A DNA stretch of 64,000 nucleotides from an uncultured Gammaproteobacteria bacterium (lineage in GTDB: Bacteria > Pseudomonadota > Gammaproteobacteria > PS1 > Pseudothioglobaceae): positions 124,001 to 188,000 of the forward strand of contig CABXIU010000001.1 of assembly GCA_902512305.1 (NCBI GenBank), written 5' to 3'. Numbering within the stretch: the first letter of the stretch is position 1; each line of letters opens with the position of its first letter. Both the position numbers and the translations under genes were made by a program. The notes below the pieces were generated by a model, which worked only from the letters and a program-made list of their open reading frames with translations, did not search any database and was not told the origin of the DNA. Positions 1 to 64,000 of the stretch are shown here, piece by piece.

Positions 1-143
1 AAAGGTATTAATTTAAGTAATGAATCTTCTGAAGTAGTATTAAGTCCAACAAAGTTAATTTTATCAATTGGAGTAGAATAAGCTTGAGTAGTAAAAAATA
101 AGAAAAGTAGAATAAAGAATTGATTTAAATATTTTTTTTTCAT
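1..143 (-). CDS. Outer-membrane assembly factor with POTRA domain (BamA/TamA-like), N-terminal fragment truncated by the window edge
   Basis: Reverse-strand ATG at 141-143 gives MKKKYLNQFFILLFLLFFTTQAYSTPIDKINFVGLNTTSEDSLLKLIP: signal peptide followed by a POTRA-like start. Confidence 0.55.
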   Translation of the reverse strand, partial: MKKKYLNQFFILLFLFFTTQAYSTPIDKINFVGLNTTSEDSLLKLIP

Positions 144-275
144 TTTTTACCTGTATTAGTTAATTTTAAAAAAACTCTAAATACTTTCAGTTTTGTCAGT
201 TCAAATGCAATTTTAACAAAATAACTTAACTAGTTGTTGGAGTAACATTAAATAATGCGTTTGTAGCATGTTTAT

Positions 276-641
276 TTAAATTGACACTTCATGATAGTTT
301 TTATTATCATTATTTTTGTTAACTCTATTGACGTAATCTAGCCATAACTCATCTTTCTTGTTTCCTAAGTGGTATAGGTAGCTCCATGAATAGATACCAG
401 TTGTGTGACCATCACTATAATGAATTGCAATTGCATAGTTCCCCATGGGAGTAAGTGAACTTATAGTTACATCTTGTTTATTTAATTGAAGTGTTTCTTG
501 GCCTGGAACATGACCTCTAACTTCTGCAGAAGGAGAGTAAACTCTCAAATATTCGCTAGTCATCGCAAAATTATTATCTTCAAATGCTACTGTAAGAAGT
601 TTTTTATTTTTACTCAATACAATATTTACTGGAGGATTCAT
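276..641 (-). CDS. DUF971 family protein (gamma-butyrobetaine hydroxylase N-terminal-like)
   Basis: ORF with LRVYSPSAEVRGH and the GNYAIAIHYSDGHTTGIYSWSYLYHLG motif typical of DUF971. Confidence 0.85.
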   Translation of the reverse strand: MNPPVNIVLSKNKKLLTVAFEDNNFAMTSEYLRVYSPSAEVRGHVPGQETLQLNKQDVTISSLTPMGNYAIAIHYSDGHTTGIYSWSYLYHLGNKKDELWLDYVNRVNKNNDNKNYHEVSI

Positions 642-724
642 TCAAATATAAGTGATTTAATGTAACTAAATTTTAACATAGCACTAATAATAAAAAAACT
701 TATACAAAAGGTTAAAATATAATT

Positions 725-1543
725 ATGATAAATTTTACAAAAATGCATGGTCTTGGTAATGATTTTGTTGTTATGAACAACATAGATGGTGATATTTCAT
801 TATCAACTGAAGAGATTCGTAAGCTTGCCGATCGTCGTTTTGGTATTGGTTTTGATCAATTACTCATGGTTGAAAGTGCAACCTCTAAAGAAGCTAATTT
901 TAGATATGTAATATTTAATGCTGACGGTTCAGAGGTAAGTCAATGTGGCAATGGTGCTAGATGTTTTGCACTCTATCTTCAAAAGAAAAATCTTACATAT
1001 AAAAATACTCTAACTGTTGAAACTAATACTGGCTTATTAACTCTAAATATTAATAGTGATGAATCCGTCGAAGTTGATATGGGAACTCCGAATTTTAAGC
1101 CTTCAAAGATACCTTTAAAATTTGATCAAATATCATCAGAGTACATGGTAGAGGGGCATGAAGTTGGATCATTATCAATTGGAAATCCTCATGCTGTATT
1201 GATACAAGATGAAATCAATAATGTGGAGGAAATTTCCATGAAAATTCAATCTAGCAATCTTTTTCCTGAAGGCGTTAATATTGGTTTTATGAAAGTTTTA
1301 AATAATAAAGAAATACAGCTTAGAGTAGTTGAGAGGGGTGTTGGCGAAACCCTTGCTTGTGGCTCTGGTGCTTGTGCTGCTGTAATTTATGGTGTAAGGA
1401 AAGGAATTCTTGATTCTAAGGTAACTGTTCATTTAAATGGTGGTGATGCAACTGTTGAGTTTGATGGAGAGAGAGTCTTTTTAACTGGCCCTGGAGAGTT
1501 TGTTTATGAGGGCTCTGTCAATCTAAGAAGTGGGGACTCCTAA
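725..1543 (+). CDS. dapF: Diaminopimelate epimerase
   Basis: MHGLGNDFVV start, CGNGARC and ACGSGACAA active-site motifs. Confidence 0.97.
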   Translation: MINFTKMHGLGNDFVVMNNIDGDISLSTEEIRKLADRRFGIGFDQLLMVESATSKEANFRYVIFNADGSEVSQCGNGARCFALYLQKKNLTYKNTLTVETNTGLLTLNINSDESVEVDMGTPNFKPSKIPLKFDQISSEYMVEGHEVGSLSIGNPHAVLIQDEINNVEEISMKIQSSNLFPEGVNIGFMKVLNNKEIQLRVVERGVGETLACGSGACAAVIYGVRKGILDSKVTVHLNGGDATVEFDGERVFLTGPGEFVYEGSVNLRSGDS

Positions 1544-2343
1544 GATTCTAATGACCTTTGTGATATTAGCTCTCGATTTGTTAAATCATAAGCTGTAAGC
1601 ATTCCTCCCCATACGCATCCATGATCTAAAGGATAAATGTTCTTTATTTGTATATCTTTGAGTGTTGACCAATGTCCAAAAAAAATCCTTTGATTACTCA
1701 TTATGCGCTCAGAGTGCAAAAACCAAGCTTTATAGCCTTTTGGATTTTTGTCAGTATTAAGCTTGTGATCAAATTCAAGCTCGCCATTTTTTTTGCAAAA
1801 ACGTATGCGCATCAAAGCATTAATTGTATAACGAGACTTTTCATTATTTGTCAGATTATCGCGCCAAGAATTAGGTTTATTGCCGTACATCTGAGATAAA
1901 AAACTAACAACATTATTGGATTGAAGATTATTTTCAACTATTGCACTATTTGAAAAAACATCAGATTTATCCCATTGTGGAGGGACACCGGCATGTACAA
2001 ACAAAGCGTCCTTATAATCAATCGCGAGTGGCCTTTGAAGCAAATAGTCAATTAACTTCGATTTATCACTAGCTTTTAAGATGTCTTGAAAAGTATCTTT
2101 TTTATTAGGCTTCCTATCTGTTAGAGCACACACAAGAAGATGAAAATCATGGTTTCCTAAAACTAAGTCCATATTGTCCTTGTTGGAATAGATAAATCGA
2201 AGGGTCTCTAGCGAATTAGTTCCACGATTAACTACATCTCCTAAAAAGTATAATCGATCTCTATCTATCTTAAAGTTGATTTTTTTGAGAAGAGCTGAAA
2301 GAGTTTTATAGCAACCCTGAACATCTCCAATAGCATAATCCAT
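1540..2343 (-). CDS. apaH: Bis(5'-nucleosyl)-tetraphosphatase, symmetrical
   Basis: YAIGDVQGCY, FLGDVVNRG, LGNHDFH calcineurin-like phosphatase motifs; next to apaG/rsmA. Confidence 0.95.
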   Translation of the reverse strand: MDYAIGDVQGCYKTLSALLKKINFKIDRDRLYFLGDVVNRGTNSLETLRFIYSNKDNMDLVLGNHDFHLLVCALTDRKPNKKDTFQDILKASDKSKLIDYLLQRPLAIDYKDALFVHAGVPPQWDKSDVFSNSAIVENNLQSNNVVSFLSQMYGNKPNSWRDNLTNNEKSRYTINALMRIRFCKKNGELEFDHKLNTDKNPKGYKAWFLHSERIMSNQRIFFGHWSTLKDIQIKNIYPLDHGCVWGGMLTAYDLTNRELISQRSLES

Positions 2344-2350
2344 TTATCTA

Positions 2351-2728
2351 TTAATGTAACGTACGAGGTTCGCTCAAGGTGAATTCTGGAATATCTGCAT
2401 CAAATCTTTGACCTGAGTCGCTAATCATTCCATAGGAGCCTTTCATAGTGCCTGTTTCAGTATTTATTATTGCTCCAGAGCTGTACTGAAAACTCTCACC
2501 TGGAGATAAATGGGGCTGTTGTCCAATTACCCCTTCTCCAATGACCTCTTCAGTTTGTCCAGATTCGTCCTGGATTAGCCACCGCCTGGTTCTCAGTTGA
2601 GCGCCTACATCTCCATGATTCGTAATGGTAATCGTGTAAGCATATGCATATTGCTTATTTAGAATATCCGACTGGTCATTGAGATAGGTGACTTCAACAT
2701 TAATTTCGATTTTGTTTTTCATAATCAT
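2351..2728 (-). CDS. apaG: ApaG (Co2+/Mg2+ efflux protein ApaG family)
   Basis: YAYTITITNHGDVGAQLRTRRWLIQD and GVIGQQPHLSPGESFQYSSG; apaH-apaG-rsmA-pdxA synteny; overlaps rsmA 3' end. Confidence 0.95.
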   Translation of the reverse strand: MIMKNKIEINVEVTYLNDQSDILNKQYAYAYTITITNHGDVGAQLRTRRWLIQDESGQTEEVIGEGVIGQQPHLSPGESFQYSSGAIINTETGTMKGSYGMISDSGQRFDADIPEFTLSEPRTLH

Positions 2729-3461
2729 TCATCAGTGTTACAAAGTTTTCAAGGCTTAACATTTCAGCTCTTTGGGATAAATCAATTTGAGTTTGAGACT
2801 GATTTAGAGCTAATTTTAAACAATTTTTTAGTGTTTTTCTTCTATGAGAAAATGCTAATTTAACTATATTTTCAAGGGGTTTTGAGTTTTGAACTAAAGG
2901 ATCTTTTTTTGTTTTTAAATAAAGTATAGCAGATTCAATTTTAGGTTGCGGGTCAAAAGATTCTTTGGGAACTGTAAACATTAACTCAGTATCAAAAAAT
3001 GCTTGAATGATAACACTAATCCTACCATATGACTTACTTCCTGGTGATGCTACAATTCGTTCAACAACCTCTTTTTGAAGCATAAACGTCATATCAACTA
3101 TATTACTTCTAAAGTTGAGTAAATGAAATAATAAAGGGGAAGATATGTTATATGGAAGGTTGCCAACCACTCTAATTTTTGATGAAAATTGATCAAAATC
3201 AAATGTTAGTGCATCTGAATTATAAATTGTTATTTTGTGACTATTCTTGCTGCTAAGAATCGAAATTAAATCACGATCTATTTCAATGACATAAAGATGG
3301 TCAAGATATTCAGCTAGAGGAAATGTTAAAGCTCCTTTGCCAGGACCTATTTCAACAATGATGTCATTACTCTTTGGAGCAATAGTCGAGACAATCTGGT
3401 TGATAACTTGATCGTCAACCAAAAAGTTTTGTCCAAATCTTTTTCTAGGCTTGTGAACCAC
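2700..3461 (-). CDS. rsmA: 16S rRNA dimethyladenosine transferase
   Basis: RKRFGQNFLVD, VEIGPGKGALT, NLPYNIS motifs. Confidence 0.97.
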   Translation of the reverse strand: MVHKPRKRFGQNFLVDDQVINQIVSTIAPKSNDIIVEIGPGKGALTFPLAEYLDHLYVIEIDRDLISILSSKNSHKITIYNSDALTFDFDQFSSKIRVVGNLPYNISSPLLFHLLNFRSNIVDMTFMLQKEVVERIVASPGSKSYGRISVIIQAFFDTELMFTVPKESFDPQPKIESAILYLKTKKDPLVQNSKPLENIVKLAFSHRRKTLKNCLKLALNQSQTQIDLSQRAEMLSLENFVTLMNDYEKQNRN

Positions 3462-4407
3462 TACTACTTATTTTTTCAAAGAAAGATAATGCGCAGTTAA
3501 AGCTCCCTAGGCTGATATTGCCTGTTCCAGCTAGATCTAGTGCTGTTCCATGGTCCACGGAGGTTCTAATAAATGGAAGTCCGAGAGTTATATTAGCTGC
3601 ATTTTTAAAACCACTGGACTTTAAAACTGGCAAGCCTTGATCGTGATACATTGCAAGGACTACATCAATGCCTTTTAAAGATTCAGCTGTAAAGGCGGTA
3701 TCGGCAGGAACTGGCCCAATAAGATTAAAGTCATTATTATTTAAAAGATCAATAACTGGACTAATTATAGTTATTTCTTCATCTCCAAGATATCCGTCTT
3801 CTCCAGCATGAGGATTGAGCCCACAAACCAAGATTTTTGGTTTATTAACGCCTAAAAATTTCGAATTATTATTAATAATAGTAATAACTTCAATGAGTGA
3901 ATCTTTATTAATATTTCTTGGAACGTCTTTAAGTGCAAGATGCGTTGTCGCTAAAGCTACCTTGAGGTTTGAAGTAGCAAGTAACATTACTGTTTTAGGG
4001 GTATCTGATAATTCTGCAAAATACTCTGTATGTCCACTAAATTTAATACCGGCTTCATTAATGACTGCTTTGTTTATTGGTCCGGTAAGAATGCCACTAT
4101 TCTGATTATCTAAACATCTTTTTGTTGCATGTTGTAATAAAGATAAAACATACTCAGCATTATCAGGGTTAAGCTTTCCTGGTAAAACTTTTGTCTTGGC
4201 TTTAATTGGAAAGATAAATAATTCTCCTGCATTTTTTGTGGGCTTCTCGGTTAAAGAAAGAGGTAATTTAAGTGTTTTTGCTCTACTTATTAAAACGTCT
4301 GGATCACAATAAACTTGCAAATCTTTAGTTCTTTCTTTTTGGGCATGCAAAATTGCTATATCGGGTCCAATTCCAGATGGTTCGCCTGAAGTAAATGCAA
4401 TTGACAT
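3445..4407 (-). CDS. pdxA: 4-hydroxythreonine-4-phosphate dehydrogenase
   Basis: TSGEPSGIGPDI, TGPINKAVI, GHTEYFAEL, AMYHDQGLPVLK motifs. Confidence 0.97.
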   Translation of the reverse strand: MSIAFTSGEPSGIGPDIAILHAQKERTKDLQVYCDPDVLISRAKTLKLPLSLTEKPTKNAGELFIFPIKAKTKVLPGKLNPDNAEYVLSLLQHATKRCLDNQNSGILTGPINKAVINEAGIKFSGHTEYFAELSDTPKTVMLLATSNLKVALATTHLALKDVPRNINKDSLIEVITIINNNSKFLGVNKPKILVCGLNPHAGEDGYLGDEEITIISPVIDLLNNNDFNLIGPVPADTAFTAESLKGIDVVLAMYHDQGLPVLKSSGFKNAANITLGLPFIRTSVDHGTALDLAGTGNISLGSFNCALSFFEKISSSGSQA

Positions 4408-4411
4408 ATAT

Positions 4412-4810
4412 TTAGTCTAGCTTATTAATTGTAAGAATGGTCAAAGTGGCTACAGAGCCAGAGAGAAACATACCCCAAAGAATGTCAGCAATAACAAGTT
4501 TTAGACTGAAAATATTCATGGATGCATAGACTGTTAAATCATAAGTTCCGTAGGTGACTAGGCCAAAAAAAGCACCAATTAAAAATACATTAAAAAGTGA
4601 ATTATCTTGATTCGGATTAATGACAAAAAATATTAAACCAAGCAAAAAAATTACATAAAAAATTAGTGCCGGTGGAATCTTCAGTTCCATAAGTGCTGCA
4701 ACCTCTTGTTTGTACATAGGTGTGGCAACAAAATAAATCCAAAAAACATCAATAATGAAGAAAAAGAGAAGTGCAATAAAGAATGTTTTAATCATAATAT
4801 TAGATTGCAT
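4412..4810 (-). CDS. DUF2177 family membrane protein
   Basis: Four-TM-like hydrophobic pattern, IDVFWIYFVATPMY and YGTYDLTVYAS typical of DUF2177. Confidence 0.8.
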   Translation of the reverse strand: MQSNIMIKTFFIALLFFFIIDVFWIYFVATPMYKQEVAALMELKIPPALIFYVIFLLGLIFFVINPNQDNSLFNVFLIGAFFGLVTYGTYDLTVYASMNIFSLKLVIADILWGMFLSGSVATLTILTINKLD

Positions 4811-4860
4811 TTAGGTTGTAATATAGGGCTATTTTATCAATGATAAGTCAAAAGCAAGAT

Positions 4861-5808
4861 TTAATTTACTAGCTCACCCTTAGCTTGAAGGTCTGCGTGA
4901 TACGAGGATCTAACCATTGGGCCGCTTGCAACTTGTGAAAAGCCAAGTTCTTTTGCTATTGTTTTATATTCTTCAAATTGTTTTGGGGTTATATATTCTT
5001 CAACAGTCAAATGGTGTCGACTTGGTTGTAAATATTGACCTAGTGTGAGCATATCAACTTTGTGACTCCTGAGGTCATTAAGAACATTAATCACCTGTTT
5101 TTGTGTCTCCCCAACTCCTAGCATTAATCCAGATTTAGTTTTAACGTGAGGATGCTTTTCTTTAAAATTATTGAGTAGCTCAAGAGATTGCTGATAATCT
5201 GAACCAGGTCTGACTTTAGGATAAAGGCTAGGCACAGTCTCCAGATTATGATTGAATACGTCAGGTGGGCAATCATGAAAAATATCTAATGCTTTTTTAA
5301 CTCGACCTCTAAAATCAGGGGTCAAAATTTCAATTTTTACACTTGGTGTTTTTTGTCTAATTTCATCGATACAAGCCTTGAAGTGACTGGCTCCACCATC
5401 TCTAAGGTCATCGCGATCAACAGAGGTTATTACAACATATCTTAAAGACATTTTTGAGATAGTTTTGGCGAGATGTTGAGGTTCATTTATATCTAATGGA
5501 TTAGGCCTTCCATGTGCAACATCACAAAATGGACATCTTCTTGTGCATATTTGACCCATAATCATAAAGGTTGCTGTTCCATGATTAAAGCACTCACTTA
5601 GGTTGGGGCATTGAGCTTCTTCACATACAGTAAAAAGATCTTGACTTCTAAGTGTTTTTTTAAGTTCGTTGACCTTACTGGAGTTAGTATGTCTAATTCT
5701 TATCCATTCAGGTTTTTTTAAAGGAGTTCTTTTAGAATCAGGCTTTATCCTAAGTCGACTAATTTTAGATTCACCTTTAAGTGCTTTGATTTCAAGCTCT
5801 TGTAACAT
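4861..5808 (-). CDS. lipA: Lipoyl synthase
   Basis: [13 protein letters not shown] and [13 protein letters not shown] radical-SAM cysteine motifs. Confidence 0.97.
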
Positions 5809-5957
5809 AGTTAATCAAATACTGTAATAGTTAATGTTGAATGCCAGAAGTACTGATGGCATTATCCATTAGATTAAGTATTTTTGTGAGCTTTAAATCA
5901 CTTAAAAAATTTCACTAAATACACAAACAACTTAATTTTAAACGATTAAAAAAAATG

Positions 5958-6893
5958 CTATACAGTATGAATTGAAGTTCCATCTAACAAGTAATTACTA
6001 ACCTGGTTAGCTGCCATTTCAGCAACTACAATTGATGCTTCTGCAGTCGAGGCAGCGATATGAGGTGTTAATATCACTTTAGGATTATTAAATAAAACGT
6101 TTTCTTTAGCAGGCTCATTTGAATATACGTCTATTGCTGCTCCAGCAATCAAGCCTTCATTTAAGGCGTCATTTAAGTCATTTTCATCAACAATATTGCC
6201 ACGTGCCGCATTGATGATTAAAGCCGAAGGTTTAATTTTTTCGTAATGCTCTTTGCTTAGTAGAGGCTTACCATTTGCAGCTGCTTTTCCATGAAAACTA
6301 ATAATGTCACTTGTGCTGATGAGTTCTTCAAAACTAACATTTTTCACATGTGGAAAATCTGCTTGTCTCGATTCTAATGATTTAGAATAAACTAAGACAT
6401 TTACATCAAAACCTTTGACCAAATTACTCAGTCTGGCTCCTACGTTTCCAAAACCAACGATACCAAGGGTTTTTTTAGAAAGCTCGTTGCCTTTAATGGC
6501 TTTTTTCTGCCATTCTCCTCTATGAGTAGTTTGATCTGCAAAAGGGATTTTTCTTAATGCCGCCATAATTAAGGCAAACGCATGTTCCGCTGTTGCATTG
6601 GTGTTGCCGCCTGGCGTGTTCATTACAACCACACCGTTTTCTTTTGCTGTAACTAGATCGATATTGTCTACACCTGCACCAGCTCTAGCGATGGCTTTTA
6701 GTTTTGTAGCAGCTCCAAGAATATTTTTGGTCACAGTAGTGGCTGATCTAACAAGCAATCCATCGTATTCAGGAATAATTTTAATCAGCTCCTCCTCAGA
6801 TAAACCTGTTATTACATCAACTGAAATATTTTTTTCTTCAAATATTTGCTCCGCAACGTTGCTCATTGCATCTGAAATAAGTACTTTAAACAT
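5958..6893 (-). CDS. serA: D-3-phosphoglycerate dehydrogenase-like 2-hydroxyacid dehydrogenase (short form, no ACT domain)
   Basis: GAGVDNID, VMNTPGGNTNATAEHA, NAARGNIVDE; 311 aa; overlaps serC start. Confidence 0.85.
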   Translation of the reverse strand: MFKVLISDAMSNVAEQIFEEKNISVDVITGLSEEELIKIIPEYDGLLVRSATTVTKNILGAATKLKAIARAGAGVDNIDLVTAKENGVVVMNTPGGNTNATAEHAFALIMAALRKIPFADQTTHRGEWQKKAIKGNELSKKTLGIVGFGNVGARLSNLVKGFDVNVLVYSKSLESRQADFPHVKNVSFEELISTSDIISFHGKAAANGKPLLSKEHYEKIKPSALIINAARGNIVDENDLNDALNEGLIAGAAIDVYSNEPAKENVLFNNPKVILTPHIAASTAEASIVVAEMAANQVSNYLLDGTSIHTV

Positions 6894-8043
6894 AATTTGA
6901 CCTCACTTTTTGATACGCCCAATCTATCCAAGGAAGTAGTTTCTTTACATCATCCGGCTCAACAGTACTTCCACCCCAAACTCTAAAGGATGGTGGTGCT
7001 TTTGCATAAGAATTAATATCAAAAGCTACTTCTTCTTCCATCAATAAACTAATGATCTCTTTCATTATTTCTTTTTGTTGCTTTTCATCCTTTTCAACAA
7101 ACCAATTTTCACTAATTTTAAAGGTAATACTTGTATTTGATCTTAAATCAGGGTCTTTGGATAAAAATTCCACCCAATTTGTGTTATTTATCCAATTTTC
7201 TATAGTATTAAATGATTCTTCCGATCTATTAATTAAAGCATCAAGGCCGCCAATATCTTCAGCCCAATTTAATACATCAATAGCATCTTCAACGCAAAGC
7301 ATTGAGGGAGTATTAATAGTGCTACCTTCAAAAATTCCTGATATAAATTTCTTTTTAGATGCCATTCGAAAAACTTTTGGAATAGGCCATGTTGGCTGGT
7401 GACTTTCTAATCTTTCAACTGCTCTTGGAGATAATGCAATCATTCCATGGGCAGCTTCTCCGCCGAGTGCTTTTTGCCATGACCAAGTAATAACATCACA
7501 TTTATCATAATCAATAGGCATTGCAAAAACTGCAGAAGTGGCATCACATATTGTAAGTCCTTCTCTATTGTCAGGTATCCAGTCACCATTAGGAACTTTA
7601 ATTCCTGAAGTAGTTCCATTCCATGTAAAAATGACATCTCTAGAAAAATCAACTTTACTTAAATCTGGTAATTCTCCATAAGGGGCCAAATGAACGTTTT
7701 TATCTTCAATTTTCAATTCATCTGTAATGTCTAGAAGCCAGTCTCTACCAAAATTTTCCCAAGCAAGAATATCAATACCTCGATTACCAAGCAAACACCA
7801 CATTGCAGCCTCTAATGCTCCAGTATCAGAACCAGGCATAATTCCTACATGATAGTCATCAGGAAGACCAAGAATTGACTTAGATTTATTAATTACTTCT
7901 TTTAACTTATCTTTACATTTTGGTGTCCTGTGAGACCTGCCTAATAAAGCTCCCTCTAGATTATTTATTGACCAATTAGGTCTTTTTGAACAAGGGCCAC
8001 TTGAAAAATTAGGGTTATCTGGTCTGATATCTGGCAAATTCAT
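6886..8043 (-). CDS. serC: Phosphoserine aminotransferase (long TIGR01365-like type)
   Basis: NFSSGPCSKRPNW, GRSHR, ITWSWQKALGGEAAHGM PLP-lysine region. Confidence 0.85.
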   Translation of the reverse strand: MNLPDIRPDNPNFSSGPCSKRPNWSINNLEGALLGRSHRTPKCKDKLKEVINKSKSILGLPDDYHVGIMPGSDTGALEAAMWCLLGNRGIDILAWENFGRDWLLDITDELKIEDKNVHLAPYGELPDLSKVDFSRDVIFTWNGTTSGIKVPNGDWIPDNREGLTICDATSAVFAMPIDYDKCDVITWSWQKALGGEAAHGMIALSPRAVERLESHQPTWPIPKVFRMASKKKFISGIFEGSTINTPSMLCVEDAIDVLNWAEDIGGLDALINRSEESFNTIENWINNTNWVEFLSKDPDLRSNTSITFKISENWFVEKDEKQQKEIMKEIISLLMEEEVAFDINSYAKAPPSFRVWGGSTVEPDDVKKLLPWIDWAYQKVRSNYV

Positions 8044-8046
8044 TAG

Positions 8047-9279
8047 TTAATTCTCCTGGTTAAATTCATATACGACAAGGCCGTCCAAAGGCTTAGGATC
8101 GAACCATGTTGATTTAGGCGGCATAGTTAAATTATTGTCCGCCACTCTCATAACTTCATCAATGTGAGAAGGAAAGATTGAAAATGCTACACTGTCATTG
8201 TTTTCATTTACTTTTTTTTCTAGTGCAGTTAATCCATGGCAGCCTGCAATAAATCTAATCCTCTCATCATTATTAATATCCTTGATGCCTAATATAGGTA
8301 TTAAGCAGAAATTATTGATTATGTTAATATCCAATAAAGATAAAATATCATTTTCATTAGGAATATTGCCGATAAACTCCAGTGAATACCAATTGCCAAG
8401 ATGATACATACCAAATTGTCTATTGCTTTGAGGCTTAACAGCAGTGTCGCTGATTGTAACTTTAAAATTTTCTTTGAGCTTATCTAAAAAATCATGTTCT
8501 GAAAGACCATTTAAATCTTTAATCACTCTATTGTAATCAAATATTTTTGACTGTTCTGCTGGAAAGGCAGCTACCATAACCCCATCACAGTTTCTATTTC
8601 GATCGCTTTGAGAGCCATATTTTTTATAAGTTTGAGAGATGATATTCATGGCCCCCATTCTATGATGGCCATCTGCAATATATAAAGAGTTAATGGATCT
8701 TAGTTGTTTAGAAATTATTTCAATATCTTTAGAATCACTTATGCACCAAAGTTTGTGAACAGAATGATCAAAAGATTCAATGTCATAATGAGGTTCTAGC
8801 GAAGTAAAACTTTCTAATAATTGCTTAATATTTTTATCATCTGGGTAAGACATATAAATTGGACCGATTTGAGTTTCAATGTTAATCATCTGGTCAGCTC
8901 TTTCATTCATTCTTTTTTCAAGCGTATTTTCATGTCCTTTAATCTTATTGGATAAAAAATCATCAATATTGGCTAAAGCTAGAAATCCTAATTGAGTATG
9001 ATCTCCTTGTGAAATCTGATAAATATAAAAAGACAATCTATCATCTTGTTTTATAACTTCATTCTTCTTCATTTCATTGAAATGATTTTTAGCCGCAAGC
9101 AAAGTCTCAGATTCTTTTAGTTGTCCAACAGGGTTTAAAACTTTTAAATAATTCCAGTAATTTTTGTTGGATATTGAATCAATATTTTCTTCAGACAAGT
9201 GATCTGTTGAGGAGGCAATAATGTTTATAGCTTCCTCATTATATGGTCTAGTTCCTTTGAATGGTTTTAGTGAAACCAT
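8047..9279 (-). CDS. DUF1015 (COG4198) family protein
   Basis: KPFKGTRPY N-terminus and SLYIADGHHRMGAM motif; 3 nt upstream of serC. Confidence 0.85.
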   Translation of the reverse strand: MVSLKPFKGTRPYNEEAINIIASSTDHLSEENIDSISNKNYWNYLKVLNPVGQLKESETLLAAKNHFNEMKKNEVIKQDDRLSFYIYQISQGDHTQLGFLALANIDDFLSNKIKGHENTLEKRMNERADQMINIETQIGPIYMSYPDDKNIKQLLESFTSLEPHYDIESFDHSVHKLWCISDSKDIEIISKQLRSINSLYIADGHHRMGAMNIISQTYKKYGSQSDRNRNCDGVMVAAFPAEQSKIFDYNRVIKDLNGLSEHDFLDKLKENFKVTISDTAVKPQSNRQFGMYHLGNWYSLEFIGNIPNENDILSLLDINIINNFCLIPILGIKDINNDERIRFIAGCHGLTALEKKVNENNDSVAFSIFPSHIDEVMRVADNNLTMPPKSTWFDPKPLDGLVVYEFNQEN

Positions 9280-9395
9280 AATTTGATGTCTCTCTTTTTA
9301 TCCATCTGTATTTATACCTTGATAGCAACTACGAAACTTTAATAAAATTCAATACGACCATCAATTATATTTTAATAAATTGATCTTTTAAAGCT

Positions 9396-10013
9396 TTAAT
9401 ATTGAGTTTTATTAAGTGAGCTAATTATATGTACTGATAGTTCCTGCTGAATATCAGAAATACTCAGGATATTATCTGTTAAATTGCACATTTGTGTGAC
9501 CTTTAAATCACTATATCCACAGGGGTTTATCAACTTATAAGGAGCAAGGTCCATATCAATATTAAGGCTCAATCCATGATAAGTTCTTCCTTGTTTCACT
9601 TTGAGTCCGAGAGCAGCAATTTTAGAGCCATTTACATAAACCCCTGGCGCACCTGTTAAGGTATGTGCTTTAATATCATAAGTTGATAAAAATTCAATTA
9701 ATGACTGCTCAATTATAGAGACTATTTTCTTTATTCCAATGCCGAGTCTTTTTATATCTATTAGACAGTAGATTATTAGTTGACCTGGTGCATGATAGGT
9801 AATTTGACCACCTCGATCAGATTGAATAATAGGAATTTGAGTTGCCTTTAGTAAGTGTTCTGGCTTTCCAGAAAGACCTTGCGTAAAAACACTATTGTGC
9901 TCTAGCATCCATAGCTCATCTGGCGTGTCAATGTTTCTATTCTCTGTGAAAGAGACCATTTCTTTCCAGGTTGAAGTGTAGTCTTTAAGGCCTTTTTTCC
10001 GAATTTTAATCAT
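9396..10013 (-). CDS. lipB: Octanoyltransferase
   Basis: [43 protein letters not shown] motifs. Confidence 0.96.
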
Positions 10014-10019
10014 TGATTT

Positions 10020-10289
10020 TTATAGAAGATATGATACTAAAGGACACTTTTGAAGATCTTCATTGATAGAGTCAAGCTGTTTTCGACTTGTTGCAATAAT
10101 TCGAATAGTTATAGATACATATTTCCCTTTAGAGCTATTTTTGATTGAAAATTGGTTTTCATGCAGTTTTCCAACATAATTTTCAACGATGGAACAGATA
10201 GTGTCTTTAAGATCAGGCTGATTTAAGCCAAAAACTTTTATCGGATACTCACAAGGGAATTTAAAGATGTCATCATTACTTTCGCTCAC
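10020..10289 (-). CDS. ybeD: YbeD family protein (DUF493)
   Basis: FKFPCEYPIKVFG start, adjacent to lipB as in E. coli. Confidence 0.85.
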   Translation of the reverse strand: MSESNDDIFKFPCEYPIKVFGLNQPDLKDTICSIVENYVGKLHENQFSIKNSSKGKYVSITIRIIATSRKQLDSINEDLQKCPLVSYLL

Positions 10290-10352
10290 ACTTCAAATTT
10301 TACCCATTAAACTTACTCATTAACAATTGTTAATAATAAAATACAGTTTTTT

Positions 10353-10688
10353 ATGTTAAATCAAAGAGCAATGATAGAAGACCTTAGTCCAAAAGAATTC
10401 CACCAAGCTTTAAATGAAGATGAAGTTATTCTAATTGATGTAAGAGAGAAATGGGAATTTGATATTTGTAAAATTGACGGCGCAGTCAACTTGCCTATGA
10501 GCACTATTACAGAGACTTATTCTGATTTGGATTCAAGTCTAAATTATTCACTATATTGTCATCATGGGGTGCGTTCTATGCAGGTTGCAAATTTCTTATT
10601 ATCTAATGGATTTAATAGGTTATTTAATCTGAGAGGTGGGATAGATGCCTGGTCAATTAAGATTGACAATTCTGTTGAGAGATATTGA
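10353..10688 (+). CDS. Rhodanese-like domain protein
   Basis: ILIDVREKWEFDICKIDGAVNLPM and YCHHGVRSMQVA; a downstream ATG (MIEDLSP) may be the true start. Confidence 0.85.
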   Translation: MLNQRAMIEDLSPKEFHQALNEDEVILIDVREKWEFDICKIDGAVNLPMSTITETYSDLDSSLNYSLYCHHGVRSMQVANFLLSNGFNRLFNLRGGIDAWSIKIDNSVERY

Positions 10689-10751
10689 GTTTCATCTCTA
10701 ATTTCTATTAATACGTCTATAATTTTATTGTTTCTTCTATAAATTTTAAAA

Positions 10752-11405
10752 ATGAATCAAATTGAGCAAATGTTTGCCCTTCAAAAGCAATTAAATGATG
10801 AAACAAACGGTGAAATATGGCTGAAGGGACTTACAAAGGAAAATAGAAAAATTTCATGGTATCGCGGCATTTATATGGAAGTGGCTGAAGCGATCGATTC
10901 ATTTAACTGGAAGCATTGGAAAAATATAGATGATCAGCCGGATTGGGACAATATCAAGGTTGAATTGGTTGATATTTGGCATTTTATTATGTCTGAATCT
11001 ATTCGTATTGGTGATCAATCTTACGCTAATAAACATCTAGAATTGGAAGCAAAAGGTGATTTTGATATTGATGCTTTAGTATCTTTATTAGAAAACATGT
11101 TGAAATTATCAGTTACCTCAAATATTAACCCTAAAATCAATAATATCAGACAAATTACTGACATATTTTTTGCAATAATTTCTCACCTAGGTATTGATGT
11201 TGAGGATTTATATAAGCGTTACGTCATCAAAAATCAATTGAATACTTTTAGACAAAAAAATGGCTATAAGGATGGCTCTTATATGAAAAATTGGGGTGGT
11301 GTCGAAGATAACGTGATTGCTTTTGAAATTATGGATAATAATCCTAAAATCACTCCACAAGACCTATACATTAAGCTGGATTCTGAATACTCAAAACTAA
11401 AATAG
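10752..11405 (+). CDS. Dimeric (all-alpha) dUTP diphosphatase
   Basis: [16 protein letters not shown] and [15 protein letters not shown]: EAxxS...K/ELxDxxHF signature of dimeric dUTPases. Confidence 0.8.
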
Positions 11406-11419
11406 ATGAGGTAAGCCAA

Positions 11420-12463
11420 ATGGTTACTAATGAAGTGAAACTGACAGAGTTTAGCCATGGAGCCGGATGTGGCTGCAAAATTTCACCTAAAGTCTTAAAA
11501 GAAATTTTAGGAAGTAGCTACGATAACTTTGTTGACTCAAATTTATTGGTTGGCCATGAGTCAAGTGATGATGCAGCAGTATATGATCTTGGGGACGGAA
11601 GGGCGCTTATCAGTACAACAGATTTTTTTATGCCGATAGTGGATGATCCATTTGATTTTGGAATGATTGCTGGTTGTAATGCAATGAGTGACGTCTATGC
11701 GATGGGTGGTAGACCTCTAATGGCTATCTCAATATTTGGCTGGCCAGTCAATTCTCTTTCAGCTGAAATTGGAGCAAAAGTGATAGATGGAGGTCGAGAA
11801 ATTTGCTCTCAGGCGGGGATTGAACTTGCTGGTGGTCATAGCATTGATTCTCCAGAACCCATATTTGGTCTTTCAGTCTCGGGTATTGTTGAAATTAATA
11901 ATCTTAAAAAAAATATTGGTGCAAAGGTTGGTGATACTTTGTTTTTAACAAAGCCCTTGGGGATTGGTGTTCTTGCAACTGCACAAAAAAAGAAAGTTGT
12001 TAGTGATAATGATCACAATATAGCAGTCAAGCAAATGTCTTCACTCAACGATATTGGAGCTAAGCTTGCTACAATTAGTGGCGTTAATGCTGTGACAGAT
12101 GTAACAGGTTTTGGTTTAGCAGGACACCTTTTAGAGGTTTGTAGAGGGAGTAAAGTTGCTGCAGAGATATGTTTTGACAAGCTTCCATTGCTCCCTAATA
12201 TTTTAAAGTATATTCAAAACGATTGTGTCCCTGGCGGTACAGTAAGAAACTTTGAAAGTTATGGAAAGCATTTAAGTAATTTATCAGAAGTTCAGAAGTC
12301 AATTTTATGTGACCCTCAAACCAGTGGCGGCCTACTTATTTCGGTCTCAAGTGAGGCACTAAAAGAATTTACTGAGCTTATGAATTCCAATGCTCTGAAT
12401 TTAAAATCTATCGGAAAAATTGTTAAACAAATAGATGGAGCTGAAACTATCTTTATAAAATGA
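11420..12463 (+). CDS. selD: Selenide, water dikinase
   Basis: [12 protein letters not shown] (Cys form) and [18 protein letters not shown]. Confidence 0.95.
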
Positions 12464-13554
12464 ATAATCTAAAAGAAGTAGATAATTTTTCTGAAATTTT
12501 TAAATTAAATACGCCTTTAGTAGATGTGAGGTCACCGGTGGAGTTTATAGAAGGATCTTTCCCTTATGCTCATAATTTCCCAATTATGACAGATATTGAA
12601 AGGCATCAAGTCGGCATATGTTATATAGAGAATGGCCAAAAATCAGCTATTAAGCTCGGCCATGACTTAATCAATGGAAAAACCAAAGAACAAAGAGTTG
12701 GACAATGGCTTAATTTCGTTAAAAAACACCCAAAAGGAGCACTTTATTGTTTTAGAGGTGGATTACGCTCCAAGATTTCACAAGACTGGATTTATGAGCA
12801 TTCTGGGGTTTCTTATCCAAGAATAAAAGGGGGTTATAAGGCATTAAGGTTGTTTCTTATTAATGAAATGAATCGCATAGCCAATAAAAAGATTTTTCTA
12901 GTTATTGGTGGTCAAACAGGTTGCGGCAAAACAATTTTATTAAATGAGTTCGAAAATAGTATAGATCTTGAAGGTCTTGCAAATCATAGAGGTTCTGCCT
13001 TTGGAAGCAATGTGTCTTCACAGCCAAAACAAATAGATTTTGAAAATGCTTTTAGTGTAGATTTGATTAAAAAAGAATCTTGTGGTCATTTATTAATAGA
13101 GGATGAGGGGAATAACATTGGGACTATTTTCATGCCCGAGGCAATTAAAAATAAGACACGAGAATCAAGTATTGTGATTCTAACAGCATCCCTTGAAGAC
13201 AGACTCAAAATTAGTTTACAAGCATATGTCATTGATATGGCTGAAAAATTTTCTACTCAAGATTTGAAAAATGGCTTTGAAAATTTCTCAAACTATTGGC
13301 ACAATAGTCTTTTTAAGATTCAAAAAAGACTTGGTGGAGTCAGATATAAATCACTTTTAAATCAGTTGAAATTAGCGCTTAATAACCATCAATTTAATAA
13401 TGATTTAAATGATTATTTACCACTCATTGAGTCGCTTCTAGTTGATTATTATGATCCGATGTATGATTTTCAAATTAATAAGAAAAAACAAAGAGTTATA
13501 TTTCAGGGAGACTATAAAGAAGTGACAAGATATTTGAGAGAAATTACAGTTTAG
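12460..13554 (+). CDS. mnmH: tRNA 2-selenouridine synthase
   Basis: Rhodanese N-terminus ([18 protein letters not shown]) plus P-loop GGQTGCGKT; overlaps selD by 4 bp. Confidence 0.94.
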
Positions 13555-13807
13555 TTGTAATTTCTATGTCAGTAATTGGCCTTGATTGACAGGCTAGAAT
13601 TTCTCCTTGAGATAACGGCACAAGACACTCTTGATGAACGACATCTCCTTTAACTAGCTTTAGAATACAGCTACCACAATGACCCTGTCTGCAGCTATGA
13701 CTGACTAGAACATTATTAGCCTCAAGTTCAGCCAAAATAGAATCTTCACCATAAACATAGAGCGACTCAGTTTTACCATTAATATTATCAACATCAATCT
13801 TAAACAT
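13544..13807 (-). CDS. 2Fe-2S ferredoxin (YfaE-like, ribonucleotide reductase maintenance)
   Basis: HSCRQGHCGSCILKLVKG and ILACQSRP [2Fe-2S] motif; downstream of nrdB. Confidence 0.88.
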   Translation of the reverse strand: MFKIDVDNINGKTESLYVYGEDSILAELEANNVLVSHSCRQGHCGSCILKLVKGDVVHQECLVPLSQGEILACQSRPITDIEITTKL

Positions 13808-13821
13808 CTGATACTAAGCAC

Positions 13822-14958
13822 TTACAGCTTAAAGTCACTAAAATCTTCGTCTTCAGAGTCTATAGTATTATCGATTGCGCTAACAAGATACGAGGTGATT
13901 TCTGTCTCCTGTGGGGCAACTTGAACATTATCAGAATCAAGCCAGTGGTTTAACCAGGGTAGTGGGTTAGAAGTTTGTTCAAATATAGGCTGCATATTTA
14001 ATGCCGACATACGAATATTTGTAATGTATTCAAGATATTGTTTAAGAATTTGGGCATTTAAACCAATCATTGATCCATCTTTAAAAAGGTATTCAGCCCA
14101 CTCTTTTTCTTGGTTTGCAGCATCTTTAAACATCTGTATAACTTCGGCTTCACACTCTATAGCAATAGCTTGCATATCGGGGTCATCCTTACCATCACGC
14201 ATTAAATTGAGCATGTGCTGAGTGCCAGTAAGGTGGAGTGCTTCATCTCTGGCAATTAGCTTAATAATCTTAGCATTACCCTCCATTACTTTTCTTTCTG
14301 CAAAAGCAAATGAACAGGCAAAGCTAACATAGAAGCGGATTGCTTCTAATATGTTCACCGACATTAAAGTCAAATATAATTGTCTCTTAAGCGAATACAT
14401 GTTGATAGTGAGAGGCTTTCCATCGATTTGATGCTCTCCTTCGCCGTTTAAAAGATACGCTTGAGTTTGTTTGATTAATTTATCATAGTGTTTCGAGACA
14501 CTTGTAGCTCTCTGAATTATTTCTTCAGTTTTCATAATTTCATCGAAAACTTCACCTGGCTCATTAACAATAGCTCTAATAATATGAGTATAGGATCGAG
14601 AATGGATTGTCTCTGAGAAAGCCCAAGTCTCAATCCAATTTTCTAGTTCAGGTAGAGAGACAATAGGAAGAAACGCAATATTAGGGGAGCGCCCTTGAAC
14701 CGAGTCTAATAAGATTTGATATTGAAGATTAGAAACAAATATGTGCTTTTCATTTGGCAGCAATTTACCAAAATCAATCTTATCTTTTGAGACATCAATC
14801 TCTTCTGGTCGCCAAAAAAAAGAAAGCTGTTTCTCAGTAAGTTTTTCAAACATTTCAAACTTTTGCTGGTCAAAGCGAGCAACATTTACGGAGTCACCAA
14901 AAAACATTGGCTCTTTTAGAGTGTCACTAATTTTTTGATTAAAAATACTATAGGCCAT
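13822..14958 (-). CDS. nrdB: Ribonucleoside-diphosphate reductase class Ia, beta subunit
   Basis: [38 protein letters not shown]. Confidence 0.97.
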
Positions 14959-14969
14959 AATTAATAAAT

Positions 14970-17285
14970 TTAGAGTTTACAGACGCCATCTTCACAATCG
15001 TCATCACCTTTCTTTTCAACGCTTTGATCATCACTAGCGCCATCTCTTGTTGTATGGTAATAAAGTGTTTTAATGCCATACTTGTAGGCTTTGAGAAGAT
15101 CCATTAAAAAGAGCTTCATTGGAACTTTATTGCCATCATATTGAGAAGGGTCATAGTGCGTATTCGTTGAAATAGATTGGTCTACAAACTTTTGCATAAT
15201 TGCACATAATTGGAGATAGCCTTCGTTGTTTTTTATATCCCAAAGAAGTTCATATTTTTTATGCAATTTTTCATAATCTGGAACTACTTGCTTTAATATG
15301 CCATCTTTCGATTGTTTCACAGATATAAAGCCTCTTGGCGGCTCAATACCATTCGTAGAATTAGAAATTTGAGATGAGCTCTCACAAGGCATTAGGGCTG
15401 TAAGTGTTGAATTTCTAAGACCTTTTTCTTTAATATTTTTTCTTAAAGTGTCCCAATCTAATTCGAGCTTAGTATTACAAAAATCATCAATATCTTTTTT
15501 GTAGCTGTCAATTGGCATTATGCCTTTTGCATACTTAGTTTCAGAGAAAAGAGGGCACGGACCAAATTCTTGGGCAATTTGATTTGAAGCTTTCAGTGAG
15601 TAGTATTGAAGTGCTTCAAAGGTTCTATGAATCAAATCATTCCCTGAGCCATCAGAATATTTAGCGTCATTTTTAGCTAAATAATATGCTAGATTGGTCA
15701 CTCCGATGCCTAATGTTCTTCTATTATTGCTTGTTAATTCAGCAGATTTCAGAGGGTAGTCTTGATAGTCTAATAAAGAATCAAGAGAACGGACAATGAT
15801 ATCTGTAATATCTTCTAGTTCATCAAGGCTTTCAATAGCACCAAGATTTACAGCTGAAAGGGTGCATAAAGCAACCTCTCCTTCATTATCTTGGACAGAA
15901 TATAAGGGCTTAGTTGGAAGGGTAATTTCCATGCATAGATTTGATTGTTTAATAGGAGCATCTACTGGATCAAAAGCGCCATGAGTATTGCAGTGATCTA
16001 CATTTTGTAAGTATATACGACCTGTATTAGCTCTTTCTTTCATAAACAAAGCAAACAATTCACGTGCATTGATTTGTTGTTTACGAATAGAATCATCCTT
16101 CTCATATTTTTCATAAAGTTTTTTAAATTTAGGCTGATCAGCAAAAAAAGCATCATAAAGTCCAGGGACATCATTAGGTGAGAACAATGTAATATTTTCA
16201 TCCTTAAGAAAGCGCTCATACATTAGGCCATTAAATTGGACGCCATAATCTAAGTGTCTAATTCTATTTTCATCTGTGCCAGTATTGTTCTTGAGAACAA
16301 TTAAACTTTCCACTTCAAGATGCCATAAAGGGTAGAAAAGGGTGGCAGCACCACCACGAACTCCTCCTTGAGAGCAGGATTTAACAGCTGTATGAAAATG
16401 TTTAAAGAAAGGAATGCACCCTGTATGAGTAGCTTCTCCGCCTCTAATTGGGCTACCTAAAGCTCTTATTTTCCCAGCATTTATTCCGATTCCTGCTCGT
16501 TGAGATACGTACTTAACGATAGCTCCAGATGCAGCACTAATTGAGTCTAAATCATCATCAGACTCTATTAAAACACAAGAAGAAAATTGACGTGTAGGAG
16601 TTCTAACACCAGCCATTATTGGAGTAGGTAATGATATTTTAAAGTTAGAGGCAGCGTCGTAAAAGCGCTTAACAATGTTTAATCTAGACTTACCTTTATA
16701 TTCTTGAAATAAGCACATTCCAACGAGCATATAAAGAATTTGAGGAGATTCATGAATTTCTCCAGTAACACGATTTTGAACTAAATATTTTCCTTCAAGT
16801 TGCTTAACAGCGGCATATGAAAAGTTCATATCGCGCCAGTGATCAATGTAATTATCTAGTTCTTTAAACTCATTAGGCTTATACTTTTTTAATATATCTT
16901 TATCATAAATTCCTAAGTCAGTTAATTTTTTTACGTGATCAATTAGAGCTGGTGGCGTAAAAGATTTAAAAGCTTTTTTTCTAAGATGAAAAATTGATAA
17001 ACGAGCTGCTAAATATTGATAATCAGGAACATCAGTAGAGATTAAATCCGCCGCTGATTTAATAATAGTTTCATGAATATCTTCAGTTTTAATTCCGTCA
17101 AAAAAAGCGAGTTGAGCATTAATTTCAACTTGAGATACAGAAATATTTTCAAGATCTTGAGATGCCCAATGGACCACGCGATGAATTTTTTCTAAGTCAA
17201 TTGACTCTTTCGAACCGTTTCTTTTAGTAACTAAAATTTCTTGATCGACAGTATTGTCTTTGACAGCTTGTATTTCCTGGTTCAA
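14970..17285 (-). CDS. nrdA: Ribonucleoside-diphosphate reductase class Ia, alpha subunit
   Basis: ATP-cone N-terminus, [34 protein letters not shown]. Confidence 0.97.
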
Positions 17286-17302
17286 ACTTAACTCCTAAAA
17301 GG

Positions 17303-17350
17303 GTACTACATTTAGTGCCTACGAAGATAAATATACACTAAATATAGAAT
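17303..17350. promoter_or_regulatory. Candidate tandem NrdR boxes upstream of nrdA
   Basis: GTACTACATTTAGTGC (17303-17318) and ACACTAAATATAGAAT (17335-17350), start-to-start 32 bp, both resembling acaCwAtATaTwGtgt. Confidence 0.65.
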
Positions 17351-17450
17351 ATAAATAAAATAGATACAATGGTAAATATAAATTTAGTAGAAATTTAGGA
17401 TCTAAGTAATTGAAAAAAAAGAAGAAATCAAATATAAAAAAAATTAGTAA

Positions 17451-18320
17451 TTAAGATTTTTTTCTCGAAATAAAAATTCCAGAAATTATTAGAATTAATG
17501 CCAATATATTTTGCCAAAGAATTTCTTCGCCAAGTAATAATGCACCAAGAAAAAAAGCGACAACGGGAATTAAATAATTAATATTTGATAGAAATGTTGC
17601 ACCAGCGGCGTTGATAATTATGAAATATATATAGGCTGCAATTCCTGTAGAAAGGACACCTAATAAAATAATCGCTGATCCACTTAAAAGAGGAATTTCA
17701 CTAAAATTTATTACTAAAGTATGGGGCCAAATAATAAATGATAAGATTGAGGCAACAATTAAAACACAGGTACTAGAAATAATCGGATCATAAGAAGTTA
17801 ATCTTGACGCAATAATTGTATTAACAGAGTATGCACAAGCCGCCCCAAGAACTAAAATAATACCAAATATAGTGTTAGATCCATTGGAAATTGATGGAGC
17901 AAGAATAAAAAATACACCTGAAATTCCACAGATAAAACCTAATACTTTAAACTTATTAAGCTTGTCATTTGGAAGAAAAAAATGTGCAAGCACTAAAGTA
18001 ACTAAAGGCATAATTGCCATAAGCAATCCCGCCATACCAGAGGTAATAGACAATTGACCCGTTGAAATAAGTAAGTAGGGCAGTATATTACCAATAACAG
18101 CATAAATACTAAAATGAATCCAGGGTCGAAGAGATCGGGAAAGTCTTTTAGAGTAAATAATAGAAATTAAAAACATAGAAATGGCACCGATAGTTAATCT
18201 ATAAGTGACAACTTCCTCAGGAGAAAAAAATAGTAAAGATCGATCTGTTAATAGAAATGACGAACCCCAGATAATTATTAATGAGGCAAGAAGTAAGTAA
18301 TTTCTTGTAGTATCAGACAT
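17451..18320 (-). CDS. EamA-family (DMT superfamily) transporter
   Basis: Ten hydrophobic segments, WGSSFLLTDRSL and INYLIPVVAFFLGALLLGEEI. Confidence 0.88.
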   Translation of the reverse strand: MSDTTRNYLLLASLIIIWGSSFLLTDRSLLFFSPEEVVTYRLTIGAISMFLISIIYSKRLSRSLRPWIHFSIYAVIGNILPYLLISTGQLSITSGMAGLLMAIMPLVTLVLAHFFLPNDKLNKFKVLGFICGISGVFFILAPSISNGSNTIFGIILVLGAACAYSVNTIIASRLTSYDPIISSTCVLIVASILSFIIWPHTLVINFSEIPLLSGSAIILLGVLSTGIAAYIYFIIINAAGATFLSNINYLIPVVAFFLGALLLGEEILWQNILALILIISGIFISRKKS

Positions 18321-18689
18321 ATTAAGATAATGGGGACTAAGAAAAAATATAAAGGATGTTTTAGTAAATAGGGTGGGACTAAGTAATATTATCCATATAA
18401 ATAGTTTTTAAGTGATTATTTGTGAAATATAATATAAATTGATGTTATTTAACATAATATAAATTATACGAAATATATAGCCATGAAATTGGGTAAAAAA
18501 TTCAATAATTATATAAAAAACAATGAGTTATATACCGAGTTCGAAATTCTTCGTTTTTCGAACTAATAGTATACTATATAGATACTTTGATACTAAAATT
18601 TAAAAAGCAGCTTAAATCTAAAATTTGGGACAAAAGGGCGATAAAGTTATTAATAAGCTTAAATAAATATAAATATGAAAGAAATTTAG

Positions 18690-19094
18690 CTAATCTTTAG
18701 CTCTTCTCCTAACAAACTTTCCAGTAAGCCTATATTTTTGACCTGGATTTTTTGGACTTTCAGGAATTGTGAGTTCTAAGAATTTATGATCAACTAGTGG
18801 ATTGATTATTGCAGTTTTGAATTTGGATTTATTTGTTCTACTCAAAATTTTCATTAACTCTAAAGCAGTACTTTCTTCTTTGCAATTTTTTAGAATTTTA
18901 AGATGGTCCCGACTTAGTCCCTTCTTAGTCCCTATTTGCTCATTTATGCTTTCAGAGCTGTATAAAAAAGATAATTGCTCAACTTCCTTTCCTATCTTTT
19001 TACTTCGCTTAATATCCTTAGTCCAGTCATCTCTTTGGACAATTTCTTTTGGCTCTTCTATTGCTGGAGTTTCTTTTTTTAAGAACTTAAACAT
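18690..19094 (-). CDS. Small hypothetical protein with C-terminal winged-helix-like domain (Fic/RecG C-terminal type)
   Basis: ILKNCKEESTALELMKILSRTNKSKFKTAIINPLVDHKFLELTIPESPKNPGQKYRLTGKF resembles the wHTH tail of Fic/RecG-like proteins. Confidence 0.6.
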   Translation of the reverse strand: MFKFLKKETPAIEEPKEIVQRDDWTKDIKRSKKIGKEVEQLSFLYSSESINEQIGTKKGLSRDHLKILKNCKEESTALELMKILSRTNKSKFKTAIINPLVDHKFLELTIPESPKNPGQKYRLTGKFVRRRAKD

Positions 19095-19211
19095 TTGAGA
19101 TTAAATTAATAAATTACACGTTGAATTATATAACTTAATGAGAATGACTGTTAGCCATTCTACAATTCTAGCTGGCTTATATTGCTATTTTTTCTTATTT
19201 CGTATGTCGCT

Positions 19212-19961
19212 TTAGTGAGTCAATATTTGATCTAAAAATATCTGTAGCCTATCTGATTCGGCATTAGTAAAGAAGTTATCAGGGTCATTTTCTTCAACAA
19301 TTTGACCATCATCCATAAAGATTATTCTATTGGCAACTTTTCTCGCAAACCCCATCTCGTGAGTCACGCAGATCATTGTGATGCCCTCATTGGCCAGCTC
19401 AATCATTACATCAAGGACCTCTGATATCATTTCTGGGTCCAGAGCAGAAGTAGGCTCATCAAATAGCATTATTTTTGGATTTGTGCATAAAGATCTTGCT
19501 ATAGCTACCCTTTGCTGCTGACCTCCACTTAGTTGATTTGGGTACTTTTCAGCTTGGTCCTTAATGCCTACCCTATCCAATAGCTTTAGGGCTTTTTCCC
19601 TGGCTTCTTGCTTTGTTTCATTATGTACCCATATTGGAGCCAGAGTTAGGTTGTCCACTATCGTTAAATGTGGAAATAAATTGAAGTGCTGAAACACCAT
19701 GGCCACTTCACTTCTAATCTTTCTGATTTTTTGCGCGTCGTCTGTGAGCTCTGTTCCTGAGACTAATATAGACCCTTCTTGGAACTTTTCAAGAAAGTTA
19801 ACACAGCGAATTAATGTTGATTTACCACTCCCTGACGGGCCACAAACAACAATTATTTCACCCTCTTTTATATCTAAATTAATGTTTTTAAGTGCATGGA
19901 AATCCCCATACCACTTATTTAGATCTGATATTTCAATGATATTTGTTTTTTTATCACTCAT
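19212..19961 (-). CDS. aapP: Polar amino acid ABC transporter ATP-binding protein (AapP/GlnQ-like)
   Basis: GPSGSGKSTLIRC, LSGGQQQRVAIARSL, LFDEPTSALDPE. Confidence 0.92.
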   Translation of the reverse strand: MSDKKTNIIEISDLNKWYGDFHALKNINLDIKEGEIIVVCGPSGSGKSTLIRCVNFLEKFQEGSILVSGTELTDDAQKIRKIRSEVAMVFQHFNLFPHLTIVDNLTLAPIWVHNETKQEAREKALKLLDRVGIKDQAEKYPNQLSGGQQQRVAIARSLCTNPKIMLFDEPTSALDPEMISEVLDVMIELANEGITMICVTHEMGFARKVANRIIFMDDGQIVEENDPDNFFTNAESDRLQIFLDQILTH

Positions 19962-19973
19962 TTTTAGTAACCT

Positions 19974-21122
19974 TTAGTTTTTATTTTCGGTGTTAAAGCG
20001 TAACTCAAGTTTTCTTGAATAACGTGACATTGTATATAGTATAGCCCACATGACCATAGTTACAAACACAAAGCCTTCAGGCTCTCTACCAAGCCAATAT
20101 GGGTCATTACTTGTTAAATTAACCATTGCAAGCATGTCAAACAGTCCAATAATCAATACAAGCGTAGTATCTTTAAATAAGGATATTGACGAACCTACAA
20201 TATTAGGAATTGATATTTTCAAGGCTTGAGGCAGGATTATTAGTACATTCTTTTGGAGATAGCTTAAACCTATGGCATCAGCAGCCTCATATTGCCCTCT
20301 TGGAATTGCTTGTAGCCCTCCCCTAACGACTTCAGCGAAGTATGCCGCTTGAAAAAGCGCTATTCCTATAAGCGCTCTTAGGAGTTTATCAAAATAATTT
20401 CCTGATTCTAAGAATAGCGGCAGAACAAACGAAGCCATAAATAAAATAGTAATTAATGGAACTGCCCTAATAAATTCTATAAAAAGGGTAGAAAATAGCT
20501 TAATTACTTTTAAGTTAGATTGTCTGCCAAGTGCCAATAAAACACCGATTGGAAAAGAAACAATAATGCCAACTGATGCAATAATTAACGTCAATAATAA
20601 CCCACCCCATTGGTCAGTATCTACGGGAGTAAGTATGCCAAATCCTCCAGCAATTAAGACATAAGAGATTAATGGATATAAAATTATTAGAGATAGAGTT
20701 ACTCTATTCTTGTATTTATAGTTTTTGACTAGCGGTACTATCACGAATAGTAATGCTGTTAGTCCGAATACTATGTTAGGTCTCCAGGTTTCTGTTCTAG
20801 GATAGAAACCATAGGTGTACATATAGAGCTTTTCGTAGATGTATGGCCAGCAAGCACCCACCCGTCCACAATTATCATTTGTAGCCATTTCTTCACTAAA
20901 TTTAATCTCAAAGCCAAAAAAATTGACAGTTCCAAAGCTAAAGCTTGCATCAAATACCATCCAATTCAATAATGGTGGGATCAATATATAAAGCAGGTAG
21001 AGTGAGGCCAGTGTCAAGACGGAATTTATCCAGCTCGAGAATAGATTGGTTTTAAGCCATAGAACCGCACCAATCTGAGATATTGGTGGCTTTCTTGTTT
21101 CTTGTTGATCAAATACTGGCAT
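19974..21122 (-). CDS. aapM: General L-amino acid ABC transporter permease (AapM-like)
   Basis: Long periplasmic loop with GRVGACWPYIYEKL, EVVRGGLQAIPRGQYEAADAIGL EAA motif. Confidence 0.9.
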   Translation of the reverse strand: MPVFDQQETRKPPISQIGAVLWLKTNLFSSWINSVLTLASLYLLYILIPPLLNWMVFDASFSFGTVNFFGFEIKFSEEMATNDNCGRVGACWPYIYEKLYMYTYGFYPRTETWRPNIVFGLTALLFVIVPLVKNYKYKNRVTLSLIILYPLISYVLIAGGFGILTPVDTDQWGGLLLTLIIASVGIIVSFPIGVLLALGRQSNLKVIKLFSTLFIEFIRAVPLITILFMASFVLPLFLESGNYFDKLLRALIGIALFQAAYFAEVVRGGLQAIPRGQYEAADAIGLSYLQKNVLIILPQALKISIPNIVGSSISLFKDTTLVLIIGLFDMLAMVNLTSNDPYWLGREPEGFVFVTMVMWAILYTMSRYSRKLELRFNTENKN

Positions 21123-21124
21123 AG

Positions 21125-22345
21125 TTATCTTCCCTGGATGGCCATTTTTTTATTAACATAGTTCAGCAATATGGATATAAATAGTGATATTACTAGATAA
21201 ACTAGCATCGCCATCGCTAGAATTTCAACTGCCTGCCCTACTTGATTAAGAACTGTTCCACCAAAAGCGCTCATCAGCTCTGGATAGCCGATTGCAGTAG
21301 CAAGCGATGAGTTCTTTGTAAGATTTAAATACTGGTTAATTGTTGGCGGAATTGCTACTCTTAAGGCTTGAGGTAAAATGATTAATTTTAGTGATTGGGT
21401 TGGCGTTAGTCCAATTGCAGCAGCAGCTTCTTTTTGTCCTTTATCAACAGCCTCAATGCCTGATCTGATTGCTTCTGCAATATATGTTGCGGTATAAACG
21501 CTTAGGGCAAAGGTTAACGCTAAAAACTCCGGAACAACGTTCATTCCGCCTTTTAAGTTAAATTTACCAAGGACAGAGATATCAAACTGTAATGGTGACC
21601 CAAGAACTAAAAAAACTATAATCGGCAGTCCAATAATAAAGGCAATTGAGAAAGGCCATGTGCTTGTATGCACTCCAGTTAACTCATGCTTTTTCTTATA
21701 GAATTTTTTAACAAAATAGGAAGCTATTAGTCCAACCAATAGCGCTAATACAACAACCATAAAGCCATCTTCTGGGATTGGTTTTGGCAAATAAAGTCCT
21801 CTTTGGTTAAGGAACATGATGTCAAAGAAAGCGAAGCTTTGTTTTGGATGTGGAAAAATGTTGATAAATAAGTTGTACCAAAAAAGAATTTGTAAGAGGA
21901 TAGGTATATTTCTAAAGAGTTCTATATAGCCTCCTGCAAGTTTTGCTACTAGGTAGTTGTTTGAGAGTCTAGCGATACCAATTAAGAGACCAATCAGAGT
22001 AGACAGAATTATTCCAATAAATGCTACAACAAGAGTATTTATTAATCCTACATAAAAAACACTGAAATTCGAAGATTCAGGCGTGTAGTCAACTAAATAA
22101 TTACCAAGAAAGGGCAAAATATCAAATCCAGCCCTATTTTTTAGAAATGTGAATCCAGTGTTGATCCCTCTTTCTTCGATATTGTGGAACAAGTTTCCAA
22201 TTGCAGTATAAAAAAGCCCTACTACAAGGATAAAGGTAACAACTTGGAAGAAAAATGCTCTTGCCTCGTTGTTATAAAGCAGGTCGCGAAAGTTTAACCC
22301 TCTATGTTGCGATTTACCAATAGAGTCGAGGATTAGTTTCTTCAT
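21125..22345 (-). CDS. aapQ: General L-amino acid ABC transporter permease (AapQ-like)
   Basis: EAIRSGIEAVDKGQKEAAAAIGLTPTQSLKLIILPQALR EAA motif. Confidence 0.9.
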   Translation of the reverse strand: MKKLILDSIGKSQHRGLNFRDLLYNNEARAFFFQVVTFILVVGLFYTAIGNLFHNIEERGINTGFTFLKNRAGFDILPFLGNYLVDYTPESSNFSVFYVGLINTLVVAFIGIILSTLIGLLIGIARLSNNYLVAKLAGGYIELFRNIPILLQILFWYNLFINIFPHPKQSFAFFDIMFLNQRGLYLPKPIPEDGFMVVVLALLVGLIASYFVKKFYKKKHELTGVHTSTWPFSIAFIIGLPIIVFLVLGSPLQFDISVLGKFNLKGGMNVVPEFLALTFALSVYTATYIAEAIRSGIEAVDKGQKEAAAAIGLTPTQSLKLIILPQALRVAIPPTINQYLNLTKNSSLATAIGYPELMSAFGGTVLNQVGQAVEILAMAMLVYLVISLFISILLNYVNKKMAIQGR

Positions 22346-22390
22346 AAATGATTATAAATATTAAAAATTTTGAGAGGTCTTAAAAAGAAT

Positions 22391-22428
22391 AAAAAAAAAC
22401 CAGCCTGCTAAAGTATAGCAGGCTGGTT
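22391..22428 (-). terminator. Intrinsic terminator/attenuator between aapJ and aapQ
   Basis: Perfect 13-bp stem AACCAGCCTGCTA/TAGCAGGCTGGTT, 5-nt loop, run of T on the minus strand directly 3'. Confidence 0.9.
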
Positions 22429-22450
22429 AGGGTTCTAACTAGATAATTGC

Positions 22451-23458
22451 TTATCTAAATGGAGGTGAATATAGAATTCCACCATCTGTCCATAGTGCAT
22501 TCACACCACGGGCAATACCAATCGGCGTATTAAGGCCAATATTACGCTCAAAGCTTTCAGAGTAGTTACCTACTTGCTTAACGATTTGGTAAGTCCAGTC
22601 TGGAGTCAGACCAACATACTCATGAGTACTACCAGAGCGACCCATTAGGCGCTCACGCTCAGGGTTGTTAGAAACATCGTCAACAGTTGCACTAGTAACA
22701 CCAAGCTCTTCAGCAGTAATCATAGCATTAAGAGACCATCTTACAATGTTGAACCACTGATCGTCACCTTGACGAACAACAGGACCTAAAGGCTCTTTAG
22801 AGATGATTTCTGGAAGTACGACGTGCTCTGAAGGATCATTCGCAGCAGCACGCATTGAATATAGTCCAGAAGCATCAGTTGTTAATACATCACAACGTCC
22901 AGAGTCATAGTTAGTTAGAGTTTGAGCATTTGTATCAGATACAACTGAGTTGTAGTCGATACCATTTGCTTTACCCCAGTCTGCCAGGTTCAATTCAGTA
23001 GTTGTACCTGCTTGAATACATACAGCAGCACCACTTAGTTCCATAGCGCTAGATACACCTAGTGAAGACTTAACCATGAAGCCTTGGCCATCATAGTAGT
23101 TAACACCAGCAAAGTTCAATCCTAAAGAAGCGTCACGAGTGATTGTCCATGTAGTGTTTCTTGACAACATATCGATTTCGCCAGATTGAAGTGCAGTGAA
23201 TCTTTCTTTAGCTGTTAAAGGTACAAATTTAACCTTTTGTGCGTCGCCAAGAGTTGCAGCAGCAACAGCACGACATACGTCAACGTCTACACCAGTCCAG
23301 TTACCTGCAGAGTCTGCAGCTGAAAATCCAGCTAGACCTTTAGATACACCACAAGAAACGTGACCTTTTGCTTGAACATCGCTTAAAGTGGAGGCTTGTA
23401 CACCAAGTGCACCAACGACCAGCAACGTAGCAGCAGACAATTTTAATAATTGTTTCAT
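22451..23458 (-). CDS. aapJ: General L-amino acid ABC transporter substrate-binding protein (AapJ-like)
   Basis: MKQLLKLSAATLLVVGALGVQA signal peptide; internal ATG at 23458 preceded by AAGGAG preferred over the ORF-track start at 23500. Confidence 0.92.
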   Translation of the reverse strand: MKQLLKLSAATLLVVGALGVQASTLSDVQAKGHVSCGVSKGLAGFSAADSAGNWTGVDVDVCRAVAAATLGDAQKVKFVPLTAKERFTALQSGEIDMLSRNTTWTITRDASLGLNFAGVNYYDGQGFMVKSSLGVSSAMELSGAAVCIQAGTTTELNLADWGKANGIDYNSVVSDTNAQTLTNYDSGRCDVLTTDASGLYSMRAAANDPSEHVVLPEIISKEPLGPVVRQGDDQWFNIVRWSLNAMITAEELGVTSATVDDVSNNPERERLMGRSGSTHEYVGLTPDWTYQIVKQVGNYSESFERNIGLNTPIGIARGVNALWTDGGILYSPPFR

Positions 23459-23826
23459 ATATATCTCCTTAATGAGTTTCAAAGTATAACAATCCTTCAC
23501 AATTGAATGAGGATTAGAGAAATTTTATCACTAGTTAAAGAATAAATACCAATAATTGATAAAAAAAAATTTAAATCAATTCAACCATTAATGTGCAGTT
23601 ATTCCTATTAATTCAATAATAAAGGCATATTTAAAGTATTAAAAGTTGAATTTAATTCAATTTAATTTTATCGATTAAATATACAAATTCGTTTAATTAT
23701 TGGATCATATTTTTAAAATACTATCAAATTATCCTAGTTTATTAAATATAAATATTACTCTTAAAATCAATGAGTTATATCTATATTAGTTATTTAATAC
23801 ATCTATTTTTCGTTGTTTTTTATGTA

Positions 23827-23867
23827 AACTATAGTTATTTTTTACCTATAGTGGTATAAAATAACTA
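23827..23867. promoter_or_regulatory. Cluster of palindromic elements upstream of HTH-nadE (possible operator)
   Basis: 10-bp palindrome AACTATAGTT (23827-23836); ACTATAG/CTATAGT arms 23828-23834 and 23846-23852; TAGTTAT/ATAACTA arms 23832-23838 and 23861-23867. Confidence 0.4.
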
Positions 23868-23893
23868 ATATTGAGTATAATTAACTACGATTT

Positions 23894-25768
23894 ATGAATG
23901 TCAAAACAACTGAATACCTTGCTATGGTGCGTAATAAAACGGGTTTTTCGGACTATAAAATAGCTAAAGAATATGATATAAATCAATCAAATTTGAGTAA
24001 ATATAGCTCTGGAAAGGCTGCTTTAAGTGAAACACATGCCTGGTTATTCGCTAATATTCTTGATGTTGATCCTGCTGAGGTTGTTGCAAACACTAAGTTA
24101 GAGCATGCAATTAATACTGGAAATAATTCAAAGGCTAAATTTTGGCAGGAACAACTAAATAAAATTTTTTCTGAAACTCAGCCAATTAATATTCAAATCG
24201 CTCAAATTAACCCTATTGTTGGTGATATTCAAACTAATGCACAAAAAATTCTTGATTTAACAAATGAGGCAAATGAAATTGGAGTTCACCTTATTGCTTT
24301 TCCTGAGCTCGCACTAACTGGTTATCCACCTGAGGATCTTTTGTTCCGTGATGGTTTTATTAGTCAAATTCAAGATGAGATTGATAATTTATGTAATTTG
24401 ATACCATCATCCATCTCAGTTTTGTTTGGTGCACCTAATAAAATTGATGATGCGCTTTTTAATAGCGCCTATCTTATTCAAAATAATAGAATTCAAAGCA
24501 TCTATAACAAGCAAGAACTACCCAATTATGGTGTTTTTGATGAAAAGCGTTATTTTTCTTCTGGTACTGACCCATTAATTTTTCAATGTCAAAATACTAA
24601 AATTGGTGTTTTAATTTGTGAAGATCAATGGATAGATGGCCCAATAAATAGACTATGTCAATCTAATATTGATATGGTGATTTCACTCAATGCCTCTCCT
24701 TTTCAACTGGATAAGCAGGATGAGCGTATCAATATTTGTAAAAAGTATGCGTTGGAATTTGATATTTCCTTTATTTACATTAATATGGTTGGTGGTCAAG
24801 ATGAGGTAGTGTTTGATGGAAATTCTTTTGTTGTTGATAATAAAGGTGAATTAACTCTGCAATTTCCAGCATTTGAAGAATTGTGCTTAATTCATAGCGA
24901 ATTAAGACCATTAGAGAATATATTGAGTGATGAATCAACTATTTACTCAGCTATCGTTTTGGCAACCAGAGACTACATTCAAAAGAATTCTTTTGGTGGA
25001 GCATTAATTGGCCTTTCTGGAGGTATTGATTCTGCTTTAACCCTTGCAATAGCTGTTGATGCGATTGGTGCGGATAATGTGCATGCAGTAATGATGCCTT
25101 ATGAATACACCTCTGATATGAGTCTGACTGACTCAAAGCTTCAAGCTAAAACTCAAGGTGTTGAATTTTCAATTATTGATATTCACTCTATGATTGATTC
25201 ATTTAATGCCTCTTTGGCTGATTCATTTGAAAATACTTCTGTTGATACTACCGAAGAAAATATTCAATCTCGTGTTCGAGGCACCCTTCTAATGGCTTTA
25301 TCAAATAAATATCACAAAATTGTTCTTGCCACTGGCAATAAATCTGAAATGGCTGTTGGTTATGCAACACTCTATGGAGATATGTGTGGAGGCTTTGCGC
25401 CATTAAAAGATATTTCTAAAACTATGGTATATCGGCTTTCTAAGTATCGCAATACGTTGTCAGAAGTGATACCTGATCGAGTTATAAGCAGACCTCCTTC
25501 GGCTGAGTTAGCGCCTAATCAGGTTGATCAAGACTCACTACCTCCATATGATATCCTAGATGACATTTTAATGAGATTTGTTGAAATGAAGGAATCTGTA
25601 GGCCAGATTATTGAAAACGGCCACAGTCCTGAAAATGTTAATAAAATCACTTCTTTAATATTAAAGAATGAGTATAAACGAAGACAATCAGCTCCAGGTC
25701 CAAAAATCAGTTCTAATGCTTTTGGTAAGGAAAGAAGATACCCTATGACTTCAAAATTTAGACCTTAA
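23894..25768 (+). CDS. nadE: Glutamine-dependent NAD+ synthetase with N-terminal helix-turn-helix extension
   Basis: Residues ~97-624: nitrilase domain (AQINPIVGDI, FPELALTGYPPEDLL, LICEDQW) plus synthetase domain (GLSGGIDSAL, ATGNKSEMAVGYATLYGDM). Residues ~1-93: Cro/C1-like HTH (DYKIAKEYDINQSNLSKYSSGKAALSETHAWLFANILDVDPAEV). Confidence 0.95.
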   Translation: MNVKTTEYLAMVRNKTGFSDYKIAKEYDINQSNLSKYSSGKAALSETHAWLFANILDVDPAEVVANTKLEHAINTGNNSKAKFWQEQLNKIFSETQPINIQIAQINPIVGDIQTNAQKILDLTNEANEIGVHLIAFPELALTGYPPEDLLFRDGFISQIQDEIDNLCNLIPSSISVLFGAPNKIDDALFNSAYLIQNNRIQSIYNKQELPNYGVFDEKRYFSSGTDPLIFQCQNTKIGVLICEDQWIDGPINRLCQSNIDMVISLNASPFQLDKQDERINICKKYALEFDISFIYINMVGGQDEVVFDGNSFVVDNKGELTLQFPAFEELCLIHSELRPLENILSDESTIYSAIVLATRDYIQKNSFGGALIGLSGGIDSALTLAIAVDAIGADNVHAVMMPYEYTSDMSLTDSKLQAKTQGVEFSIIDIHSMIDSFNASLADSFENTSVDTTEENIQSRVRGTLLMALSNKYHKIVLATGNKSEMAVGYATLYGDMCGGFAPLKDISKTMVYRLSKYRNTLSEVIPDRVISRPPSAELAPNQVDQDSLPPYDILDDILMRFVEMKESVGQIIENGHSPENVNKITSLILKNEYKRRQSAPGPKISSNAFGKERRYPMTSKFRP

Positions 25769-25777
25769 GAAAGTTTA

Positions 25778-27067
25778 TTATTCAAAAACTTTAATTAAAC
25801 CCTGAGCCTTATGCCTTGTTTCTGCTAACTCATTTATAGGGTCAGAATCAAAGACAATCCCTGCACCAGCCCTAAATGTTAAGGTTTGATCTTTATGAAT
25901 AAAGCTTCTAATTAGTATATTGAAATCCATCTTACCATTTTGACTTACATACCCTACGGATCCAGTGTAAGCCTCTCTTGGCATTTGCTCAAGTTCACTA
26001 ATTATTTCCATGCAACGCACTTTAGGGCAACCTGTTATTGTCCCTCCAGGGAATAAAGCCTTAACAATTCCCTTTATGCCAATACTTTTACGAAGATTTC
26101 CTTTAATATTAGAGACTATGTGATGAACATATGGGTAAGTCTCTAATGTCATAATTTCATTAACAAAAACGCTTCCATATTCGCACACCCTTCCCATGTC
26201 ATTCCTTTCAAGATCTAAAAGCATTACATGTTCAGCTATTTCCTTTGGATGGCTGATTAGATTTTCTTTTTGAATATTGTCTGAATCCCCTTTTCCTCTT
26301 GGATGGGTTCCTGCAATTGGTCTGGTCTCTAAAATGCCATCATTCACACTAAATAAACGCTCTGGAGAAGATGAGATAATGCTGAAATTCTCATATTGAA
26401 TTAATGCAGAAAATGGCGCTGGATTAGCTTTTTTGAGTTTGTTGTAAATGATTGCTGAATCAAGATTAGAGCTTAAATCAAAAGACCATTTTCTTGATAA
26501 ATTTACTTGGAATACATCACCTGCAAAAATATAATCTAGACTGTTATTAACCCCTTGTATAAACTTTTTTTCATTTTCTTCAGATATATCGCCATTAATA
26601 GCCTCACTTGGAATTTTATTTAATATTTTGATATCTGATAATATTTGATTAATCCGAGAAATATCACTGTCTTCATCATAAATAAATGTTTTACTTAGCT
26701 CGTGATCAATATAAATAGCAGTAGGCATCTTAACTGCATACGCTATTGGAAGATTTGATTTTTGATGTTTAGAGGCTAATTTAGGCTCAATTTGACCAAT
26801 CAACTCATATGAGAGGTAAACAAACCAGCCGCCTGTAAAAGGAAGGTCTAAGTCAGTATCTTTTTGGATACATAGGTCATCGAGTTTATTTAAAAAATCG
26901 AAATCTGAAAATTCATCTAATACGATACTTTCTTGTGGGAAGGCAAATAATATTGAGTAACGATTATTTTCGTTGTGATTTACACTTTCTAATAAAAATG
27001 GATATCTTTCTTTATTGAGATAACAAATAGCAGCTAAATCAATTTGTTGTATTTCATGAATTGACAC
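25778..27067 (-). CDS. pabB: Aminodeoxychorismate synthase component I (PabB-like)
   Basis: RPIAGTHPRG, LLDLERNDMGRVCEYGSV, GGTITGCPKVRCMEII chorismate-binding motifs. Confidence 0.9.
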   Translation of the reverse strand: MSIHEIQQIDLAAICYLNKERYPFLLESVNHNENNRYSILFAFPQESIVLDEFSDFDFLNKLDDLCIQKDTDLDLPFTGGWFVYLSYELIGQIEPKLASKHQKSNLPIAYAVKMPTAIYIDHELSKTFIYDEDSDISRINQILSDIKILNKIPSEAINGDISEENEKKFIQGVNNSLDYIFAGDVFQVNLSRKWSFDLSSNLDSAIIYNKLKKANPAPFSALIQYENFSIISSSPERLFSVNDGILETRPIAGTHPRGKGDSDNIQKENLISHPKEIAEHVMLLDLERNDMGRVCEYGSVFVNEIMTLETYPYVHHIVSNIKGNLRKSIGIKGIVKALFPGGTITGCPKVRCMEIISELEQMPREAYTGSVGYVSQNGKMDFNILIRSFIHKDQTLTFRAGAGIVFDSDPINELAETRHKAQGLIKVFE

Positions 27068-27071
27068 TTAA

Positions 27072-27734
27072 TTAGAGACTTTGAAGTAATTCAGTCGCTT
27101 TATTTGATAAAGAATGGTTAGAGTAATCATCTATCAATTTAGACAACAATAACTTTGCTTCATTAATTTCATTGAGCTCTATATAAACCTTTGATAATTC
27201 ATAGAGAGAGTCTGCAAATTTTGCATGGTTTTGACCTATTGATTGATATTCTATGTAAGATTTTTTAGATTCTAAAAAAGACCCATTGAAAAAGTAGGCG
27301 CGACCAAGCCAAAGCCTTGTATCAATAGCACTTAATGCACTTGGTGAAGTTTCAAGATAAGCTAAAAAAAGTTTAATTGATTTTTCATAATTACCAAGAA
27401 CAAAAGAGTTTTTACCATCGCTAAATAGCTTTGCAGGCTTGTTGTTTTGACTGGCTGAAGTTGATTTTACAGTTTGATCGCTATTAGTTCGATTCAACTC
27501 AATCATTTGGAGTAACTCATTGATTTTTTCTGAGTTGACTCTTTGGTTTTCTCTAAGAATTTCAATCTCGTCTTTCAATGAAAGAATTTCATTATTAAGA
27601 GTTTTTACCTCTTTGTTGATTTTGAGGATTGCCAAATCAAGATTTAAACCTTCATTAGCAAACACACCAAAACTTAATAATGGCAGGACACACAATGTAA
27701 ATTTAAGTAATGCCTTTTTCATCAGACGAGCCAA
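27072..27734 (-). CDS. cpoB: Cell division coordinator CpoB (YbgF), TPR protein
   Basis: Signal peptide, coiled coil, TPR repeats, downstream of pal in the tol-pal cluster. Confidence 0.88.
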   Translation of the reverse strand: MARLMKKALLKFTLCVLPLLSFGVFANEGLNLDLAILKINKEVKTLNNEILSLKDEIEILRENQRVNSEKINELLQMIELNRTNSDQTVKSTSASQNNKPAKLFSDGKNSFVLGNYEKSIKLFLAYLETSPSALSAIDTRLWLGRAYFFNGSFLESKKSYIEYQSIGQNHAKFADSLYELSKVYIELNEINEAKLLLSKLIDDYSNHSLSNKATELLQSL

Positions 27735-27778
27735 TAGATAAGTTAAATAAGTTAAAAATTGACTTGAAGTCTAGTATT

Positions 27779-28624
27779 TTAGTAATAGACGAGCTCTACT
27801 CTTCTATTTTTCTCCCAGGCTTCCTCGTTACTACCAGTTAGTACAGGGTCTTCTTCTCCATAGCTTACAACGATAATTCTATCGTCAAGGTTATAAAGAC
27901 CTAGTACTTCCTTCACACTTAAGGCACGATTTTCACCAAGCGCTAGGTTGTATTCACGCGTTCCTCTCTCATCTGCATGACCTTCAAGACGAAGGTTTAC
28001 AGAAGGGTTTTCTTGCATAAAGTTAGCATGTTCGATAATAATTCTTGTGGCTAGCTCATCAATTTCAGAGTCATCATAGGCGAAATAGAGCGTACATTCA
28101 GCTTGATTACAAAACTCATTTATTTTTGTACCAGTAATTTCCGCAAGTTCCAATATAGCCTCAATTAAATCTTCTCTATTTACAAGATTACCATCAGCAT
28201 CTAAAACGATTAAATCACCCAAACCCTTTGCTATTGCAACTTCCATAAGCTCTGCATCAGACATAGCATTTAGTTCTTCACTTCTGCTCTTAAGAAGCTC
28301 ACCACTCTCTAGGATGGCGTTAATAAGTTGATCTCTATTTAGAAGGTTTCCGTCTTCATCTAAGAGAATTAAGTCTTCAAGTCCTTTCTCCTTGGCAATT
28401 GCTATCAATTCATCGTTTGATAGCTGCTCAAGTTCATCAATTGTAAAGCCTCCAGTTTCATCCGAAGCAACTAAAGTCTCTTCACCACTCAACATTGCTT
28501 CTTCAGTAGCAGCGTCGGATGGGTTGATTAAATCTAGAAATTTGTCTCCAAGCTCAGAAATGTTTGTTGTAGCGCAAGAACTTAGAAAAATCACACTTGA
28601 TAATAATAGAATTTTTTTTGACAT
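27779..28624 (-). CDS. pal: Peptidoglycan-associated lipoprotein Pal with duplicated N-terminal repeats
   Basis: Lipobox FLSSC; C-terminal OmpA domain LYFAYDDSEID...LRLEGHADERGTREYNLALGENRA. Confidence 0.93.
   Translation of the reverse strand: MSKKILLLSSVIFLSSCATTNISELGDKFLDLINPSDAATEEAMLSGEETLVASDETGGFTIDELEQLSNDELIAIAKEKGLEDLILLDEDGNLLNRDQLINAILESGELLKSRSEELNAMSDAELMEVAIAKGLGDLIVLDADGNLVNREDLIEAILELAEITGTKINEFCNQAECTLYFAYDDSEIDELATRIIIEHANFMQENPSVNLRLEGHADERGTREYNLALGENRALSVKEVLGLYNLDDRIIVVSYGEEDPVLTGSNEEAWEKNRRVELVYY
28148..28435 (-). repeat. Two tandem ~42-aa protein repeats within Pal
   Basis: ELEQLSNDELIAIAKEKGLEDLILLDEDGNLLNRDQLINAILE and ELNAMSDAELMEVAIAKGLGDLIVLDADGNLVNREDLIEAILE. 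Confidence 0.95.
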
Positions 28625-28634
28625 TTTGATTTCC

Positions 28635-29912
28635 TTAATTAGAATAATTTGACCAACTTGGCTCTCTTACTTCACCTTCTTTTTGCATTAACTCTACAAT
28701 TTGATTATTATGTAGTGAGATTATAGACAAAATTCCCTTGTTGTCTCTATTAGTTGAAAAAATAATCATACCACCATTTGGCGAAAAATATGGTGACTCA
28801 TCAGATTTATTTTGAGTCATTACTGTTAAGTCTCTTGAAGCTATATCGAGAAGCGCTAATCTGTAATCTTTTCCAACACGATGAATCAGTGCTAGATCTT
28901 TTCCATCAGGTGAAAAAACAGGTTTGGCATTATAACGACCTTCAAAACTTGCTCTAGAGATTTTTCCAGACTTTAGATCTTTGATATACACTTGAACTTG
29001 CCCAGTTCTATTTGATGTGAAGGCAATTTTGTTGCCGTCAGGCGAAAAGCTAGCCTCAGTATCTATTGAAATATTTTTAGTTAATCTTTCTAGTTTTTTT
29101 GATTTAAAGTGATAAAGGTAAATGTCTTTATTGCCTTGTTTTGAAATTGTTAAAGCAAGACTCTCCCCACTTGGATGCCAACTAGGTGATGAGGCTATTC
29201 CATCGAATTTAGGTAATTTAATGGGTATTGTTTTCATGAATGGAGTCATAACATAAACTTCTGACCTATTGTTTTTAAATGAAACATAAGCTAACTTTTT
29301 TTGATCCCTAGACCATGCTGGAGAAAGTATCGGACCTGAAGATCTGACGACCGTCTGAGGATTGTATCCATCGGAATCTGAAATTTGAAGTTTGTAAGTT
29401 TTTCCACCACCATAATTTTCTGTGACTGTTACATATGAAAGCCTTGTGTCAAATGAACCTTTTTGACCGAGCAAGACATAATAAATTTTGTCACTTAAAA
29501 AATGAGCAATCCTTCTAAAGCCACTATTGTGAACGCGAATTTTCTTTTGGTAGAGACTTTTCTCTGAAAAAACGTCATAAATATATATATAAACGTTGTA
29601 GACTTTGTTGCTAACTTGTTCAATTTTTCCAAAGACTACAGCGTCTTTTTTGTGTTCTTGCCAAAAATTAAAATCAATTTGATTAGTAACTAGAGCCTCG
29701 GTACTTAGGGCGTTGAATTGTCCAGAGCGGTTAAGATTGTCTCTAATGATTTTTGCAATATCAACGTTAGTTGAACTTCCAGCAATCTCGAAGGGTGCTA
29801 TTACTATAGGAAATGCGGCCTCTCTAGTCTTGACGATATTAACCTCAAGGAGTGCATTTGCTGATAAAGAGATAAACAGAGATAGAAATATTGAAAGTTT
29901 AAAAAATTTCAT
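28635..29912 (-). CDS. tolB: Tol-Pal system protein TolB
   Basis: Signal peptide and WD40-like beta-propeller repeats (ASFSPDGNKIAFTSNRTG, PVFSPDGKDLALI); upstream of pal. Confidence 0.95.
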   Translation of the reverse strand: MKFFKLSIFLSLFISLSANALLEVNIVKTREAAFPIVIAPFEIAGSSTNVDIAKIIRDNLNRSGQFNALSTEALVTNQIDFNFWQEHKKDAVVFGKIEQVSNKVYNVYIYIYDVFSEKSLYQKKIRVHNSGFRRIAHFLSDKIYYVLLGQKGSFDTRLSYVTVTENYGGGKTYKLQISDSDGYNPQTVVRSSGPILSPAWSRDQKKLAYVSFKNNRSEVYVMTPFMKTIPIKLPKFDGIASSPSWHPSGESLALTISKQGNKDIYLYHFKSKKLERLTKNISIDTEASFSPDGNKIAFTSNRTGQVQVYIKDLKSGKISRASFEGRYNAKPVFSPDGKDLALIHRVGKDYRLALLDIASRDLTVMTQNKSDESPYFSPNGGMIIFSTNRDNKGILSIISLHNNQIVELMQKEGEVREPSWSNYSN

Positions 29913-30112
29913 TCTATCTCCTCTATCCAGTTCATTTGGATTGCTTCAAGCACCCTTTCACCACATTTGCTTTGGCCTTCTTCAAAATCATCGAGATTTA
30001 TCACCATTTCTCGTAAATCAACAAAGTTTATTGTCTTAGGGTCTATATCAGGAAATTTATCAGATAAAGAGATGGCTATTTCTAAAGAATCAGTCCAACA
30101 AATCATTATCAA
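29909..30112 (-). CDS. iscX: Fe-S cluster assembly protein IscX
   Basis: WTDSLEIAISLSDKFPDIDPKTINFVDLREMVINLDDFE matches the IscX signature. Confidence 0.9.
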   Translation of the reverse strand: MIMICWTDSLEIAISLSDKFPDIDPKTINFVDLREMVINLDDFEEGQSKCGERVLEAIQMNWIEEIE

Positions 30113-30178
30113 TCAGGGTATTAATTTTAATGGTGTAATTTTAATCAATTCATTGATTTGATTTAAACAATTTTCAAA

Positions 30179-32284
30179 TTAAAGCCTTTCTGCAGATAAA
30201 AGATGAGGGAGTTTGTTTAGTTTATCAAGAATGCTATTCAATTCAATAATATTTGTAACAACAACAACTATGTTAAATAGCCTTGTTGAGTCAGGTCTTC
30301 GTTGCTGTTCAATGTTTTCGATATTTACTCCTAGATTTGCTAAAGTATTCGCGACTGCAGCTAATCTGCCACTTCGATTTTCAACAATACAGCTGATTCC
30401 AACTTCAAATTGTTCACTATCGTCCGACTTCCAGTCAACTTCCATCCATTGTGAATTTTTTTCTTTAATGTGCTCAAGATTCGAGCAATTTGAACGATGA
30501 AGAACTAAACCTTTCATTGAGGTTAAAACCCCTGTCACTTCATCACCAGGAATTGGATAGCAACAATGAGCAAAATTTATAGCCATTCCTTTTGTTTGTT
30601 CAATAGACAAAGTATTAATGGTCTCGTTATTGATGTCTTGTAATAATTGATTTACAACAACGGCTACAAAGATCTCTGATAAGCCTACTTTTATATACAA
30701 ATCTTGAAAGTCACTACAATTAAGATCTTTAAGACATTTGTTCCACTTATCTAGAGGGACATCGTTAATTTTTATTTTTTGGAATTTAAGTGCGTCAGAT
30801 ATTAAAAGTTTTCCTAATCTTGCAAGTTCGACTTTAGAGTTGTCTTTGAGGTGAGCTTTAATTGCGGTTTTGGCTTTTGACGTAATAACGAAATCAAGCC
30901 AGTTAGGCTTGGGTTTTACAAATCTGCTTGTAATAATTTCAACTGTTTGACCTGATTTTAAAGGAGTTGAAAGTTCAGCCTCATTCCCATTGATCGTTGC
31001 TTTTTGGGCTTTTTTTCCAACATTTGTATGTACTGCATAAGCAAAATCTAGAACTGTTGCTCTTAATGGAAGTTGTATGATTTTCCCTGCAGGTGTGAAA
31101 ACGAATACTTCATCTGAAAATAAATCAGATTTTGTACTTTCCAAAAAGTCAACTGATGAGTCAGTATTTTGCTGTATATCTAGTAAGGAGCCTATCCAGT
31201 TTTTGGCTAATTGTTTTGATGGTTTATCCGTATTCTTGTAATGCCAATGAGCTGCAATTCCATATTCTGATATAAAATCCATTTCTTGAGAGCGAATCTG
31301 TACTTCAATAAACATCTTTCTAGGACCAATTAATACAGTGTGAAGAGACTGGTATCCATTAGGCTTTGGGGCGGAAATGTAGTCTTTAAATTTTAGCGGT
31401 ATTGGCTTGTACAAGCTATGAATATGACCTAAAGCCTGGTAACAAGCATTGGTATTCTCAACAATAACTCGGAAAGCATGCATATCAAGAACTTCTGAAA
31501 ACTTTCGTGATTTGATTTTCATTTTGTTAAAAACACTAGATGGTTGCTTTTGTCGTCCTTCCACAGTTGCATTAATTTGCTCAAACTTTAATCTATTTTC
31601 TATCTCAGATTTGATGAGATTAATTGTTTTCTTTTGATTTCCATATTGTTTTTTAATTTTTCTTTTTATAACCACATGCTTCCTAGGGTGGAGGATTTGA
31701 AAGCAAAGATCATCTAACTCTACTCCAATGCTATGAAGACCAAGTCTTCTCGCAATAGGCGCATGAAGCTCAGAAGTTTCTTTGGCTTTTTGGATTCTTT
31801 TTTCATCGCTCATAGAATCAATCGTTCTCATATTGTGAAGTCTATCTGCCAACTTAATAATCATTACTCTCATGTCTTTTGACATTGCTAGTATAAGTTT
31901 TTGAAAGTTTTGAGCTTGCTTTTGAGTACTTGATGTAAATTCAAGATTTGTTAACTTTGAGACGCCTTCAACGATGTGTGCAACTTGCTCACCAAATTCA
32001 TTTTTGACATCTGCCTTAGTAACTGAGGTATCTTCAATGCAATCGTGCAAAATAGCTGCCACAATACAAAAGTAATCTAATTTAAGCTTAGCCAAGATTA
32101 GAGCAACTGATAATGGATGGCTAATATAAGCTTCACCCGACTTTCTAAATTGACCAGAATGTGCTTTTTCAGCAATCAAGTGAGACTTTTTAACCAATTC
32201 AATCTCTTCATTTGAAAGGTATTCTTCCAAAACACCACATAAATTGGAAATTTGAGATTTAGTTTGAAATAAATTGGTAGCCAT
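30179..32284 (-). CDS. spoT: Bifunctional (p)ppGpp synthetase/hydrolase, RelA/SpoT family
   Basis: HD domain (HDCIEDTSVT), synthetase (HAFRVIVEN, YISAPKPNGYQSLHT), TGS and ACT domains. Confidence 0.95.
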   Translation of the reverse strand: MATNLFQTKSQISNLCGVLEEYLSNEEIELVKKSHLIAEKAHSGQFRKSGEAYISHPLSVALILAKLKLDYFCIVAAILHDCIEDTSVTKADVKNEFGEQVAHIVEGVSKLTNLEFTSSTQKQAQNFQKLILAMSKDMRVMIIKLADRLHNMRTIDSMSDEKRIQKAKETSELHAPIARRLGLHSIGVELDDLCFQILHPRKHVVIKRKIKKQYGNQKKTINLIKSEIENRLKFEQINATVEGRQKQPSSVFNKMKIKSRKFSEVLDMHAFRVIVENTNACYQALGHIHSLYKPIPLKFKDYISAPKPNGYQSLHTVLIGPRKMFIEVQIRSQEMDFISEYGIAAHWHYKNTDKPSKQLAKNWIGSLLDIQQNTDSSVDFLESTKSDLFSDEVFVFTPAGKIIQLPLRATVLDFAYAVHTNVGKKAQKATINGNEAELSTPLKSGQTVEIITSRFVKPKPNWLDFVITSKAKTAIKAHLKDNSKVELARLGKLLISDALKFQKIKINDVPLDKWNKCLKDLNCSDFQDLYIKVGLSEIFVAVVVNQLLQDINNETINTLSIEQTKGMAINFAHCCYPIPGDEVTGVLTSMKGLVLHRSNCSNLEHIKEKNSQWMEVDWKSDDSEQFEVGISCIVENRSGRLAAVANTLANLGVNIENIEQQRRPDSTRLFNIVVVVTNIIELNSILDKLNKLPHLLSAERL

Positions 32285-32431
32285 TGATATTTATTTTATA
32301 CTTTTATGAATAATTTCCTACAATTATATAATCATGTAGATAAATGCTATAAGTTCTTTGTATAAAGGCTTTTAAGATAAAAGGTACACTAGTATAATTT
32401 GATATTTCATTAATATTGCTCAAAACCTAAT

Positions 32432-33202
32432 ATGAATACTCGATTAATATTTGCCCTTACATTAATACTTTTTCTAACTGGATGCTCTTTCTTAGGTGGT
32501 GATAAAGACACTAGAAAGCTCGTTGCTGAAGGTCTAACGCCTAAAGAGCTGTATGAAAAAGCTGAGGATAATGTTGATTCTGGATTAATTGAACAAGCAA
32601 TTGATCAATATGACCTAATTTTAGCCTCATATCCTAATTCTAAATATGCTATTCAGGCTAGACTAGATATTGCTTACAACTTGTTTAAACTAAAAAAATA
32701 TAACAGAGCAATCATTGAATTGGATAGCTTTATTGAAAAATATCCTGACATAGCCCCAACTCCTTATGCATACTATCTTAGAGGTGTTATTTCAGAAAGT
32801 AAATCGAATTCAATACTAGATGATCTAGTTACGGACAATGCTCAAAGGGATGTTGAAGGTATAAAAGATGCATATAACTATTATTTAGCTCTCATTGATA
32901 CCTTTCCAGATTCTAAATACTCTAATGAAGCAAAAGAAAAAATTGACAATTTAACAAATATTCTATCGAAGCACGAGTTTTATGTTGCATTGTACTATAA
33001 TAGTATAGAGGCTTATATAGCCTCAGTTAACAGATCAAAATTTATTATTGAAAATTATCCAAATAGTACGTCAATTCCAGATGCCCTTTATCTTATGGCA
33101 AATAATTATGATATGCTAAATGCTGACAAACTTGCAGCTGATACAAAACAAATCCTATACTCTAATTATCCAAACTATTCTCCCAATTTTTCTATCGAAT
33201 AG
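32432..33202 (+). CDS. bamD: Outer membrane protein assembly factor BamD
   Basis: Lipobox LFLTGC, TPR repeats, LYEKAEDNVDSGLIEQAIDQYDLILASYPNSKYA. Confidence 0.93.
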   Translation: MNTRLIFALTLILFLTGCSFLGGDKDTRKLVAEGLTPKELYEKAEDNVDSGLIEQAIDQYDLILASYPNSKYAIQARLDIAYNLFKLKKYNRAIIELDSFIEKYPDIAPTPYAYYLRGVISESKSNSILDDLVTDNAQRDVEGIKDAYNYYLALIDTFPDSKYSNEAKEKIDNLTNILSKHEFYVALYYNSIEAYIASVNRSKFIIENYPNSTSIPDALYLMANNYDMLNADKLAADTKQILYSNYPNYSPNFSIE

Positions 33203-33220
33203 TTAGTATCAGGATTTATA

Positions 33221-34390
33221 TTGATGAAAACTGCTGAAAGAATCTTTGCTTTAAAGATATCTCTAATTATGTCAGTTCGAATGTTGGGGCTTTTTATGCT
33301 TTTCCCTGTAATGAGTGTTTATGCAGTAGAGTATGATAATTCAACACCATTTCTCGTTGGTATGGCAATTGGCATCTACGGCTTAACACAGGCTTTATTA
33401 CAAATACCTTTTGGATATTTTTCAGATCGATTCGGTCGAAAACCAATTCTAATAACTGGGCTTTTAATCTTTTTTTTGGGTAGTATTTTAGCAGCGAACA
33501 CCTCAAATATTATTTTGGTTGTTGTTGGCAGAGCATTACAAGGTGGAGGCGCTATATCAGCTGTTTTGATGGCATTTTTAGCAGATTTTGTTGGAGAGGA
33601 AAACAGAGCAAAGGCAAATGCATTCGTCGGTTTTCAAATTGGAGTCGCCTTTATGGTTTCACTATTAATTGGACCAATAATAAGCTCTAAAGTTGGCCTT
33701 CAAGGACTTTTTTGGACGATCGCCCTATTGTCAGTAATATCCATGTTAATTGTATTATCACTTAAACACTCAAGACCTATTGCTTATTACAAACTTTCTA
33801 TTCAAGCATTTAAGGAGACTTTTACCAAAGAGTTAGTTACTTTAGATTTTAGTATTTTTTCACTTCATTTAATTCTAGCTGCTGGCTTTATTATTATGCC
33901 AGTTCTGATTGTTGAGAAGCAAATTGTAAGCATGGTAGATAATTGGCAAATCTATCTTCCAGCAATTCTTATGTCATTTATAGGGATGCTTCCTCTTATT
34001 GTTATTTCGGAAAAATTTAAAAAAACAAAATACATCATACTTCTAAGTATCTTATTATTAATTTCTAGTCAACTGATCTTCTTTAATTCAAACTTAAACT
34101 TTCAAATATTTATATTCACCCTAACTATTTTTTTTATAGCATTCAATACAATTGAAGCCCTACTACCCTCTCTATTATCAAGAACAGCTAGCGCTTCTAA
34201 GAGGGGTCTCGCTATGGGGATTTTTTCTACTTCTCAGTTTTTAGGAACATTTTTTGGCGGTGCAATTGGTGGTTTGATTTATGACATTTACGATTTAAAT
34301 AGTGTATTCTTATTCACGATATTTGTTGCAATAATTTGGTGGTTTCTGATACTTTTTTTACCACTTAAAACTAAAACTTTAAAGGAGTAA
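33221..34390 (+). CDS. MFS transporter (YajR-like)
   Basis: [14 protein letters not shown] motif, 12 TM pattern, [20 protein letters not shown]. Confidence 0.88.
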
Positions 34391-34398
34391 TTAAGACA

Positions 34399-34866
34399 AT
34401 GGCCGGGATAAACAAGGTAATTTTGGTAGGAAATTTAGGCGCAAAGCCAGAAATTAAATATGCTTCAAATGGAAATGCTATCAGTAATTTATCTATTGCC
34501 ACGAGTGAATCATGGACTGATAAAAGCACAGGTCAAAAACAAGAAAGAACAGAATGGCACAGAGTGAGCTTGTTTGGCAAAGTGGCAGAGATTGCTGGTC
34601 AGTATTTAGATAAAGGCTCAAAAGTTTATGTTGAAGGTAAGCTTCAAACTCGCAAATGGCAAGATCAAAATGGCCAAGATCGTTATACAACTGAAGTCGT
34701 TATTAGTGGGTACAGTGGTACTCTGCAAATGCTTGATCGTCGTGATGATACAAATACAAGTGCGCCTTCTCAGGAATCACAATCAGAACCTCAAAAAGCT
34801 TCTGAGCCTGCCCCTGCAATTACCCCAGTAGCGCCTGATGAATTTGAGGATGACATTCCTTTCTAA
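34399..34866 (+). CDS. ssb: Single-stranded DNA-binding protein
   Basis: [19 protein letters not shown] and acidic C-terminal tip DDIPF. Confidence 0.97.
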
Positions 34867-34877
34867 GTTTTAGAAAA

Positions 34878-35270
34878 TTAACTTGAGTCAGTTTCAGCTT
34901 CTAGGATAACAAAAGCCAAAGCATTTTGACTTTCGTCAGATATACTCAAATGACCCTGTTTAATTCCTTTCTCTAGGAGATATAGTCTTAATTTTTCACT
35001 AGGCATAAAGTAAGGTTTGCCGTTTTCGTTACTTCTTACCGTTAAATCCTGAAAGCTAAGAACTCTTCCTATACCAGTTCCTAAAGCTTTAGAAAATGCC
35101 TCTTTAGCGGCAAATCTTTTTGCACAAAAGGCTGCACTATCAGCCTTATTTGCAAACAAAGCTCTTTCATGCTCAGTTAAAACGCGATTGATAAAGCCAT
35201 CTCTATTTTTATTGAGAATTTTTTGTACTCTTTCAATGCTTACAATATCTGTTCCGATACCGTAAATCAC
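34878..35270 (-). CDS. acpS: Holo-[acyl-carrier-protein] synthase
   Basis: [28 protein letters not shown]. Confidence 0.96.
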
Positions 35271-35998
35271 AAGCCTCTAGCCTCTTTTAGTAGTTGTTTC
35301 ATTTCAGATGTGGCACTTGCAAGCCCAACAAACAAAGATCTCGCAATGATAGAGTGTCCAATATTAAGCTCAACTATAGAGCTAATTTCTGCAATCGCTC
35401 TTGTATTTTCAAGTGTTAATCCATGGCCCGCATTGACTTGCAATCCAAGATTATGTGCATATTCACAGGCGTCTGAAATTTTTTCCAGCTCTATATTTAA
35501 TTCTGCAGCTGTTGAAGCATTTGCATAATGACCTGTATGAATTTCTATAATTGGTGCACCGCATTCAACGGCAGCATCAATTTGATACTTGTCAGCATCG
35601 ATAAACAAGGAGGTTTTAATATTATTTGTACTGAGTTCAGTGCAAACCTCTTTTATTCTATTGATTTGAGATGCAACGTCCAGACCCCCTTCTGTGGTAA
35701 GTTCTTGCCTTTTTTCAGGAACAAGGCAGCAGTCTTCAGGTGAGATATGAGTAGCTATTTTAAGCATTTCATCTGTAGCCGCCATCTCTAGATTCATTTT
35801 CGTTTCTAAACAGTGTTTTAATTCTTCAACATCTTGATCCTGGATATGCCTTCTATCTTCCCTTAAATGAAGAGTAATACTGTCAGCACCAGAATTTTCA
35901 CATATTCTAGCTGCCTCAACTAAACTTGGATAAGGTGTGCCTCTAGCCTGTCGTAATGTAGCTATATGATCAATATTGACACCTAAAAATATACTCAT
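35267..35998 (-). CDS. pdxJ: Pyridoxine 5'-phosphate synthase
   Basis: [43 protein letters not shown]. Confidence 0.97.
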
Positions 35999-36006
35999 AG
36001 ATTTAC

Positions 36007-36693
36007 CTAATTCACAAAAAACAATTCTTTACTTTTAAGCGGTTTGTCGCCAAGTAATGATTTTAATCTTTTTCGATTCATTTTTTTTAAAATACTTAAT
36101 TCATTTGCATCGGTAATCGCCTCATCAGAATTTGAAAGTCGAAGAAGTGTTTTGCCATTGAATAATCCTTCATTAGTAATATTAAATCCCTGATGCTCAA
36201 TAAAGTCATACTTTAAATCTTCATCAATAACTGACCCATCAATATCAAAGTTAAAGTCAATACCATAGCCTAAATCCTCTAACAGTTGGTTTTCAAATTT
36301 TCTAAGTGCGTATTCTTTTTCATTTGAGACTAATGTATTGAGATTGGATATAAATGTCCAGTAGGACTCAAATATTTCAATGTGTTCATCACCTTCAGGA
36401 AGAAGCCTGAGAATAAGTTCATTAATATAGATTGCTAAAATTAAGTCATCACCCAATAATCGTCTTGGTTGATCAGCAATTTCCCATTGAGAAAGACTTT
36501 TTAATTCTCCCTTGCCCTTAAATGAAATACTCAGGCATTGAAACATCTGGAGCGATGTTTTACTATTTCTCGCGCCTCTAGCTATCAATCTTATTTTTCC
36601 AAAATCTTTGGTAAAGAAATCCAATAAAAGGGAGCTGCCTTGATACATTCTGCGGTGCATTAAAAAAGCAGGAGAATTGTCAACTCTAGTCAT
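36007..36693 (-). CDS. recO: DNA repair protein RecO
   Basis: OB-fold N-terminus ([24 protein letters not shown]), recO-era-rnc synteny. Confidence 0.9.
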
Positions 36694-37570
36694 AACCTAA
36701 AGATGCTAGAGCCCTCTTATCATCAGACCAGCCCTGTCTGACTTTAACCCACAATTCTAAAAAAACTTTTGCCTCTAAAAAGCCTTCAATTGTTTGCCTA
36801 GACTCTTGACCAATTTTTTTTAGCATTTCACCATTTTGACCAATGACAATACTTTTTTGAGAGGCCTTGTCTACAAAGATGCGTCCAGCAATTCTATACA
36901 TTTTTCCATCAAGTTCAAATTTTTCAATTTCAACAGTAATGTCATACGGAAGTTCATTTGATAAGTTTCTCATGAGTTTTTCCCTAATAAACTCTGAGAT
37001 TACAAACTTTTGAGAGCGATCAGTTATGTAATCTTCATCATAAATCGCATCTTGCTCAGGTAAATATTTGAGAATTAATTTTCTTAATTTACTAGTGTCA
37101 GAACGATTAAAAGCCGAAAGAGGGAAGACCTCAGTTGCTTGAAACTTTTCACTCATTGACTCGAGAAAAGGAAGTATTTTGTCAATTGAGCTAAGTTTGT
37201 CAATCTTATTGATGCACAATAGAGCTGGTATATCGACTTTCTTGAGGTGCTCTAAAACTCTAGCATCTTCTTTTGTCCACTTGAAAGCCTCTACAATCCA
37301 AATGATGATATCTACATCACTAAAGCTTGAGCTTGCTGCCCTATTCATATACGAATTAATGGCCTTATTATTTCCAATATGTATTCCTGGAGTGTCAACA
37401 AAGACCATTTGATATTTTTTTTGAGTATCAATTGCATTAATCCGATGCCGTGTTGTTTGAGGACGATGTGAGGTAATAGATAGCTTTTGACCAATTAATT
37501 CATTCACTAGTGTAGATTTACCAACGTTTGGTCGCCCTACTACTGCGATAGAACCTGACTGGAAACTCAT
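36686..37570 (-). CDS. era: GTPase Era
   Basis: GRPNVGKSTLVNELIGQKLSITSHRPQTTRH, DTPGIH, C-terminal KH domain. Confidence 0.97.
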   Translation of the reverse strand: MSFQSGSIAVVGRPNVGKSTLVNELIGQKLSITSHRPQTTRHRINAIDTQKKYQMVFVDTPGIHIGNNKAINSYMNRAASSSFSDVDIIIWIVEAFKWTKEDARVLEHLKKVDIPALLCINKIDKLSSIDKILPFLESMSEKFQATEVFPLSAFNRSDTSKLRKLILKYLPEQDAIYDEDYITDRSQKFVISEFIREKLMRNLSNELPYDITVEIEKFELDGKMYRIAGRIFVDKASQKSIVIGQNGEMLKKIGQESRQTIEGFLEAKVFLELWVKVRQGWSDDKRALASLGYD

Positions 37571-38232
37571 TGGACTTCAATCTCTTTTAAAATTGACTGG
37601 GCACATGCCTGCTCCGCCCTTTTAATACTTTTGGCGCTTTTCTCTGATTTAATACTTAACTCATCAACCTGGCAGCTAACATAGAAAACAGCATTATGAT
37701 CTTTGCCTTTGGTTTCTAAGAGCTCATATTTTGGAAGGGAGTATCCCTTCTTTTGAAGCAACTCCTGAAGCTGCGTCTTAAAGTCCTTAAGAGAGTCCTC
37801 TGCGCTTGCTTCGTTTAAAAGCTCACTAAAAAGCGCTAAAGTGATCTTTTTGACAGTTGAATAGTCTGAATCTAGAAAGATTGCGCCTAATATAGCTTCA
37901 AATGTATCCGCAAGAATTGATTCACGCCTAAATCCGCCACTTTTAAGCTCTCCTTGGCCAAGAGACAGGTTTTCAGAAATATCAAGCTTTTTAGCTAAAT
38001 TTGCAAGTGTATTCCCTCTAACCAGGTGAGAGCGAAGTCTTGATAACTGACCTTCGTCAATACCAGGATGACGGCTATAGAGCTCTTCAGAGATAATACT
38101 GCCTAAAATACTATCGCCGAGGAACTCAAGCCGTTCATTATTATTCTTGCTTACACTTCTGTGAGTTAGTGCCTGCTTTAAAAGACTAATGTCGCTAAAC
38201 TGATAAGAGAGATTTTTTTGTAGCTTTTCCAT
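37567..38232 (-). CDS. rnc: Ribonuclease III
   Basis: NERLEFLGDSILG signature, C-terminal dsRBD. Confidence 0.97.
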   Translation of the reverse strand: MEKLQKNLSYQFSDISLLKQALTHRSVSKNNNERLEFLGDSILGSIISEELYSRHPGIDEGQLSRLRSHLVRGNTLANLAKKLDISENLSLGQGELKSGGFRRESILADTFEAILGAIFLDSDYSTVKKITLALFSELLNEASAEDSLKDFKTQLQELLQKKGYSLPKYELLETKGKDHNAVFYVSCQVDELSIKSEKSAKSIKRAEQACAQSILKEIEVQ

Positions 38233-38235
38233 TAA

Positions 38236-39030
38236 TTAAACCGCAACTGGCGCCTTTATAGGGTCATCATGCTTGTAATCAATGAGCTCAAAATCTTCAT
38301 AAGCATAATCAAAAATACTCTTAGGCTTTCTATTTATTGTTAAGGTCGGAAGTTTTTTTGGTGTTCTCTCGAGCTGAGTATCAACTTGAGTAAAGTGATT
38401 TGTGTAAATATGGCAGTCACCCCCACTCCAAACAAAGTCTCCAACCTCTAAATTGCATTGCTGGGCAACCATGTGTGTCAGAAGTGCATAAGAAGCTATA
38501 TTAAAGGGGACTCCTAAAAATATATCTGCACTTCTTTGATAGAGTTGACATGAGAGCTTTCCATCCGCAACATAAAACTGAAAAAGAGCATGACAAGGCT
38601 GAAGAGCCATGCTCTCTAATTCACCTACATTCCAGCTTGAGACAATAATTCTTCTAGAGTCTGGAGAATGATTGATAAGATTCATTGCTTGAGTGATTTG
38701 GTCGATTTCAACACCTTCAGAATTCTTCCATTTTCTCCATTGGGCGCCATAAACCGGGCCTAAATCTCCATTTTCATCAGCCCACTCATTCCAAATATTG
38801 ACCTTGTTATCTTTAAGATACTTAATATTAGTATCACCCATTAAAAACCACAAAAGCTCGTGAACAACTGAAGGGACGTGAACTCTTTTGGTCGTTACTA
38901 TAGGGAATCCATCACTAAGCTTAAAGCGCATTTGATGGCCGAATACACTTTTAGTTCCAGTCCCAGTTCTATCAGTCTTTTCTGTACCAGTATCTCTAAC
39001 AAGCTTTAAAAAATCTAAATATTGCTTCAT
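38236..39030 (-). CDS. thyA: Thymidylate synthase
   Basis: [47 protein letters not shown]. Confidence 0.97.
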
Positions 39031-39815
39031 GCACTTCCTTTCAAACGATAAGATTTAAATAATAAATATATTCCAATCACAATCATTGGAAAACTCAATA
39101 TTTGGCCCATTGTTAGCCAATCAAATGCGAGGTAGCCAATATGAGAGTCTGGAACCCTAATAAATTCAATTATAAATCTAAAGAAGCCATAAAAAATCAG
39201 GAATAACGCAGAAGTAGCCATAATTGGCGGTTTCTTTTTACTAAACAGCCATAATATGAAAAATAAAACGATTCCTTCTAATAATGCTTCATAAAGCTGA
39301 CTAGGAAATCGATTTTCCCAGAGTCCGCTCTGATCAGGTGCCAAAATGCCCCATGAACTCTCTGTAACTCTTCCCCAAAGCTCACCATTGATATAATTAC
39401 CTATTCTTCCGAATCCAAGCCCTAGAGGGACTAAAGGAGCAATAAAATCAGTAGTTTGGAAAAAAGTAAGCTTGTGTTTTTTATTAAAAGCGAGCATTGC
39501 CAAAAGAACGCCAATGAAGCCTCCATGAAAAGACATTCCACCGTTTTGAAAGTCGAAAAAAGTAAAAGGGTTGGAAATAAAGATAGACCAGTTATAGAAC
39601 AACAAATAACCTAATCTTCCGCCAAGAACAGCGCCTAGGGCACCATAGAAAATAAGATCATCTACATGCTTTATATTCCATAATGGATCAACTTTACAGC
39701 GATACTTAGCGAGCAGATAGGCTGACAAAAAAGCCAGCAGATACATCACACCATACCAATAAATTTTTACAAATCCTAAATCGGCTATTACTGGATCAAT
39801 AACAATGTATTTCAT
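39027..39815 (-). CDS. lgt: Phosphatidylglycerol-prolipoprotein diacylglyceryl transferase
   Basis: [37 protein letters not shown]. Confidence 0.97.
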
Positions 39816-39930
39816 AAATTAAAGATTGTCATTAATTCTAAGATGATGCTAGCTATAGTTAAGGATTAATAAATTATATGCATTATTGATTAATTAATGT
39901 ATCTAACTCAATTTGTTTATCAAACAATTA

Positions 39931-40407
39931 TCAAAAAATATACTTTTTAGGAGAAATGTCTTTTCTTTGATAAAGAGGATGTGCTGGCTGACCAGAATTA
40001 TTGATATTGAGGCACATTGGATTTGAAATTAATTGTAGTACTGCTTGGTCCCTATTCAAAAGATTGCCATTGTTTCCCCAGGCAACTACCACTATTCCAG
40101 CTTCATGCCGGGAATCTACGATGAATTGATTGTTTTCTTGTCCAACTGGAAATTTTGATTTTCTAAGGTCTGATGGAAGAGTTGCTCTAAATGCGAATAA
40201 ATTGAGCATAATTAAACCTCCAAAACTCCATTCATAAGCATAATGCATACATCTTCTTATTGTTGGATCGTCATTGTTCTCATCAGCAGTTGATGGATTC
40301 AGACCGATAAATAATGCAGGTTTTTGACTTAAGTTCCAGGCTCTTGTAAGAGAATATCTATATTTTCTACATGGCGAGAAAACAGCGCTTTTTTTGATAA
40401 TTTGCAC
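39931..40407 (-). CDS. DUF1643 family protein
   Basis: FIGLNPSTADENNDDPTIRRC signature. Confidence 0.85.
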   Translation of the reverse strand: MQIIKKSAVFSPCRKYRYSLTRAWNLSQKPALFIGLNPSTADENNDDPTIRRCMHYAYEWSFGGLIMLNLFAFRATLPSDLRKSKFPVGQENNQFIVDSRHEAGIVVVAWGNNGNLLNRDQAVLQLISNPMCLNINNSGQPAHPLYQRKDISPKKYIF

Positions 40408-40417
40408 TTAGAATCAA

Positions 40418-40795
40418 CTAAATTAATGAAGTAATATCGCCATCACCTGGCACAAATTCGTAATGACAAAAATCTTCTTTTTTTACCCATTCAATCGCCT
40501 CATGTTCAGACAGAACAATATCTTCATTCAATAGTGAACACATAAAGTAATGCAAAATAATATTGATTTCTGAGTCCTGATATTTTTCTTCTGCAACTTT
40601 ATTGTGAATTTCAATATTTACATTTAATTCTTCAAGTATTTCTCTGGATAATGCCTCTTCAAAGGTTTCGTTGCCTTCAACCTTGCCTCCAGGAAATTCC
40701 CATTTTAAACCCATGTATTTATCTTTATTTCTCTTGGCCAGTAGGTAACAATCATCTTTTTTTATGACTGCAGCAACAACATCGGTAGTTCTCAT
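40418..40795 (-). CDS. MutT/Nudix hydrolase (8-oxo-dGTP diphosphatase-like)
   Basis: GGKVEGNETFEEALSREILEELNV Nudix box. Confidence 0.92.
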   Translation of the reverse strand: MRTTDVVAAVIKKDDCYLLAKRNKDKYMGLKWEFPGGKVEGNETFEEALSREILEELNVNIEIHNKVAEEKYQDSEINIILHYFMCSLLNEDIVLSEHEAIEWVKKEDFCHYEFVPGDGDITSLI

Positions 40796-40810
40796 AGGAT
40801 AAGGCTTATA

Positions 40811-41125
40811 TTATTGGTTCAGCAAATCATTCATCAATTCTAGAGAGGTTTCTATTCCTTGGTCTATTGGTCTACATAAAAGCTCTCTTAATATAGGTTC
40901 CACTAACAAACTTACCGCTTTATATGATTCACTTCCTTTGACCAAGTAACCTGCCTCCTCCATATGTCTTTCAAGCTCTTTAGTAATATCTTTGCTTTCA
41001 CAATCTGCTGATTGTAGTCGCTCAACTGTAAGACTAGCAGCAGTTTCTTTGACTGGCGTATCATCAGCATGGCTTGAGCATATGAAGCTTAGTGATAGTA
41101 ATAAGAATAAGGGTAGTTTTTTCAT
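40811..41125 (-). CDS. Hypothetical secreted small protein
   Basis: Signal peptide MKKLPLFLLLSLSFICSSHA; ATGA-type overlap with the upstream GIY-YIG gene. Confidence 0.65.
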   Translation of the reverse strand: MKKLPLFLLLSLSFICSSHADDTPVKETAASLTVERLQSADCESKDITKELERHMEEAGYLVKGSESYKAVSLLVEPILRELLCRPIDQGIETSLELMNDLLNQ

Positions 41126-41565
41126 ACTGCTCCATCAAAGTAAACAATAAGCAAAGCCAACAAGACAATAAAGAATGTAAATCTCATAGTTATCTTGAGC
41201 GATTTTTTCTTTGAAGCTGTCTTTAATTCTTCAGAGGTTATATGAAAGACTTCTTCATATTTAATCTTATCTCCCAACTGCTCTCTAATTATATTTATTG
41301 CCTCAGGAACAGTAACCGAGAAGAACTCTTTTTTACCTGAATGTCTTACTTTGCTTAGCTTTTGATGAATTAGTTTCTCTTGCCTTCTGTAATCTGAAGT
41401 TAATGCTTGATATTCTATAACGAATTCTTCGGGTACCCCAGTTGAACTTAAGTCTTTTCTTCTAACAAGAGGATCTTTACTGGTTTGTCCAATCTTCAAT
41501 AAACCCGAATGAGCGGGATTTGACATTATGTAGATGAAGCCTAGCATATTAGAATTATAATTCAA
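41122..41565 (-). CDS. GIY-YIG (T5orf172/Mug113-like) protein with C-terminal transmembrane anchor
   Basis: GFIYIMSNPAHSGLLKIGQTSKDPLVRRKDLS...PEEFVIEYQ plus tail MRFTFFIVLLALLIVYF. Confidence 0.75.
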   Translation of the reverse strand: MNYNSNMLGFIYIMSNPAHSGLLKIGQTSKDPLVRRKDLSSTGVPEEFVIEYQALTSDYRRQEKLIHQKLSKVRHSGKKEFFSVTVPEAINIIREQLGDKIKYEEVFHITSEELKTASKKKSLKITMRFTFFIVLLALLIVYFDGAV

Positions 41566-41598
41566 ATGGAAGAAAGCTTCTTAAAAGGTTGTTAGGGT

Positions 41599-41675
41599 TG
41601 GTGCGCTCGAGGTGATTCGAACACCCGACATTCGGCTTCGGAGGCCGACACTCTATCCAGCTGAGCTACGAGCGC
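41599..41675 (-). tRNA. tRNA-Arg (anticodon CCG)
   Basis: Reverse complement GCGCTCG TA GCTC AGCTGGATA GAGT G TCGGC CTCCGAA GCCGA ATGTC GGGTG TTCGAAT CACCT CGAGCGC ACCA: full cloverleaf with encoded CCA. Confidence 0.96.
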
Positions 41676-41769
41676 AATGATTAGTTAATACGCCGCAGAG
41701 ATACTGATAGCAATGGGTTTCTTTTTATTTTAAATACTATATTCATATTAAATGCATTGCAGATTATAA

Positions 41770-42564
41770 CTAATTTACATTAAATTGGATAATCAGCTCC
41801 CTATCAAATAATACTTTGTCTGAAGGTAGTGGAAGGGGTGATGATTTGAATACCGCCCTTCTAATTGAGTTTCCAAATGCTTGAGCTTTGCTTTTAGACA
41901 TCCCTTGATTTTCGTTATTACCAGCCCTGCATTCTAGAATTTTTACAGCCTCTACAGCGCCATTAGTAGCTTGTTTAATCAAAACATCACAATTCCAATC
42001 ATCTTTTGCTTCATCATAACTCCAAAAGGTTTTAATTTTTTCCTGAACACTCTGCAAATAGGCAGATCTTATAATTTTTAGTTCTGGGGAAATTTCTTTT
42101 TCTTCAAGTTTTTTTACGTATTCCTTTTTCTTTTTATCTAGAGCTTGATTGTTTTTTGTTAGCTTTTGAATGCGCACACTTTGTTCTTCAGAACTAAGTT
42201 TAGACATTTGGCAGATAAAACTTAATAAAATTTCAAAACCAGTATTTGGCTCATAGTATTCCCATGCGCCATTGATATCTCTTTCGACACCCTCTCCCTC
42301 GCCCATAGGCAGGGAAAATCTAACTCTTTTTGTGACTCTAAATCCTTTTAAGTTGCAATCACCTTGAGCATATGTTGTTTCACTCCCCTTATCCCAAGTA
42401 TCTAAATACCACCAATTGATATATCCGTCTTTCTCTATTAGAGTTGTAAAGTCGATGTATAGGGAAGCATTATCGCCAGGGAGTATCTTTGTCCACTCAC
42501 CGTATGAATTAATAGAAAACATCAAAGAAAATATTATTATTGTTAGTTTTTTCATAGTCTTCAT
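41770..42564 (-). CDS. Hypothetical exported protein (surface-adhesin-like N-terminus)
   Basis: Signal peptide MKKLTIIIFSLMFSINSYG, then WTKILPGDNASLYIDFTTLIEKDGYINWWYL. Confidence 0.6.
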   Translation of the reverse strand: MKTMKKLTIIIFSLMFSINSYGEWTKILPGDNASLYIDFTTLIEKDGYINWWYLDTWDKGSETTYAQGDCNLKGFRVTKRVRFSLPMGEGEGVERDINGAWEYYEPNTGFEILLSFICQMSKLSSEEQSVRIQKLTKNNQALDKKKKEYVKKLEEKEISPELKIIRSAYLQSVQEKIKTFWSYDEAKDDWNCDVLIKQATNGAVEAVKILECRAGNNENQGMSKSKAQAFGNSIRRAVFKSSPLPLPSDKVLFDRELIIQFNVN

Positions 42565-42989
42565 TTACACCAACTCGACTTTTTCCCGCCGTTATATTTG
42601 TAGGCTAAACCATGATCAAGGAGCTCCTGTTCCAAGCTCACACCATCAATTAGGACTCTCGCAACCACTCTAAAGTATTTACCTCTCTCTATCTTAGTTA
42701 GTTTAATTTCTTTAGCGTTAGCCAATTTATTCCTTACAAAATCTCTAGCTTTAAGGGCTAAATCTTTCTCATATTGGCATTTTCCTTGTATCTCTGGGGT
42801 ATCTACTCCATTGAGCCTAATGGCAATGTTTTTACCCACAATAGGAGGCAAAGAGTCTATATTTACTCTAAAAGTATCTCCATCGTAGACGCTGATTACA
42901 TTTGATACCACTACAGTGCCATATTGAGTACCAGCTTGAATCGGAAAAATTCCAAAAAAAAGTAAAAGTATTAAGAAAAAAAATTTCAT
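42561..42989 (-). CDS. Secreted thermonuclease family (SNase-like) protein
   Basis: Signal peptide, VYDGDTFRVNI, IRLNGVDTPEI, LALKARDFVRNKL, LLDHGLAYKY. Confidence 0.88.
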   Translation of the reverse strand: MKFFFLILLLFFGIFPIQAGTQYGTVVVSNVISVYDGDTFRVNIDSLPPIVGKNIAIRLNGVDTPEIQGKCQYEKDLALKARDFVRNKLANAKEIKLTKIERGKYFRVVARVLIDGVSLEQELLDHGLAYKYNGGKKSSWCK

Positions 42990-43134
42990 AATTAAATGCC
43001 AATATTTGCTATCATTTTAGCTGTGTGTTGAAAAGTTACAATGCTCTTCATAAAAACTATATTATTTCTTCATAAATAATAAATAATATACTTAGTACAA
43101 TGCCATTTTTTTTAAAGAACTTATCTGTATTCAA

Positions 43135-44508
43135 ATGATTAATTTAAAGCCTTCTCTTAAAACCTTTTTTCTAGTCTTAAGTACCCTATTGTTCTTATCT
43201 AATCCATCCTTGGCAGATGATGAGAATTACTCCCCTCTTGACTCACCCTCTTTTTTCGAAGGCTTAAATACTTTTACTGCTGTTTTCTCACAGATCAAAC
43301 AGCAATATGTTGATGAAGTTGATGATGAGACTTTATTTAATAACGCCATAAGGGGTTTAATTGAAGGACTAGATCCGCATTCTAGCTTGCTTGAGCCGGT
43401 TGATCAATCCAAGGTTAGCGAAAGCACATCGGGCCAATTTGGTGGCCTTGGCATTGTTATTGGAACTAAAGGTGATTTTATCGAAGTTGTTTCTCCAATT
43501 GACGATACTCCGGCCTATCGAGCTGGCCTTAAGGCGGGTGATATTATTTTGCAAATTGGTGACCAAAATGTCAATCAGATCAACCTTGAAGAGGGAGTCA
43601 AACTTATGAGAGGCGCCCCAGGTACTAGCATAAAGCTAACTATTGGTCGTCCAGATGTCGCCCCATTCGTTGTCGAAATAACTCGTGAAATTATAACTAT
43701 TACATCCGCCAAGGGTTTGCTGATAGATGATGGTATTGGTTATTTGAGAATCGCTCAATTCCAAAGACCGACTGCCGAAGTGGTTGAAGATATTATTGCT
43801 GACCTCGTAGAGAAAAATGAGGGAAATCTTGATTCCTTGATTATTGATTTAAGAAATAATCCTGGGGGGCTTTTAGACTCCTCTATAGATATCGCAAACT
43901 TATTCATCGATGAGCCTGGAATAGTCGTTTATACAGAAGGAAGAACACCGAGTGCAAACATATCCTTCCCAACAAAACGTGGTGATATTTTGAATGGTGC
44001 GCCGATTGTAGTACTTATGAATGTAGGTTCTGCATCTGCCTCTGAGATTGTAGCTGGCGCTCTTCAAGACCACAAACGAGCAATTATCATGGGAGAAGAG
44101 TCATTTGGTAAAGGCTCTGTCCAGTCCATGATGGCACTGGAGGATGGCTATGGCCTTAAACTCACCACAGCGCGATACTTTACGCCATCTGGGAGATCTA
44201 TTCAGGCTAAGGGAATATCCCCAGATATCGAACTAGATAATACTTCTTGGAAAAATGATGAAGAGGAAGAAGACTCAATAGACTTTAGTTCTCAAGAAAA
44301 AGACCTTAAAAACTCATTAATAGCTCAAGATGAAGACGAGGTAGCTCCAGAAGATCCAACAGAAATGAGTCCTGAAGAGATTCTAAAGTCACAAGATGAA
44401 ATTACTGATGCTCGAGATCAAGAATTCATAGACCTCCTTCTGGGAGATTACTATGTGCATGAAGCGGTAAATGTATTGAAAGCTTTAAAAATCTATCAAA
44501 AAGAATAA
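43135..44508 (+). CDS. ctp: Carboxy-terminal processing protease (S41A), PDZ domain
   Basis: GLDPHSSLLEP, PDZ domain GDIILQIGDQNVN, VVLMNVGSASASEIVAGALQDHKRAIIMGEESFGKGSVQ. Confidence 0.95.
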   Translation: MINLKPSLKTFFLVLSTLLFLSNPSLADDENYSPLDSPSFFEGLNTFTAVFSQIKQQYVDEVDDETLFNNAIRGLIEGLDPHSSLLEPVDQSKVSESTSGQFGGLGIVIGTKGDFIEVVSPIDDTPAYRAGLKAGDIILQIGDQNVNQINLEEGVKLMRGAPGTSIKLTIGRPDVAPFVVEITREIITITSAKGLLIDDGIGYLRIAQFQRPTAEVVEDIIADLVEKNEGNLDSLIIDLRNNPGGLLDSSIDIANLFIDEPGIVVYTEGRTPSANISFPTKRGDILNGAPIVVLMNVGSASASEIVAGALQDHKRAIIMGEESFGKGSVQSMMALEDGYGLKLTTARYFTPSGRSIQAKGISPDIELDNTSWKNDEEEEDSIDFSSQEKDLKNSLIAQDEDEVAPEDPTEMSPEEILKSQDEITDARDQEFIDLLLGDYYVHEAVNVLKALKIYQKE

Positions 44509-44515
44509 TTGATAG

Positions 44516-44540
44516 GCTTACTAATTATTAATTAGTAAGC
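44516..44540. terminator. Hairpin between convergent ctp and lepB (possible bidirectional terminator)
   Basis: Perfect 11-bp stem GCTTACTAATT/AATTAGTAAGC with 3-nt loop; no strong T tract. Confidence 0.5.
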
Positions 44541-44549
44541 GTTAAGGAT

Positions 44550-45464
44550 CTAGTTGAATCCACCAATTCTGCTGAATTGCATTGTGTTGTAATTCCAGTC
44601 CCAGTGCATCCAGATGCCTATCGCCCTTCCAATAATATATTCCTCAGGAACAAAACCCCAAAATCTTGAGTCACTACTATGAGATCGATTATCCCCCATA
44701 ACAAAATAATGGCCATCTGGAATCGTAATCTCAGGGATTTTTTTAGATTGAGTGTTCGGGTTAAGAAGTATTTCATGTGGCAATGAATTAATGAATTCTT
44801 GGACTAACTTATAGTTATTCATCAATTGACCAGAATCAACCCCTTTATAGGGTCCAATATTCTTTATATCTGATACTTTTCCATTAATGATCAGTTGATC
44901 TTCACTATAAGAAATAACGTCTCCTGGGGTCGCTACAACGCGTTTAATAAAATCCACCCCTGAGTAACCTGGATTCTTTTCATAGTTAGGATATCTGAAG
45001 ACTATAACGTCACCTCTATTTGGTTTAGAAAATTCAACTAACTTAGTGTTCGTAATGGGCAGTCTGAAGCCATAATCAAACTTATTAACCACGATAAAGT
45101 CACCCGTCAAAAGTGTTGGCATCATGGAGTTAGATGGGACACGAAAAGGTTCAAATATAAACCCCCTAAAAACAAAAACCAAAAGTAAAACAGGAAAAAG
45201 TTCAATTGACCATTGAACAATTTTGGGCCTATGACTATATTTTTCAGACTTGGAAAACTTTAAAAATATTAAAAAATAAGCAATTTTCCCAATTTTTGAT
45301 TTTTCTTGAGTAGCTTCAGTGGTTGATTTTTCAGTTTCTTTTGATAGAAACAGGTCAACTAAAACAACCACAATAGCGAGGATCATAGCGATAAAGAGCC
45401 AAGAGAGGACGTCCCAAGCAAAGAATGGCTCTGCATTTTTTAATACTGCTTCGTATATAGACAT
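44550..45464 (-). CDS. lepB: Signal peptidase I
   Basis: FRVPSNSMMPTLLTGDFIVVNKFDYG, VIFRYP, FIKRVVATPGD, VMGDNRSHSSDSRFWGFVP. Confidence 0.96.
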   Translation of the reverse strand: MSIYEAVLKNAEPFFAWDVLSWLFIAMILAIVVVLVDLFLSKETEKSTTEATQEKSKIGKIAYFLIFLKFSKSEKYSHRPKIVQWSIELFPVLLLVFVFRGFIFEPFRVPSNSMMPTLLTGDFIVVNKFDYGFRLPITNTKLVEFSKPNRGDVIVFRYPNYEKNPGYSGVDFIKRVVATPGDVISYSEDQLIINGKVSDIKNIGPYKGVDSGQLMNNYKLVQEFINSLPHEILLNPNTQSKKIPEITIPDGHYFVMGDNRSHSSDSRFWGFVPEEYIIGRAIGIWMHWDWNYNTMQFSRIGGFN

Positions 45465-45513
45465 AGAATAGAGTTTTTTATAAAGGGCGTATTATAACAA
45501 TCTGGTGCTTGCG

Positions 45514-46818
45514 CTATGCAACTTCCTTAATGCTCATTCCTATCGAATTAGCTAACTCAACAAAATTTGGGAACGACGTTTTAACATTATCGACGCCTTC
45601 GATTTCAATGTTAAATTTTGACCTTACAGAAGCAATTGCAAAGGCCATTGAGATTCGATGATCATGATGTGATTTGATTAAAGAGGTTTGTTCTTTGAAT
45701 TGTCCACCTTTGATTTTAATACCATCTTCTAAAACTTCATTCTCAATCCCTAAAGACGTTAAACCATCAGCCATCACTTGTATTCTGTCTGACTCTTTAA
45801 CTCTTAGCTCTTTTGCACCTGTAAGAACAGTTTCTCCCTGGGCGCAACTTGCAGCAATAAACAAGACAGGAAACTCGTCAATTGCAATTGGAACTAGATT
45901 TTTTGGAATTTGAATTCCTTTAAGTCTAGAGGAATAGACTTTGATATCGGCAATCAATTCTCCAGCCTGAAGCCTTTCATTAGTTAATTCAATCTTACCG
46001 CCCATCAATTTGAGAATATCAATGACACCAGTCCTAGTTGAATTAATATTTACTGCTTTTAGGACGATATTTGAGTTTTCTGAGATACACGCTGCAACCA
46101 TAAAAAATGCTGCAGATGAAATATCACTCGGAACTTCGATTTCGCAAGCTTGTAGGGAACCACCACCTTGAATTGATATCGTATTGTGTGATGAATCAAC
46201 ATCATAACCAAAGCCTCTCAGCATTCTCTCAGTATGGTCTCGAGACACACCATTTTCAATAACAGTGGTTTTGCCCTCACTGTATAAGCCAGCCAACAAC
46301 ACACAAGACTTAATTTGAGCCGATGCAACAGGTAAAGTATATTCTATGGCCGACAATTGATTTCCACCTTTAATTGAAAGAGGAGGTTTTGAGTCAACGC
46401 CAGATATATCTGCACCCATTTGACGAAGTGGCTCAATTACCCTGCCCATAGGCCTTTTTGAAAGTGATTCATCGCCACACAGCTCTGAGTCAAAGCTTTG
46501 AGCACTAAGAAGGCCAGACATCAGGCGCATTGAAGTTCCTGAATTTCCAAGGTTTAGAGGGCTAGTAGCTGCCTTTAGTCCATGCATACCGACACCGTTA
46601 ATAACAACATTAGAGCCATTTCTCTCAATTTTGACGCCCATACTCTTAAAAGCATTCAATGTAGCTAAACTATCTTCTCCCTCTAAAAAGCCTGAAACCT
46701 TTGTAATTCCATGACTAATTGAGCCAAGAATGATTGATCGGTGTGAGATTGATTTATCTCCAGGAACTTTAATAGAGCCACTTAAAGTCGCACAATTCGA
46801 AGTGATGAAGTTTGACAT
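45514..46818 (-). CDS. aroA: 3-phosphoshikimate 1-carboxyvinyltransferase
   Basis: GDKSISHRSIILGS, LGNSGTSMRLMSG, RVKESDRI, HDHRISMAFA. Confidence 0.97.
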   Translation of the reverse strand: MSNFITSNCATLSGSIKVPGDKSISHRSIILGSISHGITKVSGFLEGEDSLATLNAFKSMGVKIERNGSNVVINGVGMHGLKAATSPLNLGNSGTSMRLMSGLLSAQSFDSELCGDESLSKRPMGRVIEPLRQMGADISGVDSKPPLSIKGGNQLSAIEYTLPVASAQIKSCVLLAGLYSEGKTTVIENGVSRDHTERMLRGFGYDVDSSHNTISIQGGGSLQACEIEVPSDISSAAFFMVAACISENSNIVLKAVNINSTRTGVIDILKLMGGKIELTNERLQAGELIADIKVYSSRLKGIQIPKNLVPIAIDEFPVLFIAASCAQGETVLTGAKELRVKESDRIQVMADGLTSLGIENEVLEDGIKIKGGQFKEQTSLIKSHHDHRISMAFAIASVRSKFNIEIEGVDNVKTSFPNFVELANSIGMSIKEVA

Positions 46819-46826
46819 CGGTTAAT

Positions 46827-47678
46827 TTACCCCACCCATGAATCCCTAGTTTTTTTTGCAGTGGCAAACAAGGCTTCTAACTTTTCACTATTTTCATCAT
46901 CTAAAGCATTTACAAGGTCATCAAGGGTCGCTTGATAGCCCTTTAAATGCCTAATAATTTGATCTTGATTTTGAAGACAAATATCTCTCCACATGATTGG
47001 ATCACCTGATGCTATCCTAGAAAAATCTTTAAAGCCACCGGCAGCGTATATTGAAGCCGTCGGGTTTTGATCGACAAGATAATTAACTAATGAAAATGCC
47101 AACATATGCGGTAGATGAGAGGTCATTCCAAGAAGTTCGTCATGCGATGCAGGATTCATAAAATCAACCTCTGCACCTACACTTCTCCAAATGTCTTCAA
47201 TTAATTTTATTTTTTCAGGCTCACTATTCTCTATCGGGGTAATAATGACCTTTTTTCCATTAAAAAGGTTTGCATCGCTAGCTTCAAAGCCACTTCTCTC
47301 CTTACCAGCAATTGGATGAGCAGGTACGAAGCAACTAGATTTTTCACCTAAAGCATTTTGCGCTATATTAACTATATTGGTTTTAGTACTGCCAACATCA
47401 GTAATAATGACATCATCAGAAATCAAAGGATTAATTTCATTAAAAATGTTTTGAAATATGCCAACAGGAGTAGCAATAACGATAATATTTGCATTATCTA
47501 CCGCTTCTTGAATATTAGTTGATAACTGATCAATGATGTTACTCTTTTTAGCCTCTTCAAGCCTTGCTTGATCTCTTCCGTACCCAAAGACGACTTTAGC
47601 CAGATTATTTTCTTTTATGGCTTTAGCGAGTGAGCCACCAATAAGTCCAACACCAATAATTGTAATTTTATTTATCAT
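46827..47678 (-). CDS. tyrA: Prephenate dehydrogenase
   Basis: IIGVGLIGGSLAKAI, HPIAGKERSGFEA, TSHLPHMLAF. Confidence 0.93.
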   Translation of the reverse strand: MINKITIIGVGLIGGSLAKAIKENNLAKVVFGYGRDQARLEEAKKSNIIDQLSTNIQEAVDNANIIVIATPVGIFQNIFNEINPLISDDVIITDVGSTKTNIVNIAQNALGEKSSCFVPAHPIAGKERSGFEASDANLFNGKKVIITPIENSEPEKIKLIEDIWRSVGAEVDFMNPASHDELLGMTSHLPHMLAFSLVNYLVDQNPTASIYAAGGFKDFSRIASGDPIMWRDICLQNQDQIIRHLKGYQATLDDLVNALDDENSEKLEALFATAKKTRDSWVG

Positions 47679-48739
47679 AAGAGAGTTTTCAGTGCTTCAA
47701 GTAAATGCTCATTTTCAGAAGAAGTACCAATTGAAATTCTTAGGTATCCATTCATTTCAACCGGACGAACAATAACTCCTTCTTTGAGAAGGTCATTATA
47801 TATTTTCATTGCATCCTTAAACTCAACAGCAATAAAATTTGCATATGAAGGAATAAACTTTAAATTTAGGTCTTTAAAGCCCTTTATTAGCTGATTATAG
47901 CCATTAGAATTCATTGTTACTGAATCAGAGAGATACTTATCATCCTTTAGTGCAGCGATGGCAGCAACTTGTGCAGTATGATTCACATTGAATGGTTCTC
48001 TAACTCGATTGATGTAATCAACAATTAATGGACTAGATATTGAGTATCCAACACGTAAACCTGCCAAGCCATATGCTTTTGAAAAGGTACGCGTAATGAT
48101 TAGATTTTCAAATTCATTAAGCCACTTTATAGCGCTATCATCAATCTTTAAGTATTCAAAATAGGCCTGATCAAGTACAACTGGTATATTTGTTGGAGTT
48201 TGCTTTAGAAAGCTATAAACCTCATCATCACTAAGAAGTGTCCCGGTTGGATTGTTTGGGTTTGCAATATAAATCAGCTTTGTTTGCTTAGATATGAGGC
48301 TTTGCATTGAGCCCAAATCATGCTCAAAATTATTCGCTGGCGAAACAACAGCAGTAGCCCCTAAGGCCTGAGTTACCAGTGGATAGACTACAAAGGCGTA
48401 TTGAGAAAAAATAACCTCATCAGTTTTTTTTGATACAAACACTCTTGCGATTAACTCTAATAGCTCATTTGAGCCATTGCCCAATGAAATCATGCCTGAG
48501 GACACGTTATGTTTTTCAGAAATTGCTTTTTTAAGTTCAAAGCAATTGCCATCAGGATAACGATTTATATTTACAAGAGAGTCATTAATTGCTTTCTTGA
48601 CACTTTTACTTATCCCTAACGGGTTTTCATTTGAGGCAAGTTTAGAAATTTTAGTAAGGCCAAGTTCTCTCGCAAGCTCTTCAATTGGCTTTCCTCCTTG
48701 ATATGGACTCAAGCCAAGGATTGATTCACAGGCATTCAT
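47675..48739 (-). CDS. hisC: Histidinol-phosphate aminotransferase
   Basis: KLASNENPLG, NPNNPTGTLL, TRTFSKAYGLAGLRVGY. Confidence 0.95.
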   Translation of the reverse strand: MNACESILGLSPYQGGKPIEELARELGLTKISKLASNENPLGISKSVKKAINDSLVNINRYPDGNCFELKKAISEKHNVSSGMISLGNGSNELLELIARVFVSKKTDEVIFSQYAFVVYPLVTQALGATAVVSPANNFEHDLGSMQSLISKQTKLIYIANPNNPTGTLLSDDEVYSFLKQTPTNIPVVLDQAYFEYLKIDDSAIKWLNEFENLIITRTFSKAYGLAGLRVGYSISSPLIVDYINRVREPFNVNHTAQVAAIAALKDDKYLSDSVTMNSNGYNQLIKGFKDLNLKFIPSYANFIAVEFKDAMKIYNDLLKEGVIVRPVEMNGYLRISIGTSSENEHLLEALKTLL

Positions 48740-49815
48740 AAAACTGCAACTGGGTAGGACCCTAGTATCTCCAATTTAGAAACTTTAGATTCAATTTTTG
48801 AAATAGCATCTTTGACATTTTTTTCATCCTTGTGCCCTTCTATATCAATGAAAAAGAGATATTCCCATTTAACTCCTGGAATAGGATGTCTTGCCAATTG
48901 AAGCATATTTATTTTATTGTCTTTAAAGGGCTCTAATAAATCAAAAAGTGCACCAGATTCATGTTTAGTAACAACCAGTAAAGAGGTTTTATCGTTGATG
49001 CCCTGAGGGACTTCATCTTTGCCTATCACTATGAAGCGGGTGACATTGCCTGCATTATCCTCAATATTTTTAGCAACCCTTTGAAGCCCGTAAATGTTTA
49101 AAGCAACCTTCGATGCAATAGCGGCAGCATTGGGTTCGTCCTTGACCATTCTAGCGCCTAGTGCATTTGAAGCTACAGGTCTAAGCTCAGTATTAGGGTA
49201 ATGATTTGCAAGCCATCTATGGCATTGGTCTAGAGCCTGTTGGTGAGCGTATATTACTTTAATCTCTTTAGATTGATCCTGCATCATTAGGTGATGTGCA
49301 ACAGCAATCTCTACCTCACCACAAACGTTTAAGTCATGGCTATAGAGCATATCAAGAGAAGTGCCAATTACGCCATTTGATGAATTTTCAATTGGAACCA
49401 CTCCGTATTGCGCATTATCCGTCTCAACTTGATGAAAAATTTCATCAACTGTTCCACAGTCAAGTGGCGATACACCATGACCAAAGTGCTTAAGTGCTGC
49501 TTCCTGAGTAAATGTCCCTTCAGGACCTAAAAAAGCAATTTTTAGGGGTTGCTCAAGAGCAAGGCAAGCTGACATGATTTCTCTAAAAATGAGTGCAATA
49601 TCTTTGTCCTTAAGAAGACTTTTATTTCTTTGAATGACTCGACTTAAAACTTCAGCCTCTCTCTCTGGACGATAGAAAGCAGTTTGAGTGTTTGATTCCT
49701 GCTTAGCAAGTGCTACTTTAGCAGCAAGATCCGCACGCTCAGAAATTAGAAGCTGAATCTTTTGATCCAGTTCATCAATCTCTGATCTTAAATTTTCAAG
49801 TGAATTGCTTTTCAT
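48736..49815 (-). CDS. pheA: Bifunctional chorismate mutase/prephenate dehydratase
   Basis: Chorismate mutase N-terminus (LRSEIDELDQKIQLLISERADLA), FLGPEGTFTQEAALKHFG, ACT domain. Confidence 0.96.
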   Translation of the reverse strand: MKSNSLENLRSEIDELDQKIQLLISERADLAAKVALAKQESNTQTAFYRPEREAEVLSRVIQRNKSLLKDKDIALIFREIMSACLALEQPLKIAFLGPEGTFTQEAALKHFGHGVSPLDCGTVDEIFHQVETDNAQYGVVPIENSSNGVIGTSLDMLYSHDLNVCGEVEIAVAHHLMMQDQSKEIKVIYAHQQALDQCHRWLANHYPNTELRPVASNALGARMVKDEPNAAAIASKVALNIYGLQRVAKNIEDNAGNVTRFIVIGKDEVPQGINDKTSLLVVTKHESGALFDLLEPFKDNKINMLQLARHPIPGVKWEYLFFIDIEGHKDEKNVKDAISKIESKVSKLEILGSYPVAVL

Positions 49816-49961
49816 TGCATGCAGTTTAAATTAAATCTTTTCGGGGTATTTTACCTAAGACTGATAGTACTTCAAAGTATTGTTATTATTAAGTTTATGA
49901 AACAATAATCGAATGAATTAATTATTACACATCAAATAAAAAAAAGATATAATTTCCTAAA

Positions 49962-50110
49962 ATTTGGTTATGGAAGTTGGTGTGAGTCCAACACTGCCCT
50001 CGCAACGGTATTTCTTAAAGAAGAGTCCGATACATCCCAAATTCGTTTACTTAATACTACGATGGGTGGTGAGTTAAGGTATTGCTTATAAGCGATTCTT
50101 ACCTCTAAAT
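49962..50110 (+). ncRNA. Cobalamin riboswitch upstream of the corrinoid adenosyltransferase
   Basis: GGTTATGGAAGTTGGTGTGAGTCCAACACTGCCCTCGCAACGGTA core (B12-box-like), CCGATACATCCC, and a 3' hairpin AGGTA...GCTTATAAGC...TACCT (50076-50104) before the start codon. Confidence 0.88.
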
Positions 50111-50143
50111 CCCCCTTTTAATTCTTATTTATAGGTTTTAAAT

Positions 50144-50737
50144 ATGACGGATAAAAGTTATAAAAAACGCATGCAACGCAAAAAAGAATACATTGATTCC
50201 AGAATCGATCAGGCAAATATTGATAAAGGAATCATTGTTCTTCTAACTGGTAATGGTAAGGGTAAATCATCATCAGCTATGGGGATGATCTGTAGATCAC
50301 TTGGTTATGACATGAAAGTGGCTCTTGTTCGTTTCTTAAAGGGTGATCAACAAACAGGAGAAGATCTTTTTTTAGAAAATCATCCAAATATTGTTTCAGC
50401 TCATATGAAAAGTGGCTTTACCTGGGATACGCAGGATCAGGAGTTAGATAAGATAAAAGCAAGGGAAACTTGGACAGAGGCTAAGCAATTTCTACAAAAT
50501 CCTGAAATAGCTGTTGTTGTACTTGATGAAATAACCTACATGATTAACTATAACTATCTTGATGAATCTGAAATATTGGATTCATTAGCAAATAGACCTA
50601 AAGATCAACATGTCGTGATAACTGGAAGAGCTGCTAGCCAGGGCTTGATTGATGCTTCAGATACAGTGAGTGAAGTTGAGGATGTAAAACACGCTTTTAG
50701 GGCCAATATCAGAGCACAAAAAGGTATTGATTTATAG
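50144..50737 (+). CDS. cobO: Cob(I)yrinic acid a,c-diamide adenosyltransferase (CobO/BtuR)
   Basis: LLTGNGKGKSSSAMGM P-loop, VVVLDEITYMINYNYL, HVVITGRAA. Confidence 0.94.
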   Translation: MTDKSYKKRMQRKKEYIDSRIDQANIDKGIIVLLTGNGKGKSSSAMGMICRSLGYDMKVALVRFLKGDQQTGEDLFLENHPNIVSAHMKSGFTWDTQDQELDKIKARETWTEAKQFLQNPEIAVVVLDEITYMINYNYLDESEILDSLANRPKDQHVVITGRAASQGLIDASDTVSEVEDVKHAFRANIRAQKGIDL

Positions 50738-50741
50738 ATTA

Positions 50742-52103
50742 TTAGCTATTTTCAAGTAAATATTGTATGGCTTGAAATAAATACCCAACGGATACAATTT
50801 TCATACCTTTAATGCTTTTCTTAGGCTTATTTCCTTTCGGTATGATGGCAAGCTCAAAGCCTTGTTTTTGAGCTTCTGAGAGCCTTTCTTGGGCATTATA
50901 AACCGGCCTGACTTCGCCAGTCAGCCCTACTTCACCAAAGGCAATCCAATTACTTGGAATAACCTTATCTCTTAAGCTTGAGACTATAGCAAGCATTACA
51001 ACAAGGTCAGATGCGGTTTCGCTCACCTTAATTCCGCCAACTACATTAATAAATACGTCTTGATCGAAGGTTGCAATCCCTGAATGTTTATGGAGAATTG
51101 CTAACTGAAGTGCTAGTCTATTGTGATCTAAACCTACGCTTACACGCTTTGGAGTTCCATTTGTCTGATCAACTAGTGCTTGAATCTCAATCAAAAGAGG
51201 TCTTGTAGCCTCTCTAGTGACCATGACCATTGAACCAGAGGATGGATTCTCCTGATTTGATAGAAAAATTGAGGATGGATTACTGACTTGCTGAAGTCCC
51301 TTTTCACTCATTGCAAAAACGCTTATCTCGTTGACCGCTCCAAAGCGATTTTTTACTGCTCTAATGACTCGATAACGACCTCCTGGATCTCCCTCAAAGT
51401 ACAAAACTGCATCAACCATATGCTCAAGTATTCTTGGTCCCGCAAGCGCTCCACCCTTTGTCACATGGCCAATCATCAATAAAATCGTGTTTGTTTGTTT
51501 AGCATATTGAGTAAGCTGAGCAGCACAATCTCTTACCTGGGTCACTGAACCTGGAGCTGAGGTTGATAAATCAGTTACCATAGTCTGAATAGAGTCAATT
51601 ACAATAACCTTGGGCTCAACATCTTTTAAAAGTTTAAGTATTTTCTCTAAGTGAGTTTCACCAATAAAAAGAATATCTTCCTTAATATTTAATCTAACTG
51701 ATCTCTCACTTACCTGTTCCGCAGATTCCTCTCCACTTACATACAGAGTAGTGTTGTCTTTGTTTAAGGTAGCTAAAGCTTGAAGAATAAGGGTTGATTT
51801 ACCAATTCCCGGATCGCCTCCAATAAGAACAACTGACCCATCAACTAGACCTCCACCTAAAGTACGATCAAGCTCAGTAAGGCCAGTTGATAATCGATCT
51901 TTATTTTGAGATTTAACTTCAGTTAAGCTTTGAACTTTTGATGCAGGAAGGTCTTTTAGGCTATCTGGCTTAGAAGATGTGGCTTGAGACATGACAATCT
52001 CTTCTAAGGTATTCCATTCTTTACAATCTAAGCATTGACCAGCCCACTGATGGTGAGAGGCGCCACACTCTCGGCATACAAACTCAACTTTTGTTTTAGC
52101 CAT
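50742..52103 (-). CDS. radA: DNA repair protein RadA
   Basis: N-terminal C4 zinc motif CRECGASHHQWAGQCLDC, GGDPGIGKSTL Walker A, KNRFG motif, Lon-like C-terminus. Confidence 0.97.
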   Translation of the reverse strand: MAKTKVEFVCRECGASHHQWAGQCLDCKEWNTLEEIVMSQATSSKPDSLKDLPASKVQSLTEVKSQNKDRLSTGLTELDRTLGGGLVDGSVVLIGGDPGIGKSTLILQALATLNKDNTTLYVSGEESAEQVSERSVRLNIKEDILFIGETHLEKILKLLKDVEPKVIVIDSIQTMVTDLSTSAPGSVTQVRDCAAQLTQYAKQTNTILLMIGHVTKGGALAGPRILEHMVDAVLYFEGDPGGRYRVIRAVKNRFGAVNEISVFAMSEKGLQQVSNPSSIFLSNQENPSSGSMVMVTREATRPLLIEIQALVDQTNGTPKRVSVGLDHNRLALQLAILHKHSGIATFDQDVFINVVGGIKVSETASDLVVMLAIVSSLRDKVIPSNWIAFGEVGLTGEVRPVYNAQERLSEAQKQGFELAIIPKGNKPKKSIKGMKIVSVGYLFQAIQYLLENS

Positions 52104-52107
52104 AAGA

Positions 52108-52560
52108 TTACTTTTTCATTAATTTGTCAATTTCGCTTTTAAACGCCTCAATATCTTGAAATTGTCTATAAACTGAGGCAAAACGAATGTAGGCAACTTC
52201 ATCCAGCGCTCTAAGCTCCTCCATGACCCATTCGCCAAGAGTTGATGAAGGCACCTCTCTATCATTTTGCGCCATTAATTTTCTTTGAATCTTTTGAATT
52301 GCAGTTTCTATTTTTGAGATTTCAACGGGTCTTTTTTCGAGCGCTTTTAATAAGCCATAGCGAAGCTTGTCTTCACTGAAGGTTTGTCTGGAATCATCAC
52401 TTTTAATCAGCCTAGGAAGATTTAAATCAACGGTTTCCCTCGTTGAATGCCTTTCACCACAAGCGATACACTCTCTTCTTCTACGAACTTGTGAGCCATC
52501 ATCTAGGAGCCTAGTATCTAAAACCTTGGTGTCATCTGATTGACAAAAAGGACACCGCAT
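52108..52560 (-). CDS. nrdR: Transcriptional regulator NrdR
   Basis: MRCPFCQSDDTKVLDTR...RRRRECIACGERHSTRE zinc ribbon, ATP cone. Confidence 0.97.
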   Translation of the reverse strand: MRCPFCQSDDTKVLDTRLLDDGSQVRRRRECIACGERHSTRETVDLNLPRLIKSDDSRQTFSEDKLRYGLLKALEKRPVEISKIETAIQKIQRKLMAQNDREVPSSTLGEWVMEELRALDEVAYIRFASVYRQFQDIEAFKSEIDKLMKK

Positions 52561-52565
52561 ACAAG

Positions 52566-53819
52566 CTACTTATAAACTGGAAATCTTGAGCAAAGCTCTT
52601 CAACTTTTGCTCTAACTTCGTTGACTACATCAGGATTCTCAATATCATCACAAATATCGCATATCCAATTTGTAATATCTTTGCACTCAGACTCACCAAA
52701 TCCACGGGTTGTTGCAGCAGGTGTTCCAATTCTAATTCCACTCGTTACAAATGGAGATTGAGGGTCATTAGGGACTGAATTTTTGTTGACTGTTATGTGA
52801 GCAGAGCCTAGTGTTGCATCAACCGCTTTCCCAGTTAATCCTTGCTCTATAAAGCTTACCAAGAAAACATGGTTATCTGTTCCACCAGAAACTACATCGT
52901 AGCCTCTTTCCATAAAGACACTAGCCATAGCTCTTGCATTTTTTACAACCTGTTTCTGATAAGATTTAAAGTCATCACTTAAAGCCTCTTTAAAGGCTAC
53001 AGCTTTAGCTGCAATAATGTGCATCAATGGGCCGCCTTGAATTCCAGGGAAAATAGCTGAATTTAGTTTTTTCTCTATCTCTTCGTTAGCTCTGGATAAA
53101 ATTAGCCCGCCACGAGGACCTCTTAGAGTTTTGTGAGTTGTTGTTGTGCAAACATCAGCAATATTGATTGGTGACGGATAGTCTCCAGTAGCAATGAGAC
53201 CTGCAACATGAGCCATATCAACAAGTAAATATGCACCAACCATATCAGCAACATCTCTAAAGCGTTGCCAATCTATTACTCTTGAGTAAGCAGAGAAACC
53301 AGCAATCACCATTTTAGGCTTATGTTCTTTAGCTAATCTTTCGACCTCATCATAATCAATCTCTCCTGTTGATTCATCAAGGCCATACTGGATTGCATTG
53401 AAATTTTTACCTGAGAAAGATGGTGCTGCTCCATGCGTTAGGTGCCCCCCATGAGCTAAGCTCATACCCAGTATCGTATCTCCAGGAACAAGAAGCGCTT
53501 GAAATACAGCAGCATTTGCTGAAGAGCCAGAGTGGGGCTGAACATTTACATAGGCCGCCCCAAATAATTCTTTAGCTCTACTGATGGCCAAATCTTCCGC
53601 CATATCTACATGTTCACAGCCACCATAGTAACGTTTAGATGGATACCCTTCTGCATATTTATTAGTCAACTGAGATCCTTGAGCAGTCATCACCGCTGGG
53701 GAAGTGTAGTTTTCTGATGCAATCAACTCGATGTGTGCTTCTTGCCTTAACTCTTCCGCATTAATTACTTTTGCGATGTCAGAATCAACTTCATTTAATG
53801 TAAGATTTTTGTCAAACAT
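52566..53819 (-). CDS. glyA: Serine hydroxymethyltransferase
   Basis: [29 protein letters not shown]. Confidence 0.98.
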
Positions 53820-53991
53820 GGGGACTTCCTGAAAAGATGAAAAAACGGTATTTTACGGACTTATTTTAACAAGAATAATACTTAATTACTTTTTTTTTAC
53901 AAATCATATATTTTGATAATTGCATAGCCTCATAAGAGCAAATATTTTTTTTCCGGTGGTAAAATTTGCGCTTTAATCTCATAATCATCAA

Positions 53992-55278
53992 ATGAAAGTT
54001 ATCGTTTTAGGTGCAGGTGTTATCGGCACAACCTCTGCCTATTTCTTAGCCAAGCAAGGTCATGATGTGACTGTTTTAGATAGACAAGAGAGCGTTGCTA
54101 TGGAAACTAGTCATGCGAATGCAGGCTGTTTATCCTATGGATTTTCTTCACCCTGGGCCTCACCTGGACTTCCATTGAATTTATTGAAATGGTTTTTAAC
54201 TGGGCGATCTCCGTTAGTCATCAATCCAAACATAAGCATAGAGACAATCAAGTTTTTATATCGAATGTATAAAAACTGCAATTCAAAAAGCTACGAAATC
54301 AATAAAAGTCGCATGCTTAGACTTGCTAATTATTCTCGACAGGCCCTCTTAGAAATTGAGTCAGATTTTGATATTCAATATGAGCAGAGAAGGCAAGGAT
54401 CACTTCAACTTTTTTGGGACACAAAAGAGATTGAGAAAGCTAAAAGAGATATTTCAATATTAGAAAAATTCAACATCCATTATGAACTTCTAGATACTGA
54501 AGGCTGCGTTGAAGCTGAACCAGGATTGAAATATGTAAAAAATAAACTCTCTGGTGGACTTCGCTTTAATAATGACTTTACTGGAAATTGCTACCTTTTC
54601 TCAAATGAAATCTATAAAAAATGTATTGAAATGGGTGTAAATTTTGAATTCAATACTGAAATTAAATCCATAAAAATTAATAATAATAAAATCTCTTCAG
54701 TTTTAACCAGCGAAGGAGAATTTAAAGCAGATTGTTATTCTGTCTCCCTTGGAAGTTATTCCACTAAAATCCTTTCACAAGTCGGTATTAAAACCCCTAT
54801 TTATCCCGTTAAGGGTTATTCAATCACGCTTCCTGTTTTAACTGATCAAGACGCGCCTCAATCAACAATAATGGATGAAAAGAATAAAATTGCCATCACA
54901 AGACTGGGAGACAGAATAAGAGTCGCTGGAATGGCTCATTTAACCGATTTTGATAAAAACTTGAGAACAAAATCTCTAGAGTCATTAAAAAGTGGCTTAG
55001 ATCTCGTATTTCCTAAGAGTTATGAGCCTTCTGAAAATCTTAATTATTGGACAGGTTTTCGTCCAAGTACACCTGATGGAACGCCCATTATTGGCCCTAC
55101 ACCCTATAGCAACTTATATCTTAATACAGGACACGGAACACTTGGATGGACAATGTCTTCAGGTTCTGGCAAACTGTTAGCTGATATCGTTTCAGGAAAT
55201 CAACCTGAAATCTCTATCGAAGGGATTGATATGAATCGATACAGTTTTTCAAATAAGACACGAAAAAATTATGGCTAG
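53992..55278 (+). CDS. dadA: D-amino acid dehydrogenase
   Basis: VIVLGAGVIGTTSAYFLAKQGHDVTVLDRQ, TSHANAGCLSYGFSSPWASPG, GHGTLGWTMSSGSGKLLADI. Confidence 0.93.
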   Translation: MKVIVLGAGVIGTTSAYFLAKQGHDVTVLDRQESVAMETSHANAGCLSYGFSSPWASPGLPLNLLKWFLTGRSPLVINPNISIETIKFLYRMYKNCNSKSYEINKSRMLRLANYSRQALLEIESDFDIQYEQRRQGSLQLFWDTKEIEKAKRDISILEKFNIHYELLDTEGCVEAEPGLKYVKNKLSGGLRFNNDFTGNCYLFSNEIYKKCIEMGVNFEFNTEIKSIKINNNKISSVLTSEGEFKADCYSVSLGSYSTKILSQVGIKTPIYPVKGYSITLPVLTDQDAPQSTIMDEKNKIAITRLGDRIRVAGMAHLTDFDKNLRTKSLESLKSGLDLVFPKSYEPSENLNYWTGFRPSTPDGTPIIGPTPYSNLYLNTGHGTLGWTMSSGSGKLLADIVSGNQPEISIEGIDMNRYSFSNKTRKNYG

Positions 55279-56350
55279 GAATTGTATTGCATCCATTAAT
55301 CTTGATGCAATTAAAAAAAACTATCTTTACGCAAAATCTTTATCTCCTAGATCTAAGGCCATAGCCATTATTAAAGCCAATGCCTATGGCCATGGTGCAG
55401 TTAAAGTTGCTAAACATTTAAAAGACTGTGCTGATTGTTACGGCGTTGCTTGCTCTGAAGAGGCTTTAGAGTTAAGAAATTCAGGCATTTCTAGCACTCC
55501 CATCTTGCTTTTAGAGGGAATTTTTGAAGAATCTGAGTTAAACCTTGTAGATAAGCATAATCTTTGGATGGTAGTCTGTAACGACAACCAGCTACAATGG
55601 ATTCTTAAAAGCAAACCAAGTCATAAGTTTGATGTTTTTGTGAAGATTGATTCAGGTATGGGGCGCCTTGGATTTCAAGAGAAAGGCTCGAATAAAGCAA
55701 TAAACTCTTTAGAAAATTCTAGCAATGTTAAAAACATTACCTTAATGACTCATTTTTCAAGTGCTGATAATCAAAATAGCCCTTCAACAATAAACCAAAT
55801 AGAACAATTCAATAATATTATTGACTCAAATCAAAATAATACCTCACTGGCAAATTCAGCGGCTTTGATGGTTTTTGAAAAGGCTCATAGTGAATATACG
55901 CGACCTGGAATTATGCTCTATGGCTCATCTCCATTTCCTTATAGTGAAAAATTTAAAGACTTATCTCCAGCAATGACGCTTCAATCTTCTCTCATATCTA
56001 TTAAAGAATTTAAATCAGGACAGAGCATTGGATATGGTGAACGCTATGTCTGCAAGGAAGATACGCTTATTGGAGTTGTAGCCATTGGTTATGCTGATGG
56101 ATACCCCAGAAGTGCTCAAGATGGCACTCCAGTATTTATAAATGGAGGCATTGCAAGAGTAGCTGGAAGAGTTTCCATGGATATGATTACAATCAATCTA
56201 AAAGGTATCAAAAACCCTCAAATTGGAGATTGTGTAGAACTTTTTGGAGAAAATGTTTCTATTGATGAAGTGGCTGAAAATTGTAATACAATCTCTTATG
56301 AAATATTCTCACAAATTACCAATCGAGTTTATAAAACTTATGTTTCATAG
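55271..56350 (+). CDS. alr: Alanine racemase
   Basis: AIIKANAYGHGAV PLP lysine motif, VSMDMITINL; 8-bp overlap with dadA. Confidence 0.95.
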   Translation: MARNCIASINLDAIKKNYLYAKSLSPRSKAIAIIKANAYGHGAVKVAKHLKDCADCYGVACSEEALELRNSGISSTPILLLEGIFEESELNLVDKHNLWMVVCNDNQLQWILKSKPSHKFDVFVKIDSGMGRLGFQEKGSNKAINSLENSSNVKNITLMTHFSSADNQNSPSTINQIEQFNNIIDSNQNNTSLANSAALMVFEKAHSEYTRPGIMLYGSSPFPYSEKFKDLSPAMTLQSSLISIKEFKSGQSIGYGERYVCKEDTLIGVVAIGYADGYPRSAQDGTPVFINGGIARVAGRVSMDMITINLKGIKNPQIGDCVELFGENVSIDEVAENCNTISYEIFSQITNRVYKTYVS

Positions 56351-56401
56351 TTTTTAAAATGCTAATATAATTCAAGTCATTATTCATTAATCACCTATTA
56401 A

Positions 56402-57217
56402 ATGTTATTCGCAAGCCAAATTTCTTCATTTCATAAAGATGGATACCTAGTCGTTGAAGACTTCCTTAATAATAATCAACGAGAACTTCTAATGAATCGC
56501 GCTAAGGACTTAATCGAAGATTTTGATCCATCTAGAACTCAGTCTATTTTTACGACTAATGAACAAGAGAGAGCGAGTGATGAGTATTTTTTAAAGTCTG
56601 GTGATCAAATTAGATTTTTCTTTGAAGAAAAGGCAATTGATAGTAGCGGTAATTTTACGGTCCCAAAACAACAATCAATCAACAAAATAGGTCATGCCCA
56701 ACACGCACTAGACCCAATCTATAAAAAAGTTATTAATACTCTAGATATTCCTGAAATGGGTCAGCAGCTCGGTATTCTAAAGCCTCGAAAACTTCAATCA
56801 ATGCACATATTCAAGCAGCCCAATATTGGAGGTGAAGTTGGACTTCATCAAGACTCGACATTCTTATACACATCGCCGATGAGCTGTATTGGCTTTTGGA
56901 TTGCTCTTGAGGATGCTAATATTGAAAATGGTTGTCTTCAGGCTATGACAGGAGGTCATACAATACCTTTAAAAAAGCGTTTTAAATTATCTAATACAGG
57001 CGGCACAGAATTTGAAATATTAGATGAAACTCCTTGGCCAGATACTCAGCTTGATCTTTTAGAGGTTAAGGCAGGCACTCTTGTAATCCTTCACGGACAA
57101 CTCCCTCACTACAGTGCTGAAAACACTTCTAACAAATCTAGACAAGCTTTTAGCATTCATCTAATTGATGACAATTGTCATTATGCTAAAGATAATTGGC
57201 TACAATCTGATTTATGA
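56402..57217 (+). CDS. Phytanoyl-CoA dioxygenase (PhyH) family protein
   Basis: FHKDGYLVVEDFLNNNQ; LHQDSTFLYTSP (HxD) and LPHYSAENTSNKSRQAFSIHL. Confidence 0.88.
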   Translation: MLFASQISSFHKDGYLVVEDFLNNNQRELLMNRAKDLIEDFDPSRTQSIFTTNEQERASDEYFLKSGDQIRFFFEEKAIDSSGNFTVPKQQSINKIGHAQHALDPIYKKVINTLDIPEMGQQLGILKPRKLQSMHIFKQPNIGGEVGLHQDSTFLYTSPMSCIGFWIALEDANIENGCLQAMTGGHTIPLKKRFKLSNTGGTEFEILDETPWPDTQLDLLEVKAGTLVILHGQLPHYSAENTSNKSRQAFSIHLIDDNCHYAKDNWLQSDL

Positions 57218-57567
57218 ACGACAGACAAGTAATAGACATTCATAACATAGAGTTTAAACCGTTTGACAGGTATGGTTCACCAGTCCCAAAAATGAGCTGG
57301 CATATCATTAGCTATGATCAAAATAACGGTCAAGGTAGCTACGTATTAAAAATGGAACCTGGAGCCCAAACAGTTCCTCATATGCATATGGGCTTTGAAG
57401 AGTTTTTAATGATTGAAGGCGAGTTAATTGACTCTGATGGGACTGTCTTCAAAAAAGGTGAATTCATCTCTTTTAAGCCTAACAGTCAGCACTCATCGTT
57501 TTCTGAAACCGGAGCATTGATTGTTGTTTTTCAAAGAGGGCTTAACGAGGCTATCAATCAAAATTAA
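57214..57567 (+). CDS. Cupin-domain protein
   Basis: LKMEPGAQTVPHMHMGFEEFLMIEGELIDSDGTVFKKGEFISFKPNSQHSSFSETG. Confidence 0.85.
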   Translation: MNDRQVIDIHNIEFKPFDRYGSPVPKMSWHIISYDQNNGQGSYVLKMEPGAQTVPHMHMGFEEFLMIEGELIDSDGTVFKKGEFISFKPNSQHSSFSETGALIVVFQRGLNEAINQN

Positions 57568-57588
57568 CAACTACTTACTGAGAAAAAT

Positions 57589-58203
57589 ATGCCTGCAAAT
57601 ATAAGAAAAACTCTTCTTCACGTGGAAAATACACTCGTTGAAGGCAATAAAAAAGCAAAAAAACCTCTTGTTTTAATCGCTGCGGTTGCGGTTATTAAAA
57701 ACCCATGGGTTGATTTACAAGATTCAGAAAAATTCGTTGAAGACCTTAAACCAGGCATCTTGGATGTTGCCCCAGGCCTTGGAGAGCTTCTTACATCAAT
57801 GATTATTAAAGAAGCAGGTTCAGGTAAAAATGTGGAGGGTTATGGAAAGTCAGCTATTGTCGGATTAAAAGGTGAAATTGAACATGCATCAGGAATTATT
57901 CATACACTTCGCTTTGGTAACTTTTATCGCGAAGCAGTAAGCGCTAAATCTTATCTTTCTTTTTGTAATACTCGTGGTGGTGCTAATGCGCCAATTATGA
58001 TCCCTTTAATGGATAAGAATGACGCCGGTCGACGATCGCATTATCTAACTATTCAGCTCTCTGTTCCAGATGCACCAGCTGATGATGAGATAGTCGTTGC
58101 ACTAGGCGCTTCAATTGGAGGTAGACCACACCATAGGATTGGTGATCGATACCAGGATCTTAAAGATTTAGGTCACGATCTTGATAATCCTGCTAGTGTT
58201 TAA
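57589..58203 (+). CDS. Amino acid synthesis family protein (DUF1185/AA_synth)
   Basis: AAVAVIKNPW, EGYGKSAIVGLKGEIEHASGIIHTLRFG, NTRGGANAPIMIPLMDKNDAGRRSHYLTIQ. Confidence 0.82.
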   Translation: MPANIRKTLLHVENTLVEGNKKAKKPLVLIAAVAVIKNPWVDLQDSEKFVEDLKPGILDVAPGLGELLTSMIIKEAGSGKNVEGYGKSAIVGLKGEIEHASGIIHTLRFGNFYREAVSAKSYLSFCNTRGGANAPIMIPLMDKNDAGRRSHYLTIQLSVPDAPADDEIVVALGASIGGRPHHRIGDRYQDLKDLGHDLDNPASV

Positions 58204-58207
58204 TGGC

Positions 58208-59461
58208 TTAAGTGTCTGACTCTAATTGAGACTCTAAGGCTTCTTCAGCAATAACTTCCATTCCAACGACACTTGGTCTTTGTGTCATTACCTGGAAGTT
58301 TGCCTGATCCAATTCATCAACATCATCTTTAATAAACATCATAGAAAAAACGATGGCCGCTATCAATAAGTGGACAAGTATAAGATAAATTAGGAATCCA
58401 GAGCTCTCAAATAGATTAATAAAATAACTCATAGAGAACGGCCCTAGTGATGCAATAACACTATAAACCAATACAATTGTGCCACTGGCACTCACCATTT
58501 GACTCGGCTTTAAACGATCATTGGTCTGAGCGACGCCAAGTGAATACAAAGGCAATGTAAATGCACCTATCAGTCCATTTAATATCAAAAAGACAGCCTT
58601 TGAAAACTCAAAAACTAAAAGCAAAACACAAATACTACTGACTAAAATACAACACAGCAATATGACTTTACGACGGTCAATCTTATCTGATAACCATCCA
58701 AGAGGCCATTGAGAGGCTGCTCCAAAACCAATAAAGAGAGTCATAAATAAAGCAGTTTCTGAAACATTTAAGCCTGATTTAACAGCGTAAATGGTTCCAA
58801 TACCAAAAAAACCAGCTGACGCAAGACCAGAGACTCCAATAGTGGCCATTCCAGAGGGGGAAGCTTTCCATAATGCTTTAATCCCAAGTGATTCTTGAAT
58901 TTCAGAATCTGGTGCTTTAATTTCAGTTAATAGAATTGGAATTAAGGAAACTGAAAGTAGAATAGAGGCCAACAAGAATAAATGAAATCCTGAAGGATTA
59001 TCAATAGCAAAAAGCCCTTGACCAAGAGCAAGACCACCCCAAACAACTCCCATATGAATTGAAAAGATTTGACCTCTGTTTTCATTTGATGAAATTGAAT
59101 TTAGCCACCCTTCAACAATAATCATAATTCCTGCGATACAAAATCCTGATAAAAATCTTGCAACAAACCAGACCGGAGGCTCAATAAATAAGATTTGAAT
59201 TAGTATTGCCGTTGAAGCAATTGATGCATATGCAGCGTAAGTTCGGATTTGTCCAGTTTTTTTTATTTGGTTTGGTGAAATCAGGGAGCTTGCAAAAGCC
59301 CCTATAAAGTAACCTGACATAACGATTCCAGTGGTTAATACTGAAAATCCTTCATAGTCTGCTCTCCAGCTACTTAAAGTTCCTTGGAGCCCATTACCCA
59401 GACCAATAAATAGGATGCCTAAAAATAGTGGCCAAATTGTTCGCATAACAACTGTTAACAT
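58208..59461 (-). CDS. MFS transporter (YcaD-like)
   Basis: 12-TM pattern, WPLGWLSDKIDRRKVIL motif, FSIHMGVVWGGLALGQ. Confidence 0.85.
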   Translation of the reverse strand: MLTVVMRTIWPLFLGILFIGLGNGLQGTLSSWRADYEGFSVLTTGIVMSGYFIGAFASSLISPNQIKKTGQIRTYAAYASIASTAILIQILFIEPPVWFVARFLSGFCIAGIMIIVEGWLNSISSNENRGQIFSIHMGVVWGGLALGQGLFAIDNPSGFHLFLLASILLSVSLIPILLTEIKAPDSEIQESLGIKALWKASPSGMATIGVSGLASAGFFGIGTIYAVKSGLNVSETALFMTLFIGFGAASQWPLGWLSDKIDRRKVILLCCILVSSICVLLLVFEFSKAVFLILNGLIGAFTLPLYSLGVAQTNDRLKPSQMVSASGTIVLVYSVIASLGPFSMSYFINLFESSGFLIYLILVHLLIAAIVFSMMFIKDDVDELDQANFQVMTQRPSVVGMEVIAEEALESQLESDT

Positions 59462-59549
59462 GATCTCTTATTGAATGATAGATTTTGTAAAAAAAGCGAA
59501 TTATAGAGTAATTTAATATTGTATTTCATAAATATACAAAAAGTTTTTA

Positions 59550-59828
59550 ATGATTGATATTCCTAATAAAAATTGGGTCGTATATCTTCTTGAATGTGGT
59601 GATAAAACTATTTATTGCGGAATTACTAATAATCTAAACAATCGTCTCAAACAGCACAGAGGAGAAAAACCAGGAGGCGCGAAATACACTAGATCTAGAA
59701 TGCCTCTAAGACTGGCTTATTTTGAAGAAAAAGAGAATAGAAGTGAGGCACTTAAACGAGAATTGATCATAAAAAAAATGTCAAAAATTGCTAAGATTGA
59801 ACTGATTGAAAAATTTAATAAATATTAA
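59550..59828 (+). CDS. GIY-YIG nuclease family protein (UPF0213/YhbQ-like)
   Basis: WVVYLLECGDKTIYCGITNNLNNRLKQH. Confidence 0.92.
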   Translation: MIDIPNKNWVVYLLECGDKTIYCGITNNLNNRLKQHRGEKPGGAKYTRSRMPLRLAYFEEKENRSEALKRELIIKKMSKIAKIELIEKFNKY

Positions 59829-60349
59829 TCTTGGAGCTGATTGAGATCATCTAAAACCATCTGAGAGTGAGTACTTGGTTTTACCGACAGATATATCTTA
59901 GCAATTTTTCCTTCTGGATCAATAACAAAGGTATTTCGTTTTGCAGTTTTAAAGCTAAGAAAGTTATTGAGTGAGTCATAAGATTTTGCGACTTTACCAC
60001 CTTCATCAGACAAAAGTGCGAATGGCAGGTTATGTTTTTCAGCAAATCGCTTATGAGATTCAACACTATCTAGGCTTACTCCAAAAACTGTTGATTTATT
60101 CGCAATAATTCTTTTTATAGCATCTCTAAAATCACAAGCTTGAGTCGTGCAGCCTGGTGTGTCATTCTTGGGATAAAAATATAAAATGACCCACCCTCCC
60201 TTATAGTCATTTAATTCATGAGAGATGTTGTTCTGATCACTGAGTATAAAATTTGGTGCCTCACTACCCACCTTTAAGGATGCATGAACTGTCAATGAGA
60301 GACATAGAAAAAGTAATGAAACAAATAATTGTTTAGTAAATCGTTGCAC
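59825..60349 (-). CDS. Exported peroxiredoxin (Bcp/AhpC-TSA family)
   Basis: Signal peptide, GSEAPNFILSDQ, YFYPKNDTPGCTTQACDFRD. Confidence 0.93.
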   Translation of the reverse strand: MQRFTKQLFVSLLFLCLSLTVHASLKVGSEAPNFILSDQNNISHELNDYKGGWVILYFYPKNDTPGCTTQACDFRDAIKRIIANKSTVFGVSLDSVESHKRFAEKHNLPFALLSDEGGKVAKSYDSLNNFLSFKTAKRNTFVIDPEGKIAKIYLSVKPSTHSQMVLDDLNQLQD

Positions 60350-60375
60350 TTTAAAAAAAATCTATAACTGACTGA

Positions 60376-60540
60376 TTAGGTTTTTAAATATGAGTCTCTA
60401 CTTATTATATCTTGATTACTTCTCTTTGCAGATAAGTACCAATTTATAGCTCTTATAAGTTGTTTTTCGTTAATATTATTTCTTCTACAATATGAAATTG
60501 TTGATTTATTTAACGAATTTTTAGTCATTGATTTTTGCAT
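60376..60540 (-). CDS. Small hypothetical basic protein (54 aa from ATG at 60540)
   Basis: ORF MQKSMTKNSLNKSTISYCRRNNINEKQLIRAINWYLSAKRSNQDI...; track start at 60588 is TTG inside a hairpin. Confidence 0.3.
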   Translation of the reverse strand: MQKSMTKNSLNKSTISYCRRNNINEKQLIRAINWYLSAKRSNQDIISRDSYLKT

Positions 60541-60556
60541 TTTTTTTTGTTTTAAA

Positions 60557-60595
60557 ACTTTAGTTGACTGGTAGGAGTCACCAGCCAACTAAAGT
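60557..60595 (-). terminator. Strong hairpin, terminator-like on the minus strand
   Basis: ACTTTAGTTGgCTGGT / ACCAGtCAACTAAAGT on the minus strand (16 pairs including one G-T), 7-nt loop, followed by TTTT. Confidence 0.55.
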
Positions 60596-60817
60596 GGTTA
60601 CCTCATGTGCCAAACGGAGAGAGAATGGCTTAGGTATCTAGAGATTCTTACAAATCACACATGTAGAAAAATCTAATTATTGTTTTTAGCTATTAGAGAC
60701 ATACAAATGCTTATGTATAATCTATTCAGATGTATCGATTATTAGACGTTTGTTTAAACGGCAACTCAAAGGGGTAGTAGTTACCGGACAAGTCTCTAAT
60801 AAACTAAAAACAATAGG
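60557..60817 (-). ncRNA. Candidate structured non-coding RNA (family unknown; strand provisional)
   Basis: Long-range helix TATTGTTTTTAGcTATTAGAGAC (60678-60700) with GTCTCTAATAaaCTAAAAACAATA (60792-60815), enclosing hairpins 60701-60718, 60717-60742, 60747-60760 and 60773-60785; minus-strand TATTAT -10 at 60821-60826. Confidence 0.5.
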
Positions 60818-60866
60818 TCCATAATAGGCCTCAAATTTCAAAGTTAAATGTTTTCTATATGGAGTT

Positions 60867-60888
60867 TTAATGAAGACTTAATGAAGAT
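60867..60888. promoter_or_regulatory. cre-tag-like 11-bp direct repeat between the CreBC-like operon and the candidate ncRNA
   Basis: TTAATGAAGAC TTAATGAAGAT; on the minus strand TTCAT-N6-TTCAT, compared with the CreB tag TTCAC-N6-TTCAC. Confidence 0.55.
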
Positions 60889-60950
60889 TCTTTCTTTTAT
60901 TAAATTTTGATTTACAATGTCAATCGTCGTTAACAAAATAATATACAAAA

Positions 60951-61619
60951 ATGCAAACAATCTTAATAGTAGAAGACGATAAAACTATTGCAGAAAGTAT
61001 ATGCTTTATTCTCGAAAAAGATTCTTTTAATTGCAAGTGGTTCGATAATGGAGAAAGCGCTCTCAATTACCATAAGGATAATGAAGTTGATCTAATGCTT
61101 TTAGATGTTGGTTTGCCAGACATGAGCGGCTTTGATTTATTGAGGAAGGTTCGAGAAAAATCTAATATTCCTGTCATTATTATTTCTGCAAGGGACGATG
61201 AATCTGATCAAGTGCTCGGTTTAGAGGGCTTGGGCGCAAACGCTTATGTTACTAAACCCTTAAGCCCTAGACTAGTAGTTGCCCATGTTCGCGCTCAGCT
61301 TAGATCGGTTAAGCCAGAAGCTAAAAGTGGTGACTCAAAATTCAGTATCAATCATGCTATGCAGCGAGTTGTATTTATGAATAAAGAACTCACATTAACT
61401 CCTGCTGAATTTAAAATTCTCTCGCATCTTATCAAAAATCCAAACAGAGCTCATTCACGGGAGTATTTAATGAGTATTGTTTGGGATAGTAATCGTGGTT
61501 CAGACATTAAAACAATTAACACTCATATCAAATCAATTCGAAAACGCCTTCATGAGTTAGACGAAGATAATGAATATATAGAAACTCATAGAGGTATTGG
61601 GTACAGTCTGATTGAATGA
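60951..61619 (+). CDS. OmpR/PhoB-family response regulator, CreB-like
   Basis: ILIVEDDKTIAESICFILEKD, LLDVGLPDMSGFDLLRKVR, C-terminal winged helix (THIKSIRKRL, IETHRGIGYSL). Confidence 0.92.
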   Translation: MQTILIVEDDKTIAESICFILEKDSFNCKWFDNGESALNYHKDNEVDLMLLDVGLPDMSGFDLLRKVREKSNIPVIIISARDDESDQVLGLEGLGANAYVTKPLSPRLVVAHVRAQLRSVKPEAKSGDSKFSINHAMQRVVFMNKELTLTPAEFKILSHLIKNPNRAHSREYLMSIVWDSNRGSDIKTINTHIKSIRKRLHELDEDNEYIETHRGIGYSLIE

Positions 61620-63076
61620 AGCGCTTTAAGCTTAATATTGGCACAAAACTATTTCTTCTTTACTTTATTGTGAGTTCAAGCCTTCTGTGGCTTTTTGCTC
61701 AAAGAACATCCTTTGAGTCTGCAAAATCAGTAATGGTTGAAGTCTCTAGTTTAATGAGCAGAGTCGCTTCTCAAAATAACAAAGATGGTGAAATCGACTT
61801 AGAAACATTTGAAAGTTTAATCGTCAACTACCTGCGATCCCAAAGAAGCACCATTGATAAAAATAGCCCACAAAAATTAGAAAATCTCGCAATCTATGTT
61901 ACCAACAAGGACGGTCTTCTAGTCCTTGACTCTAGAGGACTGACCCTTGGCACAGATATGCGCTTGAATAATGAGGTTGAGTCTGCCCTTAGTGGCGTCT
62001 CTGACACAACAAATTTCACCGAAGTGGATTCTACTACAAGTAAAAAATCAAGGGGCCCTATAGTGGAGTATTTCTTAAAGCCTAGATATCTAAACGCTTC
62101 CAATCCAATTTATGGAGACAATGGTGAAATATTAGGAGCGGTTGTTGTTGTTGCTCCATTGATTGATTTGTGGGACGGGAATTATTTTTATAGGTTTGTC
62201 TTTTATATTTTTGTGCTTTCTCTATTGTTTGGCTTTCTTGGAAGTTATCGGATATCAAGAAACATTAAAAGATTGCAAAAATATATTTCAAACCTGTTTA
62301 GTGGTGATGAAGTATTGATGCCCGATCTTAACAATCAATTTAACGAACTTGCAAAAACCATTAAAGAAGCTAGAGCCGATGTTGAACTCAAGGATGATGT
62401 CGAGCAGTATATTGATACTCTTGCACATGAATTAAGGACTCCAATTACTGGGATTCAACTAACCGCTGAAAATCTCTTAAGTCCAATGAGTGATAATCAA
62501 CGCAAACGATTTGTTGAAAATATTCTTGAATCGAACAAGCATATGGAACTATTAGTCAATAGACTATTAGAATTATCAAGAATTGAAAGGCGAGAAAACC
62601 TTAAAGATATTGAAACATTAAATATATTAGAAGTTATTAATAAAGTATTAGATGCCCCTAGTCGAGCAAAAACTATTCTTGAGAAAGACATTAAGATTGA
62701 TCTTCAAATTCTTTCAAGTATCTCTCTCAAAGCTGAAAAAATTCTTTTAGAGCAAGCAATAGGAAATGTTCTAAACAATGCGCTAGACTTTAGCCCTACC
62801 TCTGGAACAATTTCAATAAAAGCATCTCAGTCCAATGCTGCTATCTCTTTAATCATCTTGGATGATGGTCCAGGAATACCGCCTCAAGTTCTCAATAAGC
62901 TATTCACAAGATTCTTTTCTGTTGCGAGACCTGATACTGGCAATAGAGGTAACGGCCTGGGGCTAAGATTTGTTAGAAAAATAATGAAACTTCATGGTGG
63001 TGAAATCATTCTTCAAAACCGCTTTATACAACAAGGCGCAGAGGCTAAACTTAGATTTCCAATAAATCTCAAATAA
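61616..63076 (+). CDS. Sensor histidine kinase, CreC-like
   Basis: Two TM segments, HAMP-like linker, DTLAHELRTPITGIQLTAENLL H-box, DDGPGIPPQVLNKLFTRFFS, NGLGLRFVRKI. Confidence 0.92.
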   Translation: MKRFKLNIGTKLFLLYFIVSSSLLWLFAQRTSFESAKSVMVEVSSLMSRVASQNNKDGEIDLETFESLIVNYLRSQRSTIDKNSPQKLENLAIYVTNKDGLLVLDSRGLTLGTDMRLNNEVESALSGVSDTTNFTEVDSTTSKKSRGPIVEYFLKPRYLNASNPIYGDNGEILGAVVVVAPLIDLWDGNYFYRFVFYIFVLSLLFGFLGSYRISRNIKRLQKYISNLFSGDEVLMPDLNNQFNELAKTIKEARADVELKDDVEQYIDTLAHELRTPITGIQLTAENLLSPMSDNQRKRFVENILESNKHMELLVNRLLELSRIERRENLKDIETLNILEVINKVLDAPSRAKTILEKDIKIDLQILSSISLKAEKILLEQAIGNVLNNALDFSPTSGTISIKASQSNAAISLIILDDGPGIPPQVLNKLFTRFFSVARPDTGNRGNGLGLRFVRKIMKLHGGEIILQNRFIQQGAEAKLRFPINLK

Positions 63077-63139
63077 CTAAAATTAATCAAACTATTAAAT
63101 CAAAAAAAAATAACCCGAAAAAATAGTATTTTCAAGTTC

Positions 63140-63167
63140 TAGACAAAAGATTTTAATATGGTATTAT
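63140..63167 (+). promoter_or_regulatory. Candidate sigma70 promoter of etfB
   Basis: TAGACA - 16 nt - TATTAT, 34 bp before the etfB start. Confidence 0.45.
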
Positions 63168-63200
63168 TCGCGGGTTTTGTAATGAATTTTATAATCTGAC

Positions 63201-63962
63201 ATGAAAATAATTATCCCCGTTAAAAGAGTTCTTGACCCCTACACTCAGGCTAGAGTGAACAAACAAACCCAACAGGTTGATTTAACTAACGCCAAGATGG
63301 CAATGAACCCGTTTTGTGAAATTGCAGTTGAAGAGGCCTTAACTATTAAGGAAAGTGGCTCAGCCTCCGAAACCATAGCAGTGAGTATTGGCACAGATAA
63401 AACTGTAGATACGCTCAGAACTGCTTTGGCTATGGGTGTTGATCGAGCTATATTTATTAAAACTGATTCAGAGTTGGATCTTCAGCCCCTTCACGTTGCT
63501 AAAATTTTAGCTAATATAATCAAGCGTGAGGAAGCAGAGCTCGTCATTATGGGTAAACAAGCGGTTGACAATGATAACAATCAAACTGGACAAATGTTGT
63601 CAGGTTTGATTGATTATTCGCTTGGAACTTTTATTTCAAAATTTGACTTAAGTGCTGACGGAACTAGTGTTGAAGTTTGTCGTGAAATTGACTCAGGTAT
63701 TGAAACCAGGCAACTCGGCCTACCAGCAATTGTTACTGTTGATCTCAGACTGAATGAGCCAAGGTATGCTTCTCTGCCAAATATTATGAAAGCGAGATCC
63801 AAACCTATGGAGACAATTGAATTGTCAAGTCTTGGAATTGATACATCACCTCGAATCAAAATAGTTAGTGTTGAAGAGTCAGGCACTAAAGACAGAGCTT
63901 CTAAGCAGATCAGTTCTGCTGAGGAGTTATTTTCTGAATTAAATCAAATGGGAGTTCTTTAA
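63201..63962 (+). CDS. etfB: Electron transfer flavoprotein beta subunit
   Basis: IIPVKRVLDPYTQARVN, AMNPFCEIAVEEAL, GKQAVDNDNNQTGQMLSGL. Confidence 0.97.
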   Translation: MKIIIPVKRVLDPYTQARVNKQTQQVDLTNAKMAMNPFCEIAVEEALTIKESGSASETIAVSIGTDKTVDTLRTALAMGVDRAIFIKTDSELDLQPLHVAKILANIIKREEAELVIMGKQAVDNDNNQTGQMLSGLIDYSLGTFISKFDLSADGTSVEVCREIDSGIETRQLGLPAIVTVDLRLNEPRYASLPNIMKARSKPMETIELSSLGIDTSPRIKIVSVEESGTKDRASKQISSAEELFSELNQMGVL

Positions 63963-64000
63963 TGTCAGCACTCATATTAATCGAGCTTAATGGCTCAGAA
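63962..64000 (+). CDS. etfA: Electron transfer flavoprotein alpha subunit, 5' fragment
   Basis: TAATG overlap with etfB; MSALILIELNGSE. Confidence 0.8.
   Translation, partial: MSALILIELNGSE

Follow-up and report, generated by a model that had tools for sequence, protein, structure and literature searches.

BirA carries a winged helix-turn-helix (HTH) domain on a cofactor-related ligase, and its repression is coupled to metabolite binding. It represses the bio genes, with autoregulation only in the Desulfovibrionales (PMC5343134). The trifunctional enzyme PutA, of proline catabolism, has an N-terminal DNA-binding domain of the ribbon-helix-helix type and represses its own gene (PMC5293562), as well as putP. 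In NadR (TIGR01526), an HTH is fused to the NMN adenylyltransferase and ribosylnicotinamide kinase domains. The control of NAD synthesis in bacteria without NadR, NrtR, NiaR or NadQ is a largely open question. Among glutamine-dependent NAD synthetases (NadE-Gln), those of type 2 (NadE2-Gln) are regulated post-translationally by NAD+ and PII, and NAD+ acts as an allosteric inhibitor of the dimeric NadE-Gln enzymes (PMC7196632). A survey of NAD synthetase arrangements covers only the synthetase and glutaminase components, and a DNA-binding domain does not appear in its main text (PMC3376133). Fusions of an enzyme with a regulator are thus known from PutA, NadR and BirA; HTH-NadE itself is not described in the open-access literature searched.

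In the 64-kb stretch of DNA analysed here (the window), a Cro/C1-type HTH is fused to the N-terminus of NadE. The arrangement resembles NadR in joining an HTH to enzyme domains of NAD metabolism, and PutA in the N-terminal position of the DNA-binding domain. However, the fused enzyme is NadE, of the last step, the HTH is neither winged nor ribbon-helix-helix, and there is apparently one target, the gene itself. In our main reading, with a probability of about 0.8 based on sequence analysis, the fusion protein works as an active glutamine-dependent NAD synthetase, probably as a dimer, and in addition is the repressor of nadE. HTH-NadE would, by analogy, best be explained as a "trigger enzyme" of the kind seen in PutA, NadR and BirA. 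The features of the gene are as follows.

23894..25768, + strand: HTH-NadE fusion gene, 624 amino acids plus stop, with an ATG start and no internal stop
23894..24172, + strand: N-terminal Cro/C1-type HTH domain, residues 1-93 (Pfam HTH_3, phrog_4441, AlphaFold2)
23984..24010, + strand: recognition helix, residues 31-39, QSNLSKYSS (alignment and AlphaFold2 model)
24173..24187, + strand: linker of about 5 residues (94-98) connecting the final HTH helix to the first glutaminase strand (AlphaFold2)
24197..24883, + strand: CN_hydrolase (glutaminase) domain, residues 102-330 (Pfam profile and alignment)
24944..25687, + strand: NAD_synthase domain, residues 351-598, with SGGIDS at 375-380 (Pfam profile and alignment)

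By sequence, residues 96-623 make up a complete NadE-Gln enzyme. The NCBIfam NAD+ synthase model NF010588 matches this segment with 730 bits (cut-off 479), and both PF02540 and PF00795 score above their family cut-offs. Residues E138, K206 and C242, which we take to be the catalytic Glu-Lys-Cys triad of the glutaminase domain, are invariant in the NadE alignment, and the SGGIDS motif is in place. A Foldseek search of the PDB returned only NadE and amidohydrolases, the closest solved structures being the NadE-Gln enzymes 5kha and 4f4h, which differ from the fusion in having no HTH. The protein is probably of the dimeric type, judging from its length and these closest solved relatives.

The Pfam family HTH_3 (PF01381) matches residues 10-62 with an E value of 5.4e-6, above the gathering score, when residues 1-96 are searched alone; in the full-length protein the score is 22.9 bits against a cut-off of 23. 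All 20 of the fusion-family members searched have an HTH_3 match at E <= 1. The phage families phrog_4441 (E 2e-13) and phrog_638 (E 1.2e-10) match residues 4-90 and have the same roughly 90-residue HTH with a tail helix, although they are small stand-alone regulators with no fused enzyme. The segment INQSNLSKY (residues 29-37), in the region of the recognition helix, is invariant across 49 aligned NadE proteins. Structure prediction, suggested in the earlier note as a check on the HTH, gives six helices in this domain (4-16, 20-26, 31-39, 46-56, 60-74 and 78-93), with the first strand of the glutaminase domain at residue 100. This AlphaFold2 model is a monomer computed from the 49 aligned sequences and is of moderate confidence (mean pLDDT 78.4, and about 78-90 across residues 1-90); it was used in place of a single-sequence model (mean pLDDT 37), which was discarded. 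Foldseek with the HTH alone gave no useful match.

These results bear out the earlier note in its account of one uninterrupted reading frame with a Cro/C1-like HTH followed by a canonical NadE. Its likening of the HTH to DUF3693 fails, as this family has no Pfam match at E <= 1; the nearest named families are HTH_3 and the phage HTH families. Its observation that no Met lies between the domains is also correct. The only in-frame start-type codons in the HTH past the initiator are M11, V12 and the TTG at L34, so translation from the domain junction, which would give the enzyme alone, is not expected. A misannotated start site is thereby ruled out, there being no start codon where the HTH meets the enzyme.

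The extension is present in the NadE of close relatives, another check that had been proposed: each of the order's 49 near-complete genomes searched has the fusion, and 11 genera are represented. The records include Candidatus Pseudothioglobus, Thioglobus, Ruthia, Ruthturnera, Thiodubiliella and Bathymodiolus symbionts, and thus mussel and clam symbionts; the family is presumably that named Thioglobaceae or SUP05. The SUP05/Pseudothioglobus group consists of marine sulfur-oxidising bacteria that are abundant in the ocean and at vents. A class-wide sample of 369 genomes includes four family members; the fusion is absent from the other 365, which have only two weak stand-alone matches to the HTH. 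In a phylum-wide sample of 399 genomes, no fusion was found outside the window's own genome, and two further stand-alone HTHs matched. Alignments of outgroup NadE proteins start at about residue 82-102 of the fusion query, and therefore these proteins lack the HTH. An annotation or assembly artefact behind the fusion is exceedingly improbable, as the same frame and boundary are kept across the order, in dozens of independent genomes that include single-contig chromosomes; neither chance nor misassembly can account for this, and nothing in the window gene points to an artefact. The distribution is most simply read as the outcome of one ancestral fusion.

Two records of Thiodubiliella depart from the common form of the gene. 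The open frame of NadE is shorter in Thiodubiliella endoseptemdiera (552 amino acids; L075 / L126). In a Thiodubiliella metagenome-assembled genome (G080; L212 / L139), an insert breaks the reading frame of the HTH. The letters of this insert resemble what we assume to be a sequencing adapter, and a related inverted copy is located upstream in the same contig. The break is therefore probably an assembly artefact, and G080 was dropped as a natural HTH knockout.

The stand-alone relatives of the HTH are small phage-type proteins, and one of them (L215) adjoins an apparent phage replication protein. We infer that the HTH was captured from a phage. Scans of viral contigs with the HTH and two stand-alone relatives confirmed nothing, and a tblastn search of phage records gave just one weak, CI-like match to the HTH. 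A stand-alone homologue of 84 residues, about 50% identical to the HTH of NadE, is encoded in a second genus (G071; L067:1501-1755). Its surroundings, upstream of a ribonucleotide-reductase-like ORF, are poor in genes, and it has the appearance of a phage-type regulator in decay. It is preceded by one dyad of 11 bits and some repeats of similar look, which were disregarded as too weak.

The region upstream of nadE contains an array of near-palindromes. An expectation-maximization motif search of 59 upstream regions was run from three seeds, two of which converged on the same symmetric 15-bp dyad, with the consensus AGKTAWWWWWTAMCT (AGKTA-W5-TAMCT). The following elements are located in the window.

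23765..23777, + strand: IHF-type site AATCAATGAGTTA (WATCAANNNNTTR), upstream of the operators
23788..23802: putative operator A, AGTTATTTAATACAT, one mismatch to the dyad
23833..23847: putative operator B, AGTTATTTTTTACCT, exact match to the dyad
23852..23866: putative operator C, TGGTATAAAATAACT, one mismatch, 19 bp centre-to-centre from B
23866..23871, + strand: putative -10 element TAATAT, directly past operator C (from position and conservation)

Only four places in the window match the dyad with no more than one mismatch, and operators A, B and C account for three of them. When the upstream DNA of 22 loci of the genus is aligned, a single block stands out as strongly conserved, TAGTTATTTTTTACC-TATAGT-GGTATAAAATAACTA, and the core operator pair is 90% identical over 16 loci of the genus, compared to 46-53% for the flanks. 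Other genera have several copies of the same kind of near-palindrome upstream of nadE, and the spacings are mostly 19-20 or 35-36 bp (19, 36, 20 and 35 bp being the commonest). Dyads of at least 11 bits number 2.8 on average per 200 bp upstream of nadE and 0.085 in shuffled sequences, the count at nadE being partly circular because regions upstream of nadE supplied both the weight matrix and the profile. No such circularity affects the shuffled, outgroup and genome-wide controls. Upstream of 17 nadE genes without the HTH, in regions that are less AT-rich, there are no dyads at this threshold.

The dyads sit between and beside the likely promoter elements and overlap the likely promoter. The sequence TATAAT is found at the place of the putative -10 element in many loci of other genera; a generic promoter scan of the region, in which this element is not listed, was uninformative. 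The best-conserved dyads are inside and beside the likely promoter, a typical position for a repressor, which makes it quite unlikely that HTH-NadE activates nadE through distal sites, possibly with IHF bending the DNA. Activation would fit the presence of a further operator some 45 bp upstream of the core pair, together with the conserved IHF-type site. This site is found in 47 of 67 upstream regions of the family, mostly at the same position, with a rate of 0.025 in shuffled sequences, and it may shape the promoter complex.

Under our preferred reading, of repression, the phage-type HTH domains of NadE would bind the 15-bp dyads at the nadE promoter, with the dimeric enzyme presenting two HTHs to one dyad. 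Binding to neighbouring dyads would probably be cooperative, because these are about two helical turns apart. The bound NadE would then block RNA polymerase, so that a high level of NadE, most likely bound to NAD+, would lower nadE transcription. The occupancy of the enzyme by NAD+ or substrate may modulate DNA binding; the sensing of NAD, NaAD or glutamine, as put forward in the earlier note, is plausible because NAD+ allosterically inhibits dimeric NadE-Gln enzymes (PMC7196632).

The specificity of the array was assessed with a double-operator profile searched genome-wide in 20 genomes. The region upstream of nadE is the top match in 17 of them (E 1e-9 to 1.6e-4), and the next-best places in these genomes have E values of about 0.005 or worse. 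In the reduced clam symbiont G061, the only one of four 1.0-Mb clam symbionts included in this search, the nadE site reaches only E 0.54 and there is no convincing nadE operator; its 1,022,154-bp chromosome is, we assume, that of Ca. Vesicomyosocius okutanii. In G085, where nadE is not the top match either, the gene begins at base 114 of the record, so that the DNA upstream of it is cut off. In G088, the nadE site (E 0.011) is second to an unrelated place (E 0.0055) with no NAD genes around it.

NadR, NrtR and NadQ each regulate several NAD genes, and by this token HTH-NadE might also control nadBAC or transporter genes. Such a wider regulon is improbable, however, as the double-operator profile has no recurrent second target in the 20 genomes, although targets with single sites are possible. 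Exact single dyads are no commoner genome-wide than a reversed-pattern control, and therefore no regulon is proposed from single sites. The suggestion in the earlier note that NadE regulates its own or other promoters is thus upheld, indirectly, for its own promoter, by the dyad array and the rank of nadE in the 17 genomes, but not for others, where no second strong target appears.

Neither of the known NAD regulators looked for takes on this role. NrtR (winged HTH PF21906) has no match in nine genomes, including that of the window, and full NadR was not found in the nine, which have only sub-threshold partial matches to TIGR01526. The window protein itself has no match to NadR at E <= 1. The nadA gene is present in all nine genomes.

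Purifying selection acts on the HTH no less strongly than on the enzyme, except in the most reduced clam symbionts. The average pN/pS values for the HTH and the enzyme are 0.124 and 0.247 in the genus of the window, 0.124 and 0.125 in the Ruthia group, and 0.224 and 0.272 in other genera. In comparison, four clam symbionts with 1.0-Mb genomes (L068-L071) have values of 0.94 and 0.10, a correlation from six pairwise comparisons within one lineage. The HTH thus drifts almost neutrally in these symbionts while the enzyme is conserved; the domain must nonetheless stay in frame there, because the start codon lies within it. The four symbionts keep one or two dyads of at least 11 bits, so that their operators have decayed only in part, and the Ruthia group is not far above this. 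The drift of the HTH together with weaker operators, while the enzyme stays constrained, is what an HTH with a regulatory rather than a catalytic function would be expected to show. These symbionts offer a loss-of-function series made by nature: the regulatory domain is decaying, and the enzyme attached to it is still under selection.

HTH folds are sometimes reused for protein contacts. The HTH of NadE might accordingly have ceased to bind DNA and now modulate the enzyme through protein-protein contacts or dimerisation, for instance as a substitute for the PII control that NadE-Gln is under in other bacteria (PMC7196632). The dyads would then belong to another transcription factor, and an unlinked regulator could be the binder. 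This has a low probability in our estimate: the recognition helix, with its INQSNLSKY segment, is invariant in the 49 sequences, dyad arrays go with nadE genes that bear the HTH, and the HTH is near-neutral where the operators weaken. As the enzyme is still constrained there, it does not need the HTH. Returning to autorepression, we give about an even chance to the fuller account, in which a phage HTH was captured once by the SUP05/Thioglobaceae ancestor. This would have made a one-gene NAD homeostat of the last enzyme of NAD synthesis: a single dimeric protein would produce NAD+, respond to it allosterically and, through the operator array, repress no promoter but that of nadE, with the loop drifting away in the most reduced clam symbionts.

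The upstream neighbour of nadE varies among genomes. In the window, an amino-acid ABC transporter operon of the aapJ/aapQ type (21125-23500) is divergent from nadE, and it is possible that this operon is linked to glutamine supply. The neighbour is also a divergent aapJ in G031, whereas it is hemH in G029, and the operator array stays with nadE despite this change.
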